This document shows, one piece after another, positions 1-64,000 of a stretch of 64,000 nucleotides of DNA. The notes under the pieces are model-generated. The model saw only the letters and a list, made by a program, of their open reading frames with translations. It had not been told where the DNA came from and did no database searches. The stretch lies in the NCBI RefSeq assembly GCF_000017505.1, contig NC_009675.1:4282501-4346500 (forward strand), in the 5' to 3' direction. The stretch is from Anaeromyxobacter sp. Fw109-5. GTDB taxonomy: Bacteria; Myxococcota; Myxococcia; Myxococcales; Anaeromyxobacteraceae. Made by a program: the position numbers and the translations under genes. Each line of letters opens with the position of its first letter. Position 1 is the stretch's first letter.

Positions 1-2
1 AG

Positions 3-374
3 GCGCCCTACGAGGCCGCGCGTGTGCGGGCGCTGATGGGACTCGCGTGCCGCTCGCTCGGGGACCACGAGGCGGCCGACCTCGAGCTCGGCGCAGCCAG
101 AGCCGTGTTCGAAGGGCTGGGAGCCTCGCCCGAGCTCGCTCGCCTCGACGCCATCCGTGAGCGTTCGACCCCGGCAGGCCGGTCGCCGCTCACGCCCCGC
201 GAGCTCCAGGTCCTCCGCCTGGTCGCCGCCGGAAGGACGAACAAGGCCATCGCGGCCGAGCTGTTCCTCAGCGAGCGGACCATAGACCGCCACATCAGCA
301 ACATCTTCAGGAAGCTGAACGTCCCTTCGCGGGCCGCCGCCACCGCCCACGCCTACGATCGAAAGCTCCTCTGA
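3..374 (+). CDS. LuxR-family regulator, C-terminal part (cut by window edge)
   Basis: This is the end of a LuxR/GerE-type transcriptional regulator; the reading frame is open to the left edge, so the N-terminal part lies outside the window. Residues before the HTH (HEAADLELGAARAVFEGLGA) look like the alpha-helical repeat region that precedes the HTH in large LAL/MalT-like regulators. The HTH is complete: LTPRELQVLRLVAAGRTNKA followed by IAAELFLSERTIDRHISNIF and KLNVPSRAAATAHAY, the classic GerE pattern. It is likely a DNA-binding activator whose signal-sensing part is unseen. An alpha/beta-hydrolase follows 138 bp downstream on the same strand and could be a target, but nothing in the sequence proves it. 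Confidence 0.85.
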   Translation, partial: APYEAARVRALMGLACRSLGDHEAADLELGAARAVFEGLGASPELARLDAIRERSTPAGRSPLTPRELQVLRLVAAGRTNKAIAAELFLSERTIDRHISNIFRKLNVPSRAAATAHAYDRKLL

Positions 375-512
375 CCGGGTCCGCCGTCCGGCGCTGGGAA
401 AAGTACTCACGCCGCCAGCGCCGCAGAGTGGGTGTTTTCGCCGAAGCGCGCCGGCGGCGCATGCCGCAGGTTCCGCCTGCGGAGGGGTGTCACGACGAGC
501 GAGGAGGATGCC

Positions 513-1433
513 ATGACGGAGCCGCAGGCGCGCATCGCTGGTCAGGTGGGGACGCAGCAGGGACGTGACGACCCGGGCGCCGGCGAGGGCGCTCGCGAGC
601 GATTGCTGTCGGGGCTCCCGACCACCGAGCGATGGCTGGACCTGAACGGCGTCTCCACCGCCGTGCTGGAAGGTGGCGACGGACCGTCGGTCGTGCTGCT
701 GCACGGTCCGGGAGAGTACGGGGCCAAGTGGTTCCAGGTGCTGCCGGAGCTCGCGGCCACCCATCACGTCGTCGCGCCCGACCTGCCCGGCCACGGCGCG
801 TCCGAGGTGATCGGCGGCACGCTCGACGCCGAGCGCGTCCTCGGATGGCTCGATGACTTGATCGAGTGCACCTATTCGGCGCCGGCCGCGCTGGTAGGCC
901 ACGTCCTCGGAGGCGCCATCGCGGCTCGTTTCGCGATCCACCGCGCCGAGCGGCTGCGGAGCCTGGTGCTCGTCGATTCGCTCGGCCTCGCGGCGTTCCA
1001 GCCCGCGCCCGACTTCGCCGCCGCCCTGGGCGAATTCATCACCCAGCCGACGGAGGAGGCGCACGACCGGCTCTGGGGCCAGTGCGCCTTCGATCTGCAC
1101 GCGATGCGCGATCGGATCGGCGAGCGGTGGGAGTGGATCAAGGCGTACAACCTCGACCGTGCCCGGGCGCCGGGCCTGAGAGCCGCTCAGGAAGCGCTCA
1201 TGGAACAGTTCGGGTTCGCCGCGATCCCGCCGTCGGAGCTGGCGCGCATCGCCGTTCCGACCTCCCTGGTCTGGGGCCGGCACGACCTCGCGACTCCGCT
1301 GTCGGTCGCCGAGACCGTCAGCGCGAGACACGGATGGCCGTTGCGCGTCATCGAGAGCGCCGGCGACGACCCGCCGCTGGAGCAGCCCCGGGCGTTCCTC
1401 GAGGCCCTGCACGCCGCGCTCGGCAGCTCGTGA
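513..1433 (+). CDS. alpha/beta-hydrolase fold protein lacking the catalytic Ser and His
   Basis: The ATG at 513 is chosen because GAGGAGG sits just upstream (501-507); an upstream in-frame start at 432 lacks such a site. The 306-residue product has the alpha/beta-hydrolase fold: VVLLHGPGEYGAKW (oxyanion loop), VVAPDLPGHGAS, the strand before the nucleophile elbow, and VWGRHD with the usual acid residue. The elbow, however, reads GHVLGG instead of GHSLGG, so the nucleophilic Ser is Val. The place near the C-terminus where the catalytic His is expected reads GDDPPLEQP. Both changes argue for a non-hydrolytic fold protein (binding, sensing or decayed enzyme). A LuxR-type regulator lies upstream. 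The fold is clear; the function is unknown. Confidence 0.85.
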   Translation: MTEPQARIAGQVGTQQGRDDPGAGEGARERLLSGLPTTERWLDLNGVSTAVLEGGDGPSVVLLHGPGEYGAKWFQVLPELAATHHVVAPDLPGHGASEVIGGTLDAERVLGWLDDLIECTYSAPAALVGHVLGGAIAARFAIHRAERLRSLVLVDSLGLAAFQPAPDFAAALGEFITQPTEEAHDRLWGQCAFDLHAMRDRIGERWEWIKAYNLDRARAPGLRAAQEALMEQFGFAAIPPSELARIAVPTSLVWGRHDLATPLSVAETVSARHGWPLRVIESAGDDPPLEQPRAFLEALHAALGSS

Positions 1434-1741
1434 CGGCGCTGCCCAGTCGGGGACACGATGCGTCTCAGCTGGCGGGAAGCCGCGCGGGCCCCAGCGCTGC
1501 CGAGGCGAGCTACCGGACCCGCGCCACTCGCAGGCGCACCGCCGACAAGAGGAGCGGGAACGAGGCGCGGGCGGGTCGTCGCGACCCGCTTCGTCGAGCT
1601 CTGCTCGACCCACACGTCCGACGACGTCCGTATACTGGGCCGAGCGCGGCTAACCTCGGCCATTGCCGGCCGGTTCTGCGCATGGAACAGGGGGGATTTC
1701 GAGCAGTTGTGCTCTGGACCGTGCCACTCGCCGTCGGTCCA
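1434..1741. other. intergenic, no gene seen
   Basis: About 300 bases between the hydrolase stop and the end of the convergent membrane-protein gene. No convincing coding region is seen on either strand. A small hairpin (arms GCGGGTCG / CGACCCGC, 1571-1589) has no T-run and is only a weak terminator candidate. Confidence 0.5.
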
Positions 1742-2293
1742 TCACCGGCGCACGAGCCGCTTCACCGCCTCCACTTCTCGGCACCCGAGCGCCTCGCACA
1801 AGATGCGGCGCGCCTTCCTGACCTCGGTCCAGAAGAAGAAGCTCATCAGGGAGTACCCGGTCAGCATCATCCCTCCGACCACCGCGAGTCCGACGCCGAC
1901 CCCAGCAGCTCGGCCAGACGGACCGAAGCCTTCCGCGAAGCCCACTCGCAGGAAGATGACGGCGACCGTGAGGAGTACACCGAACCAGAGCGCCATGAAG
2001 GCGCCGACGAGCAGGCTCAGGCGCATCTTCACCCGGACCTCCGTTCCTCCGGCGAAAGGAGCGATGTCGCCCAGGATGACCGGCTGCCAGGAGTTGTGGC
2101 GTGGCAAGCCGAAGAAGGGGTTCAACACCCGAACCACCTTGAAGCGTCGGCCCTGGACCGACCCGCGAAAGGGTTCGGGAGGTGGCGCTAGCGAGAACCA
2201 TGCTGTCGCCACCTGCGTAACGAGCTTCGCTTCGACGACATCGGGAAGGTTCTCGGAGCGGAGCGTCAGGCGCTCGAACGGGAGGAGCCGCAC
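1742..2293 (-). CDS. hypothetical membrane protein with two transmembrane segments
   Basis: A 183-residue product from a GTG start with CAGG immediately before it. The N-terminal 90 residues look soluble (NPFFGLPRHNSWQPVILGDI). Two strongly hydrophobic segments follow at about 95-117 and 128-150, and a short basic tail (REVEAVKRLVRR) comes last. No catalytic motif is recognised. Two hydrophobic helices in tandem with charged flanks and consistent GC-rich codon use support a real gene. It is convergent with the alpha/beta-hydrolase and stands alone. Confidence 0.6.
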   Translation of the reverse strand: MRLLPFERLTLRSENLPDVVEAKLVTQVATAWFSLAPPPEPFRGSVQGRRFKVVRVLNPFFGLPRHNSWQPVILGDIAPFAGGTEVRVKMRLSLLVGAFMALWFGVLLTVAVIFLRVGFAEGFGPSGRAAGVGVGLAVVGGMMLTGYSLMSFFFWTEVRKARRILCEALGCREVEAVKRLVRR

Positions 2294-2339
2294 CCTGAAA
2301 TCCTACAACCGCCAGCGGCACCGCGTGGTGAGCTAGATG

Positions 2340-2562
2340 CCCGCGCGTAGGAGCCGCGCTGTCGAGCGTGCGCGCGGCCTCGGCCACAGGGCCCCCCCGC
2401 CTCCACCAAGTCGCGCGCGGCGTGCAGCAGGATGGGAGAGGCGGGCGGTCGCCCCAGACACTTCCCCTGGCGCCTCGCCCGCTCCAGCCCGGCCTTCGTC
2501 CTATCGATAGGGCGCGTGCGCTTCTCCTCCGCGACCCAGCCGAAGATGCCGACGAGCAGCGC
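2340..2562 (-). pseudogene. remnant of a serine recombinase (resolvase/invertase)
   Basis: On the minus strand, residues from about 2562 to 2392 read IFGWVAEEKRTRPIDRTKAG then LERARRQGKCLGRP, which is the long E-helix and hinge of resolvases (usually AE-x-ER-x-x-I-x-ERTKAGLxxARxxGxxLGRP). After a run of seven C/G bases the helix-turn-helix part continues in another frame as GPVAEAARTLDSAAPTRG, so one base has been gained or lost. No catalytic Ser domain is visible upstream. It is therefore a broken recombinase fragment from an old mobile element, lying about 1 kb outside the tRNA-Gly island. Confidence 0.65.
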
Positions 2563-2681
2563 GCGCTCTGGGCCGCTGCGGCTCCGTGCGCGAGCTGCAG
2601 GCGCCGCGCTGCGCCCCTCCCGCCGCGCGGGCGCGGACACCGGCGAGGGTGAGAGACGTGCTGTTCCTGTAGACTCCCCCC

Positions 2682-3392
2682 GTGCCCCGCCGCCCCACCG
2701 TCCTCCTCGCCCTGCTCGGCGACCCGGGACCCGCGACCCGAGCCGCGCTGGGCGGCTTCGAGCGGTGGTTCCGCGAGGGGCTGGAGCCCGCCGCGGACGT
2801 GCGACTCGTCCACCGGCAGGGCGTGCGCGACGCGGCCGCGACCGCCGACGGGATCGTGGTCACCGGCTCGTACGCAAGCCTGACCGAGCGCGCGCCCTGG
2901 ATGATCACGCTCGGCGACGCGCTCCTCGAGGCCTCGGAGCGCATCCCCGTGCTCGGCGTCTGCTTCGGCCACCAGCTCCTCGCCGCGGCGCTCGGCGGCG
3001 TGGTGGAGCGGAACCCGCGCGGCCCGGAGGTTGGCACGTGCGAGGTCGCGCTCACCGGGGCAGGCCGGGCCGACCCGCTGCTCGAGGGGCTCCCCGAGCA
3101 GCTCGCCGTCCAGCAGTTCCACGAGGACCACGTGGCGGCCGTCCCGCCCAGCGCGGTCCTCCTCGCGAGCGGCGACCACACGCCCGTGCAGGCGTTCGGG
3201 CGCGGGCCGCGGCTGCGCGCCGTCCAGTTCCACCCCGAGTTCGACGCGGCGCGGGTTCGCGCCATGGCGAACGAGGAGCGGTCCTGGGTTGAGCGCGGGC
3301 GCCCCGGTCGCCACGCCGAGGTGGTGGCGGCGCTGCGCGAGGCGCCCGAGGCGGCGGGGCTCCTGCGCCGGTGGGTCGAGCGATTCGTGTAA
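2682..3392 (+). CDS. class I glutamine amidotransferase (GMP synthase-like)
   Basis: A 236-residue stand-alone class I glutamine amidotransferase, starting at a GTG. The nucleophile elbow is GVCFGHQLLA (catalytic Cys); the catalytic His-Glu pair is in VQFHPEF. The loop VQQFHEDHV resembles the family that includes YLR126C-like and GMP synthase-like proteins. All three triad residues are present, so it should hydrolyse glutamine or a gamma-glutamyl substrate. No synthetase domain or partner gene is nearby, so the acceptor is unknown. The gene converges on the original terminator of tRNA-Gly. Confidence 0.88.
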   Translation: MPRRPTVLLALLGDPGPATRAALGGFERWFREGLEPAADVRLVHRQGVRDAAATADGIVVTGSYASLTERAPWMITLGDALLEASERIPVLGVCFGHQLLAAALGGVVERNPRGPEVGTCEVALTGAGRADPLLEGLPEQLAVQQFHEDHVAAVPPSAVLLASGDHTPVQAFGRGPRLRAVQFHPEFDAARVRAMANEERSWVERGRPGRHAEVVAALREAPEAAGLLRRWVERFV

Positions 3393-3403
3393 GGGAGACC
3401 GGC

Positions 3404-3442
3404 AAAAAAGAGAAGAGGGGCTGGCGTTGCCGCCAACCCCTC
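3404..3442 (-). terminator. rho-independent terminator, ancestral tRNA-Gly terminator
   Basis: Read leftward, a hairpin with 12-nt arms and one mismatch (plus-strand arms GAGGGGCTGGCG 3415-3426 and CGCCAACCCCTC 3431-3442, loop TTGC) is followed by six Ts (A-run 3404-3409 on the plus strand). It directly follows the partial tRNA-Gly 3' end at 3453, as expected if this was the tRNA terminator before the island inserted. It may also stop the amidotransferase transcript coming from the left. Confidence 0.8.
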
Positions 3443-3452
3443 TCATTTACGC

Positions 3453-3473
3453 GAGCGGGAAAAGGGATTTGAA
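3453..3473 (-). repeat. att-like direct repeat, truncated tRNA-Gly 3' end (left boundary)
   Basis: These 21 bases are identical to 13157-13177, the 3' part of the intact tRNA-Gly gene (T-arm and acceptor 3' strand). No other tRNA part is present here. This is the usual footprint of tRNA-targeted integration, in which the incoming element restores the tRNA at one end and leaves a cut-off 3' end at the other. Confidence 0.85.
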
Positions 3474-3611
3474 TCGGGGATAACGCGTGCCGTTACGAAG
3501 ACTTCGCCAAGCCGTCCGGCAGGTGACCGCCGTCCGCGCGAGCGCGTCGGCGAGCGGAAACCATGGATGAGGTCCGTTCATCTCTCGGCAGCGCTCGGAG
3601 GGCTTTCAAGC

Positions 3612-3923
3612 CTACACGCCGCGCAGCTTCACAACCTTGCCCCCCACCCGCGCGACGACTTGGAGCTCTCCGCCGAGCCCTTCGACATACCGCCGCAGAG
3701 TCGACAACAGGTGATCCTCGCGTCGCTCGGCTCGCGACAACTCCGACTGTTTCATCTTCGCAGCGCGGGCTACCTGCTCCTGGGTCTTGCCGGTTGCCTG
3801 CCGGAGCTCGCGAAGGTTCATCTCGAGGATCTCGCGCTCCGCGAATCGCTCGGCCTCGGCGATCTCCTCGCGCGTGAAGAGCCTCTTCTCGATCTGCTTC
3901 CAGCTCTTGGTCTTGGCCTTCAT
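3612..3923 (-). CDS. HigA-like antitoxin, XRE helix-turn-helix
   Basis: A 103-residue antitoxin and repressor that should bind and neutralise the toxin encoded just upstream and repress their shared promoter. The start is the ATG at 3923, which overlaps the toxin stop by four bases (ATGA). The N-terminal part (KSWKQIEKRLFTREEIAEAE) is helical. The HTH is ELRQATGKTQEQVARAAKM then QSELSRAERREDHLLSTLRR, the XRE pattern of HigA antitoxins. The C-terminal part (GGELQVVARVGGKVVKL) forms short strands. The toxin-first order with tight coupling is normal for HigBA-type pairs, unlike relBE. Confidence 0.85.
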   Translation of the reverse strand: MKAKTKSWKQIEKRLFTREEIAEAERFAEREILEMNLRELRQATGKTQEQVARAAKMKQSELSRAERREDHLLSTLRRYVEGLGGELQVVARVGGKVVKLRGV

Positions 3924-4273
3924 CGCCCGCGTCCCTTCTCCAGTTCGTCGAGGTGCGCCTCCCATAGCTGCTCAGCCCTGGAGATCGTCCGTTCGTAGAA
4001 GCGCTTGTCGTTCCCCTTGTCGCCGCCGAGCAGGAGCAACGCCTCCCGCCTAGGATCGAACGCGTAGATGATCCGGAGCGGGCTTCCACCGCGTTTCGGG
4101 CGAAGCTCGCGCAGCGGGTGCTTCGTCCCCTTGAGGGCGCTCGGATACGGCTCGCCGAGCGCAACGCCCACCTGCTCGAGGATCTTCACGACTTGAAGCA
4201 CGGCCTTCTGCTCTCGGTGGCTCAAGCCCTCGATCCACTGCTCGAACTCGTCGGTCGCATTGACGACGGCCAT
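3920..4273 (-). CDS. HigB/RelE-superfamily toxin (phage Gp49-like)
   Basis: A 117-residue RelE-fold toxin expected to cleave mRNA on ribosomes, judged by family. The N-terminal helices (EFEQWIEGLSHREQKAVLQV) lead to a four-stranded core: HPLRELRPKRG, SPLRIIYAFDPRREALLLLG, and GDKGNDKRFYERTISRAEQL, which is the typical Gp49/HigB end. The basic residues in LRELRPKRG and KGNDKRFYERT match the RNA-contacting face. It is read first in a two-gene operon with the XRE antitoxin. AGAGGA lies seven bases before the ATG. Both genes look intact, so the pair may still stabilise the island. Confidence 0.85.
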   Translation of the reverse strand: MAVVNATDEFEQWIEGLSHREQKAVLQVVKILEQVGVALGEPYPSALKGTKHPLRELRPKRGGSPLRIIYAFDPRREALLLLGGDKGNDKRFYERTISRAEQLWEAHLDELEKGRGR

Positions 4274-4312
4274 GCGGTCCTCTACTGCTCCCGTCCGACA
4301 TCGAGCCGACCG

Positions 4313-4349
4313 AATATAAGCTGTGGCTCATATGTCGTCAAGCTCATAT
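4313..4349 (-). promoter_or_regulatory. higBA promoter with overlapping operator
   Basis: Read leftward, TTGACG (4336-4341) and TATATT (4313-4318) are 17 bp apart, close to the sigma70 ideal and unusually AT-rich for this genome. An inverted repeat with arms ATATAAGC and GCTCATAT (4314-4321 and 4326-4333, one mismatch) covers the -10 and spacer, and a third GCTCATAT half-site lies at 4342-4349 over the -35. This is where a HigA dimer would bind to autorepress. Confidence 0.75.
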
Positions 4350-4496
4350 CCGAGCTGCCGCGGATGGCCGACTTCGCCCGTCTGGGCGTCGCTCTGGAGC
4401 GCGCGCTCGGCTGGCCGGCGCCTCGTTCATCGACGCCTACACGGACGCGAACAGCGCCGCGCACGACGTTGCCTCGACGTGTTGCGGCCCCTGCTG
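4341..4496 (+). pseudogene. debris of a phage/plasmid DNA primase-helicase-like protein
   Basis: The plus strand reads ELPRMADFARLGVALERALG followed by WP, a motif I recall from integrative-element ATPase/primase proteins (PRMADFAxWxxAxExALxWPxGxF). The rest continues in another frame as SFIDAYTDANSAAHDV and then stops at 4496. The fragment is only about 50 codons, is frameshifted and lacks any ATPase motif. It is a dead remnant of an older element in the island. The match is from memory and needs a search. Confidence 0.45.
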
Positions 4497-4653
4497 AACG
4501 ACGGTCGCCGTCCCGCGCGCACTGGCGCACTCCGGGACGGTGGGCCAACCGGTGCCGCCTGGGGCGGTCATGGGGCCGTCCACCACCGCGGAGCAGGACG
4601 TGCAGCACGGCATCAGCATCATCCCGCCGCCGGCGACCACGGCGGTGGAGACG

Positions 4654-4677
4654 TAGACCTAGACCTAGACCTAGACC
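4654..4677. repeat. hexanucleotide tandem repeat, four TAGACC copies
   Basis: Four perfect copies of TAGACC in a row, just before the 29-bp direct repeat at 4692. The position between gene debris and a repeat boundary suggests replication slippage in non-coding island DNA. Confidence 0.8.
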
Positions 4678-4691
4678 AATAGACCCGGACT

Positions 4692-4720
4692 CAGAGTAAT
4701 GACGTTCTTGCTGTGACGCG
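4692..4720 (+). repeat. 29-bp direct repeat, left copy (possible IS66 left end)
   Basis: Identical over 29 bases to 12755-12783 and in the same orientation. From 4697 it begins GTAATGACG; GTAA is the usual first tetranucleotide of IS66-family ends, so this may be the terminal repeat of the IS66 copy that follows. No matching inverted copy was found after the transposase genes. Confidence 0.75.
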
Positions 4721-4800
4721 CTGGGTAACCGCCCGGGGATCGACGTCTGGCAGGGCCGACCGGCCGGGCTGATGCTCCTCCGCTCACGACGGAGGACGGC

Positions 4801-5187
4801 ATGGCCGAGCAGGATCGGACGCGGTGGACGAAGCTTGTGGCGGACTTCGAGTCGAGCGACCTGACGCAGCGCGACTTCGCGACGGAGCGCGGGATCTCAC
4901 TCAGCCACCTGCGGTACTGGATCTACCGGCTCCGCAAGGAGTCGCGTCCGCTCGTGACGGAGGCGGCCAGGTCGTCCGATCAAGCCCCCGTGCAGGTGAC
5001 CGCGGAGAAGGGCTCGCGTCTGCTGCCGGTGCGCGTGGTAGCGTCCGCGGCGAAGCCGCGGACCACCGTGATCGCGGCGGCCGGCGGCGACGAGCTCCTC
5101 GAGCTGGCCCTCCCGTCCGGCGTCCGAGTCCGCTTCCCCGCGGGAACCGACCTTCGGTACCTCCGGGCCCTCGCCGCGGCGCTGTAG
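4801..5187 (+). CDS. tnpA: IS66 accessory protein TnpA
   Basis: A 128-residue protein with an N-terminal helix-turn-helix of the IS66 Orf1 type: WTKLVADFESSDLTQRDFAT and GISLSHLRYWIYRLRKE. The C-terminal part (LALPSGVRVRFPAGTDLRYLR) is the usual short beta segment. Family members are needed with TnpB for efficient transposition. GACGGAGGACGGC precedes the ATG. The stop is three bases before the tnpB start. Confidence 0.9.
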   Translation: MAEQDRTRWTKLVADFESSDLTQRDFATERGISLSHLRYWIYRLRKESRPLVTEAARSSDQAPVQVTAEKGSRLLPVRVVASAAKPRTTVIAAAGGDELLELALPSGVRVRFPAGTDLRYLRALAAAL

Positions 5188-5190
5188 CCC

Positions 5191-5586
5191 GTGATCACCA
5201 TCCCGCGGTCGGTCCGCATCTTCATCGGGAAGAACCCGATAGACATGCGGAAGTCCATCGACGGCCTGATGAGCGTGGTCCAGGAGGAGCTCCGCCAGGA
5301 CGCCTACTCGGGCCATCTCTTCGTGTTCCTGTCGAGGCGCGCGGACCGCGTGAAGATCCTCGCCTGGGACAAGGGCGGCTTCGTCCTTCTCTACAAGCGA
5401 CTCGAGCGCGGGCAGTTCAAACTGCCGCACATCGGGCAGGACACGATGGCCGTCGAGATCGACTCGACACAGCTCGCGATGCTGCTCGACGGGATCGAGT
5501 TCGGCCGCGTTCGTCGGCCCGCGCACTGGGAGCCGCCGTCCCAGGCGGATCGTCCCGCCTGCCGTCCCATGGACAAGCCGATCTGA
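5191..5586 (+). CDS. tnpB: IS66 Orf2-like protein TnpB
   Basis: A 131-residue protein starting at a GTG three bases after tnpA. It carries the Orf2 signature: RIFIGKNPIDMRKSIDGLM, SGHLFVFLSRRADRVKILAW and KGGFVLLYKRLERGQFKLP. Its biochemical role is unsettled in the family, but it is required with TnpA and TnpC. The gene is full length and undamaged. Confidence 0.92.
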   Translation: MITIPRSVRIFIGKNPIDMRKSIDGLMSVVQEELRQDAYSGHLFVFLSRRADRVKILAWDKGGFVLLYKRLERGQFKLPHIGQDTMAVEIDSTQLAMLLDGIEFGRVRRPAHWEPPSQADRPACRPMDKPI

Positions 5587-5605
5587 GTGTGATCGAACAT
5601 GGTTG

Positions 5606-7153
5606 ATGGGGAGCGGCGATCACGACTGCGAGTGGCGCGAGCGGGCCGAGAGCCTTGCCGTTCAGCTCGACGCCGCGCAGAAGACCATCGCCTCCCAGAC
5701 GCAGACGATCCAGGCCCAGAGCGAGTCGCTCACGAAGCTGAGCGAGCAGTTCGCATCGGTAAAGGGCACCGTCGAGAAGCTCCAGCGGCACGTCTTCGGG
5801 AAGCGCTCCGAGAAGATTACGCCGCTCGCGACGGCGCTCCGTGACCCCGCGCGCGCCGAGGCCGACCGCATCGCGGCGCTGCAGACGCGGCGGGAGAACG
5901 CGGAGAAGAAGCGCCAACTCGTCACCCGGAAGATCGAGCACAAGGTCCGCGAGGACCAGAAGGTCTGTCCGAAGTGCGGAGGCCGAGACTTCTCAAAGCT
6001 CGGCGACGGGGCCATGAGCGAGCTGTACGAGCTCGTTCCGGCGATCGTGGAGCGACAGCTCCACATCCAGGAGAAGTTGCGCTGCAAGTGCGGCGAGACC
6101 GTCATCACCGCGGACGGGCCGACGAAGGTCTTCGACAAGGCCCGCGTCGGACCCACCTTCATGGCGCAGGTCGCGGTGTCGAAGTGCGCCGACGCGTTGC
6201 CCCTTCATCGCCAGGCAAAGGCGTACAGGCGCGTCGGCGTACAGGTGAACGACTCGACGCTCGGCGACTACTTCCACCGCACGGCCGAGATCACCAAACC
6301 CATCTCCGACCGGCTGCTCGACGTGGTCGCGGAGAAGGAGATCGTCCTCGCCGACGAGACGTCGCACCGCGTGCAGGCGAAGGGGAAGACGCGCCGCTCG
6401 TGGCTCTGGAGCTTCATCGCAAAGGACGAGGACGAGCGCGAGATGATCGCGTACGTCTTCTCGCCGAGCCGCTCGAGCGAGACGCCCGAGCGCGTGCTGG
6501 AGGGCACCTCCGGCAAGCTCGTCGCCGACGCGTACAAGGGCTACGACCGCGTGACCATGCCCGGCCGGCGTGTCCGCGCCGGCTGCCTCGCGCACGTCCG
6601 CCGGAAGTTCTTCGATGCCCAGTCCGTCGCGCCCGATGCCGCGAAGCAGGCGATGGACTTCATCCTCGAGGTCTACAAGATCGAGCGGGCCGCGCTCGAC
6701 GCCGATCTCCTCGGCACGCCCGAGCACCTGGAGATGCGCCAGAGCGCGAGCCGCGCGGTGATGGACGACTTCAAGGCGTGGCTCGACGCGGAGCAGCCAC
6801 GGCATCCGCCGAAGGGGCCGATGGGCGAGGCGATCAACTACGCGCTCGGCCAGTGGGACGCGCTGACGCTCTTCCTCACCGATCCGCACCTGCCCATCGA
6901 CAACAACGCCTCCGAGCGCGCGCTCCGCGTGGCCGCGCTCGGACGGAAGAACTTCCTCTTCGTCGGCACGAACGAAGCCGGCGAGAACCTCGCCGGCCTG
7001 TACTCGCTCATCGCGACCTGCGAAGCGAACGGCGTGAACCCAGTCGACTACCTCGCCGACGTGCTCATCCGCGTGCAGACGCACCCGGCCTCGCAGATCG
7101 ACGAGCTGCTGCCGCACAACTGGACGCCCCCACCGATACGCGCGCCCTCGTGA
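5606..7153 (+). CDS. tnpC: IS66-family transposase TnpC
   Basis: The 515-residue DDE transposase of the element. A coiled coil lies at about 15-60, then the FGKRSEK motif, a zinc-binding region (CPKCG near 121 and CKCG near 160), and the RNase H-fold core with the catalytic residues in ADETSHRV (first Asp), VADAYKGYD (second Asp) and DNNASERALR (Glu). The C-terminal NLAGLYSLIATCEANG is the IS66 tail. An in-frame TTG lies directly before the chosen ATG. All catalytic positions are present, so the enzyme looks active even though the element's right end is missing. Confidence 0.95.
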   Translation: MGSGDHDCEWRERAESLAVQLDAAQKTIASQTQTIQAQSESLTKLSEQFASVKGTVEKLQRHVFGKRSEKITPLATALRDPARAEADRIAALQTRRENAEKKRQLVTRKIEHKVREDQKVCPKCGGRDFSKLGDGAMSELYELVPAIVERQLHIQEKLRCKCGETVITADGPTKVFDKARVGPTFMAQVAVSKCADALPLHRQAKAYRRVGVQVNDSTLGDYFHRTAEITKPISDRLLDVVAEKEIVLADETSHRVQAKGKTRRSWLWSFIAKDEDEREMIAYVFSPSRSSETPERVLEGTSGKLVADAYKGYDRVTMPGRRVRAGCLAHVRRKFFDAQSVAPDAAKQAMDFILEVYKIERAALDADLLGTPEHLEMRQSASRAVMDDFKAWLDAEQPRHPPKGPMGEAINYALGQWDALTLFLTDPHLPIDNNASERALRVAALGRKNFLFVGTNEAGENLAGLYSLIATCEANGVNPVDYLADVLIRVQTHPASQIDELLPHNWTPPPIRAPS

Positions 7154-7219
7154 CGTCGCCTGGTGCACGGTCCGATGTAGCATCGGCTCGCCGGCGGATC
7201 CTTTCGGAGGTCGACGGGC

Positions 7220-7602
7220 ATGGATGTGGAACGCTTTTTGGACCCAGGGTACCAGTTCGTTCGGGCTTGCCTCGTCGATGAGAAGGGCTTTCCGCCGTTT
7301 GCGGTGCTCTTGGCTCCCGATCAGACGACGTCAACGCTCATCGCGGACGATGGCAACATCGAGACCGTTCGAGCGGCTATTGTTAACCGCGACCGGAGCG
7401 GCATTCTCGCGGTCGGGCTCTTCTCGATGGTCGACCTGCAAGCCGAACAAGGAGCCACGCAGCGCGCCATCTGCCTTCATCTCGACGTGCCGCAGGGCTT
7501 GAACAGAATCGTTCTCACGCCGTATCGGCTCGAAGGCGGCACACTCGTGACGGGGCAGCGTTCATCGTCGAGGCTTCGGAGCGGATCCTGCCGGCACGTT
7601 GA
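7220..7602 (+). pseudogene. small hypothetical gene with a probable -1 frameshift
   Basis: The ATG at 7220 has GGAGG 13 bases upstream. About 112 sensible codons follow: MDVERFLDPGYQFVRACLV, GFPPFAVLLAPDQTTSTLIA, AAIVNRDRSGILAVGLFSMV and QGLNRIVLTPYRLEGGTLV. At a GGGG run near 7554 the sensible frame changes, and the next frame ends naturally with AFIVEASERILPAR and a stop at 7602. The unshifted frame runs on into antisense DNA of the helicase gene, with arginine-rich shadow sequence. I do not recognise the family. The next gene is convergent, so they are not one operon. The shift could be a real mutation or a sequencing error in the homopolymer. Confidence 0.5.
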
Positions 7603-7806
7603 ATCGACGCATCGAATCCGGCCGCAACACGTCGATCACCGGCCGGTTACCGCGCTGGCGCTCGCTGCAAGGTCGCGGACGCTGTCGCATCGCGCACTTA
7701 CGCACGCATTCCGTGACGCGGTCGTCGTGCGTCACCAAGCGTCACGAATACTATGGGTTGGGGCCTTGGGGCCCTTCGGTCACGAATCGTCGGGTGACGG
7801 TGCGCA

Positions 7807-10800
7807 TCAGTCGGAGCGGCGAAGCCTCAGGCCGGAGACTCCGTACACGACGACTCGGTGCTCGATGAGACGCTGGATCGCTTGCTTGATCCGCGGCGTC
7901 CCGTCCTGGGTACGCCGCAGTCCTAGCGCCTCGCGGACCTCCGCCGCGAGGTCATCCTCCGCCATCGAGCCGGCGCGGTCGAGAATCAGCCGTACAGCTT
8001 CCTCGAGTTCCTCGAGCGCGACCCACTCTGCGCCCTGGTTCAGGATCGCCCTGTTCCTCGGCCGCACTGGCGACGAATCTGCGTAAAGGAAACCGTCCTT
8101 GCGGCTGACCATGCCTGGCCTGGTAGCGGCGCGGATGCCCTGCTCGGCAGCAGAGACGAGGCGCGTGCCGCGCCGTTCGTGGTTCCAGAACTCAATGAGC
8201 CGATCCACGACCTCGTCATAGTGAATCGGCCCCTCGACCGCGACAATGCGGGCAGCCTCCTGCGCGACCGTTGCGGCGTTCGCCTCGGCCAACGAGGTGC
8301 GGTACATCCGTCCGGCGGAAGCCTTCCTGTACACCGGCAGTTCGGGGCGGACGAACGGCGCCTCGTCGCCCTCGATCTGAAGAGCCGGTTGAGCGGCCGT
8401 CGGAACGGGCGGTGGCTCTGGGCCGTCCTCCACCGGCTGGGAGAGCACGGAGTCGGGTACCACGACGTCCGGTTCGTGGAGGCGCTCGCCCAACTCGGCC
8501 AGCGTCCTCTTCAGCCGCTCCAGCGTTCGAGAGCGGTCCCTGAACCAGTCCGTCGACCAGACGCGGATGATGACCCAGCCGCGCTGCTCCAGAACGTGCT
8601 GGCGCAGCCGGTCTCGGTCCCGTGCGCATGGTGCGGCGTGGTAAGCGGCTCCGTCGCACTCCACGCCCGCAAGGTAGATGCCGGGCCGATCGCGGTTCCG
8701 CACGCCGATGTCGATGCGGTACGCGCCGACCCCGACCTGGCGATCGACGAAGTATCCCATGTCCGCGAGCGCTTCACCGACCTCGTCCTCGAACGGGCTC
8801 TCGGCGTCCGCCACCGTTCCTGTCGCGGACGCCATCATCTTCCCCGTCTCCGCGAACCGTAGGAAGTCGGCCAGGAGCGCGGGGCCCTGGGTGGCGACGG
8901 ATGTCGGGTTGATGTCGGCGGCCCGCAGCGAGCTGAAGACCCGCATCTGCTTGCGCGCACGGCTCACCAGCACGTTGAGGCGCCGCCAGCCATTTTCACG
9001 GTTCAGCGGGCCGAAGTTGTACCGGAGCCTGCCGTCCGGCTGCTTGCCATAGGTGACGCTCAAGAAGATGACGTCTCGCTCGTCGCCCTGAATGTTCTCG
9101 AGGTTCTTGACGAAGAACGGCTCGTGCCTCGCTCGATCGAAAAACTCCTCCAGCGAGGGGTCTTCCCTTCGGATCCGCTCGAGCTCGTCCCAGATCGCCA
9201 TCTGCTGACGTTGGCTGAACGTTCCGACCCCGAGCGTGAGGTCGGGCTTCGTCTTGAAGTGCTCGACGACTGCGTTAGCGATCCGGCTCGCCTCGGCAGG
9301 ATTCAAACCCGCGCCGACGTACTGACCGTCCTCGACAAACTCGAACCTGACTCCACGATCCGGCGCGTCGGTGGCGGCGCTGGGGAAGACAACGAGCCGG
9401 TTGCCGTAGAACTTCTCGTTCGAAAACTGGATGAGCGACTCGTGAGCGCTCCGGTAGTGCCACTCGAGGTGCGCCTGGTGAAGGCCGACGCCCTGGAACT
9501 CCTCGAGCACGCTCTCGGTCTCCTCGAGCACCGGCGCGCCCTCCTCGTCCACGTGGGAGGCGGCGGCGCCCGCCTGAACCGCGAAAAAGTTCGTGGGCGG
9601 CAGCTGCTTCGGGTCACCCACCACGACGAGCTTCTTCCCGCGAGAGACCGCGGCCACGGCGTCCTCGGTCGGAAGCTGGCTCGCCTCGTCGAACACGACC
9701 AAATCGAAGTCCGCGGTGGGCACAAGGAACTGCGACACGCTGAGCGGGCTCATGAGGAAGCATGGCTTGAGCGCCATTACCGCCTCGCGCGCCTCCCGCA
9801 GGATCACCCTGAGCGGCCGGTGTCGTTTCTGCTTCGCGAGCTCCTTCGACAGGAACGTGCGGTGGGCCGAGGAGCTGCTCGCGAACCGCCGCTGCCCCGT
9901 TTCCCGGAGCCGCGAGACTAGCTCGCCCTGCTTCTCCGCAAGGAGCTGCGTGTCGAGCTTCTGGAACTGGCGCCGGCGCTCTTCGTGAGTGCCAATCGTG
10001 AAGTCCGCGAGTGCCGGGACGGACGGAAGCACCGCATCGAGCCACGAACCGTAGAGTGCGCGCCGGAACGCCGCGCCGACGTGGTCCGGCGCGATCTCTC
10101 CTCGAAAGGCCGCCTCGGCAATCGCTGCGGCTGGCGAGTGAGCGAGCCCGTTGGCCGCTCGGACGAATGCTGCCCAAGAGGCTCCCAGCGTCAGGTCCCG
10201 AGTGACCTCGCCCAGCCGAGACCGAACCCAGGCGACCGGTTCGTTCTCAAGGTACCCTTGGCGCCACGCGAGCAGCTGACGAACCTCCGCGAGCGCGTCC
10301 GTGAGGGCGTTTGCGGTACGCGCGAGTTCCGTCGGAAGACTGTCCCCCTGCGCGTTGCGTTGAGCGCGTTCGTACCCCGCTTCGCCGAGGGTGCCGTGAC
10401 GGGCGACGAGCGCATGGAAACGTGCGAGCCAATCGAGACGCTTCTCGAGGTCCCCCCAGTCCGAGGCGGCGCCACGCCAGTCACTCCCGAACCATTCTCG
10501 GGCATCCGCATGCGCGTCCAGAGCTTCACTTCTGCGGCGCCAGCTTGGAACCGCCTTGAGGTCCGCGACCTGCTCGACGACACCGAGCTTCCCGCCATCG
10601 CGGCGCATGGCCTTCATGCGCCGCCGCACGTCGCGATACCGGGGAGCGAAGAAGGCCAGGAACGCGAACGCGGAGCCGAGCTTCGCATCGACGTACCCGA
10701 GGTCGTCCTCGGATAGCGACTCGATCATCTCGCCCCGGTACTTCTCCGCGATCCGCGCCGTGAACGCGGCCACCTGCCGGCCTTCCTTGATGAGCTCCGT

Positions 10801-12658
10801 CGTGTCGCGCGGTGGCGAAGCCCAGGCTGGGTCTCGCAGGAGGGCAAGATTGATGCCGGGCGACGCATCGAGGTGCTCTGCGAGCTCGACGATCTCGGGA
10901 ACGCTCCGAATCGTCGCGGGCTCGCGAACTCCGAACCGCTCATGGACCTTTCGGGCCTGGGCGACGAAGTCCTCGGCGAGTTTCGCCGTGACCCCGACAA
11001 CCTGCCCGATGCGCTCAGCGATCGATTCCGAGAAGGCGGTGATCCTCGACTCCCGCCATCCGTTCTTCCCGACGGGAGCAACCGCGACCCCCTGGGTCTC
11101 GACGTGCCGGGTCCGCTCCCGCAGGTCCGCGAGGTGGTCAGCGGTGAGCGCCCGCGGATCGCCCGGATACGGGAATCTCGGGGCGTCGTAGACCGCCTCG
11201 AACGCGCCGACGGCCTCGTAGGTCGTGCAGTTGAGGGCCGTCCGCCGCGTGTGGACCTCGCGCGCGTACGCATTGAGGTGCCCGCGCGCCCTGGCGAGCT
11301 CGGTGGCGCTCTTGACGACTCCCTTCGTGGCATCGCCGCTCCGCTCGAGCGCGGTCCGGAGCGATTCGATCACGTCCGACTTGCGGGCCTTGGTCGAGTG
11401 AAGCTCGAGGCAGAACTCCCCGAGACGCGCGTCCACGAGACGCCGGTGGACGACCTCGAGCGCCGCCATCTTCTCGCTCACGAAGAGGACGCGCTTGCCG
11501 GCACCGATCGCATCGGCGATCAGGTTCGTGATCGTCTGGCTCTTCCCCGTTCCCGGCGGTCCGTGGATGACGAGGTCGTGCCCGGCCGCGACGGCGGCGA
11601 TCGCGCGCAGCTGTGACGAGTCGGCATCGACAACCTGGTTCGTGATCTCCGGCGGGTACTCGGCGTCGAGATCGAGCCCCTTGATCTCCGCTGGCAGATC
11701 GTGCGCGGGTTCTCCTTCCTTCAGCACCACCCTGCGGACGAGGGGATGCATGGCGAACGCTGCCTCGTTCTGCTCGATGTCCTTGTAGATCACGAGCTTC
11801 TGGAAACTGAACGGAGCGAGGACGATCTGGTCGGTGACTCGCCACCTTTTCGAGTTGCTTCACGCGCTCCGCGACCGCCGTGAAGAACGGGACGAGGTCG
11901 AACGACTGCTCGTCGTCGCCCGGCTCCGGGATGACGGGAAACGAGTCGAACTGGTGGATGCGGCGCAGGTACTCCACGAGCGATGGATTCACCATCGGCT
12001 CGTCTTCCGCGAGCATGAGCTTGTATCCCGCCTTCGCGCTTGCACGCTCGAGGGTGACGGGGACGAGAACGAGCGGCGCCCGCAACGGTTCCTGGGATGA
12101 GTCCGATTCCGTGTAGTGCAGGAACCCCAGCGCGAGGAAGACCGTATTGACGCCCTGCTCCTCGATGCTCATCCGCTGCTGCTCGGCGATGCGGCGAAGG
12201 CTGAGGTCGAGGCCCTCGGGCGTCGTGTGGCACTGGAGGATCGTGTCGCGGTGCTGGTCGGTGACGTCCTCGCGCTCGTATGGCGTGAACCCAGGGGCGG
12301 CGACGTCTCCCGTGGCCTCGGCTTCCGGCAGACCAAGCTCGAGTCCGAGTTGCCCTTCGCCGGCCTCTGCCGGCTGGGGTCTCTCGCCGTCCTTGGCGGA
12401 GGGGAGCACCGCCGAGAAGGTGAAGGGCCGCTCCTCCCCCACGAGCAGCCGGTACACCTCAGCAGGCTTCTCATCGACGATCGTGAGCGTCGAAACCTTC
12501 GTCGGGCGGTAGTTCAGCGCACGGTTACGCCCCGTCAGATCCAGAAGCCGACCGCGCCACGTGGCGAACGCGCGTTCAAGGAGGCGTTGCTGGCGTTGCC
12601 TCGCCGCATCCACGGGTGCTTCCGTGTATGAGGCCGCTCCGGATTGTTCGCTGGGCAT
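7807..12658 (-). pseudogene. giant DUF4011/COG1112-type SF1 helicase with Vsr-like nuclease and DUF3320 domains, frameshifted
   Basis: Two overlapping frames make one protein of about 1600 residues. The N-terminal part (12658 down to about 11850) is DUF4011-like (WRGRLLDLTGRNRALNYRP). The remainder (about 11850 to 7807) holds an SF1 helicase: Walker A GPPGTGKSQT near residue 365, Walker B VFDEASQLP, motif III VVVGDPKQLPPT, ENIQGDERDVIFLS, and motif VI RLNVLVSRARKQ. A PD-(D/E)XK/Vsr-like nuclease region follows (SPFEDEVGEALADMGY, YRIDIGV, GVECDGAAYH), then a DUF3320-like C-terminus. The frames join at a GAAAAGG tract (plus-strand 11844-11850): removing one base gives QLEKWRVTDQIVLAPFSFQK. Such proteins are common in defence islands; the phage role is inferred. 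The gene is probably inactive unless the shift is a sequencing error. Confidence 0.8.
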
Positions 12659-12754
12659 GCGGGAACTCTCCCGAACGTCGCGCGTTCCCCTCGGAGCCTA
12701 GCACGAGGCCGGACGCGACCGTTTCGCCAGTGAGTGCGAATGAGACCCCCGACC

Positions 12755-12783
12755 CAGAGTAATGACGTTCTTGCTGTGACGCG
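12755..12783 (+). repeat. 29-bp direct repeat, right copy
   Basis: Identical to 4692-4720 in the same orientation, and directly joined to the integrase remnant. With the left copy it encloses the IS66 element, the small gene and the helicase. Immediately to the right an 8-bp inverted repeat (12789-12796 and 12800-12807) sits at the junction. Confidence 0.75.
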
Positions 12784-12796
12784 AAGGTGTGTCGTG

Positions 12797-12946
12797 AGAC
12801 ACGACACTTTCGCGTCCCACCTTGTCATGCGCAGCGTGGCCCTGAAGGCCGTCCAGGAGCTCCTGGGGCATGCCACCATCGACGTGACGATGAGGTACGC
12901 ACACCTCTCGCCGAACGTGAAGAGGGACGCGGTCCGGCTGCTCGAT
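12797..12946 (+). pseudogene. tyrosine recombinase (integrase) C-terminal remnant
   Basis: Fifty codons match the end of phage-type integrases: RHDTFASHLVM (box II Arg-His), LKAVQELLGHATID (His of LGH), TMRYAHLSP (nucleophile Tyr) and KRDAVRLLD. The usual RHTFASHL carries an extra Asp (RHDTFASHL), and everything upstream of box II is missing: the 29-bp repeat abuts it. It is a dead remnant of the integrase that probably inserted the island, left beside its tRNA target as is usual. Confidence 0.75.
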
Positions 12947-13009
12947 GGGCCCTCGACTTCGGCGCGCTACGCGCGCCTACGTTCGGGACGAACTGGGGCG
13001 CGGACCGCC

Positions 13010-13032
13010 CGCGGTTCGACAGGCTCACCGCG
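13010..13032 (-). repeat. dispersed hairpin repeat, core GAGCCTGTCGA
   Basis: Read leftward the core GAGCCTGTCGA is flanked by complementary 6-bp arms (CGCGGT / ACCGCG). It has the same core as 29352-29384 and 57902-57930 with different arms, so it belongs to a dispersed family. It lies between the integrase remnant and the tRNA terminator. Confidence 0.7.
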
Positions 13033-13124
13033 AGCAGAGAGGAGCGACCCACCAGCGGAGAGGAACGGGCACCCATGACTAGGCGCCGCTTCCGCGGTTC
13101 CCGACGGGCACGGAGCAGAAAATG

Positions 13125-13150
13125 AAAAAGCCCCCGGCGGACCGGGGGCT
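13125..13150 (-). terminator. rho-independent terminator of tRNA-Gly
   Basis: Leftward from the tRNA 3' end comes a perfect 9-bp stem (plus-strand arms AGCCCCCGG 13129-13137 and CCGGGGGCT 13142-13150, loop CGGA) followed by five Ts (A-run 13125-13129 on the plus strand). It belongs to the island-side copy of the tRNA end and terminates the present tRNA transcript. Confidence 0.9.
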
Positions 13151-13154
13151 TGAC

Positions 13155-13229
13155 TGGAGCGGGAAAAGGGATTTGAACCCTCGACCCTCGCCTTGGCAAG
13201 GCGATGCTCTACCACTGAGCTATTCCCGC
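13155..13229 (-). tRNA. tRNA-Gly, anticodon GCC
   Basis: The reverse complement folds as a complete tRNA: acceptor GCGGGAA pairing with TTCCCGC, a D-arm with AGCTCAGTGGTAGAGC, an anticodon stem-loop with loop TTGCCAA (anticodon GCC), and a T-arm containing GGTTCAAATCC. The 3' CCA is encoded (13155-13157). It is the integration target of the island: its 3' end is duplicated at 3453-3473. Consensus promoter and terminator elements flank it. Confidence 0.97.
13157..13177 (-). repeat. att-like direct repeat inside tRNA-Gly (right boundary)
   Basis: The 21 bases identical to 3453-3473, covering the T-arm and acceptor 3' strand of the tRNA. It marks the right junction of the island. Confidence 0.85.
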
Positions 13230-13251
13230 AGAATTCCTGCGAAGGACGCCG

Positions 13252-13280
13252 GTTATAGAGGCCCTCCGGGATGGTGTCAA
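13252..13280 (-). promoter_or_regulatory. tRNA-Gly promoter
   Basis: Read leftward, TTGACA (13275-13280) and TATAAC (13252-13257) are separated by 17 bp, a near-perfect sigma70 promoter, with the -10 ending 22 bp before the tRNA 5' end at 13229. Confidence 0.9.
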
Positions 13281-13344
13281 GGGTCCTGCTCACGGGCTCG
13301 CGAGGCAGCGGCGAAGGCCGCCGGTGCTAACATCCGCGGCCCTC

Positions 13345-14535
13345 GTGACGACCCCGAACGACCCCTCCCACGGCGCCTCCTCCCCGCTCGCGCAGCTCCG
13401 CGAGGCGGCCCGGCGCCGCGCCGAGGACCGCAGGCTCCGCGCGCGCGTGGGCGGCGGGACGAAGCGCGGCGCGGCGGGCACGGCGCTCCGTGCGGTGGGA
13501 CGCGTCCTCGTCCTCGGCCTCGCGAACCTGCTCTGGCCGCGGCCGCGCGCCGCGCTGCCGCCGCTCTCCCACATCCGCAAGGTCCTCGTCATCCGCGTGG
13601 ACGAGCGGGTGGGCAACCAGCTCCTCACGACGCCGCTCCTGCGCGCGCTCAAGCTCGGGCTGCCGCAGGCGCAGCTCCACCTCCTCGCGCCGAAGCAGGG
13701 CCACCTCGTCGGCTCCCCCCACGTCGACCGGGCGGTCCTGTGGCAGAAGCGGGACGCCTTCCGCGCCCCCGGCCGGTTCCTCGGTCTCGTCCGCGCGCTC
13801 CGGCGCGAGCGCTACGACCTCGTCGTCGAGGCCGGCCACTGGTCGGCCTTCTCGCTCACGGCGGCGCTGCTGGCGCGCATCGTGGGCGGGCGCCACGGCG
13901 CCATCGTGGGCCACGACCGCGGCGATTCGGCCCGCTTCCTCTCCCACCCCGTCCCGCACGATCCTGCGAACGCGGTGGAGGTTCCCGCGAAGCTCGAGCT
14001 CCTCTCCCCGCTCGGCCTGCGACCACACGGCCTTGCGCTCGACACCTCGCTCGGCGCCGACCCCCGCCCCGCCGAAGTGGTGCTCGGCGAGGCCGGCCTC
14101 TCCGGCCGCTCCTTCGCGCTCCTCAACCCCGGCGCACGCCTCGCCGATCGTCGCTGGCCTCCGGAGGCCTACGCCGCGGTGGCGCGCGGCCTCGCGGCGC
14201 GCGGGCTGGAGGTGCTCGTGGTGTGGGGCCCCGGCGAGGAGCCGCTCGCGCGCGCCATCGCGGACGGCTCGGGCGCCACGCTCGCGCCGCCGACCGACCT
14301 CGCGCTGCTCGCCGGGCTGATGCGCAGGGCGAGCCTCGTCGTCTCGAACAACTCGGGCCCCATGCACCTCGGCGTCGCCGTGGGGACCCCGACGGTCGGC
14401 GTCTTCTTCCGCGGCGACTCCGCGCGCTGGGGTCACCTCGTGCCGGGCTTCGCCGCCGCGGAGGTGCGCGCCGAGTCCGAGTCGGACGCGGTGCTCGCCG
14501 CCTGCGACCGGCTCCTCTCGCCGTCGCGGCCGTAG
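13345..14535 (+). CDS. glycosyltransferase family 9 (heptosyltransferase-like)
   Basis: A 396-residue GT9 enzyme of the WaaC/WaaF type that would add a heptose or similar sugar to the lipopolysaccharide inner core at the cytoplasmic face. The N-terminal Rossmann half begins at KVLVIRVDERVGNQLLTTPL and the donor-binding half ends with LVVSNNSGPMHLGVAVGTPT, the GT9 signature. Between them are FALLNPGARLADRRWPPEAY and GLEVLVVWGPGEEPLA. An N-terminal extension of about 75 residues, arginine-rich, precedes the domain. The GTG at 13345 is preferred; an in-frame GTG at 13324 is possible. The last ~100 bases overlap the convergent pgsA 3' end. Confidence 0.85.
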   Translation: MTTPNDPSHGASSPLAQLREAARRRAEDRRLRARVGGGTKRGAAGTALRAVGRVLVLGLANLLWPRPRAALPPLSHIRKVLVIRVDERVGNQLLTTPLLRALKLGLPQAQLHLLAPKQGHLVGSPHVDRAVLWQKRDAFRAPGRFLGLVRALRRERYDLVVEAGHWSAFSLTAALLARIVGGRHGAIVGHDRGDSARFLSHPVPHDPANAVEVPAKLELLSPLGLRPHGLALDTSLGADPRPAEVVLGEAGLSGRSFALLNPGARLADRRWPPEAYAAVARGLAARGLEVLVVWGPGEEPLARAIADGSGATLAPPTDLALLAGLMRRASLVVSNNSGPMHLGVAVGTPTVGVFFRGDSARWGHLVPGFAAAEVRAESESDAVLAACDRLLSPSRP

Positions 14536-15167
14536 CCGGCGGCGCGGTCCCGCCCCTCGGGGCGCGCCGGCGTCCGGTAGACCGCCTCGATGAAGCCGAC
14601 GAAGTACTTCACCGCCGAGAGCACCGAGAAGAAGAGCGAGATGTAGAGGAGCCAGGTTCCGACGCGGTTCCCGTCGAGATCGAAGGAGAAGAAGATCGCG
14701 TCGATCGGGTAGGTGTAGTGGAGCAGCAGGAAGGTGATGGCCGCGACCTGGAACGCCGTCTTGTGCTTCCCTTCCTGTCCCGCCGCGATGACGATCCCCT
14801 CGCTCATCGCGATGGTGCGCAGGCCGGTCACGATGAACTCGCGGGCCATGATGACGATCACCACCCAGGCCGTGACGCGGCCGAGGTGGACGAGCATCAC
14901 GAGCGCCGCCATCACGATGAGCTTGTCGGCGAGCGGGTCGAGGAACTTCCCGATCACCGTGACCAGGTTCTTGCGGCGCGCGACGAAGCCGTCGAGGAAG
15001 TCGGTCGCACCGGTCACGGCGTACACGACGCAGGCGATGAAGCTGTCGACGCGGGACTCGTGGAAGGTGAACCAGAGGAACACCGGGATCATCGCGATGC
15101 GCGTGAGCGTGATCGCGTTGGGGGCGTTCAGGAACTCGCGCGCGAGGGTGCGGGACGAGTCGCTCAC
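14433..15167 (-). CDS. pgsA: CDP-diacylglycerol-glycerol-3-phosphate 3-phosphatidyltransferase
   Basis: PgsA makes phosphatidylglycerol phosphate from CDP-diacylglycerol and glycerol-3-phosphate in the inner membrane. The CDP-alcohol phosphotransferase motif is intact: ATDFLDGFVARRKN followed by IGKFLDPLADK. NAPNAITLTRIAMIPVFLWF at the N-terminus and several hydrophobic helices match the family. The GTG start at 15167 overlaps the stop of the upstream TPR gene by four bases (GTGA), so the two are translationally coupled. The 244-residue product carries a hydrophilic Ser/Ala/Arg-rich tail of about 40 residues that overlaps the end of the opposing heptosyltransferase gene and may be dispensable. 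Confidence 0.95.
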   Translation of the reverse strand: MSDSSRTLAREFLNAPNAITLTRIAMIPVFLWFTFHESRVDSFIACVVYAVTGATDFLDGFVARRKNLVTVIGKFLDPLADKLIVMAALVMLVHLGRVTAWVVIVIMAREFIVTGLRTIAMSEGIVIAAGQEGKHKTAFQVAAITFLLLHYTYPIDAIFFSFDLDGNRVGTWLLYISLFFSVLSAVKYFVGFIEAVYRTPARPEGRDRAAGYGRDGERSRSQAASTASDSDSARTSAAAKPGTR

Positions 15168-16651
15168 GGCGCGCTCCCGGCCTCCGCGACCGCGTCGGGA
15201 TCGGCGATCGCGCGGCCCTCGCCCGTGAGCTCCACCGCGAGCGGCGTCCACTCCGCGTCCTCGGCGAGCGGCCCGAGCCGCGGGGTGAGCGCGCCGGTCC
15301 AGCCGACGAGCGCGGCGACGGGCAGCCGCAGCGGCGCGCCGGGGAGCACGTCGACGGCCACGGGCGCCCCGCGGGTCGCGAGGAGCAGCGCCCCCTCGCC
15401 GCGGATGTGCACGAGGTTCAGCTCGCCGGCGGAAGAGGGCACCCGCCCGTTCTCGAAGGCGATGGTCCCGTCGAGGCCGCACACCGCGTCCTCGCGGAAG
15501 TACGCGGCCTCGCCGCCGAGCTCGATCGCGGTGAGGCGGCGATCGCCGGCGCGGAGGAGGAGGACCCCCTCGCCGCTCGCGCGGTGCATGCGCTCCGCGC
15601 CCTCGCCGAAGGGCGTGTCCGTCGTGCGGCCGCGGAACCGCTTCACGTCGCCGGCCAAGGCCACGTCCCCGCGGAGGGCGAAGAGCCCGGCGAGGCGCAC
15701 GCGCACCTCGCCACGCACCGAGACCGAGAGCACGCCGTCGCGCACGTCGAAGGCGCCGCGTCCGTCCGCTGCCACGACGCGCGCCGCCGCCCACGCCGAG
15801 AGCGTCGCCGGCGCGTCCGCGGGCGCGGGGGCGGCCGCTGGGGGGGCCGGCGGCTCGGGCTCGGCGACGGGCGCCGCGCGCTCCTCCGCCGTGAGCGGCG
15901 CCGGGACCGGCCTCGGGAGCGGCTCGAGCGAATGGACCCGCGCCGCGATCTCGGCCTCCTCGACGGCAGCCTCGTAGGCGGGGGCCTCGTCGATGGGGGC
16001 CTCGTCGATGGGGGCCTCGTCGATGGGGGCCTCGTCGATGGGGGCCTCGTCGATGGGGGCCTCGTCGATGGGGGGCTCGTCGGCGGCGGCTCCGTCGATG
16101 CGGGCCTCGTCGGCGGGGGCCTCGCCCGCGGCCGCCTCGCCTCCGGCCTCGAGCGGCTCGGAGGCGGTGGCGCCCGCGAGCAGCGCGTCGCAGCGCGCCA
16201 CCATCTGCTCGCTGCCGGCCTTCGCGAACCAGCCGCGCGCCGCGGCGGGGTCGCCGCCCTCGAGCAGCGCGAGGCCGAGGTAGCCCATGGCCTTGCGGTG
16301 GTCGGGGTTGAGGTCGAGCGCGATCTCGAGCTGCCTGGCGGCCTCCGGGTATCGCTTCGCCTTGAGCCACGCGAGCCCGAGGTTCACGCGCGCGATCGGC
16401 TCGACCGGGCTCTCGTCCACGAGCCGCTGCCACACGTCACCCGCGTCCTCGAACCGGGCGAGCCGGTAGTACGCCTGGCCGAGCAGGCCGAGGACCTTCA
16501 CGTCCTTGGGGCGCAGGGTGCGGGCGCGCTCCAGCGCCGCGCGTGCGCCGTCGGCGTCGCCGGCGCCGATGAGCTCGGTGCCGCGCGTCAGGTGGAACAG
16601 GAACTCCTCGTCGAGCCCCTCGACCTCGTGGGTGCCGCCGCGCCTGGCCAA
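15164..16651 (-). CDS. TPR protein with IDEAP repeats and an AIM24-like C-terminal domain
   Basis: The first ~140 residues are TPR units (VLGLLGQAYYRLARFEDAGD, ARVNLGLAWLKAKRYPEAAR, AMGYLGLALLEGGDPAAARG). A disordered acidic linker follows with tandem IDEAP repeats and a Pro/Ala-rich stretch. The last ~210 residues are beta-rich (GAFDVRDGVLSVSVRGEVRV, AYFREDAVCGLDGTIAFENG, LVHIRGEGALLLATRGAPVA) and resemble the AIM24/TIGR00266 fold, whose exact role is unknown. A TTG at 16651, five bases after the lytic transglycosylase stop, is the best start because no ATG or GTG fits. It sits between the transglycosylase and pgsA in one operon. Confidence 0.75.
   Translation of the reverse strand: MARRGGTHEVEGLDEEFLFHLTRGTELIGAGDADGARAALERARTLRPKDVKVLGLLGQAYYRLARFEDAGDVWQRLVDESPVEPIARVNLGLAWLKAKRYPEAARQLEIALDLNPDHRKAMGYLGLALLEGGDPAAARGWFAKAGSEQMVARCDALLAGATASEPLEAGGEAAAGEAPADEARIDGAAADEPPIDEAPIDEAPIDEAPIDEAPIDEAPIDEAPAYEAAVEEAEIAARVHSLEPLPRPVPAPLTAEERAAPVAEPEPPAPPAAAPAPADAPATLSAWAAARVVAADGRGAFDVRDGVLSVSVRGEVRVRLAGLFALRGDVALAGDVKRFRGRTTDTPFGEGAERMHRASGEGVLLLRAGDRRLTAIELGGEAAYFREDAVCGLDGTIAFENGRVPSSAGELNLVHIRGEGALLLATRGAPVAVDVLPGAPLRLPVAALVGWTGALTPRLGPLAEDAEWTPLAVELTGEGRAIADPDAVAEAGSAP
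15981..16080. repeat. 15-bp in-frame tandem repeat encoding IDEAP
   Basis: Six nearly identical 15-bp units in the TPR/AIM24-like gene encode consecutive Ile-Asp-Glu-Ala-Pro units, with one diverged unit on each side. The near-perfect DNA identity implies recent slippage, so the copy number probably varies between strains. Confidence 0.9.
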
Positions 16652-16655
16652 AGCT

Positions 16656-17285
16656 TCACTTCCCGGCCTTGAAGGCCTCGTACAGGGCGACGACCTTGCG
16701 GACGTACTCGCGCGTCTCCGGGATGTTCGGGACGTCGCCACCCGCGCGGCGGACCGCCTCGGGCCCGGCGTTGTACGCGGCGAGGGTCCTCACGAGGTCG
16801 CCCTGGTACTGGTTCGCGAGGATGCGCAGGTAGCGCGCGCCGCCCTCGATGTTCTGCCCGGGATCCCACGCGTCGGACACGAACATGTCCTTCGCCGTCC
16901 CCGGCATGAGCTGCATGAGCCCCATCGCGCCCTTCTCCGACAGCGCGCGCTGGTCGAAGTTCGACTCCACCGACATCACGGCGAGGAGCAGCGCCTCGGG
17001 CAGCGCGTAGCGCTGGGCCGCCGCCGCGATGTGCTCGCGCCACTCGCGCTGGCGATCGCTCGACGCCCGCCGCGCGCGCGCCTGGGGACGCGAGCCCGAC
17101 TGGTAGACGCCGCCGCCGCTCCGCGAGCGGTGCACGCGCTTGTAGCGGGGGTCATCGGGGGCGTTGGAGAAGTGGACCACGCCGTCGGCGTCGACGTACG
17201 AGTAGACGTCACCGGCCGACGCGAGCGCGGGCGCGGAGAGGAGCCCCACGAGGGCGAGGCCGACGAGGGAGCGCGGGCCGGACAT
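16656..17285 (-). CDS. lytic transglycosylase (SLT family) with DUF4124 domain
   Basis: A 209-residue exported enzyme that should cleave peptidoglycan glycan strands in the periplasm. A signal peptide (LVGLALVGLLSAPALASA) is followed by a DUF4124 segment (GDVYSYVDADGVVHFSNAPD) and the SLT domain: catalytic Glu in LLAVMSVESNFDQRA, then GAMGLMQLMPGTA and LAAYNAGPEAV, all typical of family 1 transglycosylases. It is the first gene of an operon with the TPR/AIM24-like protein and pgsA, and is divergent from nadB over 90 bp. Confidence 0.93.
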   Translation of the reverse strand: MSGPRSLVGLALVGLLSAPALASAGDVYSYVDADGVVHFSNAPDDPRYKRVHRSRSGGGVYQSGSRPQARARRASSDRQREWREHIAAAAQRYALPEALLLAVMSVESNFDQRALSEKGAMGLMQLMPGTAKDMFVSDAWDPGQNIEGGARYLRILANQYQGDLVRTLAAYNAGPEAVRRAGGDVPNIPETREYVRKVVALYEAFKAGK

Positions 17286-17375
17286 TCAGGTGCGAAAAAC
17301 CTACCAAGAGCACGTCCGGACGGACAACTTTATTCCCCCGACGGCGCAGGCACACATGCGCTACAGGAGAACGCC

Positions 17376-18983
17376 ATGAACGCCCTCTCTGCGCGCGAGC
17401 ACTTCGACTTCCTCGTCCTGGGCGGGGGCGTCGCGGGCCTCAGCTTCGCCCTCGAGGCCGCGGGTCACGGATCGGTGCTCGTCCTCACCAAGCGACAGCG
17501 CTCGGAGGGCTCCACGCAGTACGCCCAGGGCGGCGTCGCCTCGGTGCTGGGCCCCGACGACGACTTCGACCTCCACATCCAGGACACGCTGATCGCGGGC
17601 GCGGGGCTCTGCCGCCGCGAGGCGGTCGAGGTCACCGTCCGCGAGGGCCCCGAGCGGATCCACTGGCTGCTCTCGCTCGGGGTGGAGCTCGACCGGGAGG
17701 CCCCGGACCGCCTCCACCTGACGCGCGAGGGCGGGCACTCGCGCCGGCGCGTGGCCCACGCGAAGGACACGACCGGGCGCGAGATCGAGCGAGCGCTCCT
17801 CGCCGCCTGCGCGGCGCGCGGCATCCGCATCGAGGAGGACCACGTCGCGGTGGACCTCGTCACGAGCGGCAAGGCCGGGCTCGGCGGGCCGAACCGGGTG
17901 CTCGGCGCCTACGTGCTCCGCCGCGACACGGGCGACGTCACCACCGTCTCCGCGGGCGTGACCATCCTCGCCACCGGGGGCGCGGGCAAGGTGTACCTCT
18001 ACACCTCCAACCCGGACGTCGCGACCGGCGACGGCGTGGCGATGGCCTATCGCGCGGGCGCGGCCATCGCGAACATGGAGTTCTTCCAGTTCCACCCCAC
18101 CTGCCTCTTCCACCCGCAGGCGAAGAGCTTCCTCATCAGCGAGGCGCTGCGCGGCGAGGGCGGGATCCTGCGCAACGCCGCCGGCGAGGCGTTCATGTCG
18201 CGCTACAACGCGCGCAAGGAGCTCGCCCCGCGCGACATCGTGGCGCGCTCGATCGACGCCGAGATGAAGCGGCGCGGGGACGACTGCGCGTTCCTCGACA
18301 TGACGCACCTGCCGAAGGGCTTCCTGCTCGAGCACTTCCCGCACATCTACGCGACCTGCAAGGAGTTCGGGATCGACATGGCCGTCCAGCCGATCCCGGT
18401 CGTGCCGGCGGCCCACTACCAGTGCGGCGGCGTCGTCACCGATCTCGTCGGCCGCACCTCGGTCCCGCGCCTGTACGCCATCGGCGAGGTCTCCTGCACC
18501 GGCCTGCACGGCGCGAACCGGCTCGCCTCGAACTCGCTGCTCGAGGGGCTCGTGTTCGGGCGCCGCGCGGCGCTGCGCGCGGTGGAGGACCTCTCCGAGG
18601 GCAGCGGCCCGCCGCCGCCGGTGCCGGACTGGAACCCCGGCGACGCGCTCGCGCCCGAGGAGGGCGTCGTCGTCGCGCACAACTGGGACGAGGTCCGGCG
18701 GGTGATGTGGAACTACGTCGGGATCGTCCGCACGCAGAAGCGGCTCGAGCGCGCCCGCGCGCGCATCGCCCTGCTGCGAAACGAGATCCGCGACTACTAC
18801 TGGCAGTACCGGCTCACGCCGGACCTCGTCGAGCTGCGCAACCTGGCAGACGTCGGGATGCTGATCGTGGAGTGCGCCCGGCAGCGCAAGGAGTCGCGCG
18901 GCCTGCACTACCTCCTCGACTACCCGAAGAGCGACGATCGCTGGCTGCGCGACACGGTGCTCACGCGCGGCGACCTGGAGTAG
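17376..18983 (+). CDS. nadB: L-aspartate oxidase
   Basis: NadB oxidises L-aspartate to iminoaspartate, the first step of de novo NAD synthesis. The 535-residue protein has the FAD site VLGGGVAGLSFALEAA, SEGSTQYAQGGVASVLG, the substrate-capping region, VPAAHYQCGGVVTDL, and the end GLHGANRLASNSLLEGLVFG, all family hallmarks. The ATG at 17376 is preceded by AGGAGA. It is divergent from the lytic transglycosylase gene; nadA and nadC are not in the window. Confidence 0.96.
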   Translation: MNALSAREHFDFLVLGGGVAGLSFALEAAGHGSVLVLTKRQRSEGSTQYAQGGVASVLGPDDDFDLHIQDTLIAGAGLCRREAVEVTVREGPERIHWLLSLGVELDREAPDRLHLTREGGHSRRRVAHAKDTTGREIERALLAACAARGIRIEEDHVAVDLVTSGKAGLGGPNRVLGAYVLRRDTGDVTTVSAGVTILATGGAGKVYLYTSNPDVATGDGVAMAYRAGAAIANMEFFQFHPTCLFHPQAKSFLISEALRGEGGILRNAAGEAFMSRYNARKELAPRDIVARSIDAEMKRRGDDCAFLDMTHLPKGFLLEHFPHIYATCKEFGIDMAVQPIPVVPAAHYQCGGVVTDLVGRTSVPRLYAIGEVSCTGLHGANRLASNSLLEGLVFGRRAALRAVEDLSEGSGPPPPVPDWNPGDALAPEEGVVVAHNWDEVRRVMWNYVGIVRTQKRLERARARIALLRNEIRDYYWQYRLTPDLVELRNLADVGMLIVECARQRKESRGLHYLLDYPKSDDRWLRDTVLTRGDLE

Positions 18984-19002
18984 AGCCCGGGGGCGCTGAC
19001 GA

Positions 19003-19656
19003 TCACTGCCGCTCTGGCGGCGCGGGCTGGATGAGCGGCGTCGGCAGCGGCGGCGAGGTGTAGTCGAGCTCGAGCATCCCGAGGGCGCTCGCGATCTCCA
19101 GCACGTAGCCCTCGTCGGCGAGCGGACCCTCGGCCGGCATCGGGAAGCGCACCTGGTACGCCACGTCGAAGGGGCCGACCCACGGGAAGAGCATGCGAAG
19201 CTCTTCGTCCAGGTCGACGGCGTGCGCCTCGGAGCTCACGAGCTCGCCCGCCTCGCTCTTCACCGCGAGGTGCCAGATGCTCCGCGGCGCGTCGAGATCG
19301 TTGTTCTTCGACGTCGCGGTGTAGAACACCACGAGGAACTCCTCGCCGGCGGCGGCCTCGGCGCGCTCCACCGCGAGCCGGCGCTCGAGCTCCTCGGCCG
19401 TCCAGCCCCTCCACTCCGACAGCCGCCGGGCGCGCGCCTCGCGCACCGGCAGCGAGAGGTGCGTGGCGGTGGCGGTCGCGCGGTGGTCCAGGCCGTCGTA
19501 GAGCAGATCGCGCCGGGTCGCCGCGTCGCGCTTCAGCGCCCACTCGCCCTCCTGCGGACCGGGCGTCGGCGTGCGCGCGCGGAGTCTGCAGCCGACGCCG
19601 GCCACGCCGACGAGGGCGAGCGCGAGCGCGGCGCGGGCGAGCGTGGTCCGCCTCAT
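19003..19656 (-). CDS. hypothetical lipoprotein
   Basis: A 217-residue protein with an export signal (LARAALALALVGVAGVGC) ending in a plausible though imperfect lipobox Cys. The mature part is mixed alpha/beta: REARARRLSEWRGWTAEELE, AGEEFLVVFYTATSKNNDLD, RSIWHLAVKSEAGELVSSEA and FDVAYQVRFPMPAEG. No known domain is recognised. Its ATG overlaps the pyrE stop by four bases, making it the last gene of the bactofilin-ParB/Srx-pyrE operon. Confidence 0.7.
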   Translation of the reverse strand: MRRTTLARAALALALVGVAGVGCRLRARTPTPGPQEGEWALKRDAATRRDLLYDGLDHRATATATHLSLPVREARARRLSEWRGWTAEELERRLAVERAEAAAGEEFLVVFYTATSKNNDLDAPRSIWHLAVKSEAGELVSSEAHAVDLDEELRMLFPWVGPFDVAYQVRFPMPAEGPLADEGYVLEIASALGMLELDYTSPPLPTPLIQPAPPERQ

Positions 19657-20291
19657 CCGAGGAAGTCCTGGCGAGTGAAGAGCGCCTGGAGCGGGACGCC
19701 CTGCGCCTCGATGGCCTCGCGTCCGCCCTCCATCCGGTCGACGAGCGCGAGGCACGCGACCGGCTCGAGCTTCTCGACGCGGCAGCGCTCGATGGCCTTG
19801 AGCGCGCTCCCGCCGGTGGTCACCACGTCCTCGATCACGACCACCCGGCTGCCGTCGGGGATGGTCTTGCGCCCCTCGATCCACTGGCCGGTGCCGTGCC
19901 CCTTCGGCTCCTTGCGGACGACATAGGAGTCGATCGTGCCGGGGGGATACTGCCCCCCCGGACCCCCCGCTCGCTCCGGGGCAGCCTCATCCGGCTGCCC
20001 CTGCGCTCGCCGAGCCTCGTACTCCAGGAAGCTCGTCAGCGCGATGGCGCTGGCGATGGGGTCGGCGCCGAGCGTGAGCCCGCCCACGCCGCGCACGAGC
20101 GGCGTGATGCGGCGCACCCGGTCGAAGAGCAGGCGCCCGACGAGCACGTGGCCCTCGGCGGTGAGCGTGGTCCGCTTGCAGTCCACGTAGAAGTCGCTCT
20201 CCTTGCCGGAGGCGAGGATGACCTTCCGCCGCTCGAAGGAGAGGGCGCGCAGCAGCTCGAGGAGCCGGGCGCGATCGGTGTCGAGGCTCAT
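19653..20291 (-). CDS. pyrE: orotate phosphoribosyltransferase with an internal insert
   Basis: PyrE joins orotate to PRPP in pyrimidine synthesis. The core is complete: KVILASGKESDFYVDCKRTT, VGGLTLGADPIASAIAL, VVRKEPKGHGTGQWIEG and the PRPP loop VVVIEDVVTTGGSALKAIE. Between the third and fourth blocks an insert of about 30 residues (EARRAQGQPDEAAPERAGGP and QYPPG) is absent from ordinary PyrE; its DNA is a GC-rich palindrome. It starts at an ATG overlapping the ParB/Srx stop (ATGA) and ends overlapping the lipoprotein start, so it is embedded in the bactofilin operon. Confidence 0.93.
   Translation of the reverse strand: MSLDTDRARLLELLRALSFERRKVILASGKESDFYVDCKRTTLTAEGHVLVGRLLFDRVRRITPLVRGVGGLTLGADPIASAIALTSFLEYEARRAQGQPDEAAPERAGGPGGQYPPGTIDSYVVRKEPKGHGTGQWIEGRKTIPDGSRVVVIEDVVTTGGSALKAIERCRVEKLEPVACLALVDRMEGGREAIEAQGVPLQALFTRQDFLG
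19935..20028. repeat. palindromic in-frame insertion inside pyrE
   Basis: This stretch encodes the extra ~30 residues of PyrE. It contains a perfect inverted repeat (GGGGCAGCC / GGCTGCCCC, loop TCATCC) and long G and C runs. A related shorter palindrome (GGCAGCC / GGCTGCC followed by CCCGCGCTC) occurs near 30192 inside the epimerase gene, hinting at a dispersed element that can sit inside coding regions. Confidence 0.55.
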
Positions 20292-21106
20292 TCGTCGTCT
20301 CCCTCGAGGTGCGGCAGGAGCGCCGCGAGCCAGCGGGCCTGCGCGAGGATCTGGTGACGCCCCTCGGGCGGCAGCTCGGCCCAGGCGCCCGCGGCGAGCG
20401 CGAGGTCCTGGTTCAGCTCCCATAGCCGGCGCGCGACGTCCTCGGCGAGCTCGTCGGGCGTGACCTCCACCTCGACCTCGCCCGGGGGCTCCCGCTCCGC
20501 CTCGTCCGCCTCGAGCTCTCGCTCGAACGCGGCGTCCTCGTCGACCGGGGGCGTGCCGCCCTCGGGCTCCGCCGAAGGGGGCTCGCCAGGCGCGGAGGCG
20601 GGGGCGGAGGCGGGCGCGCCCGCCTCCAGGAACGCGAAGAACCGCTCGCGCAGCTCCGGCTCCACCGGCGCGCGCACGCGCGCCTCGTCCACGAGCTCGT
20701 CCGCCCAGGGCGCCACGCCGCTCTCGGCGAGCCGTGTGCGGAGGGCGAGCAGCGCCTCGCCGTCGAGCGGCTCGGTGAGGAGCGCCTGGGCGAGGGCGAT
20801 CCCCCAGGCGTCGTCGTCCTCGAGCCGCTCGTGGATGCGCGCGAGCACGCGCTCGCGCATCAGCATCCGGAGCGCCGCGAGGCGCCGGAAGCCGGCGATG
20901 ACCTGGTAGCGGCCTGGCGCCGTCGGGTGCGGCCGCAGCTCGACGGGCGAGAGCTGCCCGAGGCGGCCGATGGAGGCCGCCAGGTGCGAGACGTCGCCCT
21001 CCGGGCGCACCCGGTACGTCGCGTCGTCGTCGACGGCGGCGAGGGGTACGAACGCGACGGCGCCCGTCGCATGGGCGGGCGCCGTCGTGCGCGGCTCGTG
21101 CTCCAC
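20288..21106 (-). CDS. ParB/Srx-domain protein, PadC-like
   Basis: A 272-residue protein with an N-terminal ParB/Srx (CTP-binding type) fold: VAFVPLAAVDDDATYRVRP, LAASIGRLGQLSPVELRPHP and YQVIAGFRRLAALRML, where GFRRL corresponds to the GERR motif of ParB. The expected ENLQRxxL segment is changed to AQALLTEPLDGEAL. There is no obvious DNA-binding HTH. A disordered acidic Pro/Ala linker and a helical C-terminal part (ARRLWELNQDLALAAGAWAE) follow. It sits 15 bp downstream of two bactofilins. In Myxococcus xanthus, bactofilins organise ParA/ParB through PadC, a ParB/Srx-domain protein, so a PadC-like adaptor is the leading guess. The stop overlaps the pyrE start. Confidence 0.75.
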   Translation of the reverse strand: MEHEPRTTAPAHATGAVAFVPLAAVDDDATYRVRPEGDVSHLAASIGRLGQLSPVELRPHPTAPGRYQVIAGFRRLAALRMLMRERVLARIHERLEDDDAWGIALAQALLTEPLDGEALLALRTRLAESGVAPWADELVDEARVRAPVEPELRERFFAFLEAGAPASAPASAPGEPPSAEPEGGTPPVDEDAAFERELEADEAEREPPGEVEVEVTPDELAEDVARRLWELNQDLALAAGAWAELPPEGRHQILAQARWLAALLPHLEGDDE

Positions 21107-21121
21107 GGCGAGCCTCGCCGA

Positions 21122-21664
21122 CTACTTGCGCTTCACGATCACCTTGCGCTTCACCGCGCCCATGGCGACCGGCGCAGGGGGCACGAGCGGCTTGGGCGCG
21201 GCGACCGCGACGGTCTTCTCCTCGCTCTTGCGCTCGATCGGAGCCGGGCGCGGGGCGGGGCGGAGCGACGGGCGGACGGGCAGCGGGGCCGGGCGAGCGA
21301 CGGTGCGCGTCTCGCGCTCCGCCTCCACGTCCACCTCGCCCATGTCGATGCGGCCGCGGAAGCTCGCGCCGTCGACGATGATCACGCGCGGCGAGCTGAT
21401 GTCGCCGACCATGCGGCCTTCGCGGGTGATCTCGACGGACTCGCTGGCGGTGACGTTGCCGACGATGGCGCCGGAGATGATGCAGTTCTTGACCTGGACC
21501 TCGGCCTTCACGACGCCGGTCGGCTCGACCACGAGGGTCTTCGTGAGGGTGAGCGTGCCCTCGACCCGGCCGCGGACCGTGAGGTCCTCGTCGCCGTTGA
21601 GAGAGCCGCTGATGAGGATCGACTCGCCGATGATGGTGCTGCCGTCAATGGTCGCCACGGTCAC
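21122..21664 (-). CDS. bactofilin (longer paralogue)
   Basis: A 180-residue bactofilin, a right-handed beta-helix protein that forms nucleotide-independent cytoskeletal filaments. The core repeats are visible: STIIGESILISGSLNGDEDL, TVRGRVEGTLTLTKTLVVEP, GAIVGNVTASESVEITREGR and MVGDISSPRVIIVDGASFRG. A Pro/Arg-rich tail of about 60 residues ending in a highly basic KRKVIVKRK follows and may bind DNA or partners. The GTG start at 21664 overlaps the previous bactofilin stop (GTGA). Confidence 0.93.
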   Translation of the reverse strand: MTVATIDGSTIIGESILISGSLNGDEDLTVRGRVEGTLTLTKTLVVEPTGVVKAEVQVKNCIISGAIVGNVTASESVEITREGRMVGDISSPRVIIVDGASFRGRIDMGEVDVEAERETRTVARPAPLPVRPSLRPAPRPAPIERKSEEKTVAVAAPKPLVPPAPVAMGAVKRKVIVKRK

Positions 21665-22029
21665 TTCCCCTTCGTTTCCTTGACGTCCATGTCGACGTTG
21701 CCCTTGAAGAGCGCCCCGTCGGCGATCAGGATGCGCGGGGCGCGGATGTCGCCCACGACCTTGCAATCGGCCTTCAGCTCGACCTTGTCGCTCGCGGCGA
21801 TGTTGCCCGTCACCTGCCCGGACACCTCGACGTTCGCGGTCTCGATGTCCGCCTCGATGACGCCCGAGCCCTCGACGTAGAGGCTCTCGCGCAGGCTGAT
21901 GCGGCCCTTGACGGTGCCCTGGATGACGAGGTCCTCGTCGCCCGAGATCTCGCCGTCGATCACGATCGAGCTTCCGATCACCGTGTGCGCGCCGCTGCGG
22001 GGCGCCGGGACCTTCTCGATGCCAGCCAT
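21661..22029 (-). CDS. bactofilin (short paralogue)
   Basis: A compact 122-residue bactofilin: HTVIGSSIVIDGEISGDEDL, VIQGTVKGRISLRESLYVEG, NVEVSGQVTGNIAASDKVEL and KVVGDIRAPRILIADGALFK. It is first in the operon, with GGAGG before the ATG and its own promoter at 22096-22125. The two paralogues probably co-polymerise, as myxobacterial bactofilins do. Confidence 0.94.
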   Translation of the reverse strand: MAGIEKVPAPRSGAHTVIGSSIVIDGEISGDEDLVIQGTVKGRISLRESLYVEGSGVIEADIETANVEVSGQVTGNIAASDKVELKADCKVVGDIRAPRILIADGALFKGNVDMDVKETKGK

Positions 22030-22095
22030 TTTCAGACGTCCTCCGGGAGCTTCACTTCCGTCGCGCGGGAGCCGCGTGGAGTGAAAGACCGGGGC

Positions 22096-22125
22096 AGGAT
22101 AGAGGGCCTCTCCAGGGGGCGTCAA
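22096..22125 (-). promoter_or_regulatory. bactofilin operon promoter
   Basis: Read leftward, TTGACG (22120-22125) and TATCCT (22096-22101) are separated by 18 bp, placing transcription start about 60 bases before the first bactofilin ATG. It lies between that gene and the stop of the upstream hydrolase. Confidence 0.6.
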
Positions 22126-22142
22126 CCCGCCTGAACGCCTCT

Positions 22143-23009
22143 TCACTTCGCGTGGGACGAGAGCCAGGCGATCGCCTCGGCGATGGGCCGATCGCGCTCG
22201 ATCTCGTTGAAGATCTCGTGTCGGAACCCGTCGTACACGCTGAGCCGCTTGTCGGCGGACCGGGCCGCGTCGACGAACGCGCGCGCCGCGGCCACGTCGG
22301 CGATCCGGTCGGCGCCCGCGGCGAGCACGAGCAGGGGCGCCTCGAACCTCGCCGCCCGGCGCAGCACCGTGAGCTGCGCCCGCGTCGACTCGCCGAACCA
22401 GCGGGGCGTGGTGGAGCGGGAGTAGAGCGGATCGCGGGCGGTCCAGCGCTGCAGCTCGGGATCCGAGGTGAGGTCCTGGACGTCGAGGCCCGCCGAGATC
22501 GGCAGCCAGGGGACGATCCGGCCGGCGAGCTTCGCGGCGAGGACCTTCGCCATCGGCGGACGGAGCGCGAGCCGGAAGTAGGGCGACGAGAGCACGAAGC
22601 CGTCCACGTCGCGCCCGTGCTCGAGCCCCCACGCCGCGGCGACGAGCGCCCCGTGGCTGTGCGCGAGGATCCAGAGCTTGCCGCTCGCGCCGTCGGCGCG
22701 GAGCTTCGCGATGAACGCGGAGAGGTCCGCGACGTAGTCGGAGAACGCGTCCACGTGCCAGCGCCGCCCGTCGGACTGCCCGTGGCCGCGGAGGTCGACG
22801 AGCGCGACCTGGAAGCCGGCGCGGACGAGCGCCGTGGTGACCGCCGGGTAGCGGCCGGAGTGATCCCCGGCGCCGTGGAGCACCACCACCGTGCCGCGGG
22901 GCGACGCCGGGGTGTAGCGCTGCCAGAACAGGCGGAGGTGGTCCGACGAGTTGAGGAACCCTTCCTCGTGGCGCGCCTCCGCCTCGGAGGGGAACGAGGG
23001 GACCGTCAT
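22143..23009 (-). CDS. alpha/beta-hydrolase, monoacylglycerol lipase-like
   Basis: A 288-residue serine hydrolase of the lysophospholipase/monoglyceride lipase type (Hydrolase_4). The oxyanion region is VVVLHGAGDHSGRYPAV, then ALVDLRGHGQSDGRR. The nucleophile elbow is LAHSHGALVAAAWG, the acid is in LVLAAGADRIAD and the base in YDGFRHEIFNE, so the triad is complete. No signal peptide is seen. The ATG at 23009 is preferred over the in-frame codon three residues upstream. The likely substrate is a mono- or lysolipid. Confidence 0.88.
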   Translation of the reverse strand: MTVPSFPSEAEARHEEGFLNSSDHLRLFWQRYTPASPRGTVVVLHGAGDHSGRYPAVTTALVRAGFQVALVDLRGHGQSDGRRWHVDAFSDYVADLSAFIAKLRADGASGKLWILAHSHGALVAAAWGLEHGRDVDGFVLSSPYFRLALRPPMAKVLAAKLAGRIVPWLPISAGLDVQDLTSDPELQRWTARDPLYSRSTTPRWFGESTRAQLTVLRRAARFEAPLLVLAAGADRIADVAAARAFVDAARSADKRLSVYDGFRHEIFNEIERDRPIAEAIAWLSSHAK

Positions 23010-23042
23010 CCCTGGCACTCGTAACGGCCGGGGTCCGCGCGG

Positions 23043-24959
23043 TCAAGGGGTCGCGCGGGATCGGGCCGTCGCGCCGAGCTCGCGCAGCTTGCGCTCGATC
23101 CCCGCTCTCCGCCTCGGGCCGTCGTCGGCGTCCTCACCGCCGTCTTCTCCCGCGCCCAGGGCGCGCCGGTACGCCTGCGCCGCGTCGGCGGTCCGCGCGA
23201 GGGCGCGGTAGGCGTCCCCGAGGTGCTCCAGGATCACGGCGTCGGGTCCGGCGAGCGCGTCGGCCTGCTCGAGGGCCTCCGCCGCGCGCGCGTACTCGCC
23301 GCGCCGGAAGAGCACCCACCCGAGCGAGTCGCGGACGTGACCGGAGCGGGGTCTCAGCTCGACCGCGCGCCGGACGAGCCGCTCCGCCTCGTCCAGCCGG
23401 GTGCCGCGCTCGGCGAGCGCGTAGCCCATGAAGTTCAGCGCCTCGGCGTGATCCGGGACGAGCGCGAGGAGCGCCTGCATCTGTGCGACGGCCGCGTCGA
23501 GCTGCCCGGCCCGGTGGTACGTGGCGCCCAGCGCGTAGAGCAGCGCCTGGTCGCGGGGATCCGAGGCCAGCGCGCTGCGCAGCGCCGACACCGCCTCCGC
23601 CGCCTTCCCCGCCCTCACGAGCGCGTCGGCGAGCGCGGCCGTGAGCTCGGCCACCTCCGCCTTCGCCCGGGTCTTCTCGCTCGCCGCCCCCCTCAGGAGA
23701 GCGACCGCCTCGGCGCGCCGGCCGGCGCGGGAGAGCGCCGCGGCGCGCGCGAGGACGAGCCGGACGTCCTTCGGGAAGTCGGCGAGGGGCGCCGCCAGCG
23801 CGCGCTCCGCCTCGGCGTGACGACCGGCGCGGGAGAGCGCGTCGGCGAGGGCCACCCGCGCCGGGATCCAGTAGACGTCCGCGCTCGGGGGGACGGCCTG
23901 CAGGGCCGTCGCGGCCTCCGGGTAGCGGCGCAGCTCGCGCAGCGCCAGCCCCTCCGCGAAGCGGAGCCGCGCGTCGGGGCCCACCTCCCCGAGCCCCTGG
24001 CGCGCCGCGGCGAGCGCGTCGGCGGGCCGGCCGGCCTCGAGCCACTCGAACGCGATGCGCAGGTGCGCCTCGGACCGGTCCCCCGCGGCGCGCGCGTGGC
24101 GGCGGAACCACTCCCGCGCCCGCTCGGCGTCGCCCGCCTGCGCGGCGAGGTGACCGAGGGCGACGAGCGAGGCGGCGTCGTCCGGCTCTCGCCGCAGGAC
24201 CGCGAGGTGGTCGTCGCGCGCCTCGCCGTCACGCCCGAGCGCCTCGTGCGCCGCCGCGAGCAGGCGGAGCGCCTCCACCTCGGCCGGATCCAGCTCCGCG
24301 GCGCGCCGCAGGCCGTGCTCGGCGCGGCCCGGCTGACCGCGATCGAGCAGCGCGCGCCCCAGCTCCCGCAGCCCGGCGGCGGCCTCGGCCGGCGCGTGCG
24401 GGCCGAGATCCTCCAGCGTCCGCGCCGCGGCGGCCTCGTCCCCCAGGTCGAGGTAGAGGTCCGCGAGGAGCCTCCACGGCAGCGCGTCCGCGCGCTCGCC
24501 CCGCGCGGCGAGGTCCGCCTCGAGGCGAACGGCGCGGCGGAGCTCGAGCGTCGCCTCCTCGATGCGATCGCGCCCCGCCGCGAGCCGGGCGAGGAGCACG
24601 TGCGCCTCCGAGGCCGTCCGGCCGGCGCCGCCCGCGAGCTCCAGGGCCTTGCGCGCCTCGGCCTCCGCCGCGTCGAAGCGGTCCAGCTCGAGCAGCGCCT
24701 CGGCGAGCGAGACGCGCAGCTCGGGGCTCGTCCCGTCGTGCGCGACCGCCAGCCTGAGGGCGTCGACGGCGCCGCGCGGGTCACCCGCCCGCGCACGCCG
24801 ATGCGCCTCGAGGTAGCCGGCGATGGCGCGCGCCGAGGCCCAGCGCTTCGAGCCGGCCCCGTCCGCGCTCCTGCCGGGCCGCGTGAGGGGCGCAGCGCGC
24901 GGGGCGCCCGCTGCGGCGAGCAGTGCGAGGACGAGGACGTGACGCGCGACGGTGCGCAT
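23043..24959 (-). CDS. exported TPR-repeat protein
   Basis: A 638-residue protein with a cleavable signal peptide (HVLVLALLAAAGAPRAAP) followed by TPR units almost to the end, for example YLEAHRRARAGDPRGAVDAL, LLADLYLDLGDEAAAARTLE, LVALGHLAAQAGDAERAREW and HAEALNFMGYALAERGTRLD. It is probably a periplasmic or outer-membrane-associated scaffold. No enzymatic domain is visible. It reads leftward 33 bases before the hydrolase gene and is likely co-transcribed with it. Confidence 0.88.
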   Translation of the reverse strand: MRTVARHVLVLALLAAAGAPRAAPLTRPGRSADGAGSKRWASARAIAGYLEAHRRARAGDPRGAVDALRLAVAHDGTSPELRVSLAEALLELDRFDAAEAEARKALELAGGAGRTASEAHVLLARLAAGRDRIEEATLELRRAVRLEADLAARGERADALPWRLLADLYLDLGDEAAAARTLEDLGPHAPAEAAAGLRELGRALLDRGQPGRAEHGLRRAAELDPAEVEALRLLAAAHEALGRDGEARDDHLAVLRREPDDAASLVALGHLAAQAGDAERAREWFRRHARAAGDRSEAHLRIAFEWLEAGRPADALAAARQGLGEVGPDARLRFAEGLALRELRRYPEAATALQAVPPSADVYWIPARVALADALSRAGRHAEAERALAAPLADFPKDVRLVLARAAALSRAGRRAEAVALLRGAASEKTRAKAEVAELTAALADALVRAGKAAEAVSALRSALASDPRDQALLYALGATYHRAGQLDAAVAQMQALLALVPDHAEALNFMGYALAERGTRLDEAERLVRRAVELRPRSGHVRDSLGWVLFRRGEYARAAEALEQADALAGPDAVILEHLGDAYRALARTADAAQAYRRALGAGEDGGEDADDGPRRRAGIERKLRELGATARSRATP

Positions 24960-25019
24960 GGAGAGCGGGCGGGCGCCCGCCGGGAGCGAACCCGAGCATA
25001 GCGGCGCCCCCTCGGCGCT

Positions 25020-25652
25020 TCAATCCGTGGACGGGCGCCGCGGCCCGCGCCTGCGACGCGAGGTGGGCGATCCTCCGCCACCGGCGCCGCCCCCGGACCC
25101 CGCGCCCAGGGCGCTCGCGACCGCCGCCTCGAGCACCCCGTCCGCGGGTGGCCGGGCGATCGCGACGGCGCAGCCCGCCTCCTGTAGCTGCGGGATCCAG
25201 TCCGGGTGCCCGAGCGCGACGATCGGGGTGCCGGCGAGGTCGCGATCCGCCCGCAGCGCCCGCAGCACCTCGCCCCCGTCCTCGGCCGTCGCGTGGATGA
25301 CGAGGACGTCGGGGGCGAAGCGCACCACGGCGGCGCCCGCCGCGAACCCGGGCGACGCCTGCTCGACGGCGTACCCGGCCGCCGCGAGCTGGCGGACGGT
25401 CCCCTCGCGCGCGGGGCCTCCCTCGGCGATGACGAGCGCCTTGCGGCGGGCGTGCGCCGCGTCGTCGAGGTCCGCCGGCAGCGGCATGCCGTGCCGGATC
25501 ATGAACGCCGCCAGATCCTCGCGCGCGATCCGCCGGTGTCCACCTGGCGTGCGGTGCGCCTTGATGCGGCGCGCCTTGATCCAGTTGACCACCGTGGGGA
25601 GCGAGACGCCGAGGAGGCGGGCGGCCTCGAACGTCGTGTAGTAGCGGTTCAT
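25020..25652 (-). CDS. excisionase-type HTH fused to a receiver-like domain
   Basis: A 210-residue regulator. Residues 1-55 form a MerR/excisionase-type winged HTH (YYTTFEAARLLGVSLPTVVN, WIKARRIKAHRTPGGHRRI). Residues ~68-190 resemble a response-regulator receiver (KALVIAEGGPAREGTVRQLA, FAPDVLVIHATAEDGG, AGTPIVALGHPDWIPQLQEA), but the phospho-acceptor Asp position is not clear, so it may be a pseudoreceiver. The tail is Gly/Arg-rich. It is divergent from the nitrilase-family gene over 29 bp, so it could control that gene and itself. Confidence 0.8.
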   Translation of the reverse strand: MNRYYTTFEAARLLGVSLPTVVNWIKARRIKAHRTPGGHRRIAREDLAAFMIRHGMPLPADLDDAAHARRKALVIAEGGPAREGTVRQLAAAGYAVEQASPGFAAGAAVVRFAPDVLVIHATAEDGGEVLRALRADRDLAGTPIVALGHPDWIPQLQEAGCAVAIARPPADGVLEAAVASALGAGSGGGAGGGGSPTSRRRRGPRRPSTD

Positions 25653-25681
25653 GGCGCCTCGAACATGCTAAGGAGATCGGC

Positions 25682-26494
25682 ATGGCGCCGTCCGCTTACC
25701 TCATGGGCGCGGTCCAGATGACCTCCTCCGCCGACCGGGCGCGGAACCTGGAGGTCGCCGTCCGGCTGCTCGAAGAAGCGGCGGACCTGGGCGCGCGGCT
25801 CGTGGCACTCCCGGAGAACTTCTCCTACATGGGCCCCGAAGAGGGGCGCATCGCCGGAGCGGAGCCGCTCGACGGCCCCACGCTGGGGGTGCTGCGCGAG
25901 CTGGCGAGGCGGCGCGGCATCTTCATCGTGGCCGGCTCGATCTCGGAGAAGGTGGATGATCCGCGGCGCACGGCGAACACCTCCGCGCTCATCGCGGACG
26001 ACGGGCAGATCGTCGCCGCCTACCGCAAGATCCACCTGTTCGACGTGAACATCCCCGACGGCGCCCGCTACGCGGAGTCGGAGGGCGTCGTGCCGGGCGA
26101 CAAGGTCGTCATCGCGCCGACGCCGCTCGGGCGGCTCGGCCTCACCATCTGCTACGACCTGCGGTTCCCGGAGCTGTACCGGAAGCTCGCGAGCCTCGGC
26201 GCCGAGGTGATCACCATCCCCGCCGCGTTCACGCTCTTCACCGGGAAGGATCACTGGGAGGTGCTCGTGCGCGCCCGCGCCATCGAGAACCTCGCCTACG
26301 TGATCGCGCCGGCGCAGGTCGGGCGACACTCGGCGAACCGGCAGACGTTCGGGAACGCCATGATCGTCGATCCGTGGGGCGTGGTGCTGGCGCGCTGCCC
26401 CGACGGCGAGGGCGTGTGCGTGGCGCCCTTCCGGCGCGACCGGCTCGAGCGCTCGCGCCTGGAGCTGCCGGCGCTGAAGCACAGGAAGCTGTAG
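25682..26494 (+). CDS. carbon-nitrogen hydrolase (nitrilase superfamily, Nit1-like)
   Basis: A 270-residue amidase of the Nit1/omega-amidase group; Nit1 relatives remove deaminated glutathione. The catalytic triad is in order: Glu in LVALPENFSYMG, Lys in AAYRKIHLFDVNIPDG, Cys in LTICYDLRFPELYRKLA. The end NRQTFGNAMIVDPWGVVLA is also typical. AAGGAGATCGGC precedes the ATG. The exact substrate cannot be read from the sequence. Confidence 0.9.
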   Translation: MAPSAYLMGAVQMTSSADRARNLEVAVRLLEEAADLGARLVALPENFSYMGPEEGRIAGAEPLDGPTLGVLRELARRRGIFIVAGSISEKVDDPRRTANTSALIADDGQIVAAYRKIHLFDVNIPDGARYAESEGVVPGDKVVIAPTPLGRLGLTICYDLRFPELYRKLASLGAEVITIPAAFTLFTGKDHWEVLVRARAIENLAYVIAPAQVGRHSANRQTFGNAMIVDPWGVVLARCPDGEGVCVAPFRRDRLERSRLELPALKHRKL

Positions 26495-26498
26495 CGGC

Positions 26499-27212
26499 TC
26501 AAAACACCAGCATCAGCCCGCCCTGCAGCGAGACGCCGTCGGTGGAGAGGTCCCAGCTCTTGCTGGAGCCGAAGTCGTCCACCACCGCGTGCGTCACGTC
26601 GAAGAACAGGTAGGTGTGGTTCACGCCGGTGTCGTTGTCGAGCTCGCGCGCGAGCGACGGGTCGAAGGCGTCGAGGAGCAGCGCCGCGCCGGCGGTGACG
26701 GACCAGCCGTTCGTCGCGCCCTTCTCGGACCAGTCGCCGTTGCCGTCGGTGACCCACCAGTTGTATCGCTCGAGCGCCGCGCGCCCGTAGAAGGAGAACG
26801 GCACGAAGCGGTAGCGCTCGGCGAGCCAGTCGAAGCGGAGGGTGACCGTCGCGCTCGTCGGCACGATGGACAGCCGGGTGTCGTCACCGGAGCGGACCGT
26901 GCCTCCGGAGCCGTCCGGGTTCGCCTGCAGCCCCTTCCCGCTCTTCGAGAAGTATCCGGTGCGCAGGCCGAGCTCGATCGCGCCGAGCTCGTTCGAGAGG
27001 AGCGCCTTCGAGGCGCCCACCCGGAACACCCAGCCGCTGCCGCCCAGGGTCTGCTCGTACGGCCCGGGGCTGGTCGCGAACTCGGAGTCGACGTCCGGCG
27101 TGTACTTGCCCGCGCCCAGCTCGAACGAGCCCCAGCGTGCGGAGGAGACCTGCGCGCCGGCGGGGAGCGCGGCCGCCGCGAGGGCGAGCGCGAGGAGGAC
27201 CTTCGCGTTCAC
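26499..27212 (-). CDS. outer-membrane beta-barrel protein, MXAN_2562-like
   Basis: A 237-residue exported protein with a signal peptide (VLLALALAAAALPAGAQ). The mature part alternates polar and aromatic residues as in beta-barrels (WVFRVGASKALLSNELGAIE, LGLRTGYFSKSGKGLQ, ATVTLRFDWLAERYRFVPFS) and ends in GGLMLVF, a C-terminal Phe as used for barrel assembly. The GTG start overlaps the Fn3 gene stop (GTGA), so they are translated together. The specific family name is a guess from style. Confidence 0.72.
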   Translation of the reverse strand: MNAKVLLALALAAAALPAGAQVSSARWGSFELGAGKYTPDVDSEFATSPGPYEQTLGGSGWVFRVGASKALLSNELGAIELGLRTGYFSKSGKGLQANPDGSGGTVRSGDDTRLSIVPTSATVTLRFDWLAERYRFVPFSFYGRAALERYNWWVTDGNGDWSEKGATNGWSVTAGAALLLDAFDPSLARELDNDTGVNHTYLFFDVTHAVVDDFGSSKSWDLSTDGVSLQGGLMLVF

Positions 27213-28132
27213 TGGCGCCTCCGCTGCAGCGCGAGGGCGAGCGCCGCCCCGAGGAGCCCGAGCGCTCCGGCGGGCCCGCTCGCGCAGCCGCCCTGCTCCC
27301 TCCCTCCGCTCTCGTCGTAGTGCTCGAAGAAGTCCGACACCGGCACCGGGGTGCCGGGGACCGGATCGGAGGGCGTGCCGTTGTCCGCCGCGGAGAAGGC
27401 GATGACGGTCACCTGGTACGTCACGCCCTCCAGGAGCCCGTCGATGCGCCCGCTCTCGCCCGTGAAGTTGCCCTGGTCGTGAAGCCGCGTATCGCGCGGA
27501 TCCGTCGACTGCGCCTGGATCCGGTAGTAGACGGTGTCGGCCTGCCCGCCGGTCGCGGTCCCCTCGTCCCAGTCGACCCGCAGCCCTTCCTCGCCCGGCG
27601 TGACCACCACGTTGACCGGCTTCGCGGGGCCCCTCAGGTCGAGCTCGAGCTGCCCCGTCGCCGAGGCGGTGGCGGAGCTCTGGCCGGTCGGGAAGAAATG
27701 CACGCAGACGTAGATGGTGCGCGTCGCGTCGGCCGGGCAGCTCGCCGCGTCGGCCGCAGCCGTCGCTCGGACGAAGTCGGAGGTGAGGAGGTCGGCGTTC
27801 TGGGTGCCCGTGCTCGAGGTGGACCCGATGTCGCCGCCGATCTTGCCGGCGAACACCCCGTCCGCCGGGATGTTGCCCGTGTCGCAGAGCTTCACCCCGT
27901 CGGTCGTGTCGGCCTTCGGTGCCCGCGTGGAGGCGTAGACCTTGTACGTCCCGGCGCCGAGGCTCGTGCCGGTCGCCGTCCAGCGGACGTTGACGGTCTC
28001 GCCGTTGGCGGGGTCGCATTCGGTCTGGCCGATGTTCGCGTCGGGGACGAACGAGATCGTGCCCGTCCCGTTCGTCTGGGCGCCGGCGAGCGCGGGGACG
28101 AAGAGGGCCAGGAGGAGGAGGGCGCGGTGCAT
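27209..28132 (-). CDS. exported fibronectin type III protein with MYXO-CTERM-like anchor
   Basis: A 307-residue secreted protein. A signal peptide (ALLLLALFVPALAGAQ) precedes a beta-rich part with paired cysteines (IGQTECDPANGETVNVRW, VKLCDTGNIPADG, RTIYVCVHFFPTG). A Fn3 domain follows (KPVNVVVTPGEEGLRVDWDE, LEGVTYQVTVIAFSAADNG). The end is GGCASG, a hydrophobic helix, then QRRRQ, which matches the MYXO-CTERM sorting signal of myxobacteria. The ATG at 28132 is chosen over upstream in-frame starts because it directly opens the signal peptide. It is coupled to the outer-membrane barrel gene downstream. Confidence 0.85.
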   Translation of the reverse strand: MHRALLLLALFVPALAGAQTNGTGTISFVPDANIGQTECDPANGETVNVRWTATGTSLGAGTYKVYASTRAPKADTTDGVKLCDTGNIPADGVFAGKIGGDIGSTSSTGTQNADLLTSDFVRATAAADAASCPADATRTIYVCVHFFPTGQSSATASATGQLELDLRGPAKPVNVVVTPGEEGLRVDWDEGTATGGQADTVYYRIQAQSTDPRDTRLHDQGNFTGESGRIDGLLEGVTYQVTVIAFSAADNGTPSDPVPGTPVPVSDFFEHYDESGGREQGGCASGPAGALGLLGAALALALQRRRQ

Positions 28133-28238
28133 GGTGGGCGCCGATTCTGCAACCTGAGCGCCAGGGGGGCAAGGGAACGATCCCCGCGCGAGGCCGGCCC
28201 TTTTCCAGTGCCACGGCCCCTCCCGGCGCGGGTGTGCC

Positions 28239-28279
28239 GCCAATTTGGCAGCGCCGCGCGCCGCGCCTGACAAATTGGC
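28239..28279. repeat. inverted repeat upstream of the Fn3 gene
   Basis: Perfect 9-bp arms GCCAATTTG (28239-28247) and CAAATTGGC (28271-28279), AT-rich against the local background and three helical turns apart. They lie between the Asd-like stop (28286) and the Fn3 gene start. An operator for the Fn3-barrel pair is possible. Confidence 0.5.
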
Positions 28280-28285
28280 AGCTCG

Positions 28286-29308
28286 CTAGAGGTGCTCCTC
28301 CGCGAGCCGCCGCGCGAGCTGCAGCGCGTTCGTGGCGGCGCCCTTGCGCGTGTTCTCCACCACGAGGAACAGGTCGAGGCCGCGATCCTGCGAGGGGTCC
28401 TCGCGCACGCGCCCGACCAGCACCGCGTCCTCGTTCGCGGCGAGCATCGGCATCGGGTAGATGCCCTCCCCCGGCGCGTCCACCACCTTCACGCCCGGCG
28501 CACCGCGGAGCAGCTCCCGCGCCTCGCTCGCGCCGAGCTTCTCGCGCGTGGTGACGTTCACGGCCGCGGCCTGACCGTAGAAGACGGGGACGCGCACGGC
28601 GGTGGCGGTGAGGCGCAGCCCGGGCACGCCGAGGACCCGCCGCGCGTCGCGGACGACGCCGGCCTCCTCGTCGGTCGCCCCGTGCTCCCCGAAGGTTCCC
28701 ACCTGCGGGATGAGGTTGAACGCGAGCCGGTGCGGGAAGCGCGCGGCGGGATCGGGCTCCGTGAGGCCGAGCAGGTCGCGCGCCTCGCGCTCGAGCTCGG
28801 CGACGCCGGCCCGGCCCGCGCCGGAGGCGGGCTCGTAGGTGGACACCACCACCCGCTCGACGCCGGCCGCCCGGAAGGGCGCGAGCGCGAGCGCGACGGC
28901 GGTCGCGGTGGGGCCCGGCGTGGCGACGATCCCGCGCGCCCGGAACCGGGCGAGCGCCTCGGGGTTCAGCTCGGCGAGGGCGAGAGGGACGTCGGGGTCC
29001 GCGCGGAACGCGGGAGAGACGTCGACGACCGCGCAGCCCTCCGCCCACGCGCGCGGCGCCCATTCCCGCGCGACCTCTGCGGGCACGCAGAAGAGGGCGA
29101 CGTCGCAGCCGCGGAAGGCGTCCTGGGAGAGGGCGGCGACGCGCAGGTCGTCGCCCTGGAACTCGACGGTCTCGCCCGCGGAGCGCGGCGACGCGTACGG
29201 GCGGAGCGCCTTCACGGACAGGTCGAGCTGGTCGAGCGCGTCGAGCGCGGCGCGCCCGACCTCGCCCGTGGCGCCGACGAGGGCGAGGGTCATGGGGAGC
29301 TTGGACAC
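28286..29308 (-). CDS. aspartate-semialdehyde dehydrogenase-like protein without catalytic Cys or His (USG-1-like)
   Basis: The 340-residue product has the Asd fold: LALVGATGEVGRAALDAL (NADP site), YASPRSAG, LNPEALARFRARGIV, STYEPASGAGRAG and the C-terminal ENTRKGAATNALQLA. The catalytic segment that should read NPNCST is TPGPTA, so the nucleophile Cys is Pro. The base segment RVPVxxGHSE reads RVPVFYGQAAAV, so the His is Gln. It resembles the USG-1 paralogues of Asd, whose role is unknown, and is unlikely to make the semialdehyde. The GTG at 29308 follows AGGAGA. No true asd is in the window; lysC is 11 kb away. Confidence 0.85.
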   Translation of the reverse strand: MSKLPMTLALVGATGEVGRAALDALDQLDLSVKALRPYASPRSAGETVEFQGDDLRVAALSQDAFRGCDVALFCVPAEVAREWAPRAWAEGCAVVDVSPAFRADPDVPLALAELNPEALARFRARGIVATPGPTATAVALALAPFRAAGVERVVVSTYEPASGAGRAGVAELEREARDLLGLTEPDPAARFPHRLAFNLIPQVGTFGEHGATDEEAGVVRDARRVLGVPGLRLTATAVRVPVFYGQAAAVNVTTREKLGASEARELLRGAPGVKVVDAPGEGIYPMPMLAANEDAVLVGRVREDPSQDRGLDLFLVVENTRKGAATNALQLARRLAEEHL

Positions 29309-29351
29309 GGGGTTCTCCTGAAGGTTTGTCGGGAGCGTCACGCGAAAATTA

Positions 29352-29384
29352 CCGCTCGTGGTGAGCCTGTCGAACCACGAGCGG
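29352..29384. repeat. dispersed hairpin repeat, core GAGCCTGTCGA
   Basis: A perfect hairpin with 11-bp arms (CCGCTCGTGGT / ACCACGAGCGG) around the core GAGCCTGTCGA, between the Asd-like gene and the TIGR01777 gene. It has the same core as the copies at 13010 and 57902. Confidence 0.85.
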
Positions 29385-29414
29385 TGGCGATGGGTCGAGG
29401 GGTCGCGTTCGTGG

Positions 29415-30314
29415 TCACCTCAACAGATCCCTGAGCGCCGCCTCGAGCGCGGGGAAGCGGAAGCGGTACCCGAGCTCGAGGGCCTTGCGGGGCACCACCC
29501 GCTGGCTCGCGAGCACCTCCGCGGCGGCCTCGCCGACGGCGAGCCGCACGGCCAGCTCCGGCACCGGGAGCAGGCTCGGGCGGCCGAGCACCTTCCCGAT
29601 CGCGCGCGCCAGGTCCCGGTTGCGCACCGGCTCCGGCGCGCTCGCCGCGAGCGGCCCGTCCACCCGCGCGTCCTCGAGCGCGAAGCGCACGAGCCCCACC
29701 TCGTCGGCGAGGTGGATCCAGGGCATCCAGAAGTCGCCCCTGCCCAGCGGCCCGCCCGCGAAGAGCCGGAACGGCCGGACCAGCCTCGGCAGCGCGCCGC
29801 CCGCCGGCGAGAGGACGATCCCGGTGCGCAGCAGCACCACCCGGGCCCGGGCGGCGGCGGGCGCGGCGGCCTCCTCCCACGCCCGGCACACCTCGGCGAG
29901 GAAGCCCTCTCCCGGCGCCGAGCGCTCGTCGAGGAGCTCGTCGCCGCGCGACCCGTAGTAGCCCACGGCGCTGCCCGAGACGACCACGCGCGGCCCGCCG
30001 GCGCGGACGACTGCGGCGATGCGCGCCGTCGCGCGGACGCGGCTCTCACGGATGCGGCGCTTCTTCGCCGCCGTCCAGCGCCCCTCGACGATCGGCTCGC
30101 CCGCGAGGTTCACGCACGCGTCGCACGCCGCGAGGGTCTCCTCCCACGCGCCCGGCTCGGTCGGGTCGCCCTTCACCACGCGCGCCCCGCCCGGCAGCCT
30201 CCGGGCTGCCCCCGCGCTCCGAGAGATCGCGGTCACCTCGTGACCCGCGCCGAGCAGCTCGCCGCAGACCGCGCGGCCGATGAGCCCGGTCGCGCCGGTG
30301 ACGAAGACGTGCAT
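29415..30314 (-). CDS. TIGR01777 family NAD(P)-binding epimerase-like protein
   Basis: A 299-residue member of the SDR39U1/YfcH family, an extended short-chain dehydrogenase-like group. The N-terminal nucleotide site is HVFVTGATGLIGRAVCGELL; CDACVNLAGEPIVEGRW and KKRRIRESRVRAT are family hallmarks; VVVSGSAVGYYGSRGDELLD holds the Tyr region. The last ~50 residues form the DUF1731-like end (RLAVGEAAAEVLASQRVVPR). The substrate is unknown. It overlaps no neighbour; the site-2 protease lies 12 bp upstream in the same direction. Confidence 0.9.
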   Translation of the reverse strand: MHVFVTGATGLIGRAVCGELLGAGHEVTAISRSAGAARRLPGGARVVKGDPTEPGAWEETLAACDACVNLAGEPIVEGRWTAAKKRRIRESRVRATARIAAVVRAGGPRVVVSGSAVGYYGSRGDELLDERSAPGEGFLAEVCRAWEEAAAPAAARARVVLLRTGIVLSPAGGALPRLVRPFRLFAGGPLGRGDFWMPWIHLADEVGLVRFALEDARVDGPLAASAPEPVRNRDLARAIGKVLGRPSLLPVPELAVRLAVGEAAAEVLASQRVVPRKALELGYRFRFPALEAALRDLLR

Positions 30315-30326
30315 GGCCGTCCTCCT

Positions 30327-31781
30327 CTACGACAGGATCTGTGCCGCCACGTTCGCGCCGGGCACGTGCGACATGAAGTGCACGAGCGCGAGCAGCCCGC
30401 CGGCCAGCGCGGCGTAGCCGAGCCCCCACGCCGCGACCTCGAGCGGCCGGAGCGGCTCCGCGCGCGCGGCCTGCTCCATCCGCTGGAGGTCGCGCGCGAA
30501 GAGCACCTCGGACGGCGAGCCGAGCGGCGGTCCGGCCACCGCGCGGAGGTAGCGGAAGTGGGCGGGGCCGAAGCGCGCGCGCTCGGGGAGGAGCCGCAGC
30601 GCCCGGCCGCCCGCGCGCGACTGCGCCTCGGCGACGAGCTCCAGCGCCCCGAGGAGCGCGATGATCCACACGAGCTCGTAGCCGAGCACCGTCCCCACGC
30701 CCACCGCCGCGCCCAGGCCGAGGATGGTGAGCGCGACGCCCAGGCTCGACGAGAAGGAGAAGGCGAAGGCCTGCATGACGCGGCCGCCGTCGAGCGGCGC
30801 GATGGGCAGCAGGTTGAAGAGGTTGATGACCGCCCACCACGCGGCGACGGCGGCGAACAGCGGATCGCGGGTCCAGAACCAGAGACCAACCGGCACGAGC
30901 GCGAAGATCGATCCCCACAGCGGCCCGTTCAGCGCCACGTAGGCCTGCTGGCGGCGCGAGGTGAACGCGTCGTCCGTGACCGCGATCGCCCCGAGGAACG
31001 GGACGAAATACATGCCGCGCACGTTCATCCCGGTCTTCCGCATGGCGTGGACGTGACCGTACTCGTGGACGAAGAGCTGGACGAGGAGCGCGATCGCGAA
31101 CTTCCAGGAGAAGAGGATGCCGTACGTCGCCGCCGACGCGGCGGCCCAGCCGAAGTTCGCGGTCTTCGCCGCCTTCGCGACGGTGCCCGCGAGCTTGCCC
31201 GCCAGTCCCAGGAGCCCCATGCGCGGGCGCGGCGGCGCGCTCCGCGCACCCGGCTCGGCGGGGTCGACGGTCGCCTCGATCACCGGCGGCGCCAGCAGCG
31301 CGGGCGGCAGCACGTGCCACGCCGGCGCGCGCTGCACCACCACGGCGAGGAGGAGGGCGGTGTCCTTCAGGTCCATCACCTCGACGTCCGTCCCGTCGAG
31401 CCCGCGCACCGCCTCGCACGCCTGCGCCCCGGCGAAGTCCGCGAACGCGAAGGAGCGGCCACGCCCGTCGGCCACGATGGCGTACCGCTGCCACGAGCCG
31501 TCCGCGCGCGGGCTCCTCCCGAAGCCGAGCCGGAGCTCTTCCCAGCGCGCCTCGACGGGGACCGCCCCGCCCTTCACGGCGAGCCCGCCGGCGCTCGCCA
31601 CGACGCGCACTCCCGAGAGCTGCCGGACCCCCACCGCCAGCGCGGCCGCGACCGCGCCGAACAGGAGCGAGAGCAGGAACGGCGCGCCCACGACGGCCCC
31701 GAGGAGCGCGCCGCCGCCAGCGCCGGCGACCAGCGTGGGGAGGACGTTGCGAAGCGCGGGGCGAAAGACGGCGGCTTCCAT
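30327..31781 (-). CDS. site-2 protease family membrane metalloprotease
   Basis: A 484-residue membrane protein. Two N-terminal helices and a soluble domain of about 150 residues (ARWEELRLGFGRSPRADGSW) come before the catalytic core: the zinc motif HEYGH in LVQLFVHEYGHVHAMRKTG and the second motif INLFNLLPIAPLDGGRVMQA, which supplies the third metal ligand. Several more hydrophobic helices follow. It belongs to the S2P/M50 group without PDZ domains, distinct from rseP in the window. The natural substrate is unknown. Confidence 0.87.
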   Translation of the reverse strand: MEAAVFRPALRNVLPTLVAGAGGGALLGAVVGAPFLLSLLFGAVAAALAVGVRQLSGVRVVASAGGLAVKGGAVPVEARWEELRLGFGRSPRADGSWQRYAIVADGRGRSFAFADFAGAQACEAVRGLDGTDVEVMDLKDTALLLAVVVQRAPAWHVLPPALLAPPVIEATVDPAEPGARSAPPRPRMGLLGLAGKLAGTVAKAAKTANFGWAAASAATYGILFSWKFAIALLVQLFVHEYGHVHAMRKTGMNVRGMYFVPFLGAIAVTDDAFTSRRQQAYVALNGPLWGSIFALVPVGLWFWTRDPLFAAVAAWWAVINLFNLLPIAPLDGGRVMQAFAFSFSSSLGVALTILGLGAAVGVGTVLGYELVWIIALLGALELVAEAQSRAGGRALRLLPERARFGPAHFRYLRAVAGPPLGSPSEVLFARDLQRMEQAARAEPLRPLEVAAWGLGYAALAGGLLALVHFMSHVPGANVAAQILS

Positions 31782-31882
31782 CGGGAGCGGGACCCTCGAC
31801 GTGCGACGGGGGTGAACGTGGGAAGATAGCCGAGTTGGGGCGGGCCCGCCCGCCGCCCTGGACGGATCCCTCGTCGGCGGCG

Positions 31883-32641
31883 TCAGGTCTTGCTCGCGCC
31901 CGGCCCGAAACCCTTCGGAAACTTCAGCTCCGCCTCGCTCGGGCGGACGTAGTGGGGCTCGAGGGCGAAGAGGGCCTGCGCGTCGAAGGCGGCGCCCTGC
32001 AGCCTCGGCGCGGCCAGGGCCGCCACCGCGGCCGCGCGCGGCGCGGCGATGGACGTGGCGAGGCGGCCGAGCTTCCCCTCCAGCCGGGCGGCGTACGCGG
32101 CGTACCCCTCGCCGAAGGCGACCGCGCCTGGAAGCGCCGCCAGCCGATCGAGGAGCGCCTCCGGCGCGAGCGCCGCCTCCGGCAGCACGGCCTCGAGCGC
32201 GCCGCGCGCAGCGCGGTAGAAGCCCGCGTACACCTCGCCCTTCTTGGCGTCGAGGAGCGGCACGAGCAGCTCGCCCTCGCGCGCGTCCGGCGCCGCGGCG
32301 AGCGCCATGGCCGCGAGGCTCGACGCCCCGGCGATGGGCCTGCGGCTCGCGTAGGCGAGCCCCTTCCACGTGGCGAGGCCGATGCGGAGCCCCGTGAACG
32401 AGCCCGGCCCGATCCCGATCGCGTACGCGTCCACGTCCGCGAGCCGGACCCCTTCGGCCTCGAGGAGCTCGACCAGCGCGCCCGGGAGCCGGCCGCCGTG
32501 CCCGCCGGTGGCGCCCGGCGCCGGCCGCGCCGGCGCGTGCTCCGTGCGCTCCGCCCGGACGCGCGCCGCGCCGCCGGGACCGAGCTCGACGAGCGCACAC
32601 GACAGCGAGAGCGTGGCGGTGTCGAGGGCGGCGACGAGCAT
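31883..32641 (-). CDS. tsaB: tRNA threonylcarbamoyladenosine biosynthesis protein TsaB
   Basis: TsaB is the inactive-kinase-fold scaffold that pairs with TsaD in making the universal t6A modification of tRNA. The 252-residue protein shows LVAALDTATLSLSCALVELG, YAIGIGPGSFTGLRIGLATW and LVPLLDAKKGEVYAGFYRAA, the TsaB pattern. It lies 10 bp downstream of rseP in the same operon. TsaD and TsaE are not in the window. Confidence 0.93.
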   Translation of the reverse strand: MLVAALDTATLSLSCALVELGPGGAARVRAERTEHAPARPAPGATGGHGGRLPGALVELLEAEGVRLADVDAYAIGIGPGSFTGLRIGLATWKGLAYASRRPIAGASSLAAMALAAAPDAREGELLVPLLDAKKGEVYAGFYRAARGALEAVLPEAALAPEALLDRLAALPGAVAFGEGYAAYAARLEGKLGRLATSIAAPRAAAVAALAAPRLQGAAFDAQALFALEPHYVRPSEAELKFPKGFGPGASKT

Positions 32642-32651
32642 GCCGCGCGTT

Positions 32652-34328
32652 CTAACCCATGAGCCGCACGATGTCGTTCTTGAACACGAAGATCATGAGC
32701 GTGAACAGCAGGATGATGCCCACGATGTTCGCGATCTCCCGCGCGCGGAGCGACAGCGGCCGCCGCGTGATGCCCTCCACCAGCGCCTGCGCGATGTGCC
32801 CGCCGTCGAGGACGGGGATGGGCAGGAGGTTCATGAGGCCCAGGTTCACGCTGATGAGCGCCATCTTGAAGAGGAACGACGCCCAGCCCTCCTCGGCCGC
32901 CTCGGAGGCGATGGAGAACAGCATGATCGGCCCGCCCACCGTCTTGAAGCTGATCTGGCCCGTGACGATGCGCTGGATGCCGAGCATGGTGAGCCGCACC
33001 ACCTCCGAGAGCTGACGCCAGGCGAGCTCGGCCATCTCCACCGCACCGCGCTGCAGCGGCACCTCGGCGACGACGAGCGCGCGCGGGTCCACGACGGCGC
33101 GGCGATCCGGGTGGAACCCCAGCAGGAGCCGCTCGGCGCGCTCCTTGGTGAGCTCGTCGACGTAGCTCTCCTTGGCCGGCACCAGCGTCGTCTTCCGCCC
33201 GTCGGCGAGCTCGAGCTGGACGGGCTTGCCGGCCTGGAACTCGCGCCCGAGCGCGTTCACGTCGCGCGTGAACGAGCGGACCCGCTTCCCGTTGATGGCG
33301 GCGATCGCGTCGCCGCGACGGAGCCCGGCCTTGTCGGCGGGGCTCCCCGGCACCACCGCGGCCACGAAGGTGGACAGCGAGGGGTCGGCGGAGAGGAAGG
33401 CGGGACCGCCGTCGACGCACGTCGGCACCTGCTCGAGCTTCATCGGGTCGAACGTCGCGAGCGTCGCGCCGGGGAGCGACACCGGCTTCTCGCGGACCAC
33501 CTCGAGGGCCACGGGCTGGCAGGACGCCCCGCGCACGGCGTGCTCCAGGTCGCCGAGGTGGCGGACCTTCTCGCCGTTCACCGACACCACGAGGTCGAAC
33601 GGCTCCAGCGCTCCGGCGGCGCCGGGTCGCGCGGGCGCGACCACGGCGGGCGCGTAGAACGGGGTGACCCCGATGACGCCGCGGCGGATGGTCTCGAGGG
33701 GATTCGACTCCACCTCGGCGGCCGGGACGATGGTCAGCGGCTCGAGCGTCGCGCCGTCCCGCTCGACGCGGAAGGAGAGCGGCTCGCCGGGGTGTGGCGA
33801 GACGAGGTCGCGCAGGTCGCCGAAGTAGCGGACCGGGGCGGCGGCCGCGCCCGGCGCCTGGACCGCCACGATGCGATCCCCGGCGCGGAGCCCCGCCTCC
33901 GCGGCCGGGGAGCCGGGCGCGACCGTGCCGACCACGGGCCCTGCGGTGGGCTCGCCGTTCTGGCCGATCATGAGGGCGAAGTAGATGATCCCGGGGAACA
34001 CCAGGTTCGCGGCGGGGCCGGCGAAGGCGATGACGAGCCGCTTCCAGGGCGGCTGCTCGAGGAAGCCGCGACCGCGGTCCTCCGGAGCGAGCTCCTCGCT
34101 CGGATCGTCGCCTGCCATCTTCACGTACCCGCCGAGCGGCAGCAGGGAGATGCGGTACTCGGTCTCGCCGCGCCGGAACCCGAAGAGCCGGGGACCGAAC
34201 CCGATCGAGAAACGCACCACCTTCACGCCGAGCGCCTTGGCCACGACGAAGTGGCCGAGCTCGTGCACGAAGATGAGGCCGCCGAGCAGGAGGGCGATCG
34301 AGCCTACCTTGAGGAGGAGATCCGGCAT
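32652..34328 (-). CDS. rseP: RIP metalloprotease RseP
   Basis: An inner-membrane site-2 protease that cleaves anti-sigma factors and signal-peptide remnants in regulated intramembrane proteolysis. The 558-residue protein has HELGHFVVAKALG near residue 22, the membrane beta-region ISLLPLGGYVKMAGDDP, two PDZ domains (AGLRAGDRIVAVQAPG and AGLRRGDAIAAINGKRV) and the C-terminal NLLPIPVLDGGHIAQAL. It is about 100 residues longer than E. coli RseP, mainly between the PDZ regions. The order uppS-cdsA-dxr-rseP is the usual one. Confidence 0.95.
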   Translation of the reverse strand: MPDLLLKVGSIALLLGGLIFVHELGHFVVAKALGVKVVRFSIGFGPRLFGFRRGETEYRISLLPLGGYVKMAGDDPSEELAPEDRGRGFLEQPPWKRLVIAFAGPAANLVFPGIIYFALMIGQNGEPTAGPVVGTVAPGSPAAEAGLRAGDRIVAVQAPGAAAAPVRYFGDLRDLVSPHPGEPLSFRVERDGATLEPLTIVPAAEVESNPLETIRRGVIGVTPFYAPAVVAPARPGAAGALEPFDLVVSVNGEKVRHLGDLEHAVRGASCQPVALEVVREKPVSLPGATLATFDPMKLEQVPTCVDGGPAFLSADPSLSTFVAAVVPGSPADKAGLRRGDAIAAINGKRVRSFTRDVNALGREFQAGKPVQLELADGRKTTLVPAKESYVDELTKERAERLLLGFHPDRRAVVDPRALVVAEVPLQRGAVEMAELAWRQLSEVVRLTMLGIQRIVTGQISFKTVGGPIMLFSIASEAAEEGWASFLFKMALISVNLGLMNLLPIPVLDGGHIAQALVEGITRRPLSLRAREIANIVGIILLFTLMIFVFKNDIVRLMG

Positions 34329-34433
34329 GTCGTTCCCATCGTAACCGGGCGACCGTGCGAATTCGCGCGGAGGCCTCCGGAAACTTTCATCGGTCGGGTG
34401 GAGCCTGCGTGGCGCCGCTTGGGGCCGAGGGCC

Positions 34434-35591
34434 CTACGCCCCCGTACGGGCGACCCGGCGCTCTGCCTCTCTGCGTCCCCACTCGCTCGCGGCGAGCGCC
34501 TGCTCGACGCTCCGCACGGGCTCGACCACGTGCGCCTCGAGCACCGCGGCGCAGACGTCGGCGATGTCCAGGAACCGGCAGCGCCGGGCGAGGAACGCGG
34601 CCACCGCCGCCTCGTCCGCCCCGGAGAGGACGGCCGGCGCGGTGCCCCCGAGCTCCAGCGCGCGGTAGGCGAGCATGTACGCCGGGAAGCGGGCGGGGTC
34701 GGGCTGCTCGAAGGTGAGCTTGCCCAGCCGGGCGAGATCGAGCGGCGGCAGCTCCAGCGGCAGGCGCTCGGGGTGCCCCATGGCGTAGCTGATGGGGCCG
34801 CGCATGTCGGAGACGCCGAGCTGCGCCACCATCGAGCCGTCGATGTACTCCACCATCGAGTGCACGATCGACTCGGGGTGAACGACGATGTCGATGCGGC
34901 TCGGCTCGACGCCGAAGAGCCAGCGCGCCTCGATCACCTCGAGCCCCTTGTTCATCAGGGTCGCGGAGTCGATGGTGATCTTGTCGCCCATCGACCAGTT
35001 CGGGTGCTTGAGGGCGCGCTCGGGGCCGACCCCCGCGAGCTCCTCGGCGGGCACGAGGCGCAGCGGTCCGCCCGAGGCGGTGAGGATGAGGCGCCGCACC
35101 TCGCGCCGGTTGTGACCGACGAGCGACTGGTGGATGGCGCTGTGCTCGGAGTCCACCGGGAGGATGGGCACGCGCCGCGCGGCGGCGCGCGCCGTGAGGA
35201 GCTCGCCCGCGAGCACGAGCGACTCCTTGTTGGCGAGGCCCACCGGCTTGCCGGCCTCGATGGCCGCCGCCGTGGAGCGCAGCCCCGCGCCGCCGGAGAT
35301 CGCCGCGAGCACGAAGTCGACGTCGGCGTGCGAGGCCACCGCGACCGCCCCACCCTCCCCGGCGAGGACCTCCGTGCCAGGCGGGGCGATCTCGCGGACG
35401 GCGCGCGCGGTGGCCTCGTCGGCCGCGGACACCACGCGCGGCCGGAAGCGCAGGACCTGCTCGGCGAGCCGGGCCCCGTTGCGACCGGCGGCGAGCCCGA
35501 CCACCTGGAACCGATCGGGGAAGCGGCCAGCCACGTCGAGCGCCTGGACGCCGATGGAGCCGGTGCAGCCGAGGATGGCGACGCGCTTCAC
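34434..35591 (-). CDS. dxr: 1-deoxy-D-xylulose-5-phosphate reductoisomerase
   Basis: Dxr converts DXP to MEP in the isoprenoid pathway. The 385-residue enzyme has the NADPH site RVAILGCTGSIGVQALDVA, GLANKESLVLAG, PVDSEHSAIHQSL, LTASGGPLR, HPNWSMGDKITIDSATLMNK and IVHSMVEYIDGSMVAQLG, which carry the metal and substrate ligands. The GTG at 35591 gives the usual N-terminus; an in-frame GTG six codons upstream is possible. Confidence 0.95.
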   Translation of the reverse strand: MKRVAILGCTGSIGVQALDVAGRFPDRFQVVGLAAGRNGARLAEQVLRFRPRVVSAADEATARAVREIAPPGTEVLAGEGGAVAVASHADVDFVLAAISGGAGLRSTAAAIEAGKPVGLANKESLVLAGELLTARAAARRVPILPVDSEHSAIHQSLVGHNRREVRRLILTASGGPLRLVPAEELAGVGPERALKHPNWSMGDKITIDSATLMNKGLEVIEARWLFGVEPSRIDIVVHPESIVHSMVEYIDGSMVAQLGVSDMRGPISYAMGHPERLPLELPPLDLARLGKLTFEQPDPARFPAYMLAYRALELGGTAPAVLSGADEAAVAAFLARRCRFLDIADVCAAVLEAHVVEPVRSVEQALAASEWGRREAERRVARTGA

Positions 35592-35637
35592 GGAGCGAAT
35601 CTCTATCACGGGGCGGCGGCGTGCGCCGCCGGACGAC

Positions 35638-36471
35638 CTACCGGAGGTACGCCGCGCAGACGTACACCCAGGGCGCGACGAAGAGCAGCGCGTCGATCCG
35701 GTCGAGCAGGCCGCCGTGGCCGGGGATGATCTTCCCCGAGTCCTTCACGCCCGCCGCGCGCTTCACCATCGACTCGGCCAGATCCCCGAGCGGCCCGAGG
35801 AGCGCGCCCCCGAGCCCGATCGCCACGGCGAGCCCGACGGAGAGCTCGTCCTCGAGGAGCAGCGCGCGCGTCACGAGCGCGCCCAGGACGCTGCCCACCG
35901 CGCCGCCGGCGAAGCCCTCCCAGGTCTTCTTCGGCGAGATGCGCTCGAGCAGCTTGTGCCGGCCGAGCGCGTGGCCGGTGAAGTAGGCGAAGGTGTCGTT
36001 CCCCCACGTCACCACGAAGGCGAGGATCACCCAGCCCACGTCGAAGCGCAGCCGCAGCCCGACGAGCGAGGCGAGGAGCACGCCGCAGTACAGCCACGAC
36101 AGCGCGACGACCGCCATCGCGCGCGGCACCTCCTCGAGCGGCGAGCGCCGGAAGAGGGAGAACACGAAGAGCACGATGGTCGCGCCGGCGAGCGCGAGCC
36201 CGGACCACCCCGGCAGCAGGTTCCCGCTCGGCTCCCACGCGGCGACGAAAGGGATGGCGGCGGCGACGGCGATCCCGAAGACCTCGGCCGCCCCGACCGC
36301 GCCGAACATCACCACGAGCTCGAAGGCGGCCACCGCCGCCGCGCCGCCCGCGAGCACCGCGAAGGGCAGCCCGCCGACGTAGGTGATCCACACGGCCAGC
36401 GGGAACAGCACGGCGGCCGAGGTGACGCGGAGCACGAGGTTGTGGCGGTTCTTGGGATCGAGCGCGCCCAT
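35638..36471 (-). CDS. cdsA: phosphatidate cytidylyltransferase
   Basis: CdsA makes CDP-diacylglycerol, the precursor of all phospholipids and the substrate of PgsA, which is also in this window. The 277-residue integral membrane protein carries the signature SMVKRAAGVKDSGKIIPGHG followed by GLLDRID. Multiple hydrophobic helices are visible. It starts 3 bp after the uppS stop. Confidence 0.95.
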   Translation of the reverse strand: MGALDPKNRHNLVLRVTSAAVLFPLAVWITYVGGLPFAVLAGGAAAVAAFELVVMFGAVGAAEVFGIAVAAAIPFVAAWEPSGNLLPGWSGLALAGATIVLFVFSLFRRSPLEEVPRAMAVVALSWLYCGVLLASLVGLRLRFDVGWVILAFVVTWGNDTFAYFTGHALGRHKLLERISPKKTWEGFAGGAVGSVLGALVTRALLLEDELSVGLAVAIGLGGALLGPLGDLAESMVKRAAGVKDSGKIIPGHGGLLDRIDALLFVAPWVYVCAAYLR

Positions 36472-36474
36472 TCG

Positions 36475-37242
36475 CTAGGTGCGGCCCGAGCGCTGCGCGC
36501 CGGTCATCCCGAAGCGGCGCTCGCGGCCCTGGAAGTCCCGGATGGCGAGGAGGAGCTCCCGCTCGCGGAAGTCCGGCCAGAGGACCTCGGAGAAGTGGAG
36601 CTCGGCGTAGGCGCACTGCCAGAGGAGGAAGTTCGAGATCCGCCGCTCGCCGCTCGTGCGCACGAGCAGATCCAGCTCGGGCAGCCCGGCGGTCCACAGC
36701 GCCGCCTCCAGATCCTCGGCCTCGAACGCCGGGCCCTTCTCGGCCGCCGCGCGGCGCGCGGCCTGCACGATGTCCTGACGCCCGCCGTAGGAGAGCGCGA
36801 GCGTGAGCGTCATCGCCGTGTTGCCCGTGGTCTCCGCGCGCACCGAGGCGAGCTTCTCGCGCACCACGTCGGGCAGCCGCTCGAGGTCGCCGATCGCGTT
36901 CAGCCGGATGCCGTTGCGCATCATCTCGGCGCGCTCGGACTCGAGGAACTCGGCGAGCAGCGACATGAGCGCGCCCACCTCCTCGTCCGGCCTCGCCCAG
37001 TTCTCGGAGCTGAAGGCGTAGAGGGTGAGCGCCTGGACGCCGATGCGCCGCGCCGTGCGCGTCACCGCGCGCACCGCCTCCGAGCCCTCGCGGTGCCCGA
37101 GCACGCGCGGGAGTCCCCGCGCCTCGGCCCACCGGCCGTTCCCGTCCATGATGATCGCCACGTGGCGCGGCACCGGCCTCGCCTTCACGCGCGACTCGAG
37201 CTCCTGGACGGAGGACGTCTCCTCGGACACGCGCGGGCTCAT
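36475..37242 (-). CDS. uppS: undecaprenyl diphosphate synthase
   Basis: UppS adds eight isoprene units to farnesyl diphosphate to form the lipid carrier for peptidoglycan. The 255-residue protein shows HVAIIMDGNGRWAEARG, HREGSEAVRAVTRTARRIG, LTLYAFSSENWARP, LALSYGGRQDIVQAAR and LLVRTSGERRISNFLLWQCA, the conserved blocks of cis-prenyltransferases. It heads the envelope operon and is divergent from the kinase gene. Confidence 0.96.
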   Translation of the reverse strand: MSPRVSEETSSVQELESRVKARPVPRHVAIIMDGNGRWAEARGLPRVLGHREGSEAVRAVTRTARRIGVQALTLYAFSSENWARPDEEVGALMSLLAEFLESERAEMMRNGIRLNAIGDLERLPDVVREKLASVRAETTGNTAMTLTLALSYGGRQDIVQAARRAAAEKGPAFEAEDLEAALWTAGLPELDLLVRTSGERRISNFLLWQCAYAELHFSEVLWPDFRERELLLAIRDFQGRERRFGMTGAQRSGRT

Positions 37243-37293
37243 AGCACGGGTCGCCGGGCGGCCGCGAGCCCGAACGTCAGTCGCAATGCGGGT

Positions 37294-37324
37294 TTGACCC
37301 TGCCGGCGAGGGTTGGCGTATGCT
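37294..37324 (+). promoter_or_regulatory. possible kinase promoter, leaderless mRNA candidate
   Basis: TTGACC (37294-37299) and TATGCT (37319-37324) are 19 bp apart, longer than ideal. The -10 ends only eight bases before the GTG at 37333, so a transcript from here would have almost no 5' leader, consistent with the absence of a ribosome-binding site. Confidence 0.35.
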
Positions 37325-37332
37325 CGATCGCC

Positions 37333-38379
37333 GTGCCCCCCCGCCACGTCGGCCCGTACGAGCTCCTCTCCGTCCTCGGACGGGGTGGGATCGGGACCGT
37401 CTACCGGGCGCGGCACCTCGCGACCGGCCACCTCGTCGCCGTGAAGGTGCTCGGCCCGGCCGCCGCCTCCGACCCGACCGCCACGCGCCGGCTCGCCCGG
37501 GAGTACGAGGTGCTCCGCAGGCTGGAGCACCCGAACGTGGTGCGCGTGTACGACGCCGGGATCGCGGACGGCTGCTCGTACCTCGCCATGGAGCTGGTCA
37601 TCGGGCTCGACCTGCGCGCCTTCCTCTCCCCCGAGCTGGACGCGCCGACCACTCCGCGGGGGTCGCTCGACGTGCTGCTCACGCCCGCCGATCGCGGCGA
37701 CGACGCGACCGAGACGAGCGCCGCCGGCCCACCGCCGGACGCGCGCGCCGCGCTCGCCGCGATGCTCGTCGAGCCCGCCACCGAGAACGACTGGCCCTCC
37801 GACGCCGAGCCGTCGAGTGGTGGCGTCGTGGCCACGCCCTCGCCGGAGCTCCTCGCCGCGCTGAGCCGCCCGGGCCGCCTCCTGCGGCTGCGCAGCGCCC
37901 TCGCGCAGGTCGCCGACGCGCTGGCGTACGTGCACGCCGCCGGCCTCGTGCACCGCGACCTCAAGCCCTCGAACGTGATGATCGACGACGCGCGCGTCGC
38001 CCGCCTCATGGACTTCGGGCTCGTGAAGGCCGCGGCGGAGGACCCGGAGGAGGCCCTCACCGCCATCGGCCGCGTGGTGGGCACCTACCGCTACATGTCG
38101 CCCGAGCAGGCGCAGGGGCACGACGTCGACGCGCGCAGCGACCTCTACAGCCTGGGCGTGATGCTCTACGAGCTCCTGGCAGGCTTGCCCCCGTTCACCA
38201 CGAGCGACCCCGTCGCGCTGTGGCGCGAGATCCTCCACGGCACCCCGCCGCCGCTGCTCTCGGTGAACCCGGGCGCCGATCCCGTGCTGTCCCGCCTCGC
38301 CGAGCGGCTCCTGCAGAAGGATCCGGCGCGGCGGCCCGCGACCGCCGAGGAGGTCGCGCGCGTGCTGCGCGACGTGTGA
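37333..38379 (+). CDS. serine/threonine protein kinase
   Basis: A 348-residue cytoplasmic Hanks-type kinase with no membrane segment. The Gly-rich loop is VLGRGGIGTVYRAR, the ATP Lys is in LVAVKVLG, then YLAMELVIGLDLRAFLS, the catalytic loop GLVHRDLKPSNVMIDD, the metal motif MDFGLVKAA (DFG) and GTYRYMSPEQAQG. A disordered Ala/Asp/Glu-rich insert of about 80 residues separates the N- and C-lobes (ADRGDDATETSAAGPPPDAR). Myxobacteria hold many such kinases; the target is unknown. It is divergent from uppS. Confidence 0.93.
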   Translation: MPPRHVGPYELLSVLGRGGIGTVYRARHLATGHLVAVKVLGPAAASDPTATRRLAREYEVLRRLEHPNVVRVYDAGIADGCSYLAMELVIGLDLRAFLSPELDAPTTPRGSLDVLLTPADRGDDATETSAAGPPPDARAALAAMLVEPATENDWPSDAEPSSGGVVATPSPELLAALSRPGRLLRLRSALAQVADALAYVHAAGLVHRDLKPSNVMIDDARVARLMDFGLVKAAAEDPEEALTAIGRVVGTYRYMSPEQAQGHDVDARSDLYSLGVMLYELLAGLPPFTTSDPVALWREILHGTPPPLLSVNPGADPVLSRLAERLLQKDPARRPATAEEVARVLRDV

Positions 38380-38410
38380 AGGCCGCGCCCGCTTGCGTCG
38401 ACCCGGCTCG

Positions 38411-38486
38411 CGCGCGGTTCGTGCACAGGCTCACCGCGAGCGGCATTTTCTGATCCGCTCGCCCTGACCCCTCGACGGGCTCGGGG
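38411..38486. repeat. two more dispersed hairpin repeats, one degenerate
   Basis: At 38411-38441 a degenerate copy reads GGTTCGTGCACAGGCTCACC, with three extra bases in the core. At 38468-38486 the related core TCGACGGGCTC is flanked by CCCC and GGGG. Both lie in the 180-bp gap after the kinase gene. Confidence 0.55.
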
Positions 38487-38561
38487 GAAGCGCGAGCGGG
38501 AGTGGCTCGGCCTCGTCCCGGCCCCGCCCTCGTCGGACCTCCCCCGTATCCTCCGCCTGCC

Positions 38562-39230
38562 GTGTCGGACCTCCCCTCCTCTGCCCTCGACTACGGCGCC
38601 GTCGTGTCCGAGTACTTCCTCGGCCTGCGCGGCGCGGGGCTCATGCTGTCGCCGCTCGACGAGGAGGTCGTCGCCGACTGGGAGCGGCGCGGCCTCCCGG
38701 TCGCCGTGGTCTGCCGCGGCCTGCGGCGCGGCCTGGAGCAGCACGCCGAGAATGGCGCGGGCCGGCGGCCGCGGTCGCTTCGCGCGCTCCGGCTCGCCGT
38801 CGAGGACGAGTGGCGCGCCTACCGCAGCGGCCGCGTGGGCGAGGCGCCCCCGCCCGCGGGGGAGGACGCGGTCGCCTCGGCGCGGCTCGCGGCGGCGCGC
38901 GCGCTCCTCCAGGAGGCCGGACGGACGGCGCCCCCCGCCCTGCGCGACGCGTATCGCGCCGCCTGGCACTCGCTCGCCCCGGCCGCGGCAGCGGGGAGCC
39001 CGCTCGCCCACCTCGACGCCGCGCTGGCCGAGGGCGACCGGCGCATCCTCGCCGCCTGGCTCTCCTCCCTCGAGCGCCCCTCGCGCGCGGCGCTCGGCCG
39101 CCGCGTGCGCCTGCTCGCCGGCCCGCGTCCGCGGAGCGCGAGCCGCCGCTCGTACCGGGACGCGCTCCGCGCGCACGTCGCCGACGCGGCGCGGGCGGCG
39201 GGGGTCACGTGCCTGCGCGGTTCGGTGTAG
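38562..39230 (+). CDS. hypothetical protein paired with a DnaC-like ATPase
   Basis: A 222-residue helical protein of unknown function from a GTG start. The N-terminal block (ALDYGAVVSEYFLGLRGAGL, MLSPLDEEVVADWERRGLPV, AVVCRGLRRGLEQH) looks like a small winged or helical domain seen beside DnaC-like loaders in deltaproteobacteria. The remainder is Ala/Arg-rich helix. The stop is 12 bp before the DnaC-like gene, so the two are co-transcribed. A role in loading or priming is a guess from context. Confidence 0.7.
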   Translation: MSDLPSSALDYGAVVSEYFLGLRGAGLMLSPLDEEVVADWERRGLPVAVVCRGLRRGLEQHAENGAGRRPRSLRALRLAVEDEWRAYRSGRVGEAPPPAGEDAVASARLAAARALLQEAGRTAPPALRDAYRAAWHSLAPAAAAGSPLAHLDAALAEGDRRILAAWLSSLERPSRAALGRRVRLLAGPRPRSASRRSYRDALRAHVADAARAAGVTCLRGSV

Positions 39231-39242
39231 ACTCCGGCCCCC

Positions 39243-40124
39243 ATGCCAGACCCCGGGACGACCTCCTGCGCCGACTGCGGCGGCAGCGGCTACGTCGTGG
39301 AGCAGGTGCTCGGGCACACCGCGCGCGCCCGCCGCTGCACGTGTCAGTCCGCCTGTCCGCGCTGCGGCGGGAGCGGCTACACGCTCGTGCCCTCCGCCGG
39401 CTCGATGGTCGCCCAGGTCTGCTCGTGCCGGCACCTCGACGAGCGCATCGGGCTCTTCAACCAGATCGGCATCCCGGCGGCGATCGCGAAGGCGTCGTTC
39501 GACGGGTTCAAGAGCTGGTCCCAGGATCACCAGCGCGCGAAGACGGCCGCCGAGGACTTCGCGCGCAAGTTCCGCAAGGACGCGCCGACCAAGGGGTACC
39601 TGCTCTACGGCCGCCCGGGAGCCGGCAAGACGCACCTCCTCGCGGCGACGCTGCGCTACCTCGCGCTCGAGAAGGGCGTCTCCGGGCGCTACGTGGAGTT
39701 CATGCTCCTGCTGTCGGACATCCGCTCCGGGTTCGACGCCAAGCACAGCCACATGGAGACCCTGCGGCCGCTCCTCTCCGTCCCGGTGCTCGCCATCGAC
39801 GAGCTGGGGAAGGAGCGCGGGACGGAGTGGGAGCGCTCCATGCTGGACGAGCTCATCAGCCGGCGCTTCAACTCCGGCCTCGCGACGCTGTTCGCCACGA
39901 ACTACTTCCTCGAGGCGCGCGCGCCTGCCGAGGAGCCGGGGCGCGTCGTCCGCACGCGCTCACCCGACTTCCAGCGCGAGGCGGAGGCCATGACGCTCGC
40001 GCAGCGCGTGGGCGACCGCATCTACTCTCGGCTCAACGAGATGTGCAGCTTCGTGAAGCTCGACCCGGGCCACGACCTGCGCAAGGACCGGCACGGCTCC
40101 GGGAGCGGCGGCTTCTGGGGCTGA
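39243..40124 (+). CDS. DnaC-like AAA+ ATPase with N-terminal zinc fingers
   Basis: A 293-residue helicase-loader-like ATPase. The first 60 residues hold Cys-rich repeats of the DnaJ type (CADCGGSGYV, RRCTCQSACPRCGGSGY, VCSCRHLDER) that may bind two zinc ions. The AAA+ core has Walker A LLYGRPGAGKTHLLAA, Walker B VPVLAIDELGKERG and sensor region FATNYFLEA, then RVGDRIYSRLNEMC, the DnaC/IstB signature. It could load DnaB or another helicase. Its unknown partner lies directly upstream. Confidence 0.88.
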   Translation: MPDPGTTSCADCGGSGYVVEQVLGHTARARRCTCQSACPRCGGSGYTLVPSAGSMVAQVCSCRHLDERIGLFNQIGIPAAIAKASFDGFKSWSQDHQRAKTAAEDFARKFRKDAPTKGYLLYGRPGAGKTHLLAATLRYLALEKGVSGRYVEFMLLLSDIRSGFDAKHSHMETLRPLLSVPVLAIDELGKERGTEWERSMLDELISRRFNSGLATLFATNYFLEARAPAEEPGRVVRTRSPDFQREAEAMTLAQRVGDRIYSRLNEMCSFVKLDPGHDLRKDRHGSGSGGFWG

Positions 40125-40175
40125 AGCAGGCTCCCGTGTTCCGGCGCCGGGGCGACGATCGGCCGCGGACGGGGG

Positions 40176-41339
40176 TCAGCCGATGAGCCGCCGGTGCAGC
40201 TCGCGTGCGGCCTCGGGCAGCGCGCGCGCGTCGCAGTAAGCCGTCACGCGCAGCGCGGAGGTGAACAGCGCGCGGGCCGGCGCGCCGAGGCTGCCGAGCA
40301 CCCCCGTCACCTCGCGCAGCACGCGGTGCCCGGCCGAGAGCCCCGTCCCCACGACGGACACCGCGCCGAGCCCCTCGTCCGCGATCTCGATCCCCGGCAC
40401 GTCGGCGCGGAGCGCGCGCGAGAGGACGTCCCAGTCGTGCACGTTGTCGAGCGCGAGCACGAGGCCGGCCCGCTCGCCGGGCATCGCGATCTCCGCCGCG
40501 ACGGCGCCGCGTCCCTCGAGGCGCTCGAGCACGGCCGGCAGCGCCTCCGCGGGGAGGCCGAGCAGCGCGAGCTCCTTCTGCGTGGCGACGCCGGCGATGC
40601 GCTCCGGGTGCGTCCCGCCGCGCACGACGGTCTCCTCGGCCCCGCCGAAGGTGGACCGGGCGTGGATGGCGATCCCCTTCTCCTTCGCGAACTCGACGGC
40701 CTGGGCGTTCAGGACCTTCGCCCCCGCCTGCGCGAGCTCCTGCATCTCGTCGTAGGAGAGCGCGTCGAGCCGCCGCGCGCCGGGGACCACGCGCGGATCG
40801 GCGCTGAAGACGCCCGCCACGTCCGAGTAGATCTCGCAGTCGCCGCCGAGCGCCGCGGCGAGCGCGACCGCGGTGGTGTCCGAGCCGCCGCGACCGAGGG
40901 TCGTGACCTCCTTGCGCGGCGAGACGCCCTGGAACCCGGCGACGATGACCACCTTGCCGCGCGCGAGCTCCTCCTGCACGCGGTAGGGCCGCACCTCGAC
41001 GATGCGGGCGGAGGCGTGCGCGTCGGTGGTGATGATGCCCGACTGGCTGCCCGTGAAGCTGATGGCGTCGACGCCCTGGTCCTGGAGGGCCATGGAGAGG
41101 AGCGCCATCGAGATCCGCTCTCCGGCCGTGAGGAGCATGTCGAGCTCGCGCCGCGGCGGCGCGGCCGCGACCCGCTTGGCGAGCGAGAGGAGCTCGTCGG
41201 TCGTGTCGCCCATCGCCGAGACGACGACGCACACGTCCTTGCCGGATCGTCTGGTCGCGGCGACCTTGGCCGCCACCTTGCGCATCTTCTCGACGTCGGC
41301 GACCGAGGAGCCGCCGTACTTCTGCACGACCACGGGCAT
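40176..41339 (-). CDS. lysC: aspartate kinase
   Basis: LysC phosphorylates aspartate at the entry to lysine, threonine and methionine synthesis. The 387-residue protein has the N-terminal motif [70 protein letters not shown] and [17 protein letters not shown], then two ACT domains for feedback control ([34 protein letters not shown]). It is slightly shorter than usual and stands alone. The ATG at 41339 gives the normal N-terminus. Confidence 0.95.
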
Positions 41340-41495
41340 GGGGGCCTCCGGGCGCGGAGGATGCCCGCGAGCCGCCTGGCGGTAAAGGGCCGGGAGGGCG
41401 CGCGGGCGCCCGCCGGGAGCGGCGCGAGGGTGGGATATCGTCCCCGGCCCGGGCGGGTCGGGCCCGCCTGCTCGCCCGCCGCCCGCGCAGCGCGG

Positions 41496-41524
41496 TTGAC
41501 CCCCGAGGAAGACCCCCTTATCTT
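41496..41524 (+). promoter_or_regulatory. rpoZ promoter
   Basis: TTGACC (41496-41501) and TATCTT (41519-41524) with 17 bp between. Transcription would begin about 30 bases before the rpoZ ATG, leaving room for the GAGAGAAGGAA ribosome site. Confidence 0.7.
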
Positions 41525-41561
41525 CCGCCGTTCCGACGTCTCGGAGAGAAGGAACCGCCCA

Positions 41562-41828
41562 ATGGCCCGCGTCACCGTCGAAGACTGCCTCCCCCTCGTC
41601 GACAACCGCTTCGCGCTCGTGCTGCTCGCGACCAAGCGGACCCGCCAGCTGATGGCCGGCGCCCGGCCGCTCCAGGGGCACGCGAAGAACAAGGCCCCCG
41701 TGGTCGCGCTGCGCGAGATCGCGACGGGCAAGGTCCGCTTCGACCGCTCGGTCCGCGACGCGCTGTCCGGCAAGTTCGACAAGGAGAAGTCGACGATCCC
41801 GGCCGGCCAGACCCGGACGCTGCGCTAG
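41562..41828 (+). CDS. rpoZ: DNA-directed RNA polymerase omega subunit
   Basis: The 88-residue omega subunit helps assemble RNA polymerase and, in many bacteria, forms part of the ppGpp site. The pattern [34 protein letters not shown] and [18 protein letters not shown] is typical. The ATG at 41562 is preceded by GAGAGAAGGAA. It is alone between lysC and the opposing unknown pair, without its common partners gmk or spoT. Confidence 0.95.
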
Positions 41829-41886
41829 CCGCCTTCCGCCCGCTCGCGACGAGCGGGGCTCGGCGGCGGCGAGCCGCTCGATCCAC

Positions 41887-41917
41887 GGGGCGCGCCCGAG
41901 CGAATCGGGGGCGCCCC
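41887..41917. terminator. hairpin between rpoZ and the convergent gene
   Basis: A 13-bp stem with one mismatch (arms GGGGCGCGCCCGA and TCGGGGGCGCCCC, loop GCGAA) follows rpoZ by 58 bp. Only a short T-run follows, so it is a moderate bidirectional terminator candidate. Confidence 0.5.
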
Positions 41918-41937
41918 GCGCGCTTTCCTGGAAGCGC

Positions 41938-42624
41938 TCAGTGCATCGAGCGGGCGCCCAGATAGGCGAGCTTCTCCCCGCCGCCGAGCCGGTAGGTCTG
42001 GCGCAGCTCGCGGAGCAGCCCCTCGATGTCGGCGCCCTCGACGAACCGCCCCTCGAGCCAGCGCGCGTACCCGTCGCCCAGCCGGTTCGCCTCGCGGTAG
42101 CGCGCGAGCGCCTCCGCGCCGAGGTGGGGGTGGTAGCGGACGCGCTCGAACAGGCGTCGCCGCAGCGCGCCGCTCGTCCGGCGCAGCCCGCGCCTCCACA
42201 GGTGCAGGAGCAGGAGCACGAACTTGTCCACCTCCGCCTGCGCCTCCAGCTCGAGGAGCGACACCGGCCGCCCTGCCGCGGCGCGGAAGGAGAGGTAGAC
42301 GAAGTGCGAGACGCCCTCCGCCGCGCAGGCGATCCGCGCGAGCGCCGACCGGGCCACCAGGCGCGGGCGCGGGTGGTGCGGGTCGGCCGCCGCCGCCGTC
42401 TCCATCACCGCGTCGTCGAGGTACAGCCCGAGCGCGACGCCGTCCTCCTCCTCGAGCACCAGCAGCTCCTCCGGCGCCTGCGGGATCCGGCCCGCGGCCC
42501 GCGCCGCCTCTCCGCCGACGAGGAAGGCGGCCACGCCCGGAGCCTGCACCGCGTAGATCGCCTCGAGCTCGGCCTGGAGGAACGCGAGCGTCTCCCGCGC
42601 CCGGCCGCGCGCCTCGCGCGTCAC
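41938..42624 (-). CDS. hypothetical protein, second of a coupled pair
   Basis: A 228-residue soluble protein from a GTG overlapping the upstream stop (GTGA). It reads [95 protein letters not shown] and [13 protein letters not shown] do not recognise the family. Coupling to the equally unknown upstream gene suggests a shared function. Confidence 0.7.
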
Positions 42625-43232
42625 TGCGGGAGCTCTCCCTTCCGCGGGGCGCCCGGACCGGCGAACAGCGCGACCCCGCGCTCGCGGAGGAGGTGCGCCA
42701 CGCGCTCGGAGCGCGTGTGCAGGAAGCGCTCGTAGAGCCGCACGAGGCCGCGGTTCGAGCGGAGCTCCGACAGCTCCGCGATCTCGGCGAACAGATCCAC
42801 GAACTGCTCGAAGCGGCCGGAGAGCTCCGCGTACAGCGCGTCGAGGCCGCGCTCCGACTCGGCCAGCGCCGAGTACGCCCGCTCGCCCATGGCGATGTAG
42901 TAGTCGACGTCGACCGCCGACCGCGAGATGGAGTCCGCGAAGAAGCCGGAGACGAACAGCGCCGTGTCCCCGAGCCGGCGCAGGTGCGCAGTCCGCGCGC
43001 GCCGATCGGCCTCGAGCGCCCGGAGCAGGATGAGGGCGAGCGGCTCCGCGTGGACGCTGCCGTCCGCCTCCTCGACGAACAGCTGCTCCTTCTCGAGGAA
43101 CCGGGTGAGGAGGTTCACGAGGTAGAACTCGGTGACCTCCTGGATCTTGAGCCTGCGGGTGGAGAGCGTGTCCGCGACCATCTCGCGGAACCACTCGTGC
43201 GCCGACTTGCCGACCAGGATCGATTGGCTCAC
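42621..43232 (-). CDS. hypothetical protein, first of a coupled pair
   Basis: A 203-residue protein from a GTG (VSQSILVGKSAHEWFREMV). It is helical and charged: RLKIQEVTEFYLVNLLTRFL, ALILLRALEADRRARTAHLR, VDVDYYIAMGERAYSALAES, FVDLFAEIAELSELRSN. No motif is recognised; the helix-rich pattern with Tyr-Tyr and Arg/Glu clusters recalls small iron- or haem-oxygenase-like bundles, but that is not firm. Three imperfect 13-bp repeats lie just upstream. Confidence 0.7.
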   Translation of the reverse strand: MSQSILVGKSAHEWFREMVADTLSTRRLKIQEVTEFYLVNLLTRFLEKEQLFVEEADGSVHAEPLALILLRALEADRRARTAHLRRLGDTALFVSGFFADSISRSAVDVDYYIAMGERAYSALAESERGLDALYAELSGRFEQFVDLFAEIAELSELRSNRGLVRLYERFLHTRSERVAHLLRERGVALFAGPGAPRKGELPQ

Positions 43233-43540
43233 GCTTCCGGGCCCTCCTCGTCCTCCTGACCAGGCGCCCCTGCGTTCCTGACGAGGCGCTCCGCGCGCTG
43301 CTGACCAGGCGCTCTGCTCGCTCCGCGCCGAGCACCCCCTCGAAACGCTACGTCCTGCGACACCGCGCCGCAACCTCGCGAACCTCCGACCATTTTCCGC
43401 GCGGGAGGCGCGGCGCCGCGGCCGCTGAGCAGTCCGGCCGCCCGGGTGCCAGCCGGGGAGTCGGCACTCGATCGGGGCAACTGCCAGGTCGTCGGAGAAA
43501 AGCCCCGCTTTCCGAGATGTTCCGAAGACGCAGTGGCCGC
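43233..43540. other. intergenic region between divergent units
   Basis: About 300 bases between the unknown pair and the groES promoter. Apart from the three repeats at 43256-43313 no feature is seen; no convincing coding region exists on either strand. Confidence 0.5.
43256..43313. repeat. three spaced copies of CTGACCAGGCGC
   Basis: CTGACCAGGCGC (43256-43267), CTGACGAGGCGCT (43278-43290) and CTGACCAGGCGCT (43301-43313) recur every 22-23 bp, close to two helical turns, in the leader of the gene starting at 43232. The regular spacing suggests a protein-binding array. Confidence 0.55.
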
Positions 43541-43568
43541 TTGACACCCCGGGGCCGGTGGTTAGGAT
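43541..43568 (+). promoter_or_regulatory. groESL promoter
   Basis: TTGACA (43541-43546) and TAGGAT (43563-43568) with a 16-bp spacer, directly upstream of the CIRCE-like repeat. Confidence 0.6.
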
Positions 43569-43574
43569 CCGCCG

Positions 43575-43611
43575 CGCCGCTGGCAGTCCGTCAGGTCGAG
43601 TGCCAGCGGCG
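43575..43611 (+). promoter_or_regulatory. CIRCE-like operator of groESL
   Basis: An inverted repeat with 14-bp arms (one mismatch) and a 9-bp centre: ...CTGGCAGTC-N9-GAGTGCCAG.... CIRCE, the HrcA target, is TTAGCACTC-N9-GAGTGCTAA; the spacing and the GAGTGC right half are the same. The position just downstream of the -10 fits repression by HrcA. Confidence 0.7.
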
Positions 43612-43667
43612 TCCAGACCTTCTCATCGTCCCGGCGCGGCGCGTCGGGAACACACCAGGAGGCATCC

Positions 43668-45645
<1,978 letters not shown>

Positions 45646-45705
45646 CCCCCTCCCGGCGGCGCCGCCTCGCGGCGAAGCGCTGACGGGACGCTCGCAGGCT
45701 CGAAG

Positions 45706-45736
45706 GGCCGCCGGGAGACCGGCGGCCTTTTCTTTT
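45706..45736 (+). terminator. groESL terminator
   Basis: A perfect 9-bp stem (GGCCGCCGG / CCGGCGGCC, loop GAGA) followed by TTTTCTTTTT, about 60 bases after the groEL stop. Confidence 0.92.
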
Positions 45737-45850
45737 TGATCGCGGGGAGTTCGCGCTGGGCCCCCGGGCGCAGCCCCCCGGGGGCAGCCCCGGCACGTGG
45801 ACCCCGCCTTTCGCGGCACCCTCCCGCTCCGGCGGGCGCACGATCGCGGC

Positions 45851-46060
45851 ATGAGAAAGCGCACCCTCAGGACGAAGTGGGCGACGGTGGAGCGGCCGGG
45901 CGACGTGGGGATGGACCTTCCTGCCGGCGTGACGGCGCAGCAGCTCGAGCCGACGGACTACCACCCCGTGGAGATGGAGCAGGCGCAGGAGGAGCCGGTG
46001 TTGAAGAAGGCCCGCGCCGTCGCCACGAAGGTGCGCCGCTCGCTGCGCACGCACCATTAG
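45851..46060 (+). CDS. small hypothetical basic protein
   Basis: A 69-residue reading frame from an ATG at 45851 encoding MRKRTLRTKWATVERPGD, MDLPAGVTAQQLEPTDYHP and a basic end KVRRSLRTHH. The composition is less arginine-skewed than shadow frames nearby. No family is recognised and no clear ribosome site is seen. Confidence 0.4.
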   Translation: MRKRTLRTKWATVERPGDVGMDLPAGVTAQQLEPTDYHPVEMEQAQEEPVLKKARAVATKVRRSLRTHH

Positions 46061-46167
46061 TCGTTCCGTCCCTCGTCCGACGCGGCTCGCGCGCGGCGCC
46101 GCGGCGCGCGCGCGAAGCGGTGGACGGCGGATGGACTCGCCGACATCACTGATCGTATGGTTCGGGG

Positions 46168-47847
46168 ATGCGCACGCTTCGTGTCATCCCCTTCCTCCTG
46201 CTCTCGCTCTCCGCCTGCGCGCACGCCGGCCGGCAGGACTTCCGCTGCCCGGCTCGGGGCGGGACCGCGTGGCGCGAGCTCCGCAGCGAGCACTTCGTCG
46301 TCCAGACGGACTTGCCGCAGGGCCGGGCGCGCGAGCTCGCGAGCGAGCTGGAGCGGATCCTGGGCGCCGTGCGCCACGGCCTGTTCCGCACGCCGCCTCC
46401 GATGCCGGGTGCGATCCGCGTCGTGGCGCTCCGCTCGATCGAGGAGTTCGACCTGTTCGCGCCGCCGAAAGCCGGCGCGTTCTACGATCGGTCGAGCACG
46501 ACGGTCGTGCTGCCCGGTGAGCTCGCCGAGGCGCAGCGCCTGGTGATCGCCCACGAGCTCACCCATCACGTCCTCGCGCGCGCCTTCGCCCGGCAGCCAC
46601 CGTGGTTTGCGGAGGGCACGGCCGCGTTCATGGAGACGATGGGGGGAATCGGCGTGCCGACCCTCGGCGGCGTCCCCGCCTGGCGCTACCAGGCCGTCTT
46701 CCCCTATCACGGCGGAATCGGCGCCGTGCTCGTCGCCAGGGGCCGCCTCGACGCCCGCCAGTACGACCTCGCCTGGGCGCTCGTGCACTTCCTGAACAAC
46801 CGCCGGCCCCGCGAGTTCGCCGAGCTGCAGGTCCGCTTCGGCCGCGGGCAGGACCCGGCCGCCGCCTGGCGGGAGGTGTTTCCGGCATGGGATCCCGCCG
46901 CCCCCGGCGGCGCGGAGCGGCTCGACGACGAGCTCGGGCGGTACCTGGCGAGCGGCAAGTACGCCTACAAGGACGTGAGGCTGCCCCCCTCGAGCGGCCC
47001 GAGCGAGCGCGCCATGACCGCGTCCGAGGCGCACGGCGTGAGGCTCTCGCTTCCGTGGACGAACCGCGGGAAGCCCTTCCGCATCGAAGCGGTCCTCGCG
47101 GAGGTGGACGAGGCGCTCGCGGAGGATCCGGGGAACGTCCCTGCGCTCTCGAAGGGCGCGGTCGCGCGGCCGGCGCAGGCGCTCGCCTACGCGCGGCGCG
47201 CGGTCGAGCTCCACCCGGAGAACGCGCGGGCCTGGCTGCTGCTCTGGGAGCACCTGCCGCAGGAGGACGCCGCTGGCCGGGAGGACGCGCTGCGCCGCGC
47301 GGTGCAGGCGGATCCGGAGAACGCGATTGCCCTGAACAACCTGGCGTGGGCGCTGCTCGGCGCGGGCAAGTCCGGGGAGGCCCTTCCCCTCGCCCGGAAG
47401 GCGGCGACCTTCGCGCCATGGGACTCCGCCGCGCTCGACACGCTCGCCGGCGTGATGGCCGACCTCGGCCAGTGCGCGGAGGCGTTGCAGGTGCAGCGTC
47501 GCGCCACCGACGTGCTCCCCGAGGCCGCGCCCGAGAAGGTGCGCCGCGAGTACACCGAGAGGCTCGAGCACCTCGAGCGGACGTGCCGCGTCGGCTCGAG
47601 CGGATCCCCGGCGGGCGCGGGCGCCCCGGCGCCCAGAGCCGCTGCGGGCGTCACCCTCCCGGCCGCGGCGAAGCTGCCGCGGGGAACAGGGCTCCTACCA
47701 GCGCGCCGAGCTCGGCGACGAGGACGTCGAGGAAGAAGAGCACGGGCAGCGCGATCGCGAGCCCGAGCACGAACCCCCACGCCCGGCGGTGGTGCGTCGC
47801 GAGCTGCGTCGCGACGAGCACCGACGCGCCGAACATGGCGAGCGTGA
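46168..47847 (+). CDS. lipoprotein with peptidase MA-like domain and TPRs
   Basis: A 559-residue protein with a lipoprotein signal (VIPFLLLSLSACAHAG). A zincin-type core follows: RSEHFVVQTDLPQGRARELA, then the metal motif VIAHELTHHVLARAFARQP and PPWFAEGTAAFMETMGG, as in the peptidase MA family. TPR repeats occupy about 300-480 (LPLARKAATFAPWDSAALDT). The last ~70 residues are arginine-rich and antisense to the opposing membrane-protein gene, so the natural stop may have been lost. Probably an outer-membrane-associated protease. Confidence 0.8.
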   Translation: MRTLRVIPFLLLSLSACAHAGRQDFRCPARGGTAWRELRSEHFVVQTDLPQGRARELASELERILGAVRHGLFRTPPPMPGAIRVVALRSIEEFDLFAPPKAGAFYDRSSTTVVLPGELAEAQRLVIAHELTHHVLARAFARQPPWFAEGTAAFMETMGGIGVPTLGGVPAWRYQAVFPYHGGIGAVLVARGRLDARQYDLAWALVHFLNNRRPREFAELQVRFGRGQDPAAAWREVFPAWDPAAPGGAERLDDELGRYLASGKYAYKDVRLPPSSGPSERAMTASEAHGVRLSLPWTNRGKPFRIEAVLAEVDEALAEDPGNVPALSKGAVARPAQALAYARRAVELHPENARAWLLLWEHLPQEDAAGREDALRRAVQADPENAIALNNLAWALLGAGKSGEALPLARKAATFAPWDSAALDTLAGVMADLGQCAEALQVQRRATDVLPEAAPEKVRREYTERLEHLERTCRVGSSGSPAGAGAPAPRAAAGVTLPAAAKLPRGTGLLPARRARRRGRRGRRARAARSRARARTPTPGGGASRAASRRAPTRRTWRA

Positions 47848-48091
47848 GCGTGCCCCCCAGCAACAGCGCCGCCGGCCAGGCGAGCCCCAGGAGGCGCAGG
47901 GTCCCCGCGAGGCCGACGAGGCCGGCTGCGTTGAGCAGGTCACGCCCGGTGCCGGCCCACCAGGCCCGCTGCTCCTCGTCGCGGAGGCGCAAGCCGACCT
48001 CCTGCACCAGCAGGAACGCGAGCACCGCCCCCAGGTAGGCGGCGATCGCCAGGCCACGGGGCACGCCGGCGGGTGGATCGATCGTGAACAC
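47651..48091 (-). CDS. hypothetical membrane protein with four helices
   Basis: A 146-residue integral membrane protein: LAIAAYLGAVLAFLLVQEVG, LLNAAGLVGLAGTLRLLGLA, ALLLGGTLTLAMFGASVLVA and WGFVLGLAIALPVLFFLDVL. A charged loop RLRDEEQRAWWAGTGRD separates helices one and two. The gene overlaps the 3' end of the peptidase-MA lipoprotein by 197 bp on the other strand. The hydrophobic pattern makes this strand the more credible in the overlap. Function unknown. Confidence 0.75.
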   Translation of the reverse strand: MFTIDPPAGVPRGLAIAAYLGAVLAFLLVQEVGLRLRDEEQRAWWAGTGRDLLNAAGLVGLAGTLRLLGLAWPAALLLGGTLTLAMFGASVLVATQLATHHRRAWGFVLGLAIALPVLFFLDVLVAELGALVGALFPAAASPRPGG

Positions 48092-48172
48092 GCTCGACCT
48101 CTACCAGAACCGCGTGCGCCTCGAGCGCGCCCCCGGAGGTCCGCGCCCCCCAGGCCGCGGTGAGCGGCGCTC

Positions 48173-48574
48173 CTACCCCGCCTTTCCGCCGCCGCGCTTG
48201 CGGTAGGCGGTCCCCTTGAAGAGCGCGACGAGCGCTCCCGCCTCGTCGGTCACGCGCACCAGGCAGGTCGAGAGCCGTGGGTTCACCGCCTCCTCGCGCG
48301 CGTCCGCCGTCAGCGTGCCGCCCGACACCGCCCGGATGAAGGAGATCGAGACGTCGATGGCGACGGCGATCTCCCCGTGCGAGTTCGCCGCGGCCGCGAA
48401 GGCGAGGTCCGCGAGCGTGAAGATGGCGCCGCCCTGCACGATCCCGACGCCGTTCAGGTGCCGCGCGCCGACCTCCATCCTCGCGACCGCCGCCCCGGGC
48501 CGGACCTCGACGAGGGTGATGCCGTTCTCGGAGGCGAACCGGTCGGCCTGGATGCGGGCGCGGATGACGTCCAT
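48173..48574 (-). CDS. PaaI-type hotdog thioesterase
   Basis: A 133-residue acyl-CoA thioesterase of the PaaI/YdiI group. The hotdog signature is HLNGVGIVQGGAIFTLADLA with the catalytic Asp in the helix, then VSISFIRAVSGGTLTADARE and VALFKGTAYRKRG. The ATG at 48574 is preferred over an in-frame GTG three codons upstream. The natural thioester is not evident. Confidence 0.88.
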   Translation of the reverse strand: MDVIRARIQADRFASENGITLVEVRPGAAVARMEVGARHLNGVGIVQGGAIFTLADLAFAAAANSHGEIAVAIDVSISFIRAVSGGTLTADAREEAVNPRLSTCLVRVTDEAGALVALFKGTAYRKRGGGKAG

Positions 48575-48662
48575 GCCGCTCACGTTAGCGAACGGCGGCG
48601 TCGCGGGAAAGCCGGTCGCCCGGAGCGCGTCGCCTCGGCGCTCGCCCTCGCGCTCGGGGCGT

Positions 48663-49559
48663 CTACAGCTGCAGGTGGAGCCCCACGCCGGCGTAGCGGA
48701 TCGACTCGACGAAGAACTGCCCGTAGGGCGAGGGTCCGTCGTAGTACTCCGCGAGGACGCTCCAGATCCGCGGCGGGTGTCCCTCGAGGCGCCACCACGC
48801 GGCCTCCACGCCGGCGCGCACGCCGAAGGCCGGCTCCCACTCCTGCTGCTCGGTGGACTTCACGTCGACGGCCGCGACGACCCTGAGGCCCTTCGTGGGC
48901 CCGGCGCGCGCCTCCGCGCCGGCGTGCGCCACCCCATCGTCGAGCGTGCTCGGCCTGCGGTTGAAGAGGTATTCGCCGCCCGCGTACAGGCGCAGCCACC
49001 CGAGCTCCTGCGACAGGATCAGCTCCGCGGACTCGAAGGACAGGTTCTCCCGCTCGACGTCGCTCTCGCTCCGCAGGAGCAGCTCGTCTCCGAGGTGGGA
49101 GCTCTGGTGGTACACGCGCGCGCGCGCCGAGAACCCCGCGCGGCGGAACGTCAGCGGGAGGCCGATGAGGTAGTCCGCGTTCAGGAGGTCGTCGCTGGGA
49201 GCGTCGAGATCGAACTGCGCGAACACCGCCGCCTCGACGCCGAGCTGCAGCCCTTCGCCGGGGTTCGGCCCGCCGACCCTGAAGAGGGCGAACCCGTCGC
49301 CGAGGCCGACCGAGCCCACGCTGATCGCATCCGTGCTGGTCGGGAACTCGCCCCGCAGGTACGACGCGAACGTGCGGATCGCCTTGGGATCCCCGACCAG
49401 CGTGCAGAACAGGCCGCCCTGCGGGAGGAACACGAGTCCGCTCTCCTCCCCCGCGTGGACGCCCGCGCCGCAGCGCTGGATGCGCCCCTCCTCGGCGGCG
49501 GCAGGCGCGCCGAGGGCCAGCAGGGCGGCGAGCGGGACGACTCGGGAGAACGGATTCAT
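48663..49559 (-). CDS. outer-membrane protein, DUF1207-like
   Basis: A 298-residue exported protein with a signal peptide (VVPLAALLALGAPAAA). The mature part has alternating beta-strands (GFALFRVGGPNPGEGLQLGV, ARARVYHQSSHLGDELLLR, LRLYAGGEYLFNRRP, GVRAGVEAAWWRLEGHPPR, RYAGVGLHLQL) ending with an aromatic/hydrophobic pattern of a barrel. Residues QSSHLGDELL are typical of the DUF1207 family, by recall. GAGGAGGCGCC precedes the ATG. Confidence 0.8.
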   Translation of the reverse strand: MNPFSRVVPLAALLALGAPAAAEEGRIQRCGAGVHAGEESGLVFLPQGGLFCTLVGDPKAIRTFASYLRGEFPTSTDAISVGSVGLGDGFALFRVGGPNPGEGLQLGVEAAVFAQFDLDAPSDDLLNADYLIGLPLTFRRAGFSARARVYHQSSHLGDELLLRSESDVERENLSFESAELILSQELGWLRLYAGGEYLFNRRPSTLDDGVAHAGAEARAGPTKGLRVVAAVDVKSTEQQEWEPAFGVRAGVEAAWWRLEGHPPRIWSVLAEYYDGPSPYGQFFVESIRYAGVGLHLQL

Positions 49560-49764
49560 GGGCGCCTCCTCGGTGAGCGGCCGCACGCATGGACGACGGC
49601 CGACACCGTAGCGCGCCGGGCGGCCCCAGCGAGGTCCACCACCGGGGGCCACCTCCAACCGTGGCTGTGAGTGGATGGATGAGCGCCCTCGCCGCGCCCC
49701 ACCCGCGCGATCTCGCGCCCGCGCCTCGACGCACGGCTTCCGCCGCGTGGATAGCGTTACGGAG

Positions 49765-50994
49765 ATGAGGCCGATCGCCCGCCGCGCGGCCTGGCTCGGC
49801 GTCGCGCTCTGCGCGCACGCCTGCCGGTCCGATCCGGAAGCTCGCGTGGACCCCGCGCCCGCCGCAGCGCTGGAGACGCAGCTCGAGGCGCTCACCGGCG
49901 CCGACCTCGTCGGCGGCAACGCGCTCACCCCGATCGAGAACGGGGCGGTGTTCGACGCGATGGTGAAGGACATCGGCCGCGCAAGGCGGCACGTGCACGT
50001 GCTCAGCTTCATCTGGCGCGGCGAGGAGGGCCCCTCGCGCCGGATCACCGAGGCGCTCCTGCGGCGCGCGCGCGGCGTCGAGTGCCGCATCCTCGTGGAC
50101 CCGTTCGGCTCGGCGAAGTTCGACGACCGGCAGGAAGCGGCGCTGAAGCGGTCCGGCTGCGAGGTGCGCCGTTACGGGCTGCGCTCGGACGCCCGTCCCA
50201 CCGCGCGGAACCACCGCAAGCTCGTGATCGTGGACGGCGCCGTGGGCATCACCGGCGGGTGGGGACTGCACACCTCGTGGGAAGGCCGAGGCCGGGCGAA
50301 GGACGAATGGCGCGACTCCTCCGTGCGGGCGCGCGGTCCGGTGGTGGCGCAGATGCAGCGCGCGTTCGAGCAGAGCTGGCGCGAGGCGGGAGGGGAGCCG
50401 CTGCCGCCCCACGCCTACCCGGACCTGCCCGCCTCGGGGGAGACGGAGGCCGCGTTCGTGGCGAGCTCGCCGCGTGGCGATCGCGCCTCGGCCGCGGAGA
50501 CGATGACGAAGCTCCTCGTCGGGGCGGCCACGAGGCGGCTGTGGATCGCGAACTCGTACTTCGTCCCCGACGACGGGCTGCGGGACCTCATCGCCGAGAA
50601 GGCGCGGCAGGGCGTCGACGTCCGCGTCCTCGCGCCGGGGCCCGTCCACGACGTCCCGCCCGTGCGCGCCGGGCAGCGCGCGACCTACGAGAAGCTGCTC
50701 GCGGCCGGGGTGAGGATCTTCGAGTACCAGCCCAGCATGATGCACGCGAAGACGATGCTGGTGGACGACCGCTGGGTGGCGATCGGCTCGACCAACCTGG
50801 ACCAGCTCAGCTTCGATCGTCTCGAGGAGGGCTCCGTCGTGGCGCGCTCGCCCGCGCTCGCCGTCCACCTGGAGGGAACCCTCCGCGAGGACTTCGCGCG
50901 CTCGAAGGAGATCACGCGCGAGGAGTGGGCTCGGCGCGATCCGGTCGTGGACGTCGCGCGCGACGCGGCGTCGCTGTTCGACGAGTGGCTGTAG
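49765..50994 (+). CDS. phospholipase D-like lipoprotein (cardiolipin synthase-like)
   Basis: A 409-residue lipoprotein with signal AAWLGVALCAHAC. Two HKD motifs are complete: NHRKLVIVDGAVGITGGWGL and MHAKTMLVDDRWVAIGSTNL. The surrounding RHVHVLSFIWRGEEGPSRRI and LWIANSYFVPDDGLRDLIAE match cardiolipin synthase-type enzymes. A phosphatidyl transferase acting in the periplasm or outer membrane is likely. GGAG immediately precedes the ATG. Confidence 0.88.
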   Translation: MRPIARRAAWLGVALCAHACRSDPEARVDPAPAAALETQLEALTGADLVGGNALTPIENGAVFDAMVKDIGRARRHVHVLSFIWRGEEGPSRRITEALLRRARGVECRILVDPFGSAKFDDRQEAALKRSGCEVRRYGLRSDARPTARNHRKLVIVDGAVGITGGWGLHTSWEGRGRAKDEWRDSSVRARGPVVAQMQRAFEQSWREAGGEPLPPHAYPDLPASGETEAAFVASSPRGDRASAAETMTKLLVGAATRRLWIANSYFVPDDGLRDLIAEKARQGVDVRVLAPGPVHDVPPVRAGQRATYEKLLAAGVRIFEYQPSMMHAKTMLVDDRWVAIGSTNLDQLSFDRLEEGSVVARSPALAVHLEGTLREDFARSKEITREEWARRDPVVDVARDAASLFDEWL

Positions 50995-51066
50995 CGGTCG
51001 CGAGCGTCGGGGGGAGTCGGCGCGGCTCCGCCCGGACCGCAGCGGAGCCGCCCCCCCTTCCCCACC

Positions 51067-54000
51067 TCACTGACCGGCGACGAACGTCGCGGTCACGACC
51101 TTGTTCGCGTCGGCGGTCGCCGTGCACGACAGCCGATCGCGCGGATCCGGCAGGCACCCTCCCCACGAGCCGAGCACCGTGCCCGCCGGCGGCGTGGCGC
51201 GGAGCGTCACCTGCGTCGCCGGCGAGGTGTTCGGCACGTCGACGCGACAGGTGCCGGCGTTTCCGGTACACGCGAGGCCGCTTCCGGAGACGCTGCCCAC
51301 CACCCCGAAGGTGCGCACGATGACCGCGTACGTCTCGGGCGGAGGGGGCTCGGCGGGCCACTCGAAGAACGCCGCGACCGCGGTGGCGCCGGTCACCCGG
51401 AGCGTGCAGCTCGAAGAATCGGCCGTCGGCGTGCACCCCTGCCAGCGCTCGAACGCCGTGGTGCCGGGCCGCGCCGTCAGCAGGAGCGACGTGCCGGGCG
51501 CCGCGTCGACGCGGCAGGTCCCGCTGAGCCGGCGGCAGTCGAGGCCGCCGCCCGAGACGCTGCCGGCGGTGCCGAAGAGACGCACGAACACGGGGTACGT
51601 CGACGCGGGAGCCGCCGGCGGCGGCGGATCGAACACCGCGACGACCGCCGTTCCGGCCGTCGGGGTCAAGGTGCACGAGGTGGGAGTGCCCAGGATGGGC
51701 GCGCAGCCCTGCCACTGACGGAACGTGTACCCGGCCGCCGGGGTCGCCTGGAGGGAGAGGGTCGTCCCGGCGGCCACGCTCACCCCGCACGTCCCCGAGC
51801 CGTTCGAGCAGTCCACGCCGCCGCCCGAGACCCGGCCGCGGCCGAACACGCGAACCGTGACCGGATTGGCCGTCGGCGCGGGCGGCTGGATGCTCTCGAA
51901 GCTCGCGATGACGACGGTGCTCTGCGCCGGCTTGACGGTGCAGGTCAGCGGATCTCCGCTCTGGGGCGTGCACCCGGTCCAGCCTGCGAACCTCACCACG
52001 TCGGACTCGAGCGCGGTGAGCGTCAGGGTCCCGCCGGAGGGCACGCTGCCGGAGCACTGCGCCGTGGCGGTCGTGCAGGCGATGGGCCCGCCGACGACGC
52101 CGCCGTGGAGCGACCCGAAGATGCGGACGAGCACCACGTTGCTCGTCTCGACCGGCGTCGAGGCCATGAAGGTGGCGGCGACGGTCTTCGCGAGGTCCAT
52201 CGTGACGGTGCACGTGGGGGACGTCCCGCTGCAGGGCCCGCCGGACCAGCCCGCGAAGCTGGAGCCCTCCGCCTGCTCCGCGGTGAGCACGACCGAAGAG
52301 CCCCGGGCCTGGTCGGCGCCGCACACGCCGCCGTGACCCGTCGCGGCCGACCAGCTGCAGTCGATGGGTCCGGGAGCGCCGGTGATCCGGCCCGCGCCGG
52401 TGCCGTTCGCGGTCGTGGTCAGCCGGTAGGTCGCCGGCGCGTCGAACTGCGCGTCGATGGTGAGCGGCCCGCTCACGGTCACGACGCACGTTCCCGTGCC
52501 CGCGCACGGCGCGCCCCAGCCGGCGAAGCGCGAGTCGCCGATCGCGGAGGCCGTGAAGGTCACGGTGGTCCCGACCTCGAAGCTGGCGCCGCACGTCGTG
52601 CCGCAGCTCACGGCCCCGGACGAGCTCACGACGCCCGAGCCGGTGCCGGTCTTCCGGATCGTGATCGTCGCGGTCGGCGGCGGCAGCCGGTCGAACTGCG
52701 CCGTCACGACCACGTCGCCGTCGACCCTGACGCTGCACCCGCCCGTGCCGGTGCAGGCGCCGCCCCAGCCGGCGAAAGACGAGCTGCCGTCTGGGATCGC
52801 CGCGAACGTCACGGGCGTGCCCGCCACGTACTCGACGCACCCGGTGCCGCAGCTCGACCCCGCAGGCGTGGGGGTGATGGTCCCGCCGCCGGTGCCCGCG
52901 ATCGAGGTCTCCACGCGGTACAGGGTGGGAGGGATCTCCCGGAACGTCGCGGTGACCGAGCGGTCCCCGTCGAGGGCAAGGTCGCACGCGGCGGTGCCGG
53001 TACAGTCGCCGCTCCAGCCGACGAACTCCCAGCCGGACGCGGGGATCGCACTCAGCGTCGCGGGATCGGTCGCGGCGAGCTCGGCGGAGCAGACGACCCC
53101 GCAGAGGATGCCGGCCGGCTCCGACGTGACGGTGCCCGCGCCCGACGTCGACACGGTGACCGTCGCGCTCGGCGGCGGCAGCGAATCGAACTGCGCCATC
53201 ACGCTCGTCGCCTCGTTCACGGTGACGACGCAGGCGCCGGTACCGGCGCAGGGTCCGCCCCAGCCGGCGAACGTGGAGAGCGCCTCCCCCGGCGAGGCGG
53301 TGAGCGTGACGGTCGAGCCGAGCGGGTACGCCGCGCTGCACGCGGTCCCGCAGTCGATCCCGGCCACGTCCGACGAGACCGAACCGCTCCCGTCACCGAT
53401 CTTCGAGACGGTCAGCAGGGCGGTGGAGGGCGCCGTCGCGACGAACTCGGCCTGCGCGGTGAGCGGCGCGCTCAGCGTGCACGTCGCGACGTCGCCCGTC
53501 GCGGTGCAGCCTCCCTGCGGGAACGACCACGCCACGGACGCGCCGCTCGCCGGCGTCGCGGTGAGCGTGACGGTGCCGCCGTCGACGTAGCTCGCCTCGC
53601 AAGCGCCGCCCGTGCCGCACGCGATGCCCGCGGGGTCCGACACCACCGTCCCGCCCGCCGTCCCGCCCCTCGCCACGGTCAGCTGGTACAGCGCGTCGAA
53701 CCGCGCGCCCACCACCTTCGGACCGTCCACCACGAGGTCGCAGGTGAGTCCCGTGCAATCTCCTGCGAAGCCGCTGAACCGGTCTGTCGCCGACCGGCCC
53801 ACGAGCTCGAGCGCCGTTCCCATGGCGAAGGAGTGATCGTAGCTGCCCTGGCAGGTGGGGCAGAACGCGTCGTCGACGGCGGGCAGCGAGGTCACCGTCC
53901 CCGCGCCGCGCCCGGTGCCCGAGATCGTGACCGGGTAGCCCGCGGCGGGGCCGACCCGTCCGACGATCCCGGTGCGAGCAGCGTCGAGCGCGACGGTGCT

Positions 54001-55239
54001 GAGCACGGCGAAGTTGCCGCTGGCGTCCGCGGAGACGGCGTCCAGGGAGCGGCCTGCCTCGATCCAGAACCCGCTCGCGTCCGCGACCGCTCCCGTGGCG
54101 CCGACGCGTGCCCCGTACAGCGCGGAGGACGCCCCGGCCGCGCGGCGGTACACGACCACGAAGCTGCTGCCCGAGGCGGTCACCGCGCAGTCACCCCCCA
54201 GGCCCGCCGGGGAGACGGGGAACGGCGCGGCGTCGGCGAGCGTCGCGTCCGCGTTCAGCCGGATCGCGGTGGTCGTGCTCGCGCTCTCGTTCCACGCGAC
54301 GAGATACCGCCCGCCAGCCCACGCGAGGCGCGGGGCGGCGGCGGTGGCGGAGCCCGACGAAGCGTCGAGCCGACGCACCGTGCCCACCTGGACGCCGGCC
54401 TGCTTGTTCGTCACGCTCGCCGCGTAGACGCCCGTCGCCGAGACCGACGTACCGTGAACGCCCCAGGCGATGACGTAGGCGGCTCCGTCGCTGGCCAGCG
54501 ACGGGGCGCGAGCCTCGCACGTGCCCACCACCGAGCACCCCGTCGCCGTCGTGGCGGCGATGGTCGCCAGCCCGTTGGACCGCGTGAGCGCCCCCTTCGC
54601 GTTCAGGTTCAGCCGCACGCCCCTGAGGTCCGCTCCGTCCTGAACCGCGACGAAGTACTCCGGCGGGGCGGCCGCGGAGAAGGCGCTGGCGACCGCGGGC
54701 GCTCCACGGACAGCGCTGGTGTACGCGTAGACGGAGACCGGCGCCGAATCCACGACCGGTGCCGCGCTGGACGATGCGCTCACGCGCTGTGCCAGCACCT
54801 GGGCCCCCTCCACCCAGACGACGAGGAAGTTCGTGCCGTCGAAGGTGACGGCCGGGGCGGTCTGCGACGCGCCGCTGCCGAGCGCGAACGGCGTGCCGTT
54901 CACGACACCGCTCGGTCCGACGTGGACCGCGCGCAGCGTCGGGCCTCCGTCGCACGTGCCGCCGCTGCAGGCCCGCTGCTCCCACACGACGAGATGGTTG
55001 CCCCCGGCCGCGTAGCCAACGGCCGCGTTCGAGTACGCGCTGGACGCGTCCGTCGCGCCGATCGTGAACTCGTGCGCGAGCGTCCCGTCCACCACGGCGT
55101 CGTCCCTGCCCTCCAGCGCCGGGCCGGGAGCAGAGGACGAGGAGCAGGCGGCCAAGACGCTGGCGGCGAGGAGAGCGGACGTTCGGACGCAGGGCCTTCG
55201 TGTGCGCCCGGCGTGCGGCGCGCTTCGCGGATCGAACAT
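51067..55239 (-). CDS. giant lipoprotein with eleven InlB B-repeat-like domains
   Basis: A 1390-residue surface lipoprotein. The lipobox is LLAASVLAACSSSS. The N-terminal ~450 residues contain propeller-like repeats (QTAPAVTFDGTNFLVVWVEG, APSLASDGAAYVIAWGVHG, RLAWAGGRYLVAWNESAS). Eleven repeats of about 80 residues follow, of the pattern GTGxGxVTSxPAGIxCG, then VTLTAxP, FAGWGGxCxGTG and VxAxFD, each with Cys pairs that may form disulfides. Repeats 8-11 form a second subclass with VRVFGxxGxVSGGG. They resemble bacterial InlB/Flg_new-type beta repeats. No anchor other than the lipid is seen. It probably projects from the outer membrane. Confidence 0.87.
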   Translation of the reverse strand: MFDPRSAPHAGRTRRPCVRTSALLAASVLAACSSSSAPGPALEGRDDAVVDGTLAHEFTIGATDASSAYSNAAVGYAAGGNHLVVWEQRACSGGTCDGGPTLRAVHVGPSGVVNGTPFALGSGASQTAPAVTFDGTNFLVVWVEGAQVLAQRVSASSSAAPVVDSAPVSVYAYTSAVRGAPAVASAFSAAAPPEYFVAVQDGADLRGVRLNLNAKGALTRSNGLATIAATTATGCSVVGTCEARAPSLASDGAAYVIAWGVHGTSVSATGVYAASVTNKQAGVQVGTVRRLDASSGSATAAAPRLAWAGGRYLVAWNESASTTTAIRLNADATLADAAPFPVSPAGLGGDCAVTASGSSFVVVYRRAAGASSALYGARVGATGAVADASGFWIEAGRSLDAVSADASGNFAVLSTVALDAARTGIVGRVGPAAGYPVTISGTGRGAGTVTSLPAVDDAFCPTCQGSYDHSFAMGTALELVGRSATDRFSGFAGDCTGLTCDLVVDGPKVVGARFDALYQLTVARGGTAGGTVVSDPAGIACGTGGACEASYVDGGTVTLTATPASGASVAWSFPQGGCTATGDVATCTLSAPLTAQAEFVATAPSTALLTVSKIGDGSGSVSSDVAGIDCGTACSAAYPLGSTVTLTASPGEALSTFAGWGGPCAGTGACVVTVNEATSVMAQFDSLPPPSATVTVSTSGAGTVTSEPAGILCGVVCSAELAATDPATLSAIPASGWEFVGWSGDCTGTAACDLALDGDRSVTATFREIPPTLYRVETSIAGTGGGTITPTPAGSSCGTGCVEYVAGTPVTFAAIPDGSSSFAGWGGACTGTGGCSVRVDGDVVVTAQFDRLPPPTATITIRKTGTGSGVVSSSGAVSCGTTCGASFEVGTTVTFTASAIGDSRFAGWGAPCAGTGTCVVTVSGPLTIDAQFDAPATYRLTTTANGTGAGRITGAPGPIDCSWSAATGHGGVCGADQARGSSVVLTAEQAEGSSFAGWSGGPCSGTSPTCTVTMDLAKTVAATFMASTPVETSNVVLVRIFGSLHGGVVGGPIACTTATAQCSGSVPSGGTLTLTALESDVVRFAGWTGCTPQSGDPLTCTVKPAQSTVVIASFESIQPPAPTANPVTVRVFGRGRVSGGGVDCSNGSGTCGVSVAAGTTLSLQATPAAGYTFRQWQGCAPILGTPTSCTLTPTAGTAVVAVFDPPPPAAPASTYPVFVRLFGTAGSVSGGGLDCRRLSGTCRVDAAPGTSLLLTARPGTTAFERWQGCTPTADSSSCTLRVTGATAVAAFFEWPAEPPPPETYAVIVRTFGVVGSVSGSGLACTGNAGTCRVDVPNTSPATQVTLRATPPAGTVLGSWGGCLPDPRDRLSCTATADANKVVTATFVAGQ

Positions 55240-55509
55240 GTCTGGCGCCCCCCGGCGCTGTCGGGCAGGAGCCCGACCGTCAGTACGGGGAGAGAGCTAT
55301 CACCCGCGAGCGAGGTGCTCCAAGTCAGGCGGTCTCAGTACAGGGACCCCCGATGTGCCTTTCCCGCGGGACGGCCTCACCGCCCCGGAGCACGGCCACG
55401 CCAGCGCGGCCCGCCGGCCTCCGGCCGGCAGCGCCCGCTCGATCCGGCGGCGACACCCGGCCGTTCGGACGCCGGCCGGGTGTCGCCTCCGGGACCCCCG
55501 GTTCTCGCG
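55240..55509. other. intergenic gap between the giant lipoprotein and sucD
   Basis: About 270 bases with no convincing coding region on either strand. The only feature is the long hairpin at 55449-55487. Confidence 0.5.
55449..55487. repeat. long perfect hairpin downstream of sucD
   Basis: Fifteen-bp perfect arms (55449-55463 and 55473-55487, beginning GGCGACACCCGGCC) around a 9-nt loop. No T-run follows leftward, so it is not a classical terminator, but it may protect the sucD mRNA 3' end. Confidence 0.6.
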
Positions 55510-56499
55510 CTAGAGGTTGGGGGGATCCTGCTCGACGCGCGCCGCGCGACGTCGCGTCACCGGCTGCCGCCCTCGCCGCGCCGGCTGCGGCGCGGCGGGG
55601 CGCTTCGCGCTCCGCGCCTTCCTGCGGGAGAGGACGTGCCGCACCGCCTCGCCGATCCCGGCGGGGCTCTCGCACACCACCACGCCCGCCTCGCGCAGCG
55701 CGGCGATCTTGGCCTCCGCGGTGCCGCTCGACCCGGAGATGACGGCGCCCGCGTGTCCCATGCGCCGTCCGGGAGGAGCGCTCCGCCCGGCGATGAAGCC
55801 GACCACCGGCTTCGTCACGTTCTTGCCGATGTAGCGCGCGGCCCACTCCTCGCCCGAGCCGCCGATCTCGCCGATGAGCACGATGGCCTCGGTCTCGGGG
55901 TCGGACTCGAACCGCGAGAGGCAGTCCACGAAGTCGGTGCCGTTGACCGGATCGCCGCCGATCCCGACGGCGGTGGACTGCCCGAGCCCGAGGTCCGTGA
56001 GCTGCTTCACGGCCTCGTAGGTGAGCGTGCCGGAGCGCGAGACGATGCCGATGGGACCGGGCCGGTGGATGTGGCCCGGCATGATCCCGATCTTGCACTG
56101 CCCCGGCGTGATCACGCCCGGGCAGTTCGGGCCCAGGAGCCGGACGCCGGGACGGTCCTGAAGGAACCGCTTCACCGTGACCATGTCGAGGACGGGGATC
56201 CCCTCGGTGATGGCGACGACGAGCGGGACCCCCGCGCCGGCGGCCTCCATGATGGCGTCCGCCGCGAACGGCGGCGGGACGAAGATGACGCTCGCGTTGG
56301 CGCCGGTCTCTCGCACGGCCTCCCCGACCGTGTCGAAGATCGGCACGCGCTGCTCGAAGCGCGTGCCGCCGCGCCCCGGGGTGACGCCGGCGACGACCCG
56401 CGTCCCGTAGGCCAGCATCTGCTCGGCGTGGAAGCTGCCGGCGGCGCCGGTGATGCCCTGCACGAGGACCTTGGTGTTCCTGTCGACGAAGATGCTCAC
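55510..56499 (-). CDS. sucD: succinate-CoA ligase alpha subunit
   Basis: The alpha subunit of succinyl-CoA synthetase in the citric acid cycle. The 329-residue protein shows [91 protein letters not shown] and the phospho-His segment [14 protein letters not shown]-terminal extension of about 35 Arg/Ala/Pro-rich residues is unusual. It lies 34 bp downstream of sucC. Confidence 0.95.
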
Positions 56500-56533
56500 G
56501 ACCCCTCCGCTCCGATGAGTGCCCGCTGCCGCC

Positions 56534-57712
<1,179 letters not shown>

Positions 57713-57901
57713 TCGGTCGGGCTCCTCGTCGATGTCCGCCGTCCCACCGACGAAGAGCAACCGCTGCGCCAGCGCCGCGCGCCTGCGCCTAAGCCCCTGG
57801 ATTTCGTGAAGCCGGGCCCTCCGGCGGGGTTCCCACTGGCGGCGGGCGAGCCAGTCGCGTACCGTTCCTGGCACACTGCGTCCCGGACCTGGCACTTTGC
57901 C

Positions 57902-57924
57902 GCTCACCCTGAGCCTGTCGAAGG

Positions 57925-57930
<6 letters not shown>
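57902..57930. repeat. dispersed hairpin repeat, core GAGCCTGTCGA
   Basis: Nine-bp arms (GCTCACCCT / AGGGTGAGC) around GAGCCTGTCGA. The right arm overlaps the GTG start of the PrpR-type gene, so the hairpin could affect its translation. Confidence 0.8.
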
Positions 57931-59880
<1,950 letters not shown>

Positions 59881-59899
59881 GCGGGCGGGGCGAGCCCCC

Positions 59900-60145
59900 T
59901 CAGCCGCACCGCTCGCCGGCGGTGCCCTTCCCGTGGCACGCCGCGTCGTCGGGCGCGTCGAGGCGCTCCCCGGAGACCGGCCGCGTCTCCTCCAGCCCGC
60001 GCTGGCGGTGCGCGTGCGAGGCGAACCAGATCCCGACCGAGAGCGCGGCGACGAACAGGACCCACAGGCCGCCGCGGGTGTTACCGGTCCCGCTCTCTCC
60101 GGGCTCGAGCAGGGCGGCAGAGCCAGCGCCTTCTTCCTCTCGCAT
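59900..60145 (-). CDS. small single-pass membrane protein
   Basis: An 81-residue protein with one clear hydrophobic segment (GGLWVLFVAALSVGIWFAS) and a C-terminal region with two Cys (DDAACHGKGTAGERCG) that may face the periplasm. It is convergent with the sigma54 activator. Family unknown. Confidence 0.6.
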   Translation of the reverse strand: MREEEGAGSAALLEPGESGTGNTRGGLWVLFVAALSVGIWFASHAHRQRGLEETRPVSGERLDAPDDAACHGKGTAGERCG

Positions 60146-60244
60146 GGAGGCGAGGCTACACCCGCGGCGGGATCTCGCGCCCTGCGGCGAACTGCAGCAG
60201 GGTGGACGTGGGTGGATGCCGCCGCCGCGCGCCCTCCGGTCACC

Positions 60245-61066
60245 TCATCCGCGTGATGATCGGGGCTCGGGAAGTGGCCGCCGGCGCGAGAGCATCAGGA
60301 CGAGCGCGCCGATCCCGAGCGCGGCGAGCAGGTGCTTCAGGGTATGGCCGCTCACGACGCCAGCGGTGGCAGCGAAGATGGCGGCGTCGCGCACCTCGGC
60401 CAGCTTCGCGGCCACGTACAGCGCGAGGGCGGCGAGGAGCCACGCGGAGCCCGTGTACCGCGGGCGCACGAGCACGACGAGGAGGGGGATCGCGACGAGC
60501 GGAGCGGCCTGCACGGCGACGTAGGGGCGAAGATCGCCAGCGCCGTTCACCTCGCTCGCATACCACCAGACGACCGTCGCCGCGCCGAGCACCAGGAGCG
60601 GGATGAGGGGCCCCCGGGCCCCGAGCCGCTCGGCGATCAGCGCCGAGAGCAGGCCCATGAAGCCGACCGTCATCGCGAGCCGGTCGAGGGCGAGCGACGC
60701 GTTCGTCGGCGAGAGGTGGTAGACGGCGGAGCCCACGGCCGTGAGCAGCACGCCCCAGAACGTCACGGCCCACGGCGCTCGCTCCCGCGCGTTCACGAAG
60801 CTGACGTCACGCGCGGCGACGACCCGCAGGCCGAGGAGGCCGACCGCGAGGAAGGCGAGGCTGGAGAGCACGTCCGCGGCGTTGGGGATCCCGAGGAGCG
60901 CACGGCGGTCCGCGAACGCATGGTACGCGGGATCCTGCGCGATGCGCGGCAGCGCGAGCATCGCGGCGACCGCGGCCGCGGCGACGAGCGCGAGGACGAG
61001 CCACCCGAGCCTGCGGGGCTGGAGCACGCGGTGAGCCGTCTCGAGCGGGGGGAGCGACTCGGTCAT
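60245..61066 (-). CDS. CREST/alkaline ceramidase-like membrane hydrolase
   Basis: A 273-residue protein with about seven hydrophobic helices. The conserved residues of the CREST superfamily are in place: NAADVLSSLAFLAVGLLG (Ser), GSAVYHLSPTNASLALDRLA (His and Asp) and GHTLKHLLAALG (His pair). Such proteins are zinc hydrolases acting on amides in lipids; the lipid here is unknown. The ATG at 61066 follows an AGGA site. Confidence 0.8.
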   Translation of the reverse strand: MTESLPPLETAHRVLQPRRLGWLVLALVAAAAVAAMLALPRIAQDPAYHAFADRRALLGIPNAADVLSSLAFLAVGLLGLRVVAARDVSFVNARERAPWAVTFWGVLLTAVGSAVYHLSPTNASLALDRLAMTVGFMGLLSALIAERLGARGPLIPLLVLGAATVVWWYASEVNGAGDLRPYVAVQAAPLVAIPLLVVLVRPRYTGSAWLLAALALYVAAKLAEVRDAAIFAATAGVVSGHTLKHLLAALGIGALVLMLSRRRPLPEPRSSRG

Positions 61067-61172
61067 GCCGGTCCTCGGTGAGCCGATGCCGCCGTCAATG
61101 ATGCACGGGGCGAACGACGCTGCAAGCTCGCCTCGACACGTCACCCGGGGCCGAGCGCGCGGTCTCGAGTGC

Positions 61173-62153
61173 TCAGGTCCGGCAATCGAGCAGCTCGGGC
61201 AGCGATCCCGCCCGCTCGGCGATCCGCTCGCGGACGCGCACCGAGGACCGCGCCAGGAACGAGAGGAACTCGACGCCCATGTCGACGTTGTCCTCGAGGA
61301 CGTCGAGCACGTGCTCCAGCTCGCCCTGCAGCGCCAGGACCGGCTCCTCGACGACCGCGTCGTACCAGCGCGGCACGTCGGCGAGCACCTCGAGCGCTCC
61401 CAGGCTCTGACCCGCGCCGACGCGGAACGGCGCCCGGCAGCCGGGCGGAGCGCAGCGGACCGCGCCCCTCACCAGGAACAGCGTCTGCACCGCACGATCG
61501 CCGGCCCGCCAGAGCGCGTGGCCGTCCGGGAAGCGCACCTCCTCCGTGCTCTGGGCCAGCTCGGCGATGGCGTCGATGCTGCAAGCCTGGAAGGGAGGCC
61601 GGCTCCGGAGCAGCAGGATCCGCTCGGCGAGATCGATCTCTCCATCGGTGAAACCCGGGAGCGTCGCCGGGACCGCCTCGGGGGCGGCCTCCGCGGGGTG
61701 CTCCGCGAGGAGCTCGACGAGCTCGCGCGCGACCCCGCGCAGCGCGCTCCGGAAGATCCCGAAGCGCTCCTCGAGCGCGTCGAGCAAGGACTCCCGGTCC
61801 AGCGCGAGCGTGGCGGTGTCGTCCTCGGCCACGGCCTCGAGCCCGTCCTCGTCGCGCGCGAGCAGGAGTGCCGAACCCAGGACCGCGCCGCGCTCGGCGA
61901 TCCCGAGCTCGCGCCCGTGCCGCCGCACCCGGACGCGCCCCTCGAGGAGCACGTGCATGGCCGCCACCCGCTCCCCGGCGCGGAGCAGGACGCCGCCACG
62001 GGGAGTGAAGTGCTCCCGCAGGTTCTCGCCGAGGAACGCGAGGTCTGCCACGCGAAGGCTCCCGAACTCGGGGATACGGCGAAGGAAGAGCAGCCGCTCC
62101 ACCGGCCCGAGCCTCGGCCCTCGCGGCGCCTGGACGAACGCCTCATCGAGCAT
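61173..62153 (-). CDS. protein with two cyclic nucleotide-binding-like domains
   Basis: A 326-residue protein with two cNMP-like domains and no HTH. The first shows HFTPRGGVLLRAGERVAAMH, VLLEGRVRVRRHGRELG and AERGAVLGSALLLARDEDGL. The second shows VRFPDGHALWRAGDRAVQTL, FLVRGAVRCAPPG and FRVGAGQSLGALEVLADVPR. The phosphate-cassette residues are not well conserved, so nucleotide binding is uncertain. It overlaps the carrier-HEAT gene by 11 bp, so it is coupled to it. Confidence 0.82.
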   Translation of the reverse strand: MLDEAFVQAPRGPRLGPVERLLFLRRIPEFGSLRVADLAFLGENLREHFTPRGGVLLRAGERVAAMHVLLEGRVRVRRHGRELGIAERGAVLGSALLLARDEDGLEAVAEDDTATLALDRESLLDALEERFGIFRSALRGVARELVELLAEHPAEAAPEAVPATLPGFTDGEIDLAERILLLRSRPPFQACSIDAIAELAQSTEEVRFPDGHALWRAGDRAVQTLFLVRGAVRCAPPGCRAPFRVGAGQSLGALEVLADVPRWYDAVVEEPVLALQGELEHVLDVLEDNVDMGVEFLSFLARSSVRVRERIAERAGSLPELLDCRT

Positions 62154-64000
62154 CGGCGAGCCCCTCTCCCGCACCGGAGAGCCGTCGAAGCGCGCGTGCG
62201 GCGGCGCGCTGGAGCACGCCGGCGGGGTGCTCCAGCTGCAGCCGCTCCACCTGCTCGCGGAGGTCCCGGAGGCCCAGCTCCCCGATGTGGTGGACGGCGA
62301 GCGACCGCAGAGCGTCCCCCGGCGACTCGAGCAGGACCCCGAGCAGCCTCTCGTAGCCGAGGGCTTCCACGCGGTAGTGAGCGCCCGCCCGGGCGAGGCG
62401 AACGGCGTCCGGGAGATCGTCGACCAGGGCGAGGACCGGCTCGCGCAGCGCCGGCGGGAGCAGGTGCTCGAGCAGCTCGAGGCTCGAGGCGCGCAGCTCC
62501 GGGCTGGTGTTCGAGAGGCCGCGGTGCACGTCGTGGAGGTTCTCTCCCCGCAGCTCGAGGGCGAGCAGGCGGAAGAGACGCTCGACGGCGTGCCGCTCCT
62601 TGTCACGCAAGAGCGCCACGAGCAGGTCGTGGCTGGCGGTCGCGCGCCGGGGGTCCTCGACCGCACCCTCGAGCAGCACGGCGCGCCAGTGGATCAGCCG
62701 GAAGGTGACCTCGAGCGTTCGTTCCATCGCCTGGTGCAGGAGCTCGCGATCGAGCGGGAGCGCGGGGTGGTCGGCGGCGAGGCGCCCCAGGCCCCGCAGG
62801 ATCCGGAAGCGCACCATCCCGTCCGGCTCGACGAGGAGTCGCCCGAGGAGGACGGGGGCAGCCGCCTCCGCCGGGAAGCGGCTGATCGTCCGCGGCAGGT
62901 GGCGTCGCACGGCGTGGGGGAGAGACGGATCGGCGAGCGCAGCGGCGACGAAGGAGAGCCCGCGCTCGCCGAACCGGAGGAGGGCCGTGCGCGCCGCGCC
63001 GCGGACCTCCCCCTGCGCCAGCAGGCGCACCAGCACGGGCAGGAACCGCTCGCTCCGGAGCGTGCCCATGGCGCGCGCCACCTCGGTGAGCACGGCCGGC
63101 TCCGAGCCGTGCGCGAGCCGTTCGAGCAGCTCCTCGAAGACGGGCGAGGGTCGCTGCGCGACGGCGCGGGCGAGCTCACGCCGCACCTCCGGATCCGGGT
63201 CGGCGAGCAGCTCCTCGAGGGCGGGAGCCGCGTCCACCGGGTCCTCGCCCAGCGAGACGAGCGCCACGGACGCGGCGGCGCGCACGACCGGGCTCGGATC
63301 GGCGGCTGCCGCGCGGAGGACGTCGCGGTCGGGCACCGCGGCCGTGCGCGCTCGGAGCGCGGCAGCGCGGAGCCGTGGGCTGGCGTGGTGGCGCAGGCGA
63401 TCGGCCGCCCCCACGAAGTCGCGGCGACCCCCGCGCTCGAACAGCTCGAGCGCCCGCAGGGCCACCGCCTCGGAGGGGTGGTACAGCACGAGCGTGGGGA
63501 TCAGCCGGACGTGCCCTCCGTCCGCGAGGACGTCCATGGCGCCGATCACCTCGGCGTCGTCGCCGCTGCCGAGCGCCGCGAGGACCGCCTCGAACGCCGG
63601 GACGTCCAGCGCGGGCAGCTCCGCTCCACCGCGTAGCCTGCCCTCCCGCAGTGCGCTCCGGAACACGTCGAGGTAGCCCTGGCGCAGCTCACGCGCCCGG
63701 ACGATCCAGGCGAGCGAGAGCGCGGCGCAGGCCGCGGCGACCCACGTCTCCGGGCGCGGGAGCGCCATCGCCGCCAGGATCCCGAGCGACGCCAGCGCCT
63801 GGCCACCCCGGCGCGCCGCGACGTCGAGGAACGGCTTCGTGCGGGAGCGCAGCTCGTCGGGCAACGGCACGAGCAGCAGCTCACTCGTGGAGCGGTGCAC
63901 GTCCCTGAACGCCCCGTCCGCCGCTTTCAAGAAGAGCGCCGCGACGAGCGCGCCGCCCGCCACGAACCCCGCGGAGCCCAGCAGGAGCAGCCCCGGCAGC
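62143..64000 (-). CDS. carrier-HEAT repeat fusion, C-terminal part (runs off window)
   Basis: The reading frame is open past the right edge. The first residues visible are a membrane helix (LPGLLLLGSAGFVAGGALVA) followed by LKAADGAFRDVHRSTSELLL and VPLPDELRSRTKPFLDVAAR, which is the C-terminal part of ATP/ADP-translocase-type carriers. About 450 residues of HEAT repeats follow (DPSPVVRAAASVALVSLGED, DPEVRRELARAVAQRPSPVF, VRGAARTALLRFGERGLSFV, GDALRSLAVHHIGELGLRDL). The stop overlaps the cNMP-protein start by 11 bp. The carrier identity is inferred from the short visible part. Confidence 0.82.
   Translation of the reverse strand, partial: LPGLLLLGSAGFVAGGALVAALFLKAADGAFRDVHRSTSELLLVPLPDELRSRTKPFLDVAARRGGQALASLGILAAMALPRPETWVAAACAALSLAWIVRARELRQGYLDVFRSALREGRLRGGAELPALDVPAFEAVLAALGSGDDAEVIGAMDVLADGGHVRLIPTLVLYHPSEAVALRALELFERGGRRDFVGAADRLRHHASPRLRAAALRARTAAVPDRDVLRAAAADPSPVVRAAASVALVSLGEDPVDAAPALEELLADPDPEVRRELARAVAQRPSPVFEELLERLAHGSEPAVLTEVARAMGTLRSERFLPVLVRLLAQGEVRGAARTALLRFGERGLSFVAAALADPSLPHAVRRHLPRTISRFPAEAAAPVLLGRLLVEPDGMVRFRILRGLGRLAADHPALPLDRELLHQAMERTLEVTFRLIHWRAVLLEGAVEDPRRATASHDLLVALLRDKERHAVERLFRLLALELRGENLHDVHRGLSNTSPELRASSLELLEHLLPPALREPVLALVDDLPDAVRLARAGAHYRVEALGYERLLGVLLESPGDALRSLAVHHIGELGLRDLREQVERLQLEHPAGVLQRAAARALRRLSGAGEGLADAR

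Follow-up and report, generated by a model that had tools for sequence, protein, structure and literature searches.

A probable decayed mobile island with anti-phage-type genes at the end of a tRNA-Gly(GCC) gene in Anaeromyxobacter sp. Fw109-5

The window, by which we mean the whole stretch of 64,000 nucleotides from Anaeromyxobacter sp. Fw109-5 that was analysed, contains a single tRNA gene. At the 3′ end of this gene lies a region with a toxin–antitoxin pair, an IS66-family element, a helicase–nuclease gene in two pieces and the remnant of an integrase. The features of the locus are as follows (window coordinates, strand, description).

3404..3444, minus: distal terminator, 14-bp stem and A-run (T-run for minus-strand transcripts)
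3453..3473, minus: distal attachment core, exact repeat of 21 bp from the 3′ end of tRNA-Gly; encoded CCA lost
3474..3600, no strand: distal arm of the element; sequence recurs in strain PSR-1
3612..3923 (scanned as 3612–3965), minus: antitoxin, helix-turn-helix, PF13560
3920..4273, minus: toxin, Gp49/RelE type, PF05973
4684..4724, plus: palindromic repeat (about 135 bp), left part, split by IS66
4725..7650, plus: IS66-family element, 2926 bp, GTAA ends
4801..5187, plus: IS66 tnpA
5191..5586, plus: IS66 tnpB, PF05717
5603..7153, plus: IS66 tnpC transposase, PF03050
7220..about 7600, plus: passenger reading frame in IS66, between tnpC and the right end
7651..7763, plus: palindromic repeat, right part, split by IS66
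7807..11793, minus: DUF4011 helicase–nuclease, C-terminal 1328 aa (SF1 helicase, MTES_1575 nuclease, DUF3320)
11793..12658, minus: helicase–nuclease, N-terminal part (DUF4011), in a different frame from the C-terminal part; out of frame, its ORF continues to 11138
12744..12783, plus: palindromic repeat, half copy adjoining the integrase remnant
12778..12816, no strand: near-perfect palindrome where the half repeat meets the integrase remnant
12804..12955, plus: tyrosine integrase remnant, C-terminal catalytic part, PF00589; convergent with the tRNA
about 13124..13151, minus: terminator now serving tRNA-Gly, 10-bp stem
13155..13229, minus: intact tRNA-Gly(GCC), encoded CCA
13157..13177, minus: proximal attachment core within the tRNA, exact repeat

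The initial annotation had linked a cut-off tRNA-Gly end with the intact tRNA through a 21-bp direct repeat, and this link was borne out. Positions 3453–3473 and 13157–13177 match exactly, and the 21-mer occurs in the 5.28-Mb genome at these two island ends only, with a chance expectation from base composition of about 1e-7 hits. The best low-GC segment, computed without the repeats, is 3400–13300 (66.8% GC versus 72.7% outside), and both island ends coincide with a change in GC. A tRNA 3′-end repeat at both ends, an adjacent integrase (here a remnant) and a GC border at the repeats, by which tRNA islands are recognised, are all found. Parts of the distal end were also found elsewhere: in strain PSR-1, positions 3453–3494 and 3502–3584 have counterparts next to a partial tRNA copy (G001:C102), and 3453–3494 has a second counterpart at G001:C340.

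The cargo named by the initial annotation (the toxin–antitoxin pair, IS66 and the helicase–nuclease) was recovered with two amendments: the helicase gene is itself broken, and the small frameshifted gene is the passenger frame within IS66. The PSR-1 counterpart of the DNA at 3580–4352 is 95% identical. The helicase–nuclease gene is split between two frames near 11.79–11.85 kb, and the Hhe/ProA domain order of DUF4011, SF1 helicase, nuclease and DUF3320 is found across the two ORFs. This order is common to the gene and to the Hhe, ProA and PDC-S37 anti-phage helicase–nucleases; unlike these, the island gene is split by a frameshift and each half falls below the NCBIfam cut-offs, the C-terminal part scoring 1131 of 1500 bits for ProA and 776 of 2000 for Hhe, and the N-terminal part 157 and 100 bits, respectively. 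The toxin–antitoxin pair and the DUF4011 helicase–nuclease may have an anti-phage role. No relaxase was found among the island proteins scanned.

The hallmarks of the IS66 family, namely tnpA, tnpB, tnpC, GTAA ends and an 8-bp target duplication, are all found in the island element, and its duplication, CGCGCTGG, lies at 4717–4724 and 7651–7658. Compared to the family, the element additionally bears the passenger frame, for which no family match was found (7220–7579 scanned). The palindromic repeat that IS66 splits occurs at four places among the 40 of 158 candidates that were scored, plus a weak 34-nt match in the relative G006; two copies other than those in the island are found upstream of the window, 10.5 and 8.7 kb to the left of its first position. 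These repeats were considered as integron attC sites and rejected: they occupy four places, lack cassette-like spacing, and the complete copy folds as DNA no better than its shuffled versions do (z −0.61).

The tyrosine-integrase C-terminus reported beside the tRNA is present, as a PF00589 match to the C-terminal stretch only (profile positions 133–169 of 172). In G002, the region adjoining this tRNA is 76% identical to the DNA of the remnant, whose protein is 76–79% identical over about 55 residues to the tRNA-adjacent integrases of G023 and G021.

Five relatives with the same right flank were used for the empty-site comparison, and in all five the same tRNA adjoins different DNA. The block shared through the tRNA ends 12–40 bp past its 3′ end when Fw109-5 is compared with each of the five, and 0–69 bp past it in the 15 pairwise comparisons among the six. 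A syntenic block across 3480–13150, which the initial annotation had set against its own reading, was looked for and found in none of eight genus relatives. The predicted empty site was not found when the left flanks of the five relatives were compared with that of Fw109-5, and it was absent from six loci located through a heptosyltransferase gene (four in Anaeromyxobacter, partly from the same genomes as the five). No relative showed this left flank next to the tRNA, and for this reason no empty site was found. The GATase gene of this flank, whose orthologues were searched for in 60 genomes (Fw109-5 included), is not beside tRNA-Gly in any genome examined, and the 1.5-kb flanks of six of the best GATase loci hold neither a tRNA nor the core; G004 and G008 are draft contigs. 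No relative was seen that combines this left flank with a lone partial tail, although some of the 11 partial copies on contigs without the intact tRNA may stand alone. In G002 and G005 the site is bordered by an M48 peptidase gene, which in Fw109-5 lies at C1:3084705 (80% identity), beside three tRNA-Glu genes.

The reading that we favour, with a probability of roughly 0.87, is that a tyrosine integrase inserted an element site-specifically at the tRNA-Gly tail and that this element later decayed to a CIME-like state. The island reading of the initial annotation is mostly right, and the 9.7 kb of foreign DNA are a decayed mobile island with anti-phage-type genes. An island with two att ends is upheld by the repeat, the GC shift, the integrase remnant, the distal arm and toxin–antitoxin pair shared with an island end in PSR-1 and the differing DNA in five relatives; the claim on terminator age, discussed below, is ambiguous here. 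Points against the favoured reading are that no empty site was found, that the distal copy has lost its CCA and that four intact tRNA sites in the family show no integrase relative nearby. It is highly improbable that the copy at 3453 is a stray partial tRNA duplication, with the intervening DNA acquired by homologous recombination or transposition and not by site-specific insertion. A left flank that is not conserved beside the tRNA and an integrase that is non-functional here are compatible with such an origin, as is the fact that 11 of the family's 16 partial copies lie on contigs without an intact tRNA, so that their pairing is putative. However, each of the other 15 partial copies has its hairpin on this same tRNA-3′ side; the arms beside the core, about 150 bp long, are 93–97% identical between the sites in G013 and G021 before similarity ends; and in eight relatives integrase ORFs matching PF00589 end at the tRNA 3′ end or just within it.

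The island itself is an ordinary tRNA-site, CIME-like member of an already known class. CIMEs of Streptococcus are described as having kept their att sites and lost the integrase (PMC7563491, PMC5704250), and the island likewise keeps its att sites and has no working integrase. Since it has none of its own, it could be mobilised only in trans or along with a neighbour and is therefore called CIME-like; its derivation from an ICE or IME parent is putative. The same sources report tandem accretion at target 3′ ends in Streptococcus, with the most decayed units farthest from the target. In contrast to those elements, the tail copies studied here carry a terminator, a feature with no mention in the available portions of these accounts, and the word "terminator" is absent from PMC5704250.

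In the history that we propose, the integrase would have recombined the tail copy of the element (attP) with the chromosomal tRNA tail (attB). The present tRNA end would then be the tail, CCA and terminator of the element, if the exchange ran in this direction here, and the old tail and terminator would have moved to the far side (3404–3473). The anatomy further suggests later events, in which IS66 may have inserted into the palindromic repeat between the toxin–antitoxin pair and the helicase, the integrase may have lost its N-terminal part at the half copy of this repeat, and a frameshift may have arisen in the helicase gene.

A hairpin and T-run lie on the tRNA-3′ side of each 21-mer copy, and the terminators that had been reported beyond both copies are confirmed as hairpins with a 14-bp (distal) and a 10-bp (proximal) stem. 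The distal one (3404–3444) is probably the tRNA terminator displaced by insertion. The further claim that ancestral and present tRNA ends can be told apart holds in G002, where the far-end hairpin is identical to that of G005 and the tRNA-side hairpin differs, as site-specific insertion would have it; in Fw109-5 the age of the terminators is ambiguous because the tRNA-side hairpin is similar to those of G003, G006 and G005 and could therefore be the older of the two.

This resemblance bears on another explanation, in which the tRNA-side terminator is ancestral and vertically inherited and elements without terminators insert just downstream. The short-stem tRNA hairpins are alike in Fw109-5, G003, G006 and G005, with pairwise similarity reaching 34–69 bp past the tRNA, as this explanation would predict. 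We nevertheless consider it unlikely, since intact tRNAs and partial copies alike include hairpins of both the short and the long type, the two hairpins differ in four of the five genomes in which a partial copy shares a contig with an intact tRNA, and G002 has the common short type at the far copy and the long type at the tRNA.

The distal terminator could also derive from an earlier element and not from bare chromosome, in which case the island would be the innermost part of a composite region, larger and older, that extends to its left. Several observations point this way: same-strand similarity on the left to G003 (about 31 and 40 kb) and G006 (40 kb) is only distant and changed in order, a 67% block shared with G006 at −14.4 to −12.8 kb is inverted, two copies of the palindromic repeat lie on this side, the distal hairpin has a long stem as at several other partial copies, and tandem partial copies are known in G013:C170 and G021:C238. 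We regard a composite as a lesser possibility, although a real one, as the GC content from −20000 to 3403 is 72.6% with a change point at 3400, a tblastn search with eight family integrases found no match within 35 kb to the left of the distal core, and the genome holds no additional exact core copy.

Across the family, a 19-bp piece of the tRNA tail was found in 34 copies in 19 of 24 genomes (18 intact tRNAs and 16 partial). The encoded CCA is kept in 32 of the 34, the exceptions being the distal copy here and one in G008. A hairpin-plus-T test was passed by 33 copies, compared to 71 of 4000 random stretches; the single failure, G009a, has a 19-bp stem and too few T. This random-position control was preferred because the hairpin z-scores rest on mononucleotide shuffles. 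Nine candidate integrases beside intact tRNA-Gly copies all point at the tRNA, and eight match PF00589. In three of these eight (G009a, G019 and G023) the called ORF overruns the hairpin, so that "a terminator between integrase and tRNA" is inexact there. A number of the gene calls came from a simple codon-score script, and for most of them the first 60–150 residues were inspected; sites not scanned with Pfam were therefore re-searched by tblastn, which found no integrase relative within 3 kb of the intact tRNA in G001, G006 and G016 or within 1.7 kb in G020.

The tRNA-Gly(GCC) locus is a family-wide hotspot, a point absent from the initial annotation, and the elements there seem to bring their own terminators. 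A more specific proposal, which we advance tentatively and at slightly less than even odds, is that this locus in Anaeromyxobacteraceae hosts a class of elements whose att site is a complete, exchangeable tRNA tail: the 3′ end, its CCA and, where it meets a convergent integrase gene, a terminator hairpin. Each insertion would replace the terminator of the tRNA and successive insertions would therefore leave a readable stack of tails, a cassette-like array with tRNA tails as its joints that gathers defence genes. Compared to this proposal, ICEKp1 and four other tRNA-targeting ICEs are described, in the available part of PMC13023037, as displacing the native terminator of the tRNA to the distal end of the element and leaving the tRNA without one, its promoter driving a same-strand integrase gene. 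Insertion at the tRNA 3′ end with displacement of the native terminator is common to these ICEs and to the history proposed here, whereas the island integrase is convergent and a hairpin is present at the tRNA end. The terminator sequences at tRNA-Gly contrast with this loss upon insertion, and terminator exchange is a candidate trait of the family that merits testing. Searches of the open-licence literature yielded no account of this hotspot or of att-arm-borne terminators.

The site is more useful than the island, as its terminator sequences may record the order of insertions at one tRNA across a family. The tandem partial copies on the two contigs from G013 and G021 lie around small units of 1.3–3.3 kb with toxin–antitoxin or AbiE-type genes and no recognised integrase. 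Several tail copies adjoin candidate or known defence genes, including Pycsar, AbiE, PDC families and toxin–antitoxin pairs, and examining the locus in new genomes of Anaeromyxobacteraceae may therefore be an inexpensive route to the discovery of defence genes.

The tRNA-Gly(GCC) gene at 13155-13229 on the minus strand is the sole tRNA in the window (C1:4282501-4346500 of the closed genome of 5,277,990 bp). The 21-mer at its 3' end has an exact second copy at 3453-3473 and no further copy genome-wide, where base composition alone would predict about 1e-7 chance hits. A search for low-GC segments from -15000 to 40000 (negative positions lie left of the window) in 50-bp steps, which made no use of the repeats, returned 3400-13300 as the best segment, with 66.8% GC inside and 72.7% outside; this puts its ends about 55 and 125 bp away from the repeats. 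These results uphold both the 21-bp direct repeat that the initial annotation had drawn between a partial tail and the intact tRNA-Gly, and the genomic island that it had placed there. This is a genuine, decayed island of a kind already known.

The same locus was examined in relatives. In five of five, namely Anaeromyxobacter sp. PSR-1 (G001), G002 and G005 (which we take to be A. dehalogenans 2CP-C and 2CP-1), A. terrae SG22 (G003) and A. soli SG29 (G006), an intact tRNA-Gly stands ahead of the same heptosyltransferase gene as in Fw109-5; this neighbor is absent from the remaining genus genomes (G004, G007, and G008). Pairwise comparison of the six genomes (hits of at least 120 bp, E 1e-10 or better) showed that the shared block through the tRNA ends 0-69 bp beyond its 3' end in all 15 pairs. 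Further left there are only scattered common blocks, including the integrase remnant (Fw109-5 and G002), blocks of the toxin-antitoxin region, and a 2.96-kb block common to G002 and G005. The tRNA-Gly is thus an insertion hotspot. The toxin-antitoxin DNA at 3580-4352 has a counterpart of 95% identity in PSR-1 that adjoins a partial tRNA copy, and 3453-3494 and 3502-3584 likewise match beside that copy; a homologue in G002, and the antitoxin part alone in G005, lie further left, adjoining an M48 peptidase gene. Between Fw109-5 and the five relatives, the left flank of the tRNA-Gly varies by species, with M48 peptidase in G002 and G005 and GATase in Fw109-5, as if the site were also a rearrangement breakpoint; the M48 gene of Fw109-5 adjoins three tRNA-Glu genes.

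A terminator accompanies each tRNA-tail copy across the family, and this is a new point; among open-licence papers, we found no published account of it. Eight of nine genus genomes contain the exact 21-mer, with 15 copies in total, and a 19-mer from within it has 34 copies, spread over 19 of the 24 family genomes; the five genomes that lack the 19-mer include G012 and G017, each at least 98% complete. All 34 tail copies were inspected, comprising 18 intact tRNAs and 16 partial copies, five of the latter on a contig with an intact tRNA and 11 not. A test for a simple hairpin (stem of at least 8 bp starting no more than 12 nt from the tRNA end, then T-rich sequence) was passed by 33 of the 34; of 4000 stretches drawn at random from 53.5 kb of the Fw109-5 genome, 71 passed. 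Because copies within one genus are related, the 34 are not independent events. The single failing copy has a 19-bp stem but is T-poor.

Under the proposed exchange of terminators, an insertion would push the old tRNA terminator to the far end and supply a new one at the tRNA. Intact and partial copies share a contig in five genomes: Fw109-5, G002, G005, G009 (54 kb apart), and G021 (contig C225). The two hairpins are alike in G005 and unlike in the other four. The clearest case is G002, where the short hairpin seen in G005 sits at the far copy and a long hairpin stands at the tRNA, a pattern that fits displacement of the old terminator by an insertion bringing a new one. The claim that ancestral and present terminators can be told apart thus holds for G002. 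It does not carry over to Fw109-5: here the tRNA is followed by the short hairpin and the distal copy by the long one, and the older of the two is ambiguous from sequence because the tRNA has a short hairpin in G003, G006, and G005 as well.

An adjacent ORF matching PF00589 was found at eight of the 18 intact sites, and the Fw109-5 site has the remnant in addition to these eight. The intact sites were searched by tblastn with these eight integrases within 3 kb (1.7 kb at G020). A nearly complete but broken relative was found in G007, an 80% match to the G005 integrase at a contig end in G004 (C23), two pieces in G003 (48 residues N-terminal and 19 C-terminal), a 21-residue fragment in G011, and a 16-residue match in G010. 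There was no match within 3 kb at G001, G006, and G016, within 1.7 kb at G020, or in the 35 kb left of the distal core of Fw109-5; a candidate ORF in G001 had no Pfam match. The called integrase ORF crosses the hairpin in three of eight cases (G009a, G019, and G023). In ICEKp1 and four other ICEs, int and tRNA are described as lying on the same strand, with the tRNA terminator moved to the far end (PMC13023037). In contrast to these co-directional elements, all nine candidate integrase ORFs of the Anaeromyxobacteraceae sites face the tRNA.

From left to right, the island holds a toxin-antitoxin pair, IS66, a DUF4011 helicase-nuclease, and the integrase remnant.

Features of the island and copies of the palindromic repeat
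3920-4273: toxin of Gp49/RelE type, paired with an HTH antitoxin; the pair is the leftmost cargo
4684-4724 with 7651-7763: palindromic repeat copy, split by IS66
7807-11793: ORF, C-terminal part of the helicase-nuclease (helicase, nuclease, DUF3320)
11138-12658: ORF, N-terminal part of the helicase-nuclease (DUF4011)
12744-12783: half copy of the palindromic repeat
G000:C1:4272048-4272205 and G000:C1:4273840-4273950 (Fw109-5 chromosome): palindromic repeat copies left of the window

Most of the cargo first described was recovered, namely the toxin-antitoxin pair, IS66, and the helicase-nuclease; the small frameshifted gene is not separate cargo, as its frame (7220 to about 7600) is part of IS66, in the stretch that separates tnpC from the right end. 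This frame has no match in Pfam or NCBIfam. The IS66 element spans 2926 bp, has GTAA ends, and is flanked by a target duplication of 8 bp (CGCGCTGG). In G006, an IS66 of 92% identity holds a different frame, of 187 aa, in the same slot. These passenger slots (7153-7650 in the window and 3959-4522 in the G006 locus L050) thus differ in frame between close copies in two species, and a target duplication of 8 bp is likewise seen at the G006 copy. The palindromic repeat is roughly 135 bp long, its complete copy ending in ACCCAGAGTA/TACTCTGGGT; in a genome search that scored 40 of 158 candidates, it turned up only in the 23 kb that include the island, in constant orientation.

The helicase-nuclease is spread over two frames, with the switch between about 11793 and 11852. 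Its frameshift is probably real, the alternative being a sequencing error, since the stated error rate of the genome is below 1 in 50,000 (PMC4319575). PDC-S37 is the top PADLOC model for both ORFs (profile positions 6-215 and 236-1538), and NCBIfam ProA and Hhe match them below cut-off. A further PADLOC match of the toxin is to the C-terminal portion of NsnC (E 1.2e-9, model positions 191-291 of 294). The integrase remnant corresponds to the final part of the PF00589 profile (positions 133-169 of 172), in agreement with the tyrosine-integrase C-terminus reported next to the tRNA, and is preceded by the half repeat copy and a near-perfect palindrome. This 39-bp palindrome (12778-12816), exactly at the start of the remnant, may be a fold-back rearrangement scar. 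Short pieces of 12950-13061 match many sites in this and related genomes, which places a dispersed short repeat between remnant and terminator. Left of the island, an 872-aa protein (G000:C1:4278171-4280789, window -4329 to -1711) has DUF4062, NB-ARC, and TPR matches and no PADLOC match.

Small units and defence genes also occur at tail copies. Contig C170 of G013 has two partial copies 1261 bp apart, within a 275-bp repeat (93% identical), and the single ORF of this unit matches Gp49 with a score below the cut-off. Contig C238 of G021 has units of 3.3 and 2.4 kb with AbiEi/AbiEii and a PDC-M21B protein. The G013 and G021 sites share arms of about 150 bp at 93-97% identity. The G002 island holds a PDC-S54 protein, and PSR-1 tail copies adjoin Pycsar cyclase and effector genes; such matches are no measure of enrichment because the proteins scanned for defence models were a chosen set. 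The PSR-1 loci L067 and L068 place two Pycsar-type gene pairs beside two partial tRNA-Gly copies in one genome, and the TIR effector of L067 looks truncated (109 aa compared to about 290-310 in the models).

Follow-up and report, generated by a model that had tools for sequence, protein, structure and literature searches.

The closest described counterpart of the locus considered here is bacNOP-padC of Myxococcus xanthus, whose clustering in Myxococcales has already been reported and which is itself without parA and parB (PMC5703909). For the M. xanthus system, polymer formation, binding of BacP to PadC and of PadC to ParA, and binding of CTP without hydrolysis have all been described (PMC5703909, PMC8367383, PMC8494293, PMC7333895, PMC12448750), and mutations in the CTP pocket of PadC impair ParA binding (PMC7333895). 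A further M. xanthus bactofilin, BacM, has a role in cell shape and stands outside the PadC scaffold (PMC5703909). A second point of reference is canonical ParB (Spo0J): ParB proteins that hydrolyse CTP combine GERR with ENLQR, whereas in M. xanthus PadC the position of the catalytic glutamate is F348, ENLQR is absent, and CTP is bound but not hydrolysed (PMC8494293, PMC8367383).

The window – the whole stretch of 64,000 nucleotides analysed, from Anaeromyxobacter sp. Fw109-5, the genome of which is one contig of 5,277,990 bases – carries, in order of transcription on the minus strand, genes for a TPR protein, an alpha/beta hydrolase (abh), bactofilin 1, bactofilin 2, a protein of the ParB/Srx fold, orotate phosphoribosyltransferase (pyrE) and a predicted lipoprotein (lip) (Table 1). 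The last five had been grouped in a preliminary description, and all were duly placed on the minus strand; the term "one overlapping operon", however, applies to part of the unit. Overlaps of 4 nt (ATGA) join padC to pyrE and pyrE to the lipoprotein gene, but bacP and padC are 15 nt apart, and bacO and bacP are spaced by +2 nt with the GTG start at 21658 or by -4 nt with the alternative GTG at 21664. The former, lying near the start position used by most relatives, is most likely the start of bacP. The unit is tightly packed, though without overlap throughout. A promoter-like TTGAC-N18-TATCCT element occupies the equivalent position in eight other Anaeromyxobacteraceae loci; it was not found in two Myxococcaceae loci looked at, nor in a locus that has no bactofilin (L042). 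Elsewhere in the window a TPR-type protein (ORF 15164-16741, minus strand) contains a tandem IDEAP repeat (IDEAPIDEAPIDEAP..., at about 15993-16100). A plasmid origin was considered and rejected, there being no match in plasmid records.

Table 1. Features of the locus (window coordinates) and shrunken bactofilins of related loci (coordinates within each locus)
Feature	Position	Strand	Basis or remark
TPR protein	23043-24959	minus	Pfam TPR; upstream neighbour, conserved in relatives
Alpha/beta hydrolase (abh)	22143-23009	minus	Pfam Hydrolase_4 5.2e-75; upstream neighbour, conserved in relatives
Sigma70-like promoter TTGACG-N18-TATCCT	22096-22125	minus	66 nt upstream of bacO
bacO ortholog, bactofilin 1, 122 aa	21661-22029	minus	Pfam Bactofilin 7.4e-26
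bacP ortholog, bactofilin 2, 178 aa, Pro-rich linker and basic tail	21122-21658	minus	Pfam Bactofilin 8.6e-24
BacP C-terminal tail KRKVIVKRK-stop	21122-21151	minus	Counterpart of M. xanthus KKKVVVKKK
padC ortholog, ParB/Srx-fold adaptor, 272 aa, GTG start	20288-21106	minus	PDB 6RYK 5e-36, Foldseek, synteny
PadC Box II GFRR	20882-20893	minus	GERR in CTP-hydrolysing ParB
pyrE, orotate phosphoribosyltransferase	19653-20291	minus	Pfam Pribosyltran 2e-07; cassette neighbour, not member
Predicted lipoprotein, lipobox-like VAGVGC	19003-19656	minus	No Pfam family; neighbour, conserved after pyrE
Shrunken bactofilin, L047	6938-7255		
Shrunken bactofilin, L125	6104-6454		
Shrunken bactofilin, L126	6566-6817		
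Shrunken bactofilin, L065	105-449		

Several lines of evidence identify the three central genes. The best match of the ParB-like protein among all PDB sequences is 6RYK, M. xanthus PadC (5e-36), with the match spanning residues 16-130 (the ParB-fold part) and 205-269 (the C-terminal helices); canonical ParB and Noc fall far behind in the same search. Pfam ParB_N stays below its cut-off of 26.3 bits (21.2 bits, 3.1e-4), but the match to 6RYK confirms the ParB/Srx fold. An AlphaFold model built from 28 sequences has a mean pLDDT of 86.6 and a pTM of 0.57, which leaves the arrangement of the domains uncertain; its top Foldseek match is again 6ryk (1e-13). In a tree built on the bactofilin domains of 21 operons and of the window, bactofilin 1 falls in the BacO clade (support 0.915) and bactofilin 2 in the BacP clade (support 0.894), in neither case with intruders, and bactofilin 1 is approximately 86% identical to M. 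xanthus BacO. The previously claimed connection with the bactofilin/PadC system of M. xanthus thus holds, as orthology rather than mere resemblance.

The orthologs share their surroundings. Most surveyed loci with enough flank, including that of M. xanthus (L087), have the order tpr-abh-(bacN)-bacO-bacP-padC-pyrE-lip; because dozens of loci from the window's taxonomic order share it, M. xanthus among them, a chance arrangement is excluded. The preliminary description had staked its reading on a conserved neighbourhood in other genomes and had pointed to M. xanthus bacNOP-padC for comparison: the neighbourhood exists in those dozens of loci, and the comparison returns the same gene order and the same flanks, BacN excepted. 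A scan of named genomes placed padC in Myxococcaceae, in Archangium-type and Anaeromyxobacter-type myxobacteria and in related MAGs; the A. soli and A. terrae loci are, of the named Anaeromyxobacter loci, the closest to the window (80% identity). The myxobacterial padC gene order also occurs in two records bearing other titles (one Comamonas, one Proteobacteria MAG), which may be mislabelled.

From the retention of GFRR and the loss of an ENLQR-like segment an altered use of CTP had been surmised, as if peculiar to this protein. GFRR is indeed present in window PadC and ENLQR absent, but the same pattern is seen in 80 of 81 distinct PadC proteins, that of M. xanthus included. The one remaining has GHRR, and an ENLQR-like segment was found in none of the 81. 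The GFRR count is partly built in, the named-genome scan having used a GFRR-containing peptide pattern; the other PadC loci, among them the sole GHRR case, came from a whole-protein search. As a control, the genome's own ParB has GERRWR, ENLQR and LGRGM. An LGKGL-type ParA-binding motif was found neither in 16 PadC open frames nor in window PadC. Window PadC has, then, the PadC type of nucleotide site – both Box II arginines kept, catalytic glutamate and ENLQR absent – and not the features of a canonical ParB CTPase (GERR plus ENLQR, ParA-binding LGRG). To judge from these sequences, GFRR without ENLQR is the conserved, standard condition of PadC and no sign of local decay.

The absence of parA and parB, previously listed as a difference, is likewise shared with M. 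xanthus. The genome has both genes elsewhere, in a parA-parB-BacM-like bactofilin locus at C1:5.27 Mb (L038), where parA and a parB with GERR, ENLQR and LGRGM would provide the ParABS partner. A fourth, BacM-like bactofilin lies at L039 7014-7457 (C1:4133097), away from the padC and parAB loci alike, and a similarly isolated BacM-like gene occurs in another genome (G012, L162).

Not all relatives keep bactofilins beside padC. In G023 (a complete, single-contig genome; L042) and G013 (L051/L117) padC stands between abh and pyrE without a bactofilin, and in G015 (L118/L124) the order is padC-pyrE-lipoprotein, again with no bactofilin alongside; the sole bactofilin found in these three genomes is the BacM-type gene beside parAB. 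Genomes of a further genus (g3) have at the padC locus a single shrunken bactofilin, approximately 36 residues shorter (about two beta-helix rungs by manual count), which in three of four cases has LRRRIRLR or a comparable basic tail at its end. In all four an ACG stands at the expected ATG start, after a GGAG-like ribosome site, and is indicative of either a decayed gene or a near-cognate start. Among relatives with only the shrunken bactofilin, padC has a pairwise dN well below dS (about 0.2 and 0.55-0.6, respectively, by the Nei-Gojobori method, values that are rough in GC-rich DNA and invalid for comparisons involving L126 padC, for which the wrong start was picked); dN is also below dS, more weakly, for the shrunken bactofilin itself.

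Together with the bactofilin-less lineages, these ratios suggest that padC outlives its scaffold, and PadC, being retained in some relatives that lack BacP, may do more than serve the scaffold. On a broader, tentative reading, to which we attach somewhat less than even weight, PadC would be the selected core of the cassette, with a bactofilin-independent function: three families of the order include lineages whose adjacent bactofilins are gone or shrunken (in one, by about two beta-helix rungs), while padC has stayed in place, under purifying selection where this is measurable. That the selected role of PadC at the present locus is itself mainly bactofilin-independent (acting, say, on the nucleoid or on ParA), with the bactofilins as an accessory scaffold, we consider rather unlikely. 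Such a role would accord with the persistence of padC in G023, G013 and G015, with its low dN, and with the binding of M. xanthus PadC to the nucleoid in E. coli (PMC5703909); in the lineage of the window, however, bacO and bacP are intact and the PadC-docking tail is kept, and the majority of loci retain the full bactofilin-padC set. A scaffold of BacO and BacP that works through PadC is the preferred reading here, while relatives with padC and no bactofilin constitute natural experiments on PadC without its scaffold, and are the most interesting lead of the locus.

The C-terminal tail of BacP bears directly on how that scaffold would work. Almost all BacP proteins surveyed keep a basic tail, while the Pro-rich linker leading into it varies, and the KRKVIVKRK of the window matches KKKVVVKKK(TR) of M. 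xanthus BacP; such a tail is absent from the 28 BacM-type bactofilins examined. One BacP (L067) has a scrambled C-terminal end resembling a frameshift. The tail had been put forward as a contact with DNA, and this proposal can be extended to a DNA- or membrane-binding element given that the tail is short, strongly basic, C-terminal and conserved; but it is the conserved KKKVVVKK tail of BacP, seen only in the bactofilin that adjoins padC, and the M. xanthus BacP fragment that carries it binds PadC with a KD of 340 nM (PMC5703909), the motif itself having been suggested to contact PadC (PMC12448750). Binding to DNA or membrane is accordingly an improbable role, and docking of PadC by the tail is, by analogy with M. 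xanthus, better supported than contact with DNA.

A special coupling of the unit to pyrE and the lipoprotein gene, as earlier proposed, is not borne out by sister families without the cassette, in which pyrE directly follows the abhydrolase gene. In six sister genomes of the window's taxonomic order with no PadC match, pyrE directly adjoins abh, with neither bactofilin nor PadC between them; the lipoprotein gene follows pyrE in five of the six and the TPR gene lies upstream (weakly in one). The absence of padC from the sister families rests on a profile search, which was empty but lacked a positive control there, and also on a single-protein search that found padC in 44 of 60 genomes. The bac-padC genes would appear to behave as a cassette between abh and pyrE, either acquired by one part of the order or lost from the rest, and because tpr-abh-pyrE-lip exists in cassette-free families the linkage to pyrE marks an insertion site and not a functional link. 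A coupling of chromosome positioning to pyrimidine supply (PyrE to UMP to CTP, read by PadC) is most improbable and is not needed to explain the arrangement: conservation of the padC-pyrE adjacency extends across most of the group, with the 4-nt overlap in Anaeromyxobacteraceae, and M. xanthus PadC does bind CTP (PMC8367383), but pyrE already adjoins abh in the six PadC-free genomes, and two others (G010 and G016), in which no match to pyrE was found, still have bacNOP-padC.

The pyrE gene of the window contains a palindromic repeat of approximately 60 bp, inserted in frame (19946-20012) and adding about 25 residues (RAQGQPDEAAPERAGGPGG), which recalls the in-frame palindromic elements of other bacteria. 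Eleven further similar copies occur elsewhere in the genome, and the stem varies in compensating pairs (GGGGCAGC/GCTGCCCC vs. GGCGCAGC/GCTGCGCC). The repeat occupies the same pyrE site in G023 (L042), and L134, perhaps also L064, has a fragment of it there; most relatives are without it.

Very probably, then, the locus is the Anaeromyxobacter bacO-bacP-padC cassette, an ortholog of M. xanthus bacNOP-padC with the same proposed scaffold mechanism. According to this mechanism BacO and BacP would co-polymerise without nucleotide into a subpolar scaffold, and the basic tail that ends the disordered C-terminal linker of BacP would dock PadC; PadC, holding CTP without hydrolysing it, would retain ParA near the cell ends and so contribute to positioning the ParB-parS origin complex, which is encoded in another part of the genome. 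By analogy, we infer the same interactions in this organism with two bactofilins and a PadC without N-terminal extension; given that BacN and the extension are missing, some function may differ.

Compared with canonical ParB (Spo0J), window PadC has the ParB/Srx N-terminal fold and retains both arginines of Box II along with the greater part of Box I (LxxSIxxxGxxxP); unlike it, PadC has GFRR for GERR and is without both ENLQR and an LGRG-type ParA-binding motif, and padC does not adjoin parA. The M. xanthus parAB-bacM locus has its counterpart in the parA-parB-bactofilin locus of this genome, which is separate from padC.

With M. xanthus bacNOP-padC (PadC is MXAN_4634; PMC5703909; PDB 6RYK) the likeness is far-reaching: BacO, BacP and PadC are orthologous and in the same order, the flanks (TPR, abhydrolase, pyrE, lipoprotein) are shared, as are the GFRR/no-ENLQR site of PadC, the basic tail of BacP and the location of parAB at another locus. 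Membership of the BacNOP-PadC group is seen in the PadC ortholog, the tailed BacP, its BacO partner, and gene order with flanks. Against these stand several differences. BacN was found neither at the window locus nor at any Anaeromyxobacteraceae locus examined, and is not treated as essential to membership because it is largely redundant in M. xanthus (PMC5703909). The recognisable TTGAC-N18-TATCCT promoter upstream of bacO is lineage-specific. Window PadC has S at position 53 in P-motif-1 (F308 in M. xanthus) and a low-confidence acidic/Pro-rich linker (residues ~165-205) before the C-terminal helices. It also lacks the disordered N-terminal extension of approximately 280 residues: an in-frame stop upstream limits it to 272-277 aa, and throughout the Anaeromyxobacteraceae little sequence separates the BacP stop from the conserved PadC core, whereas in Myxococcaceae this stretch is long. 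Since M. xanthus PadC-delta-1-281 still binds ParA and BacP (PMC5703909), the long N-terminus is dispensable for both and is taken as a difference rather than a defining feature; window PadC would closely correspond to that construct, as a naturally minimal PadC. The window thus adds to an already characterised kind of system a member of reduced composition: BacO, BacP and a short PadC core, a minimal set that is the natural form in the whole family Anaeromyxobacteraceae and that sets the limits of the known link between cytoskeleton and chromosome.
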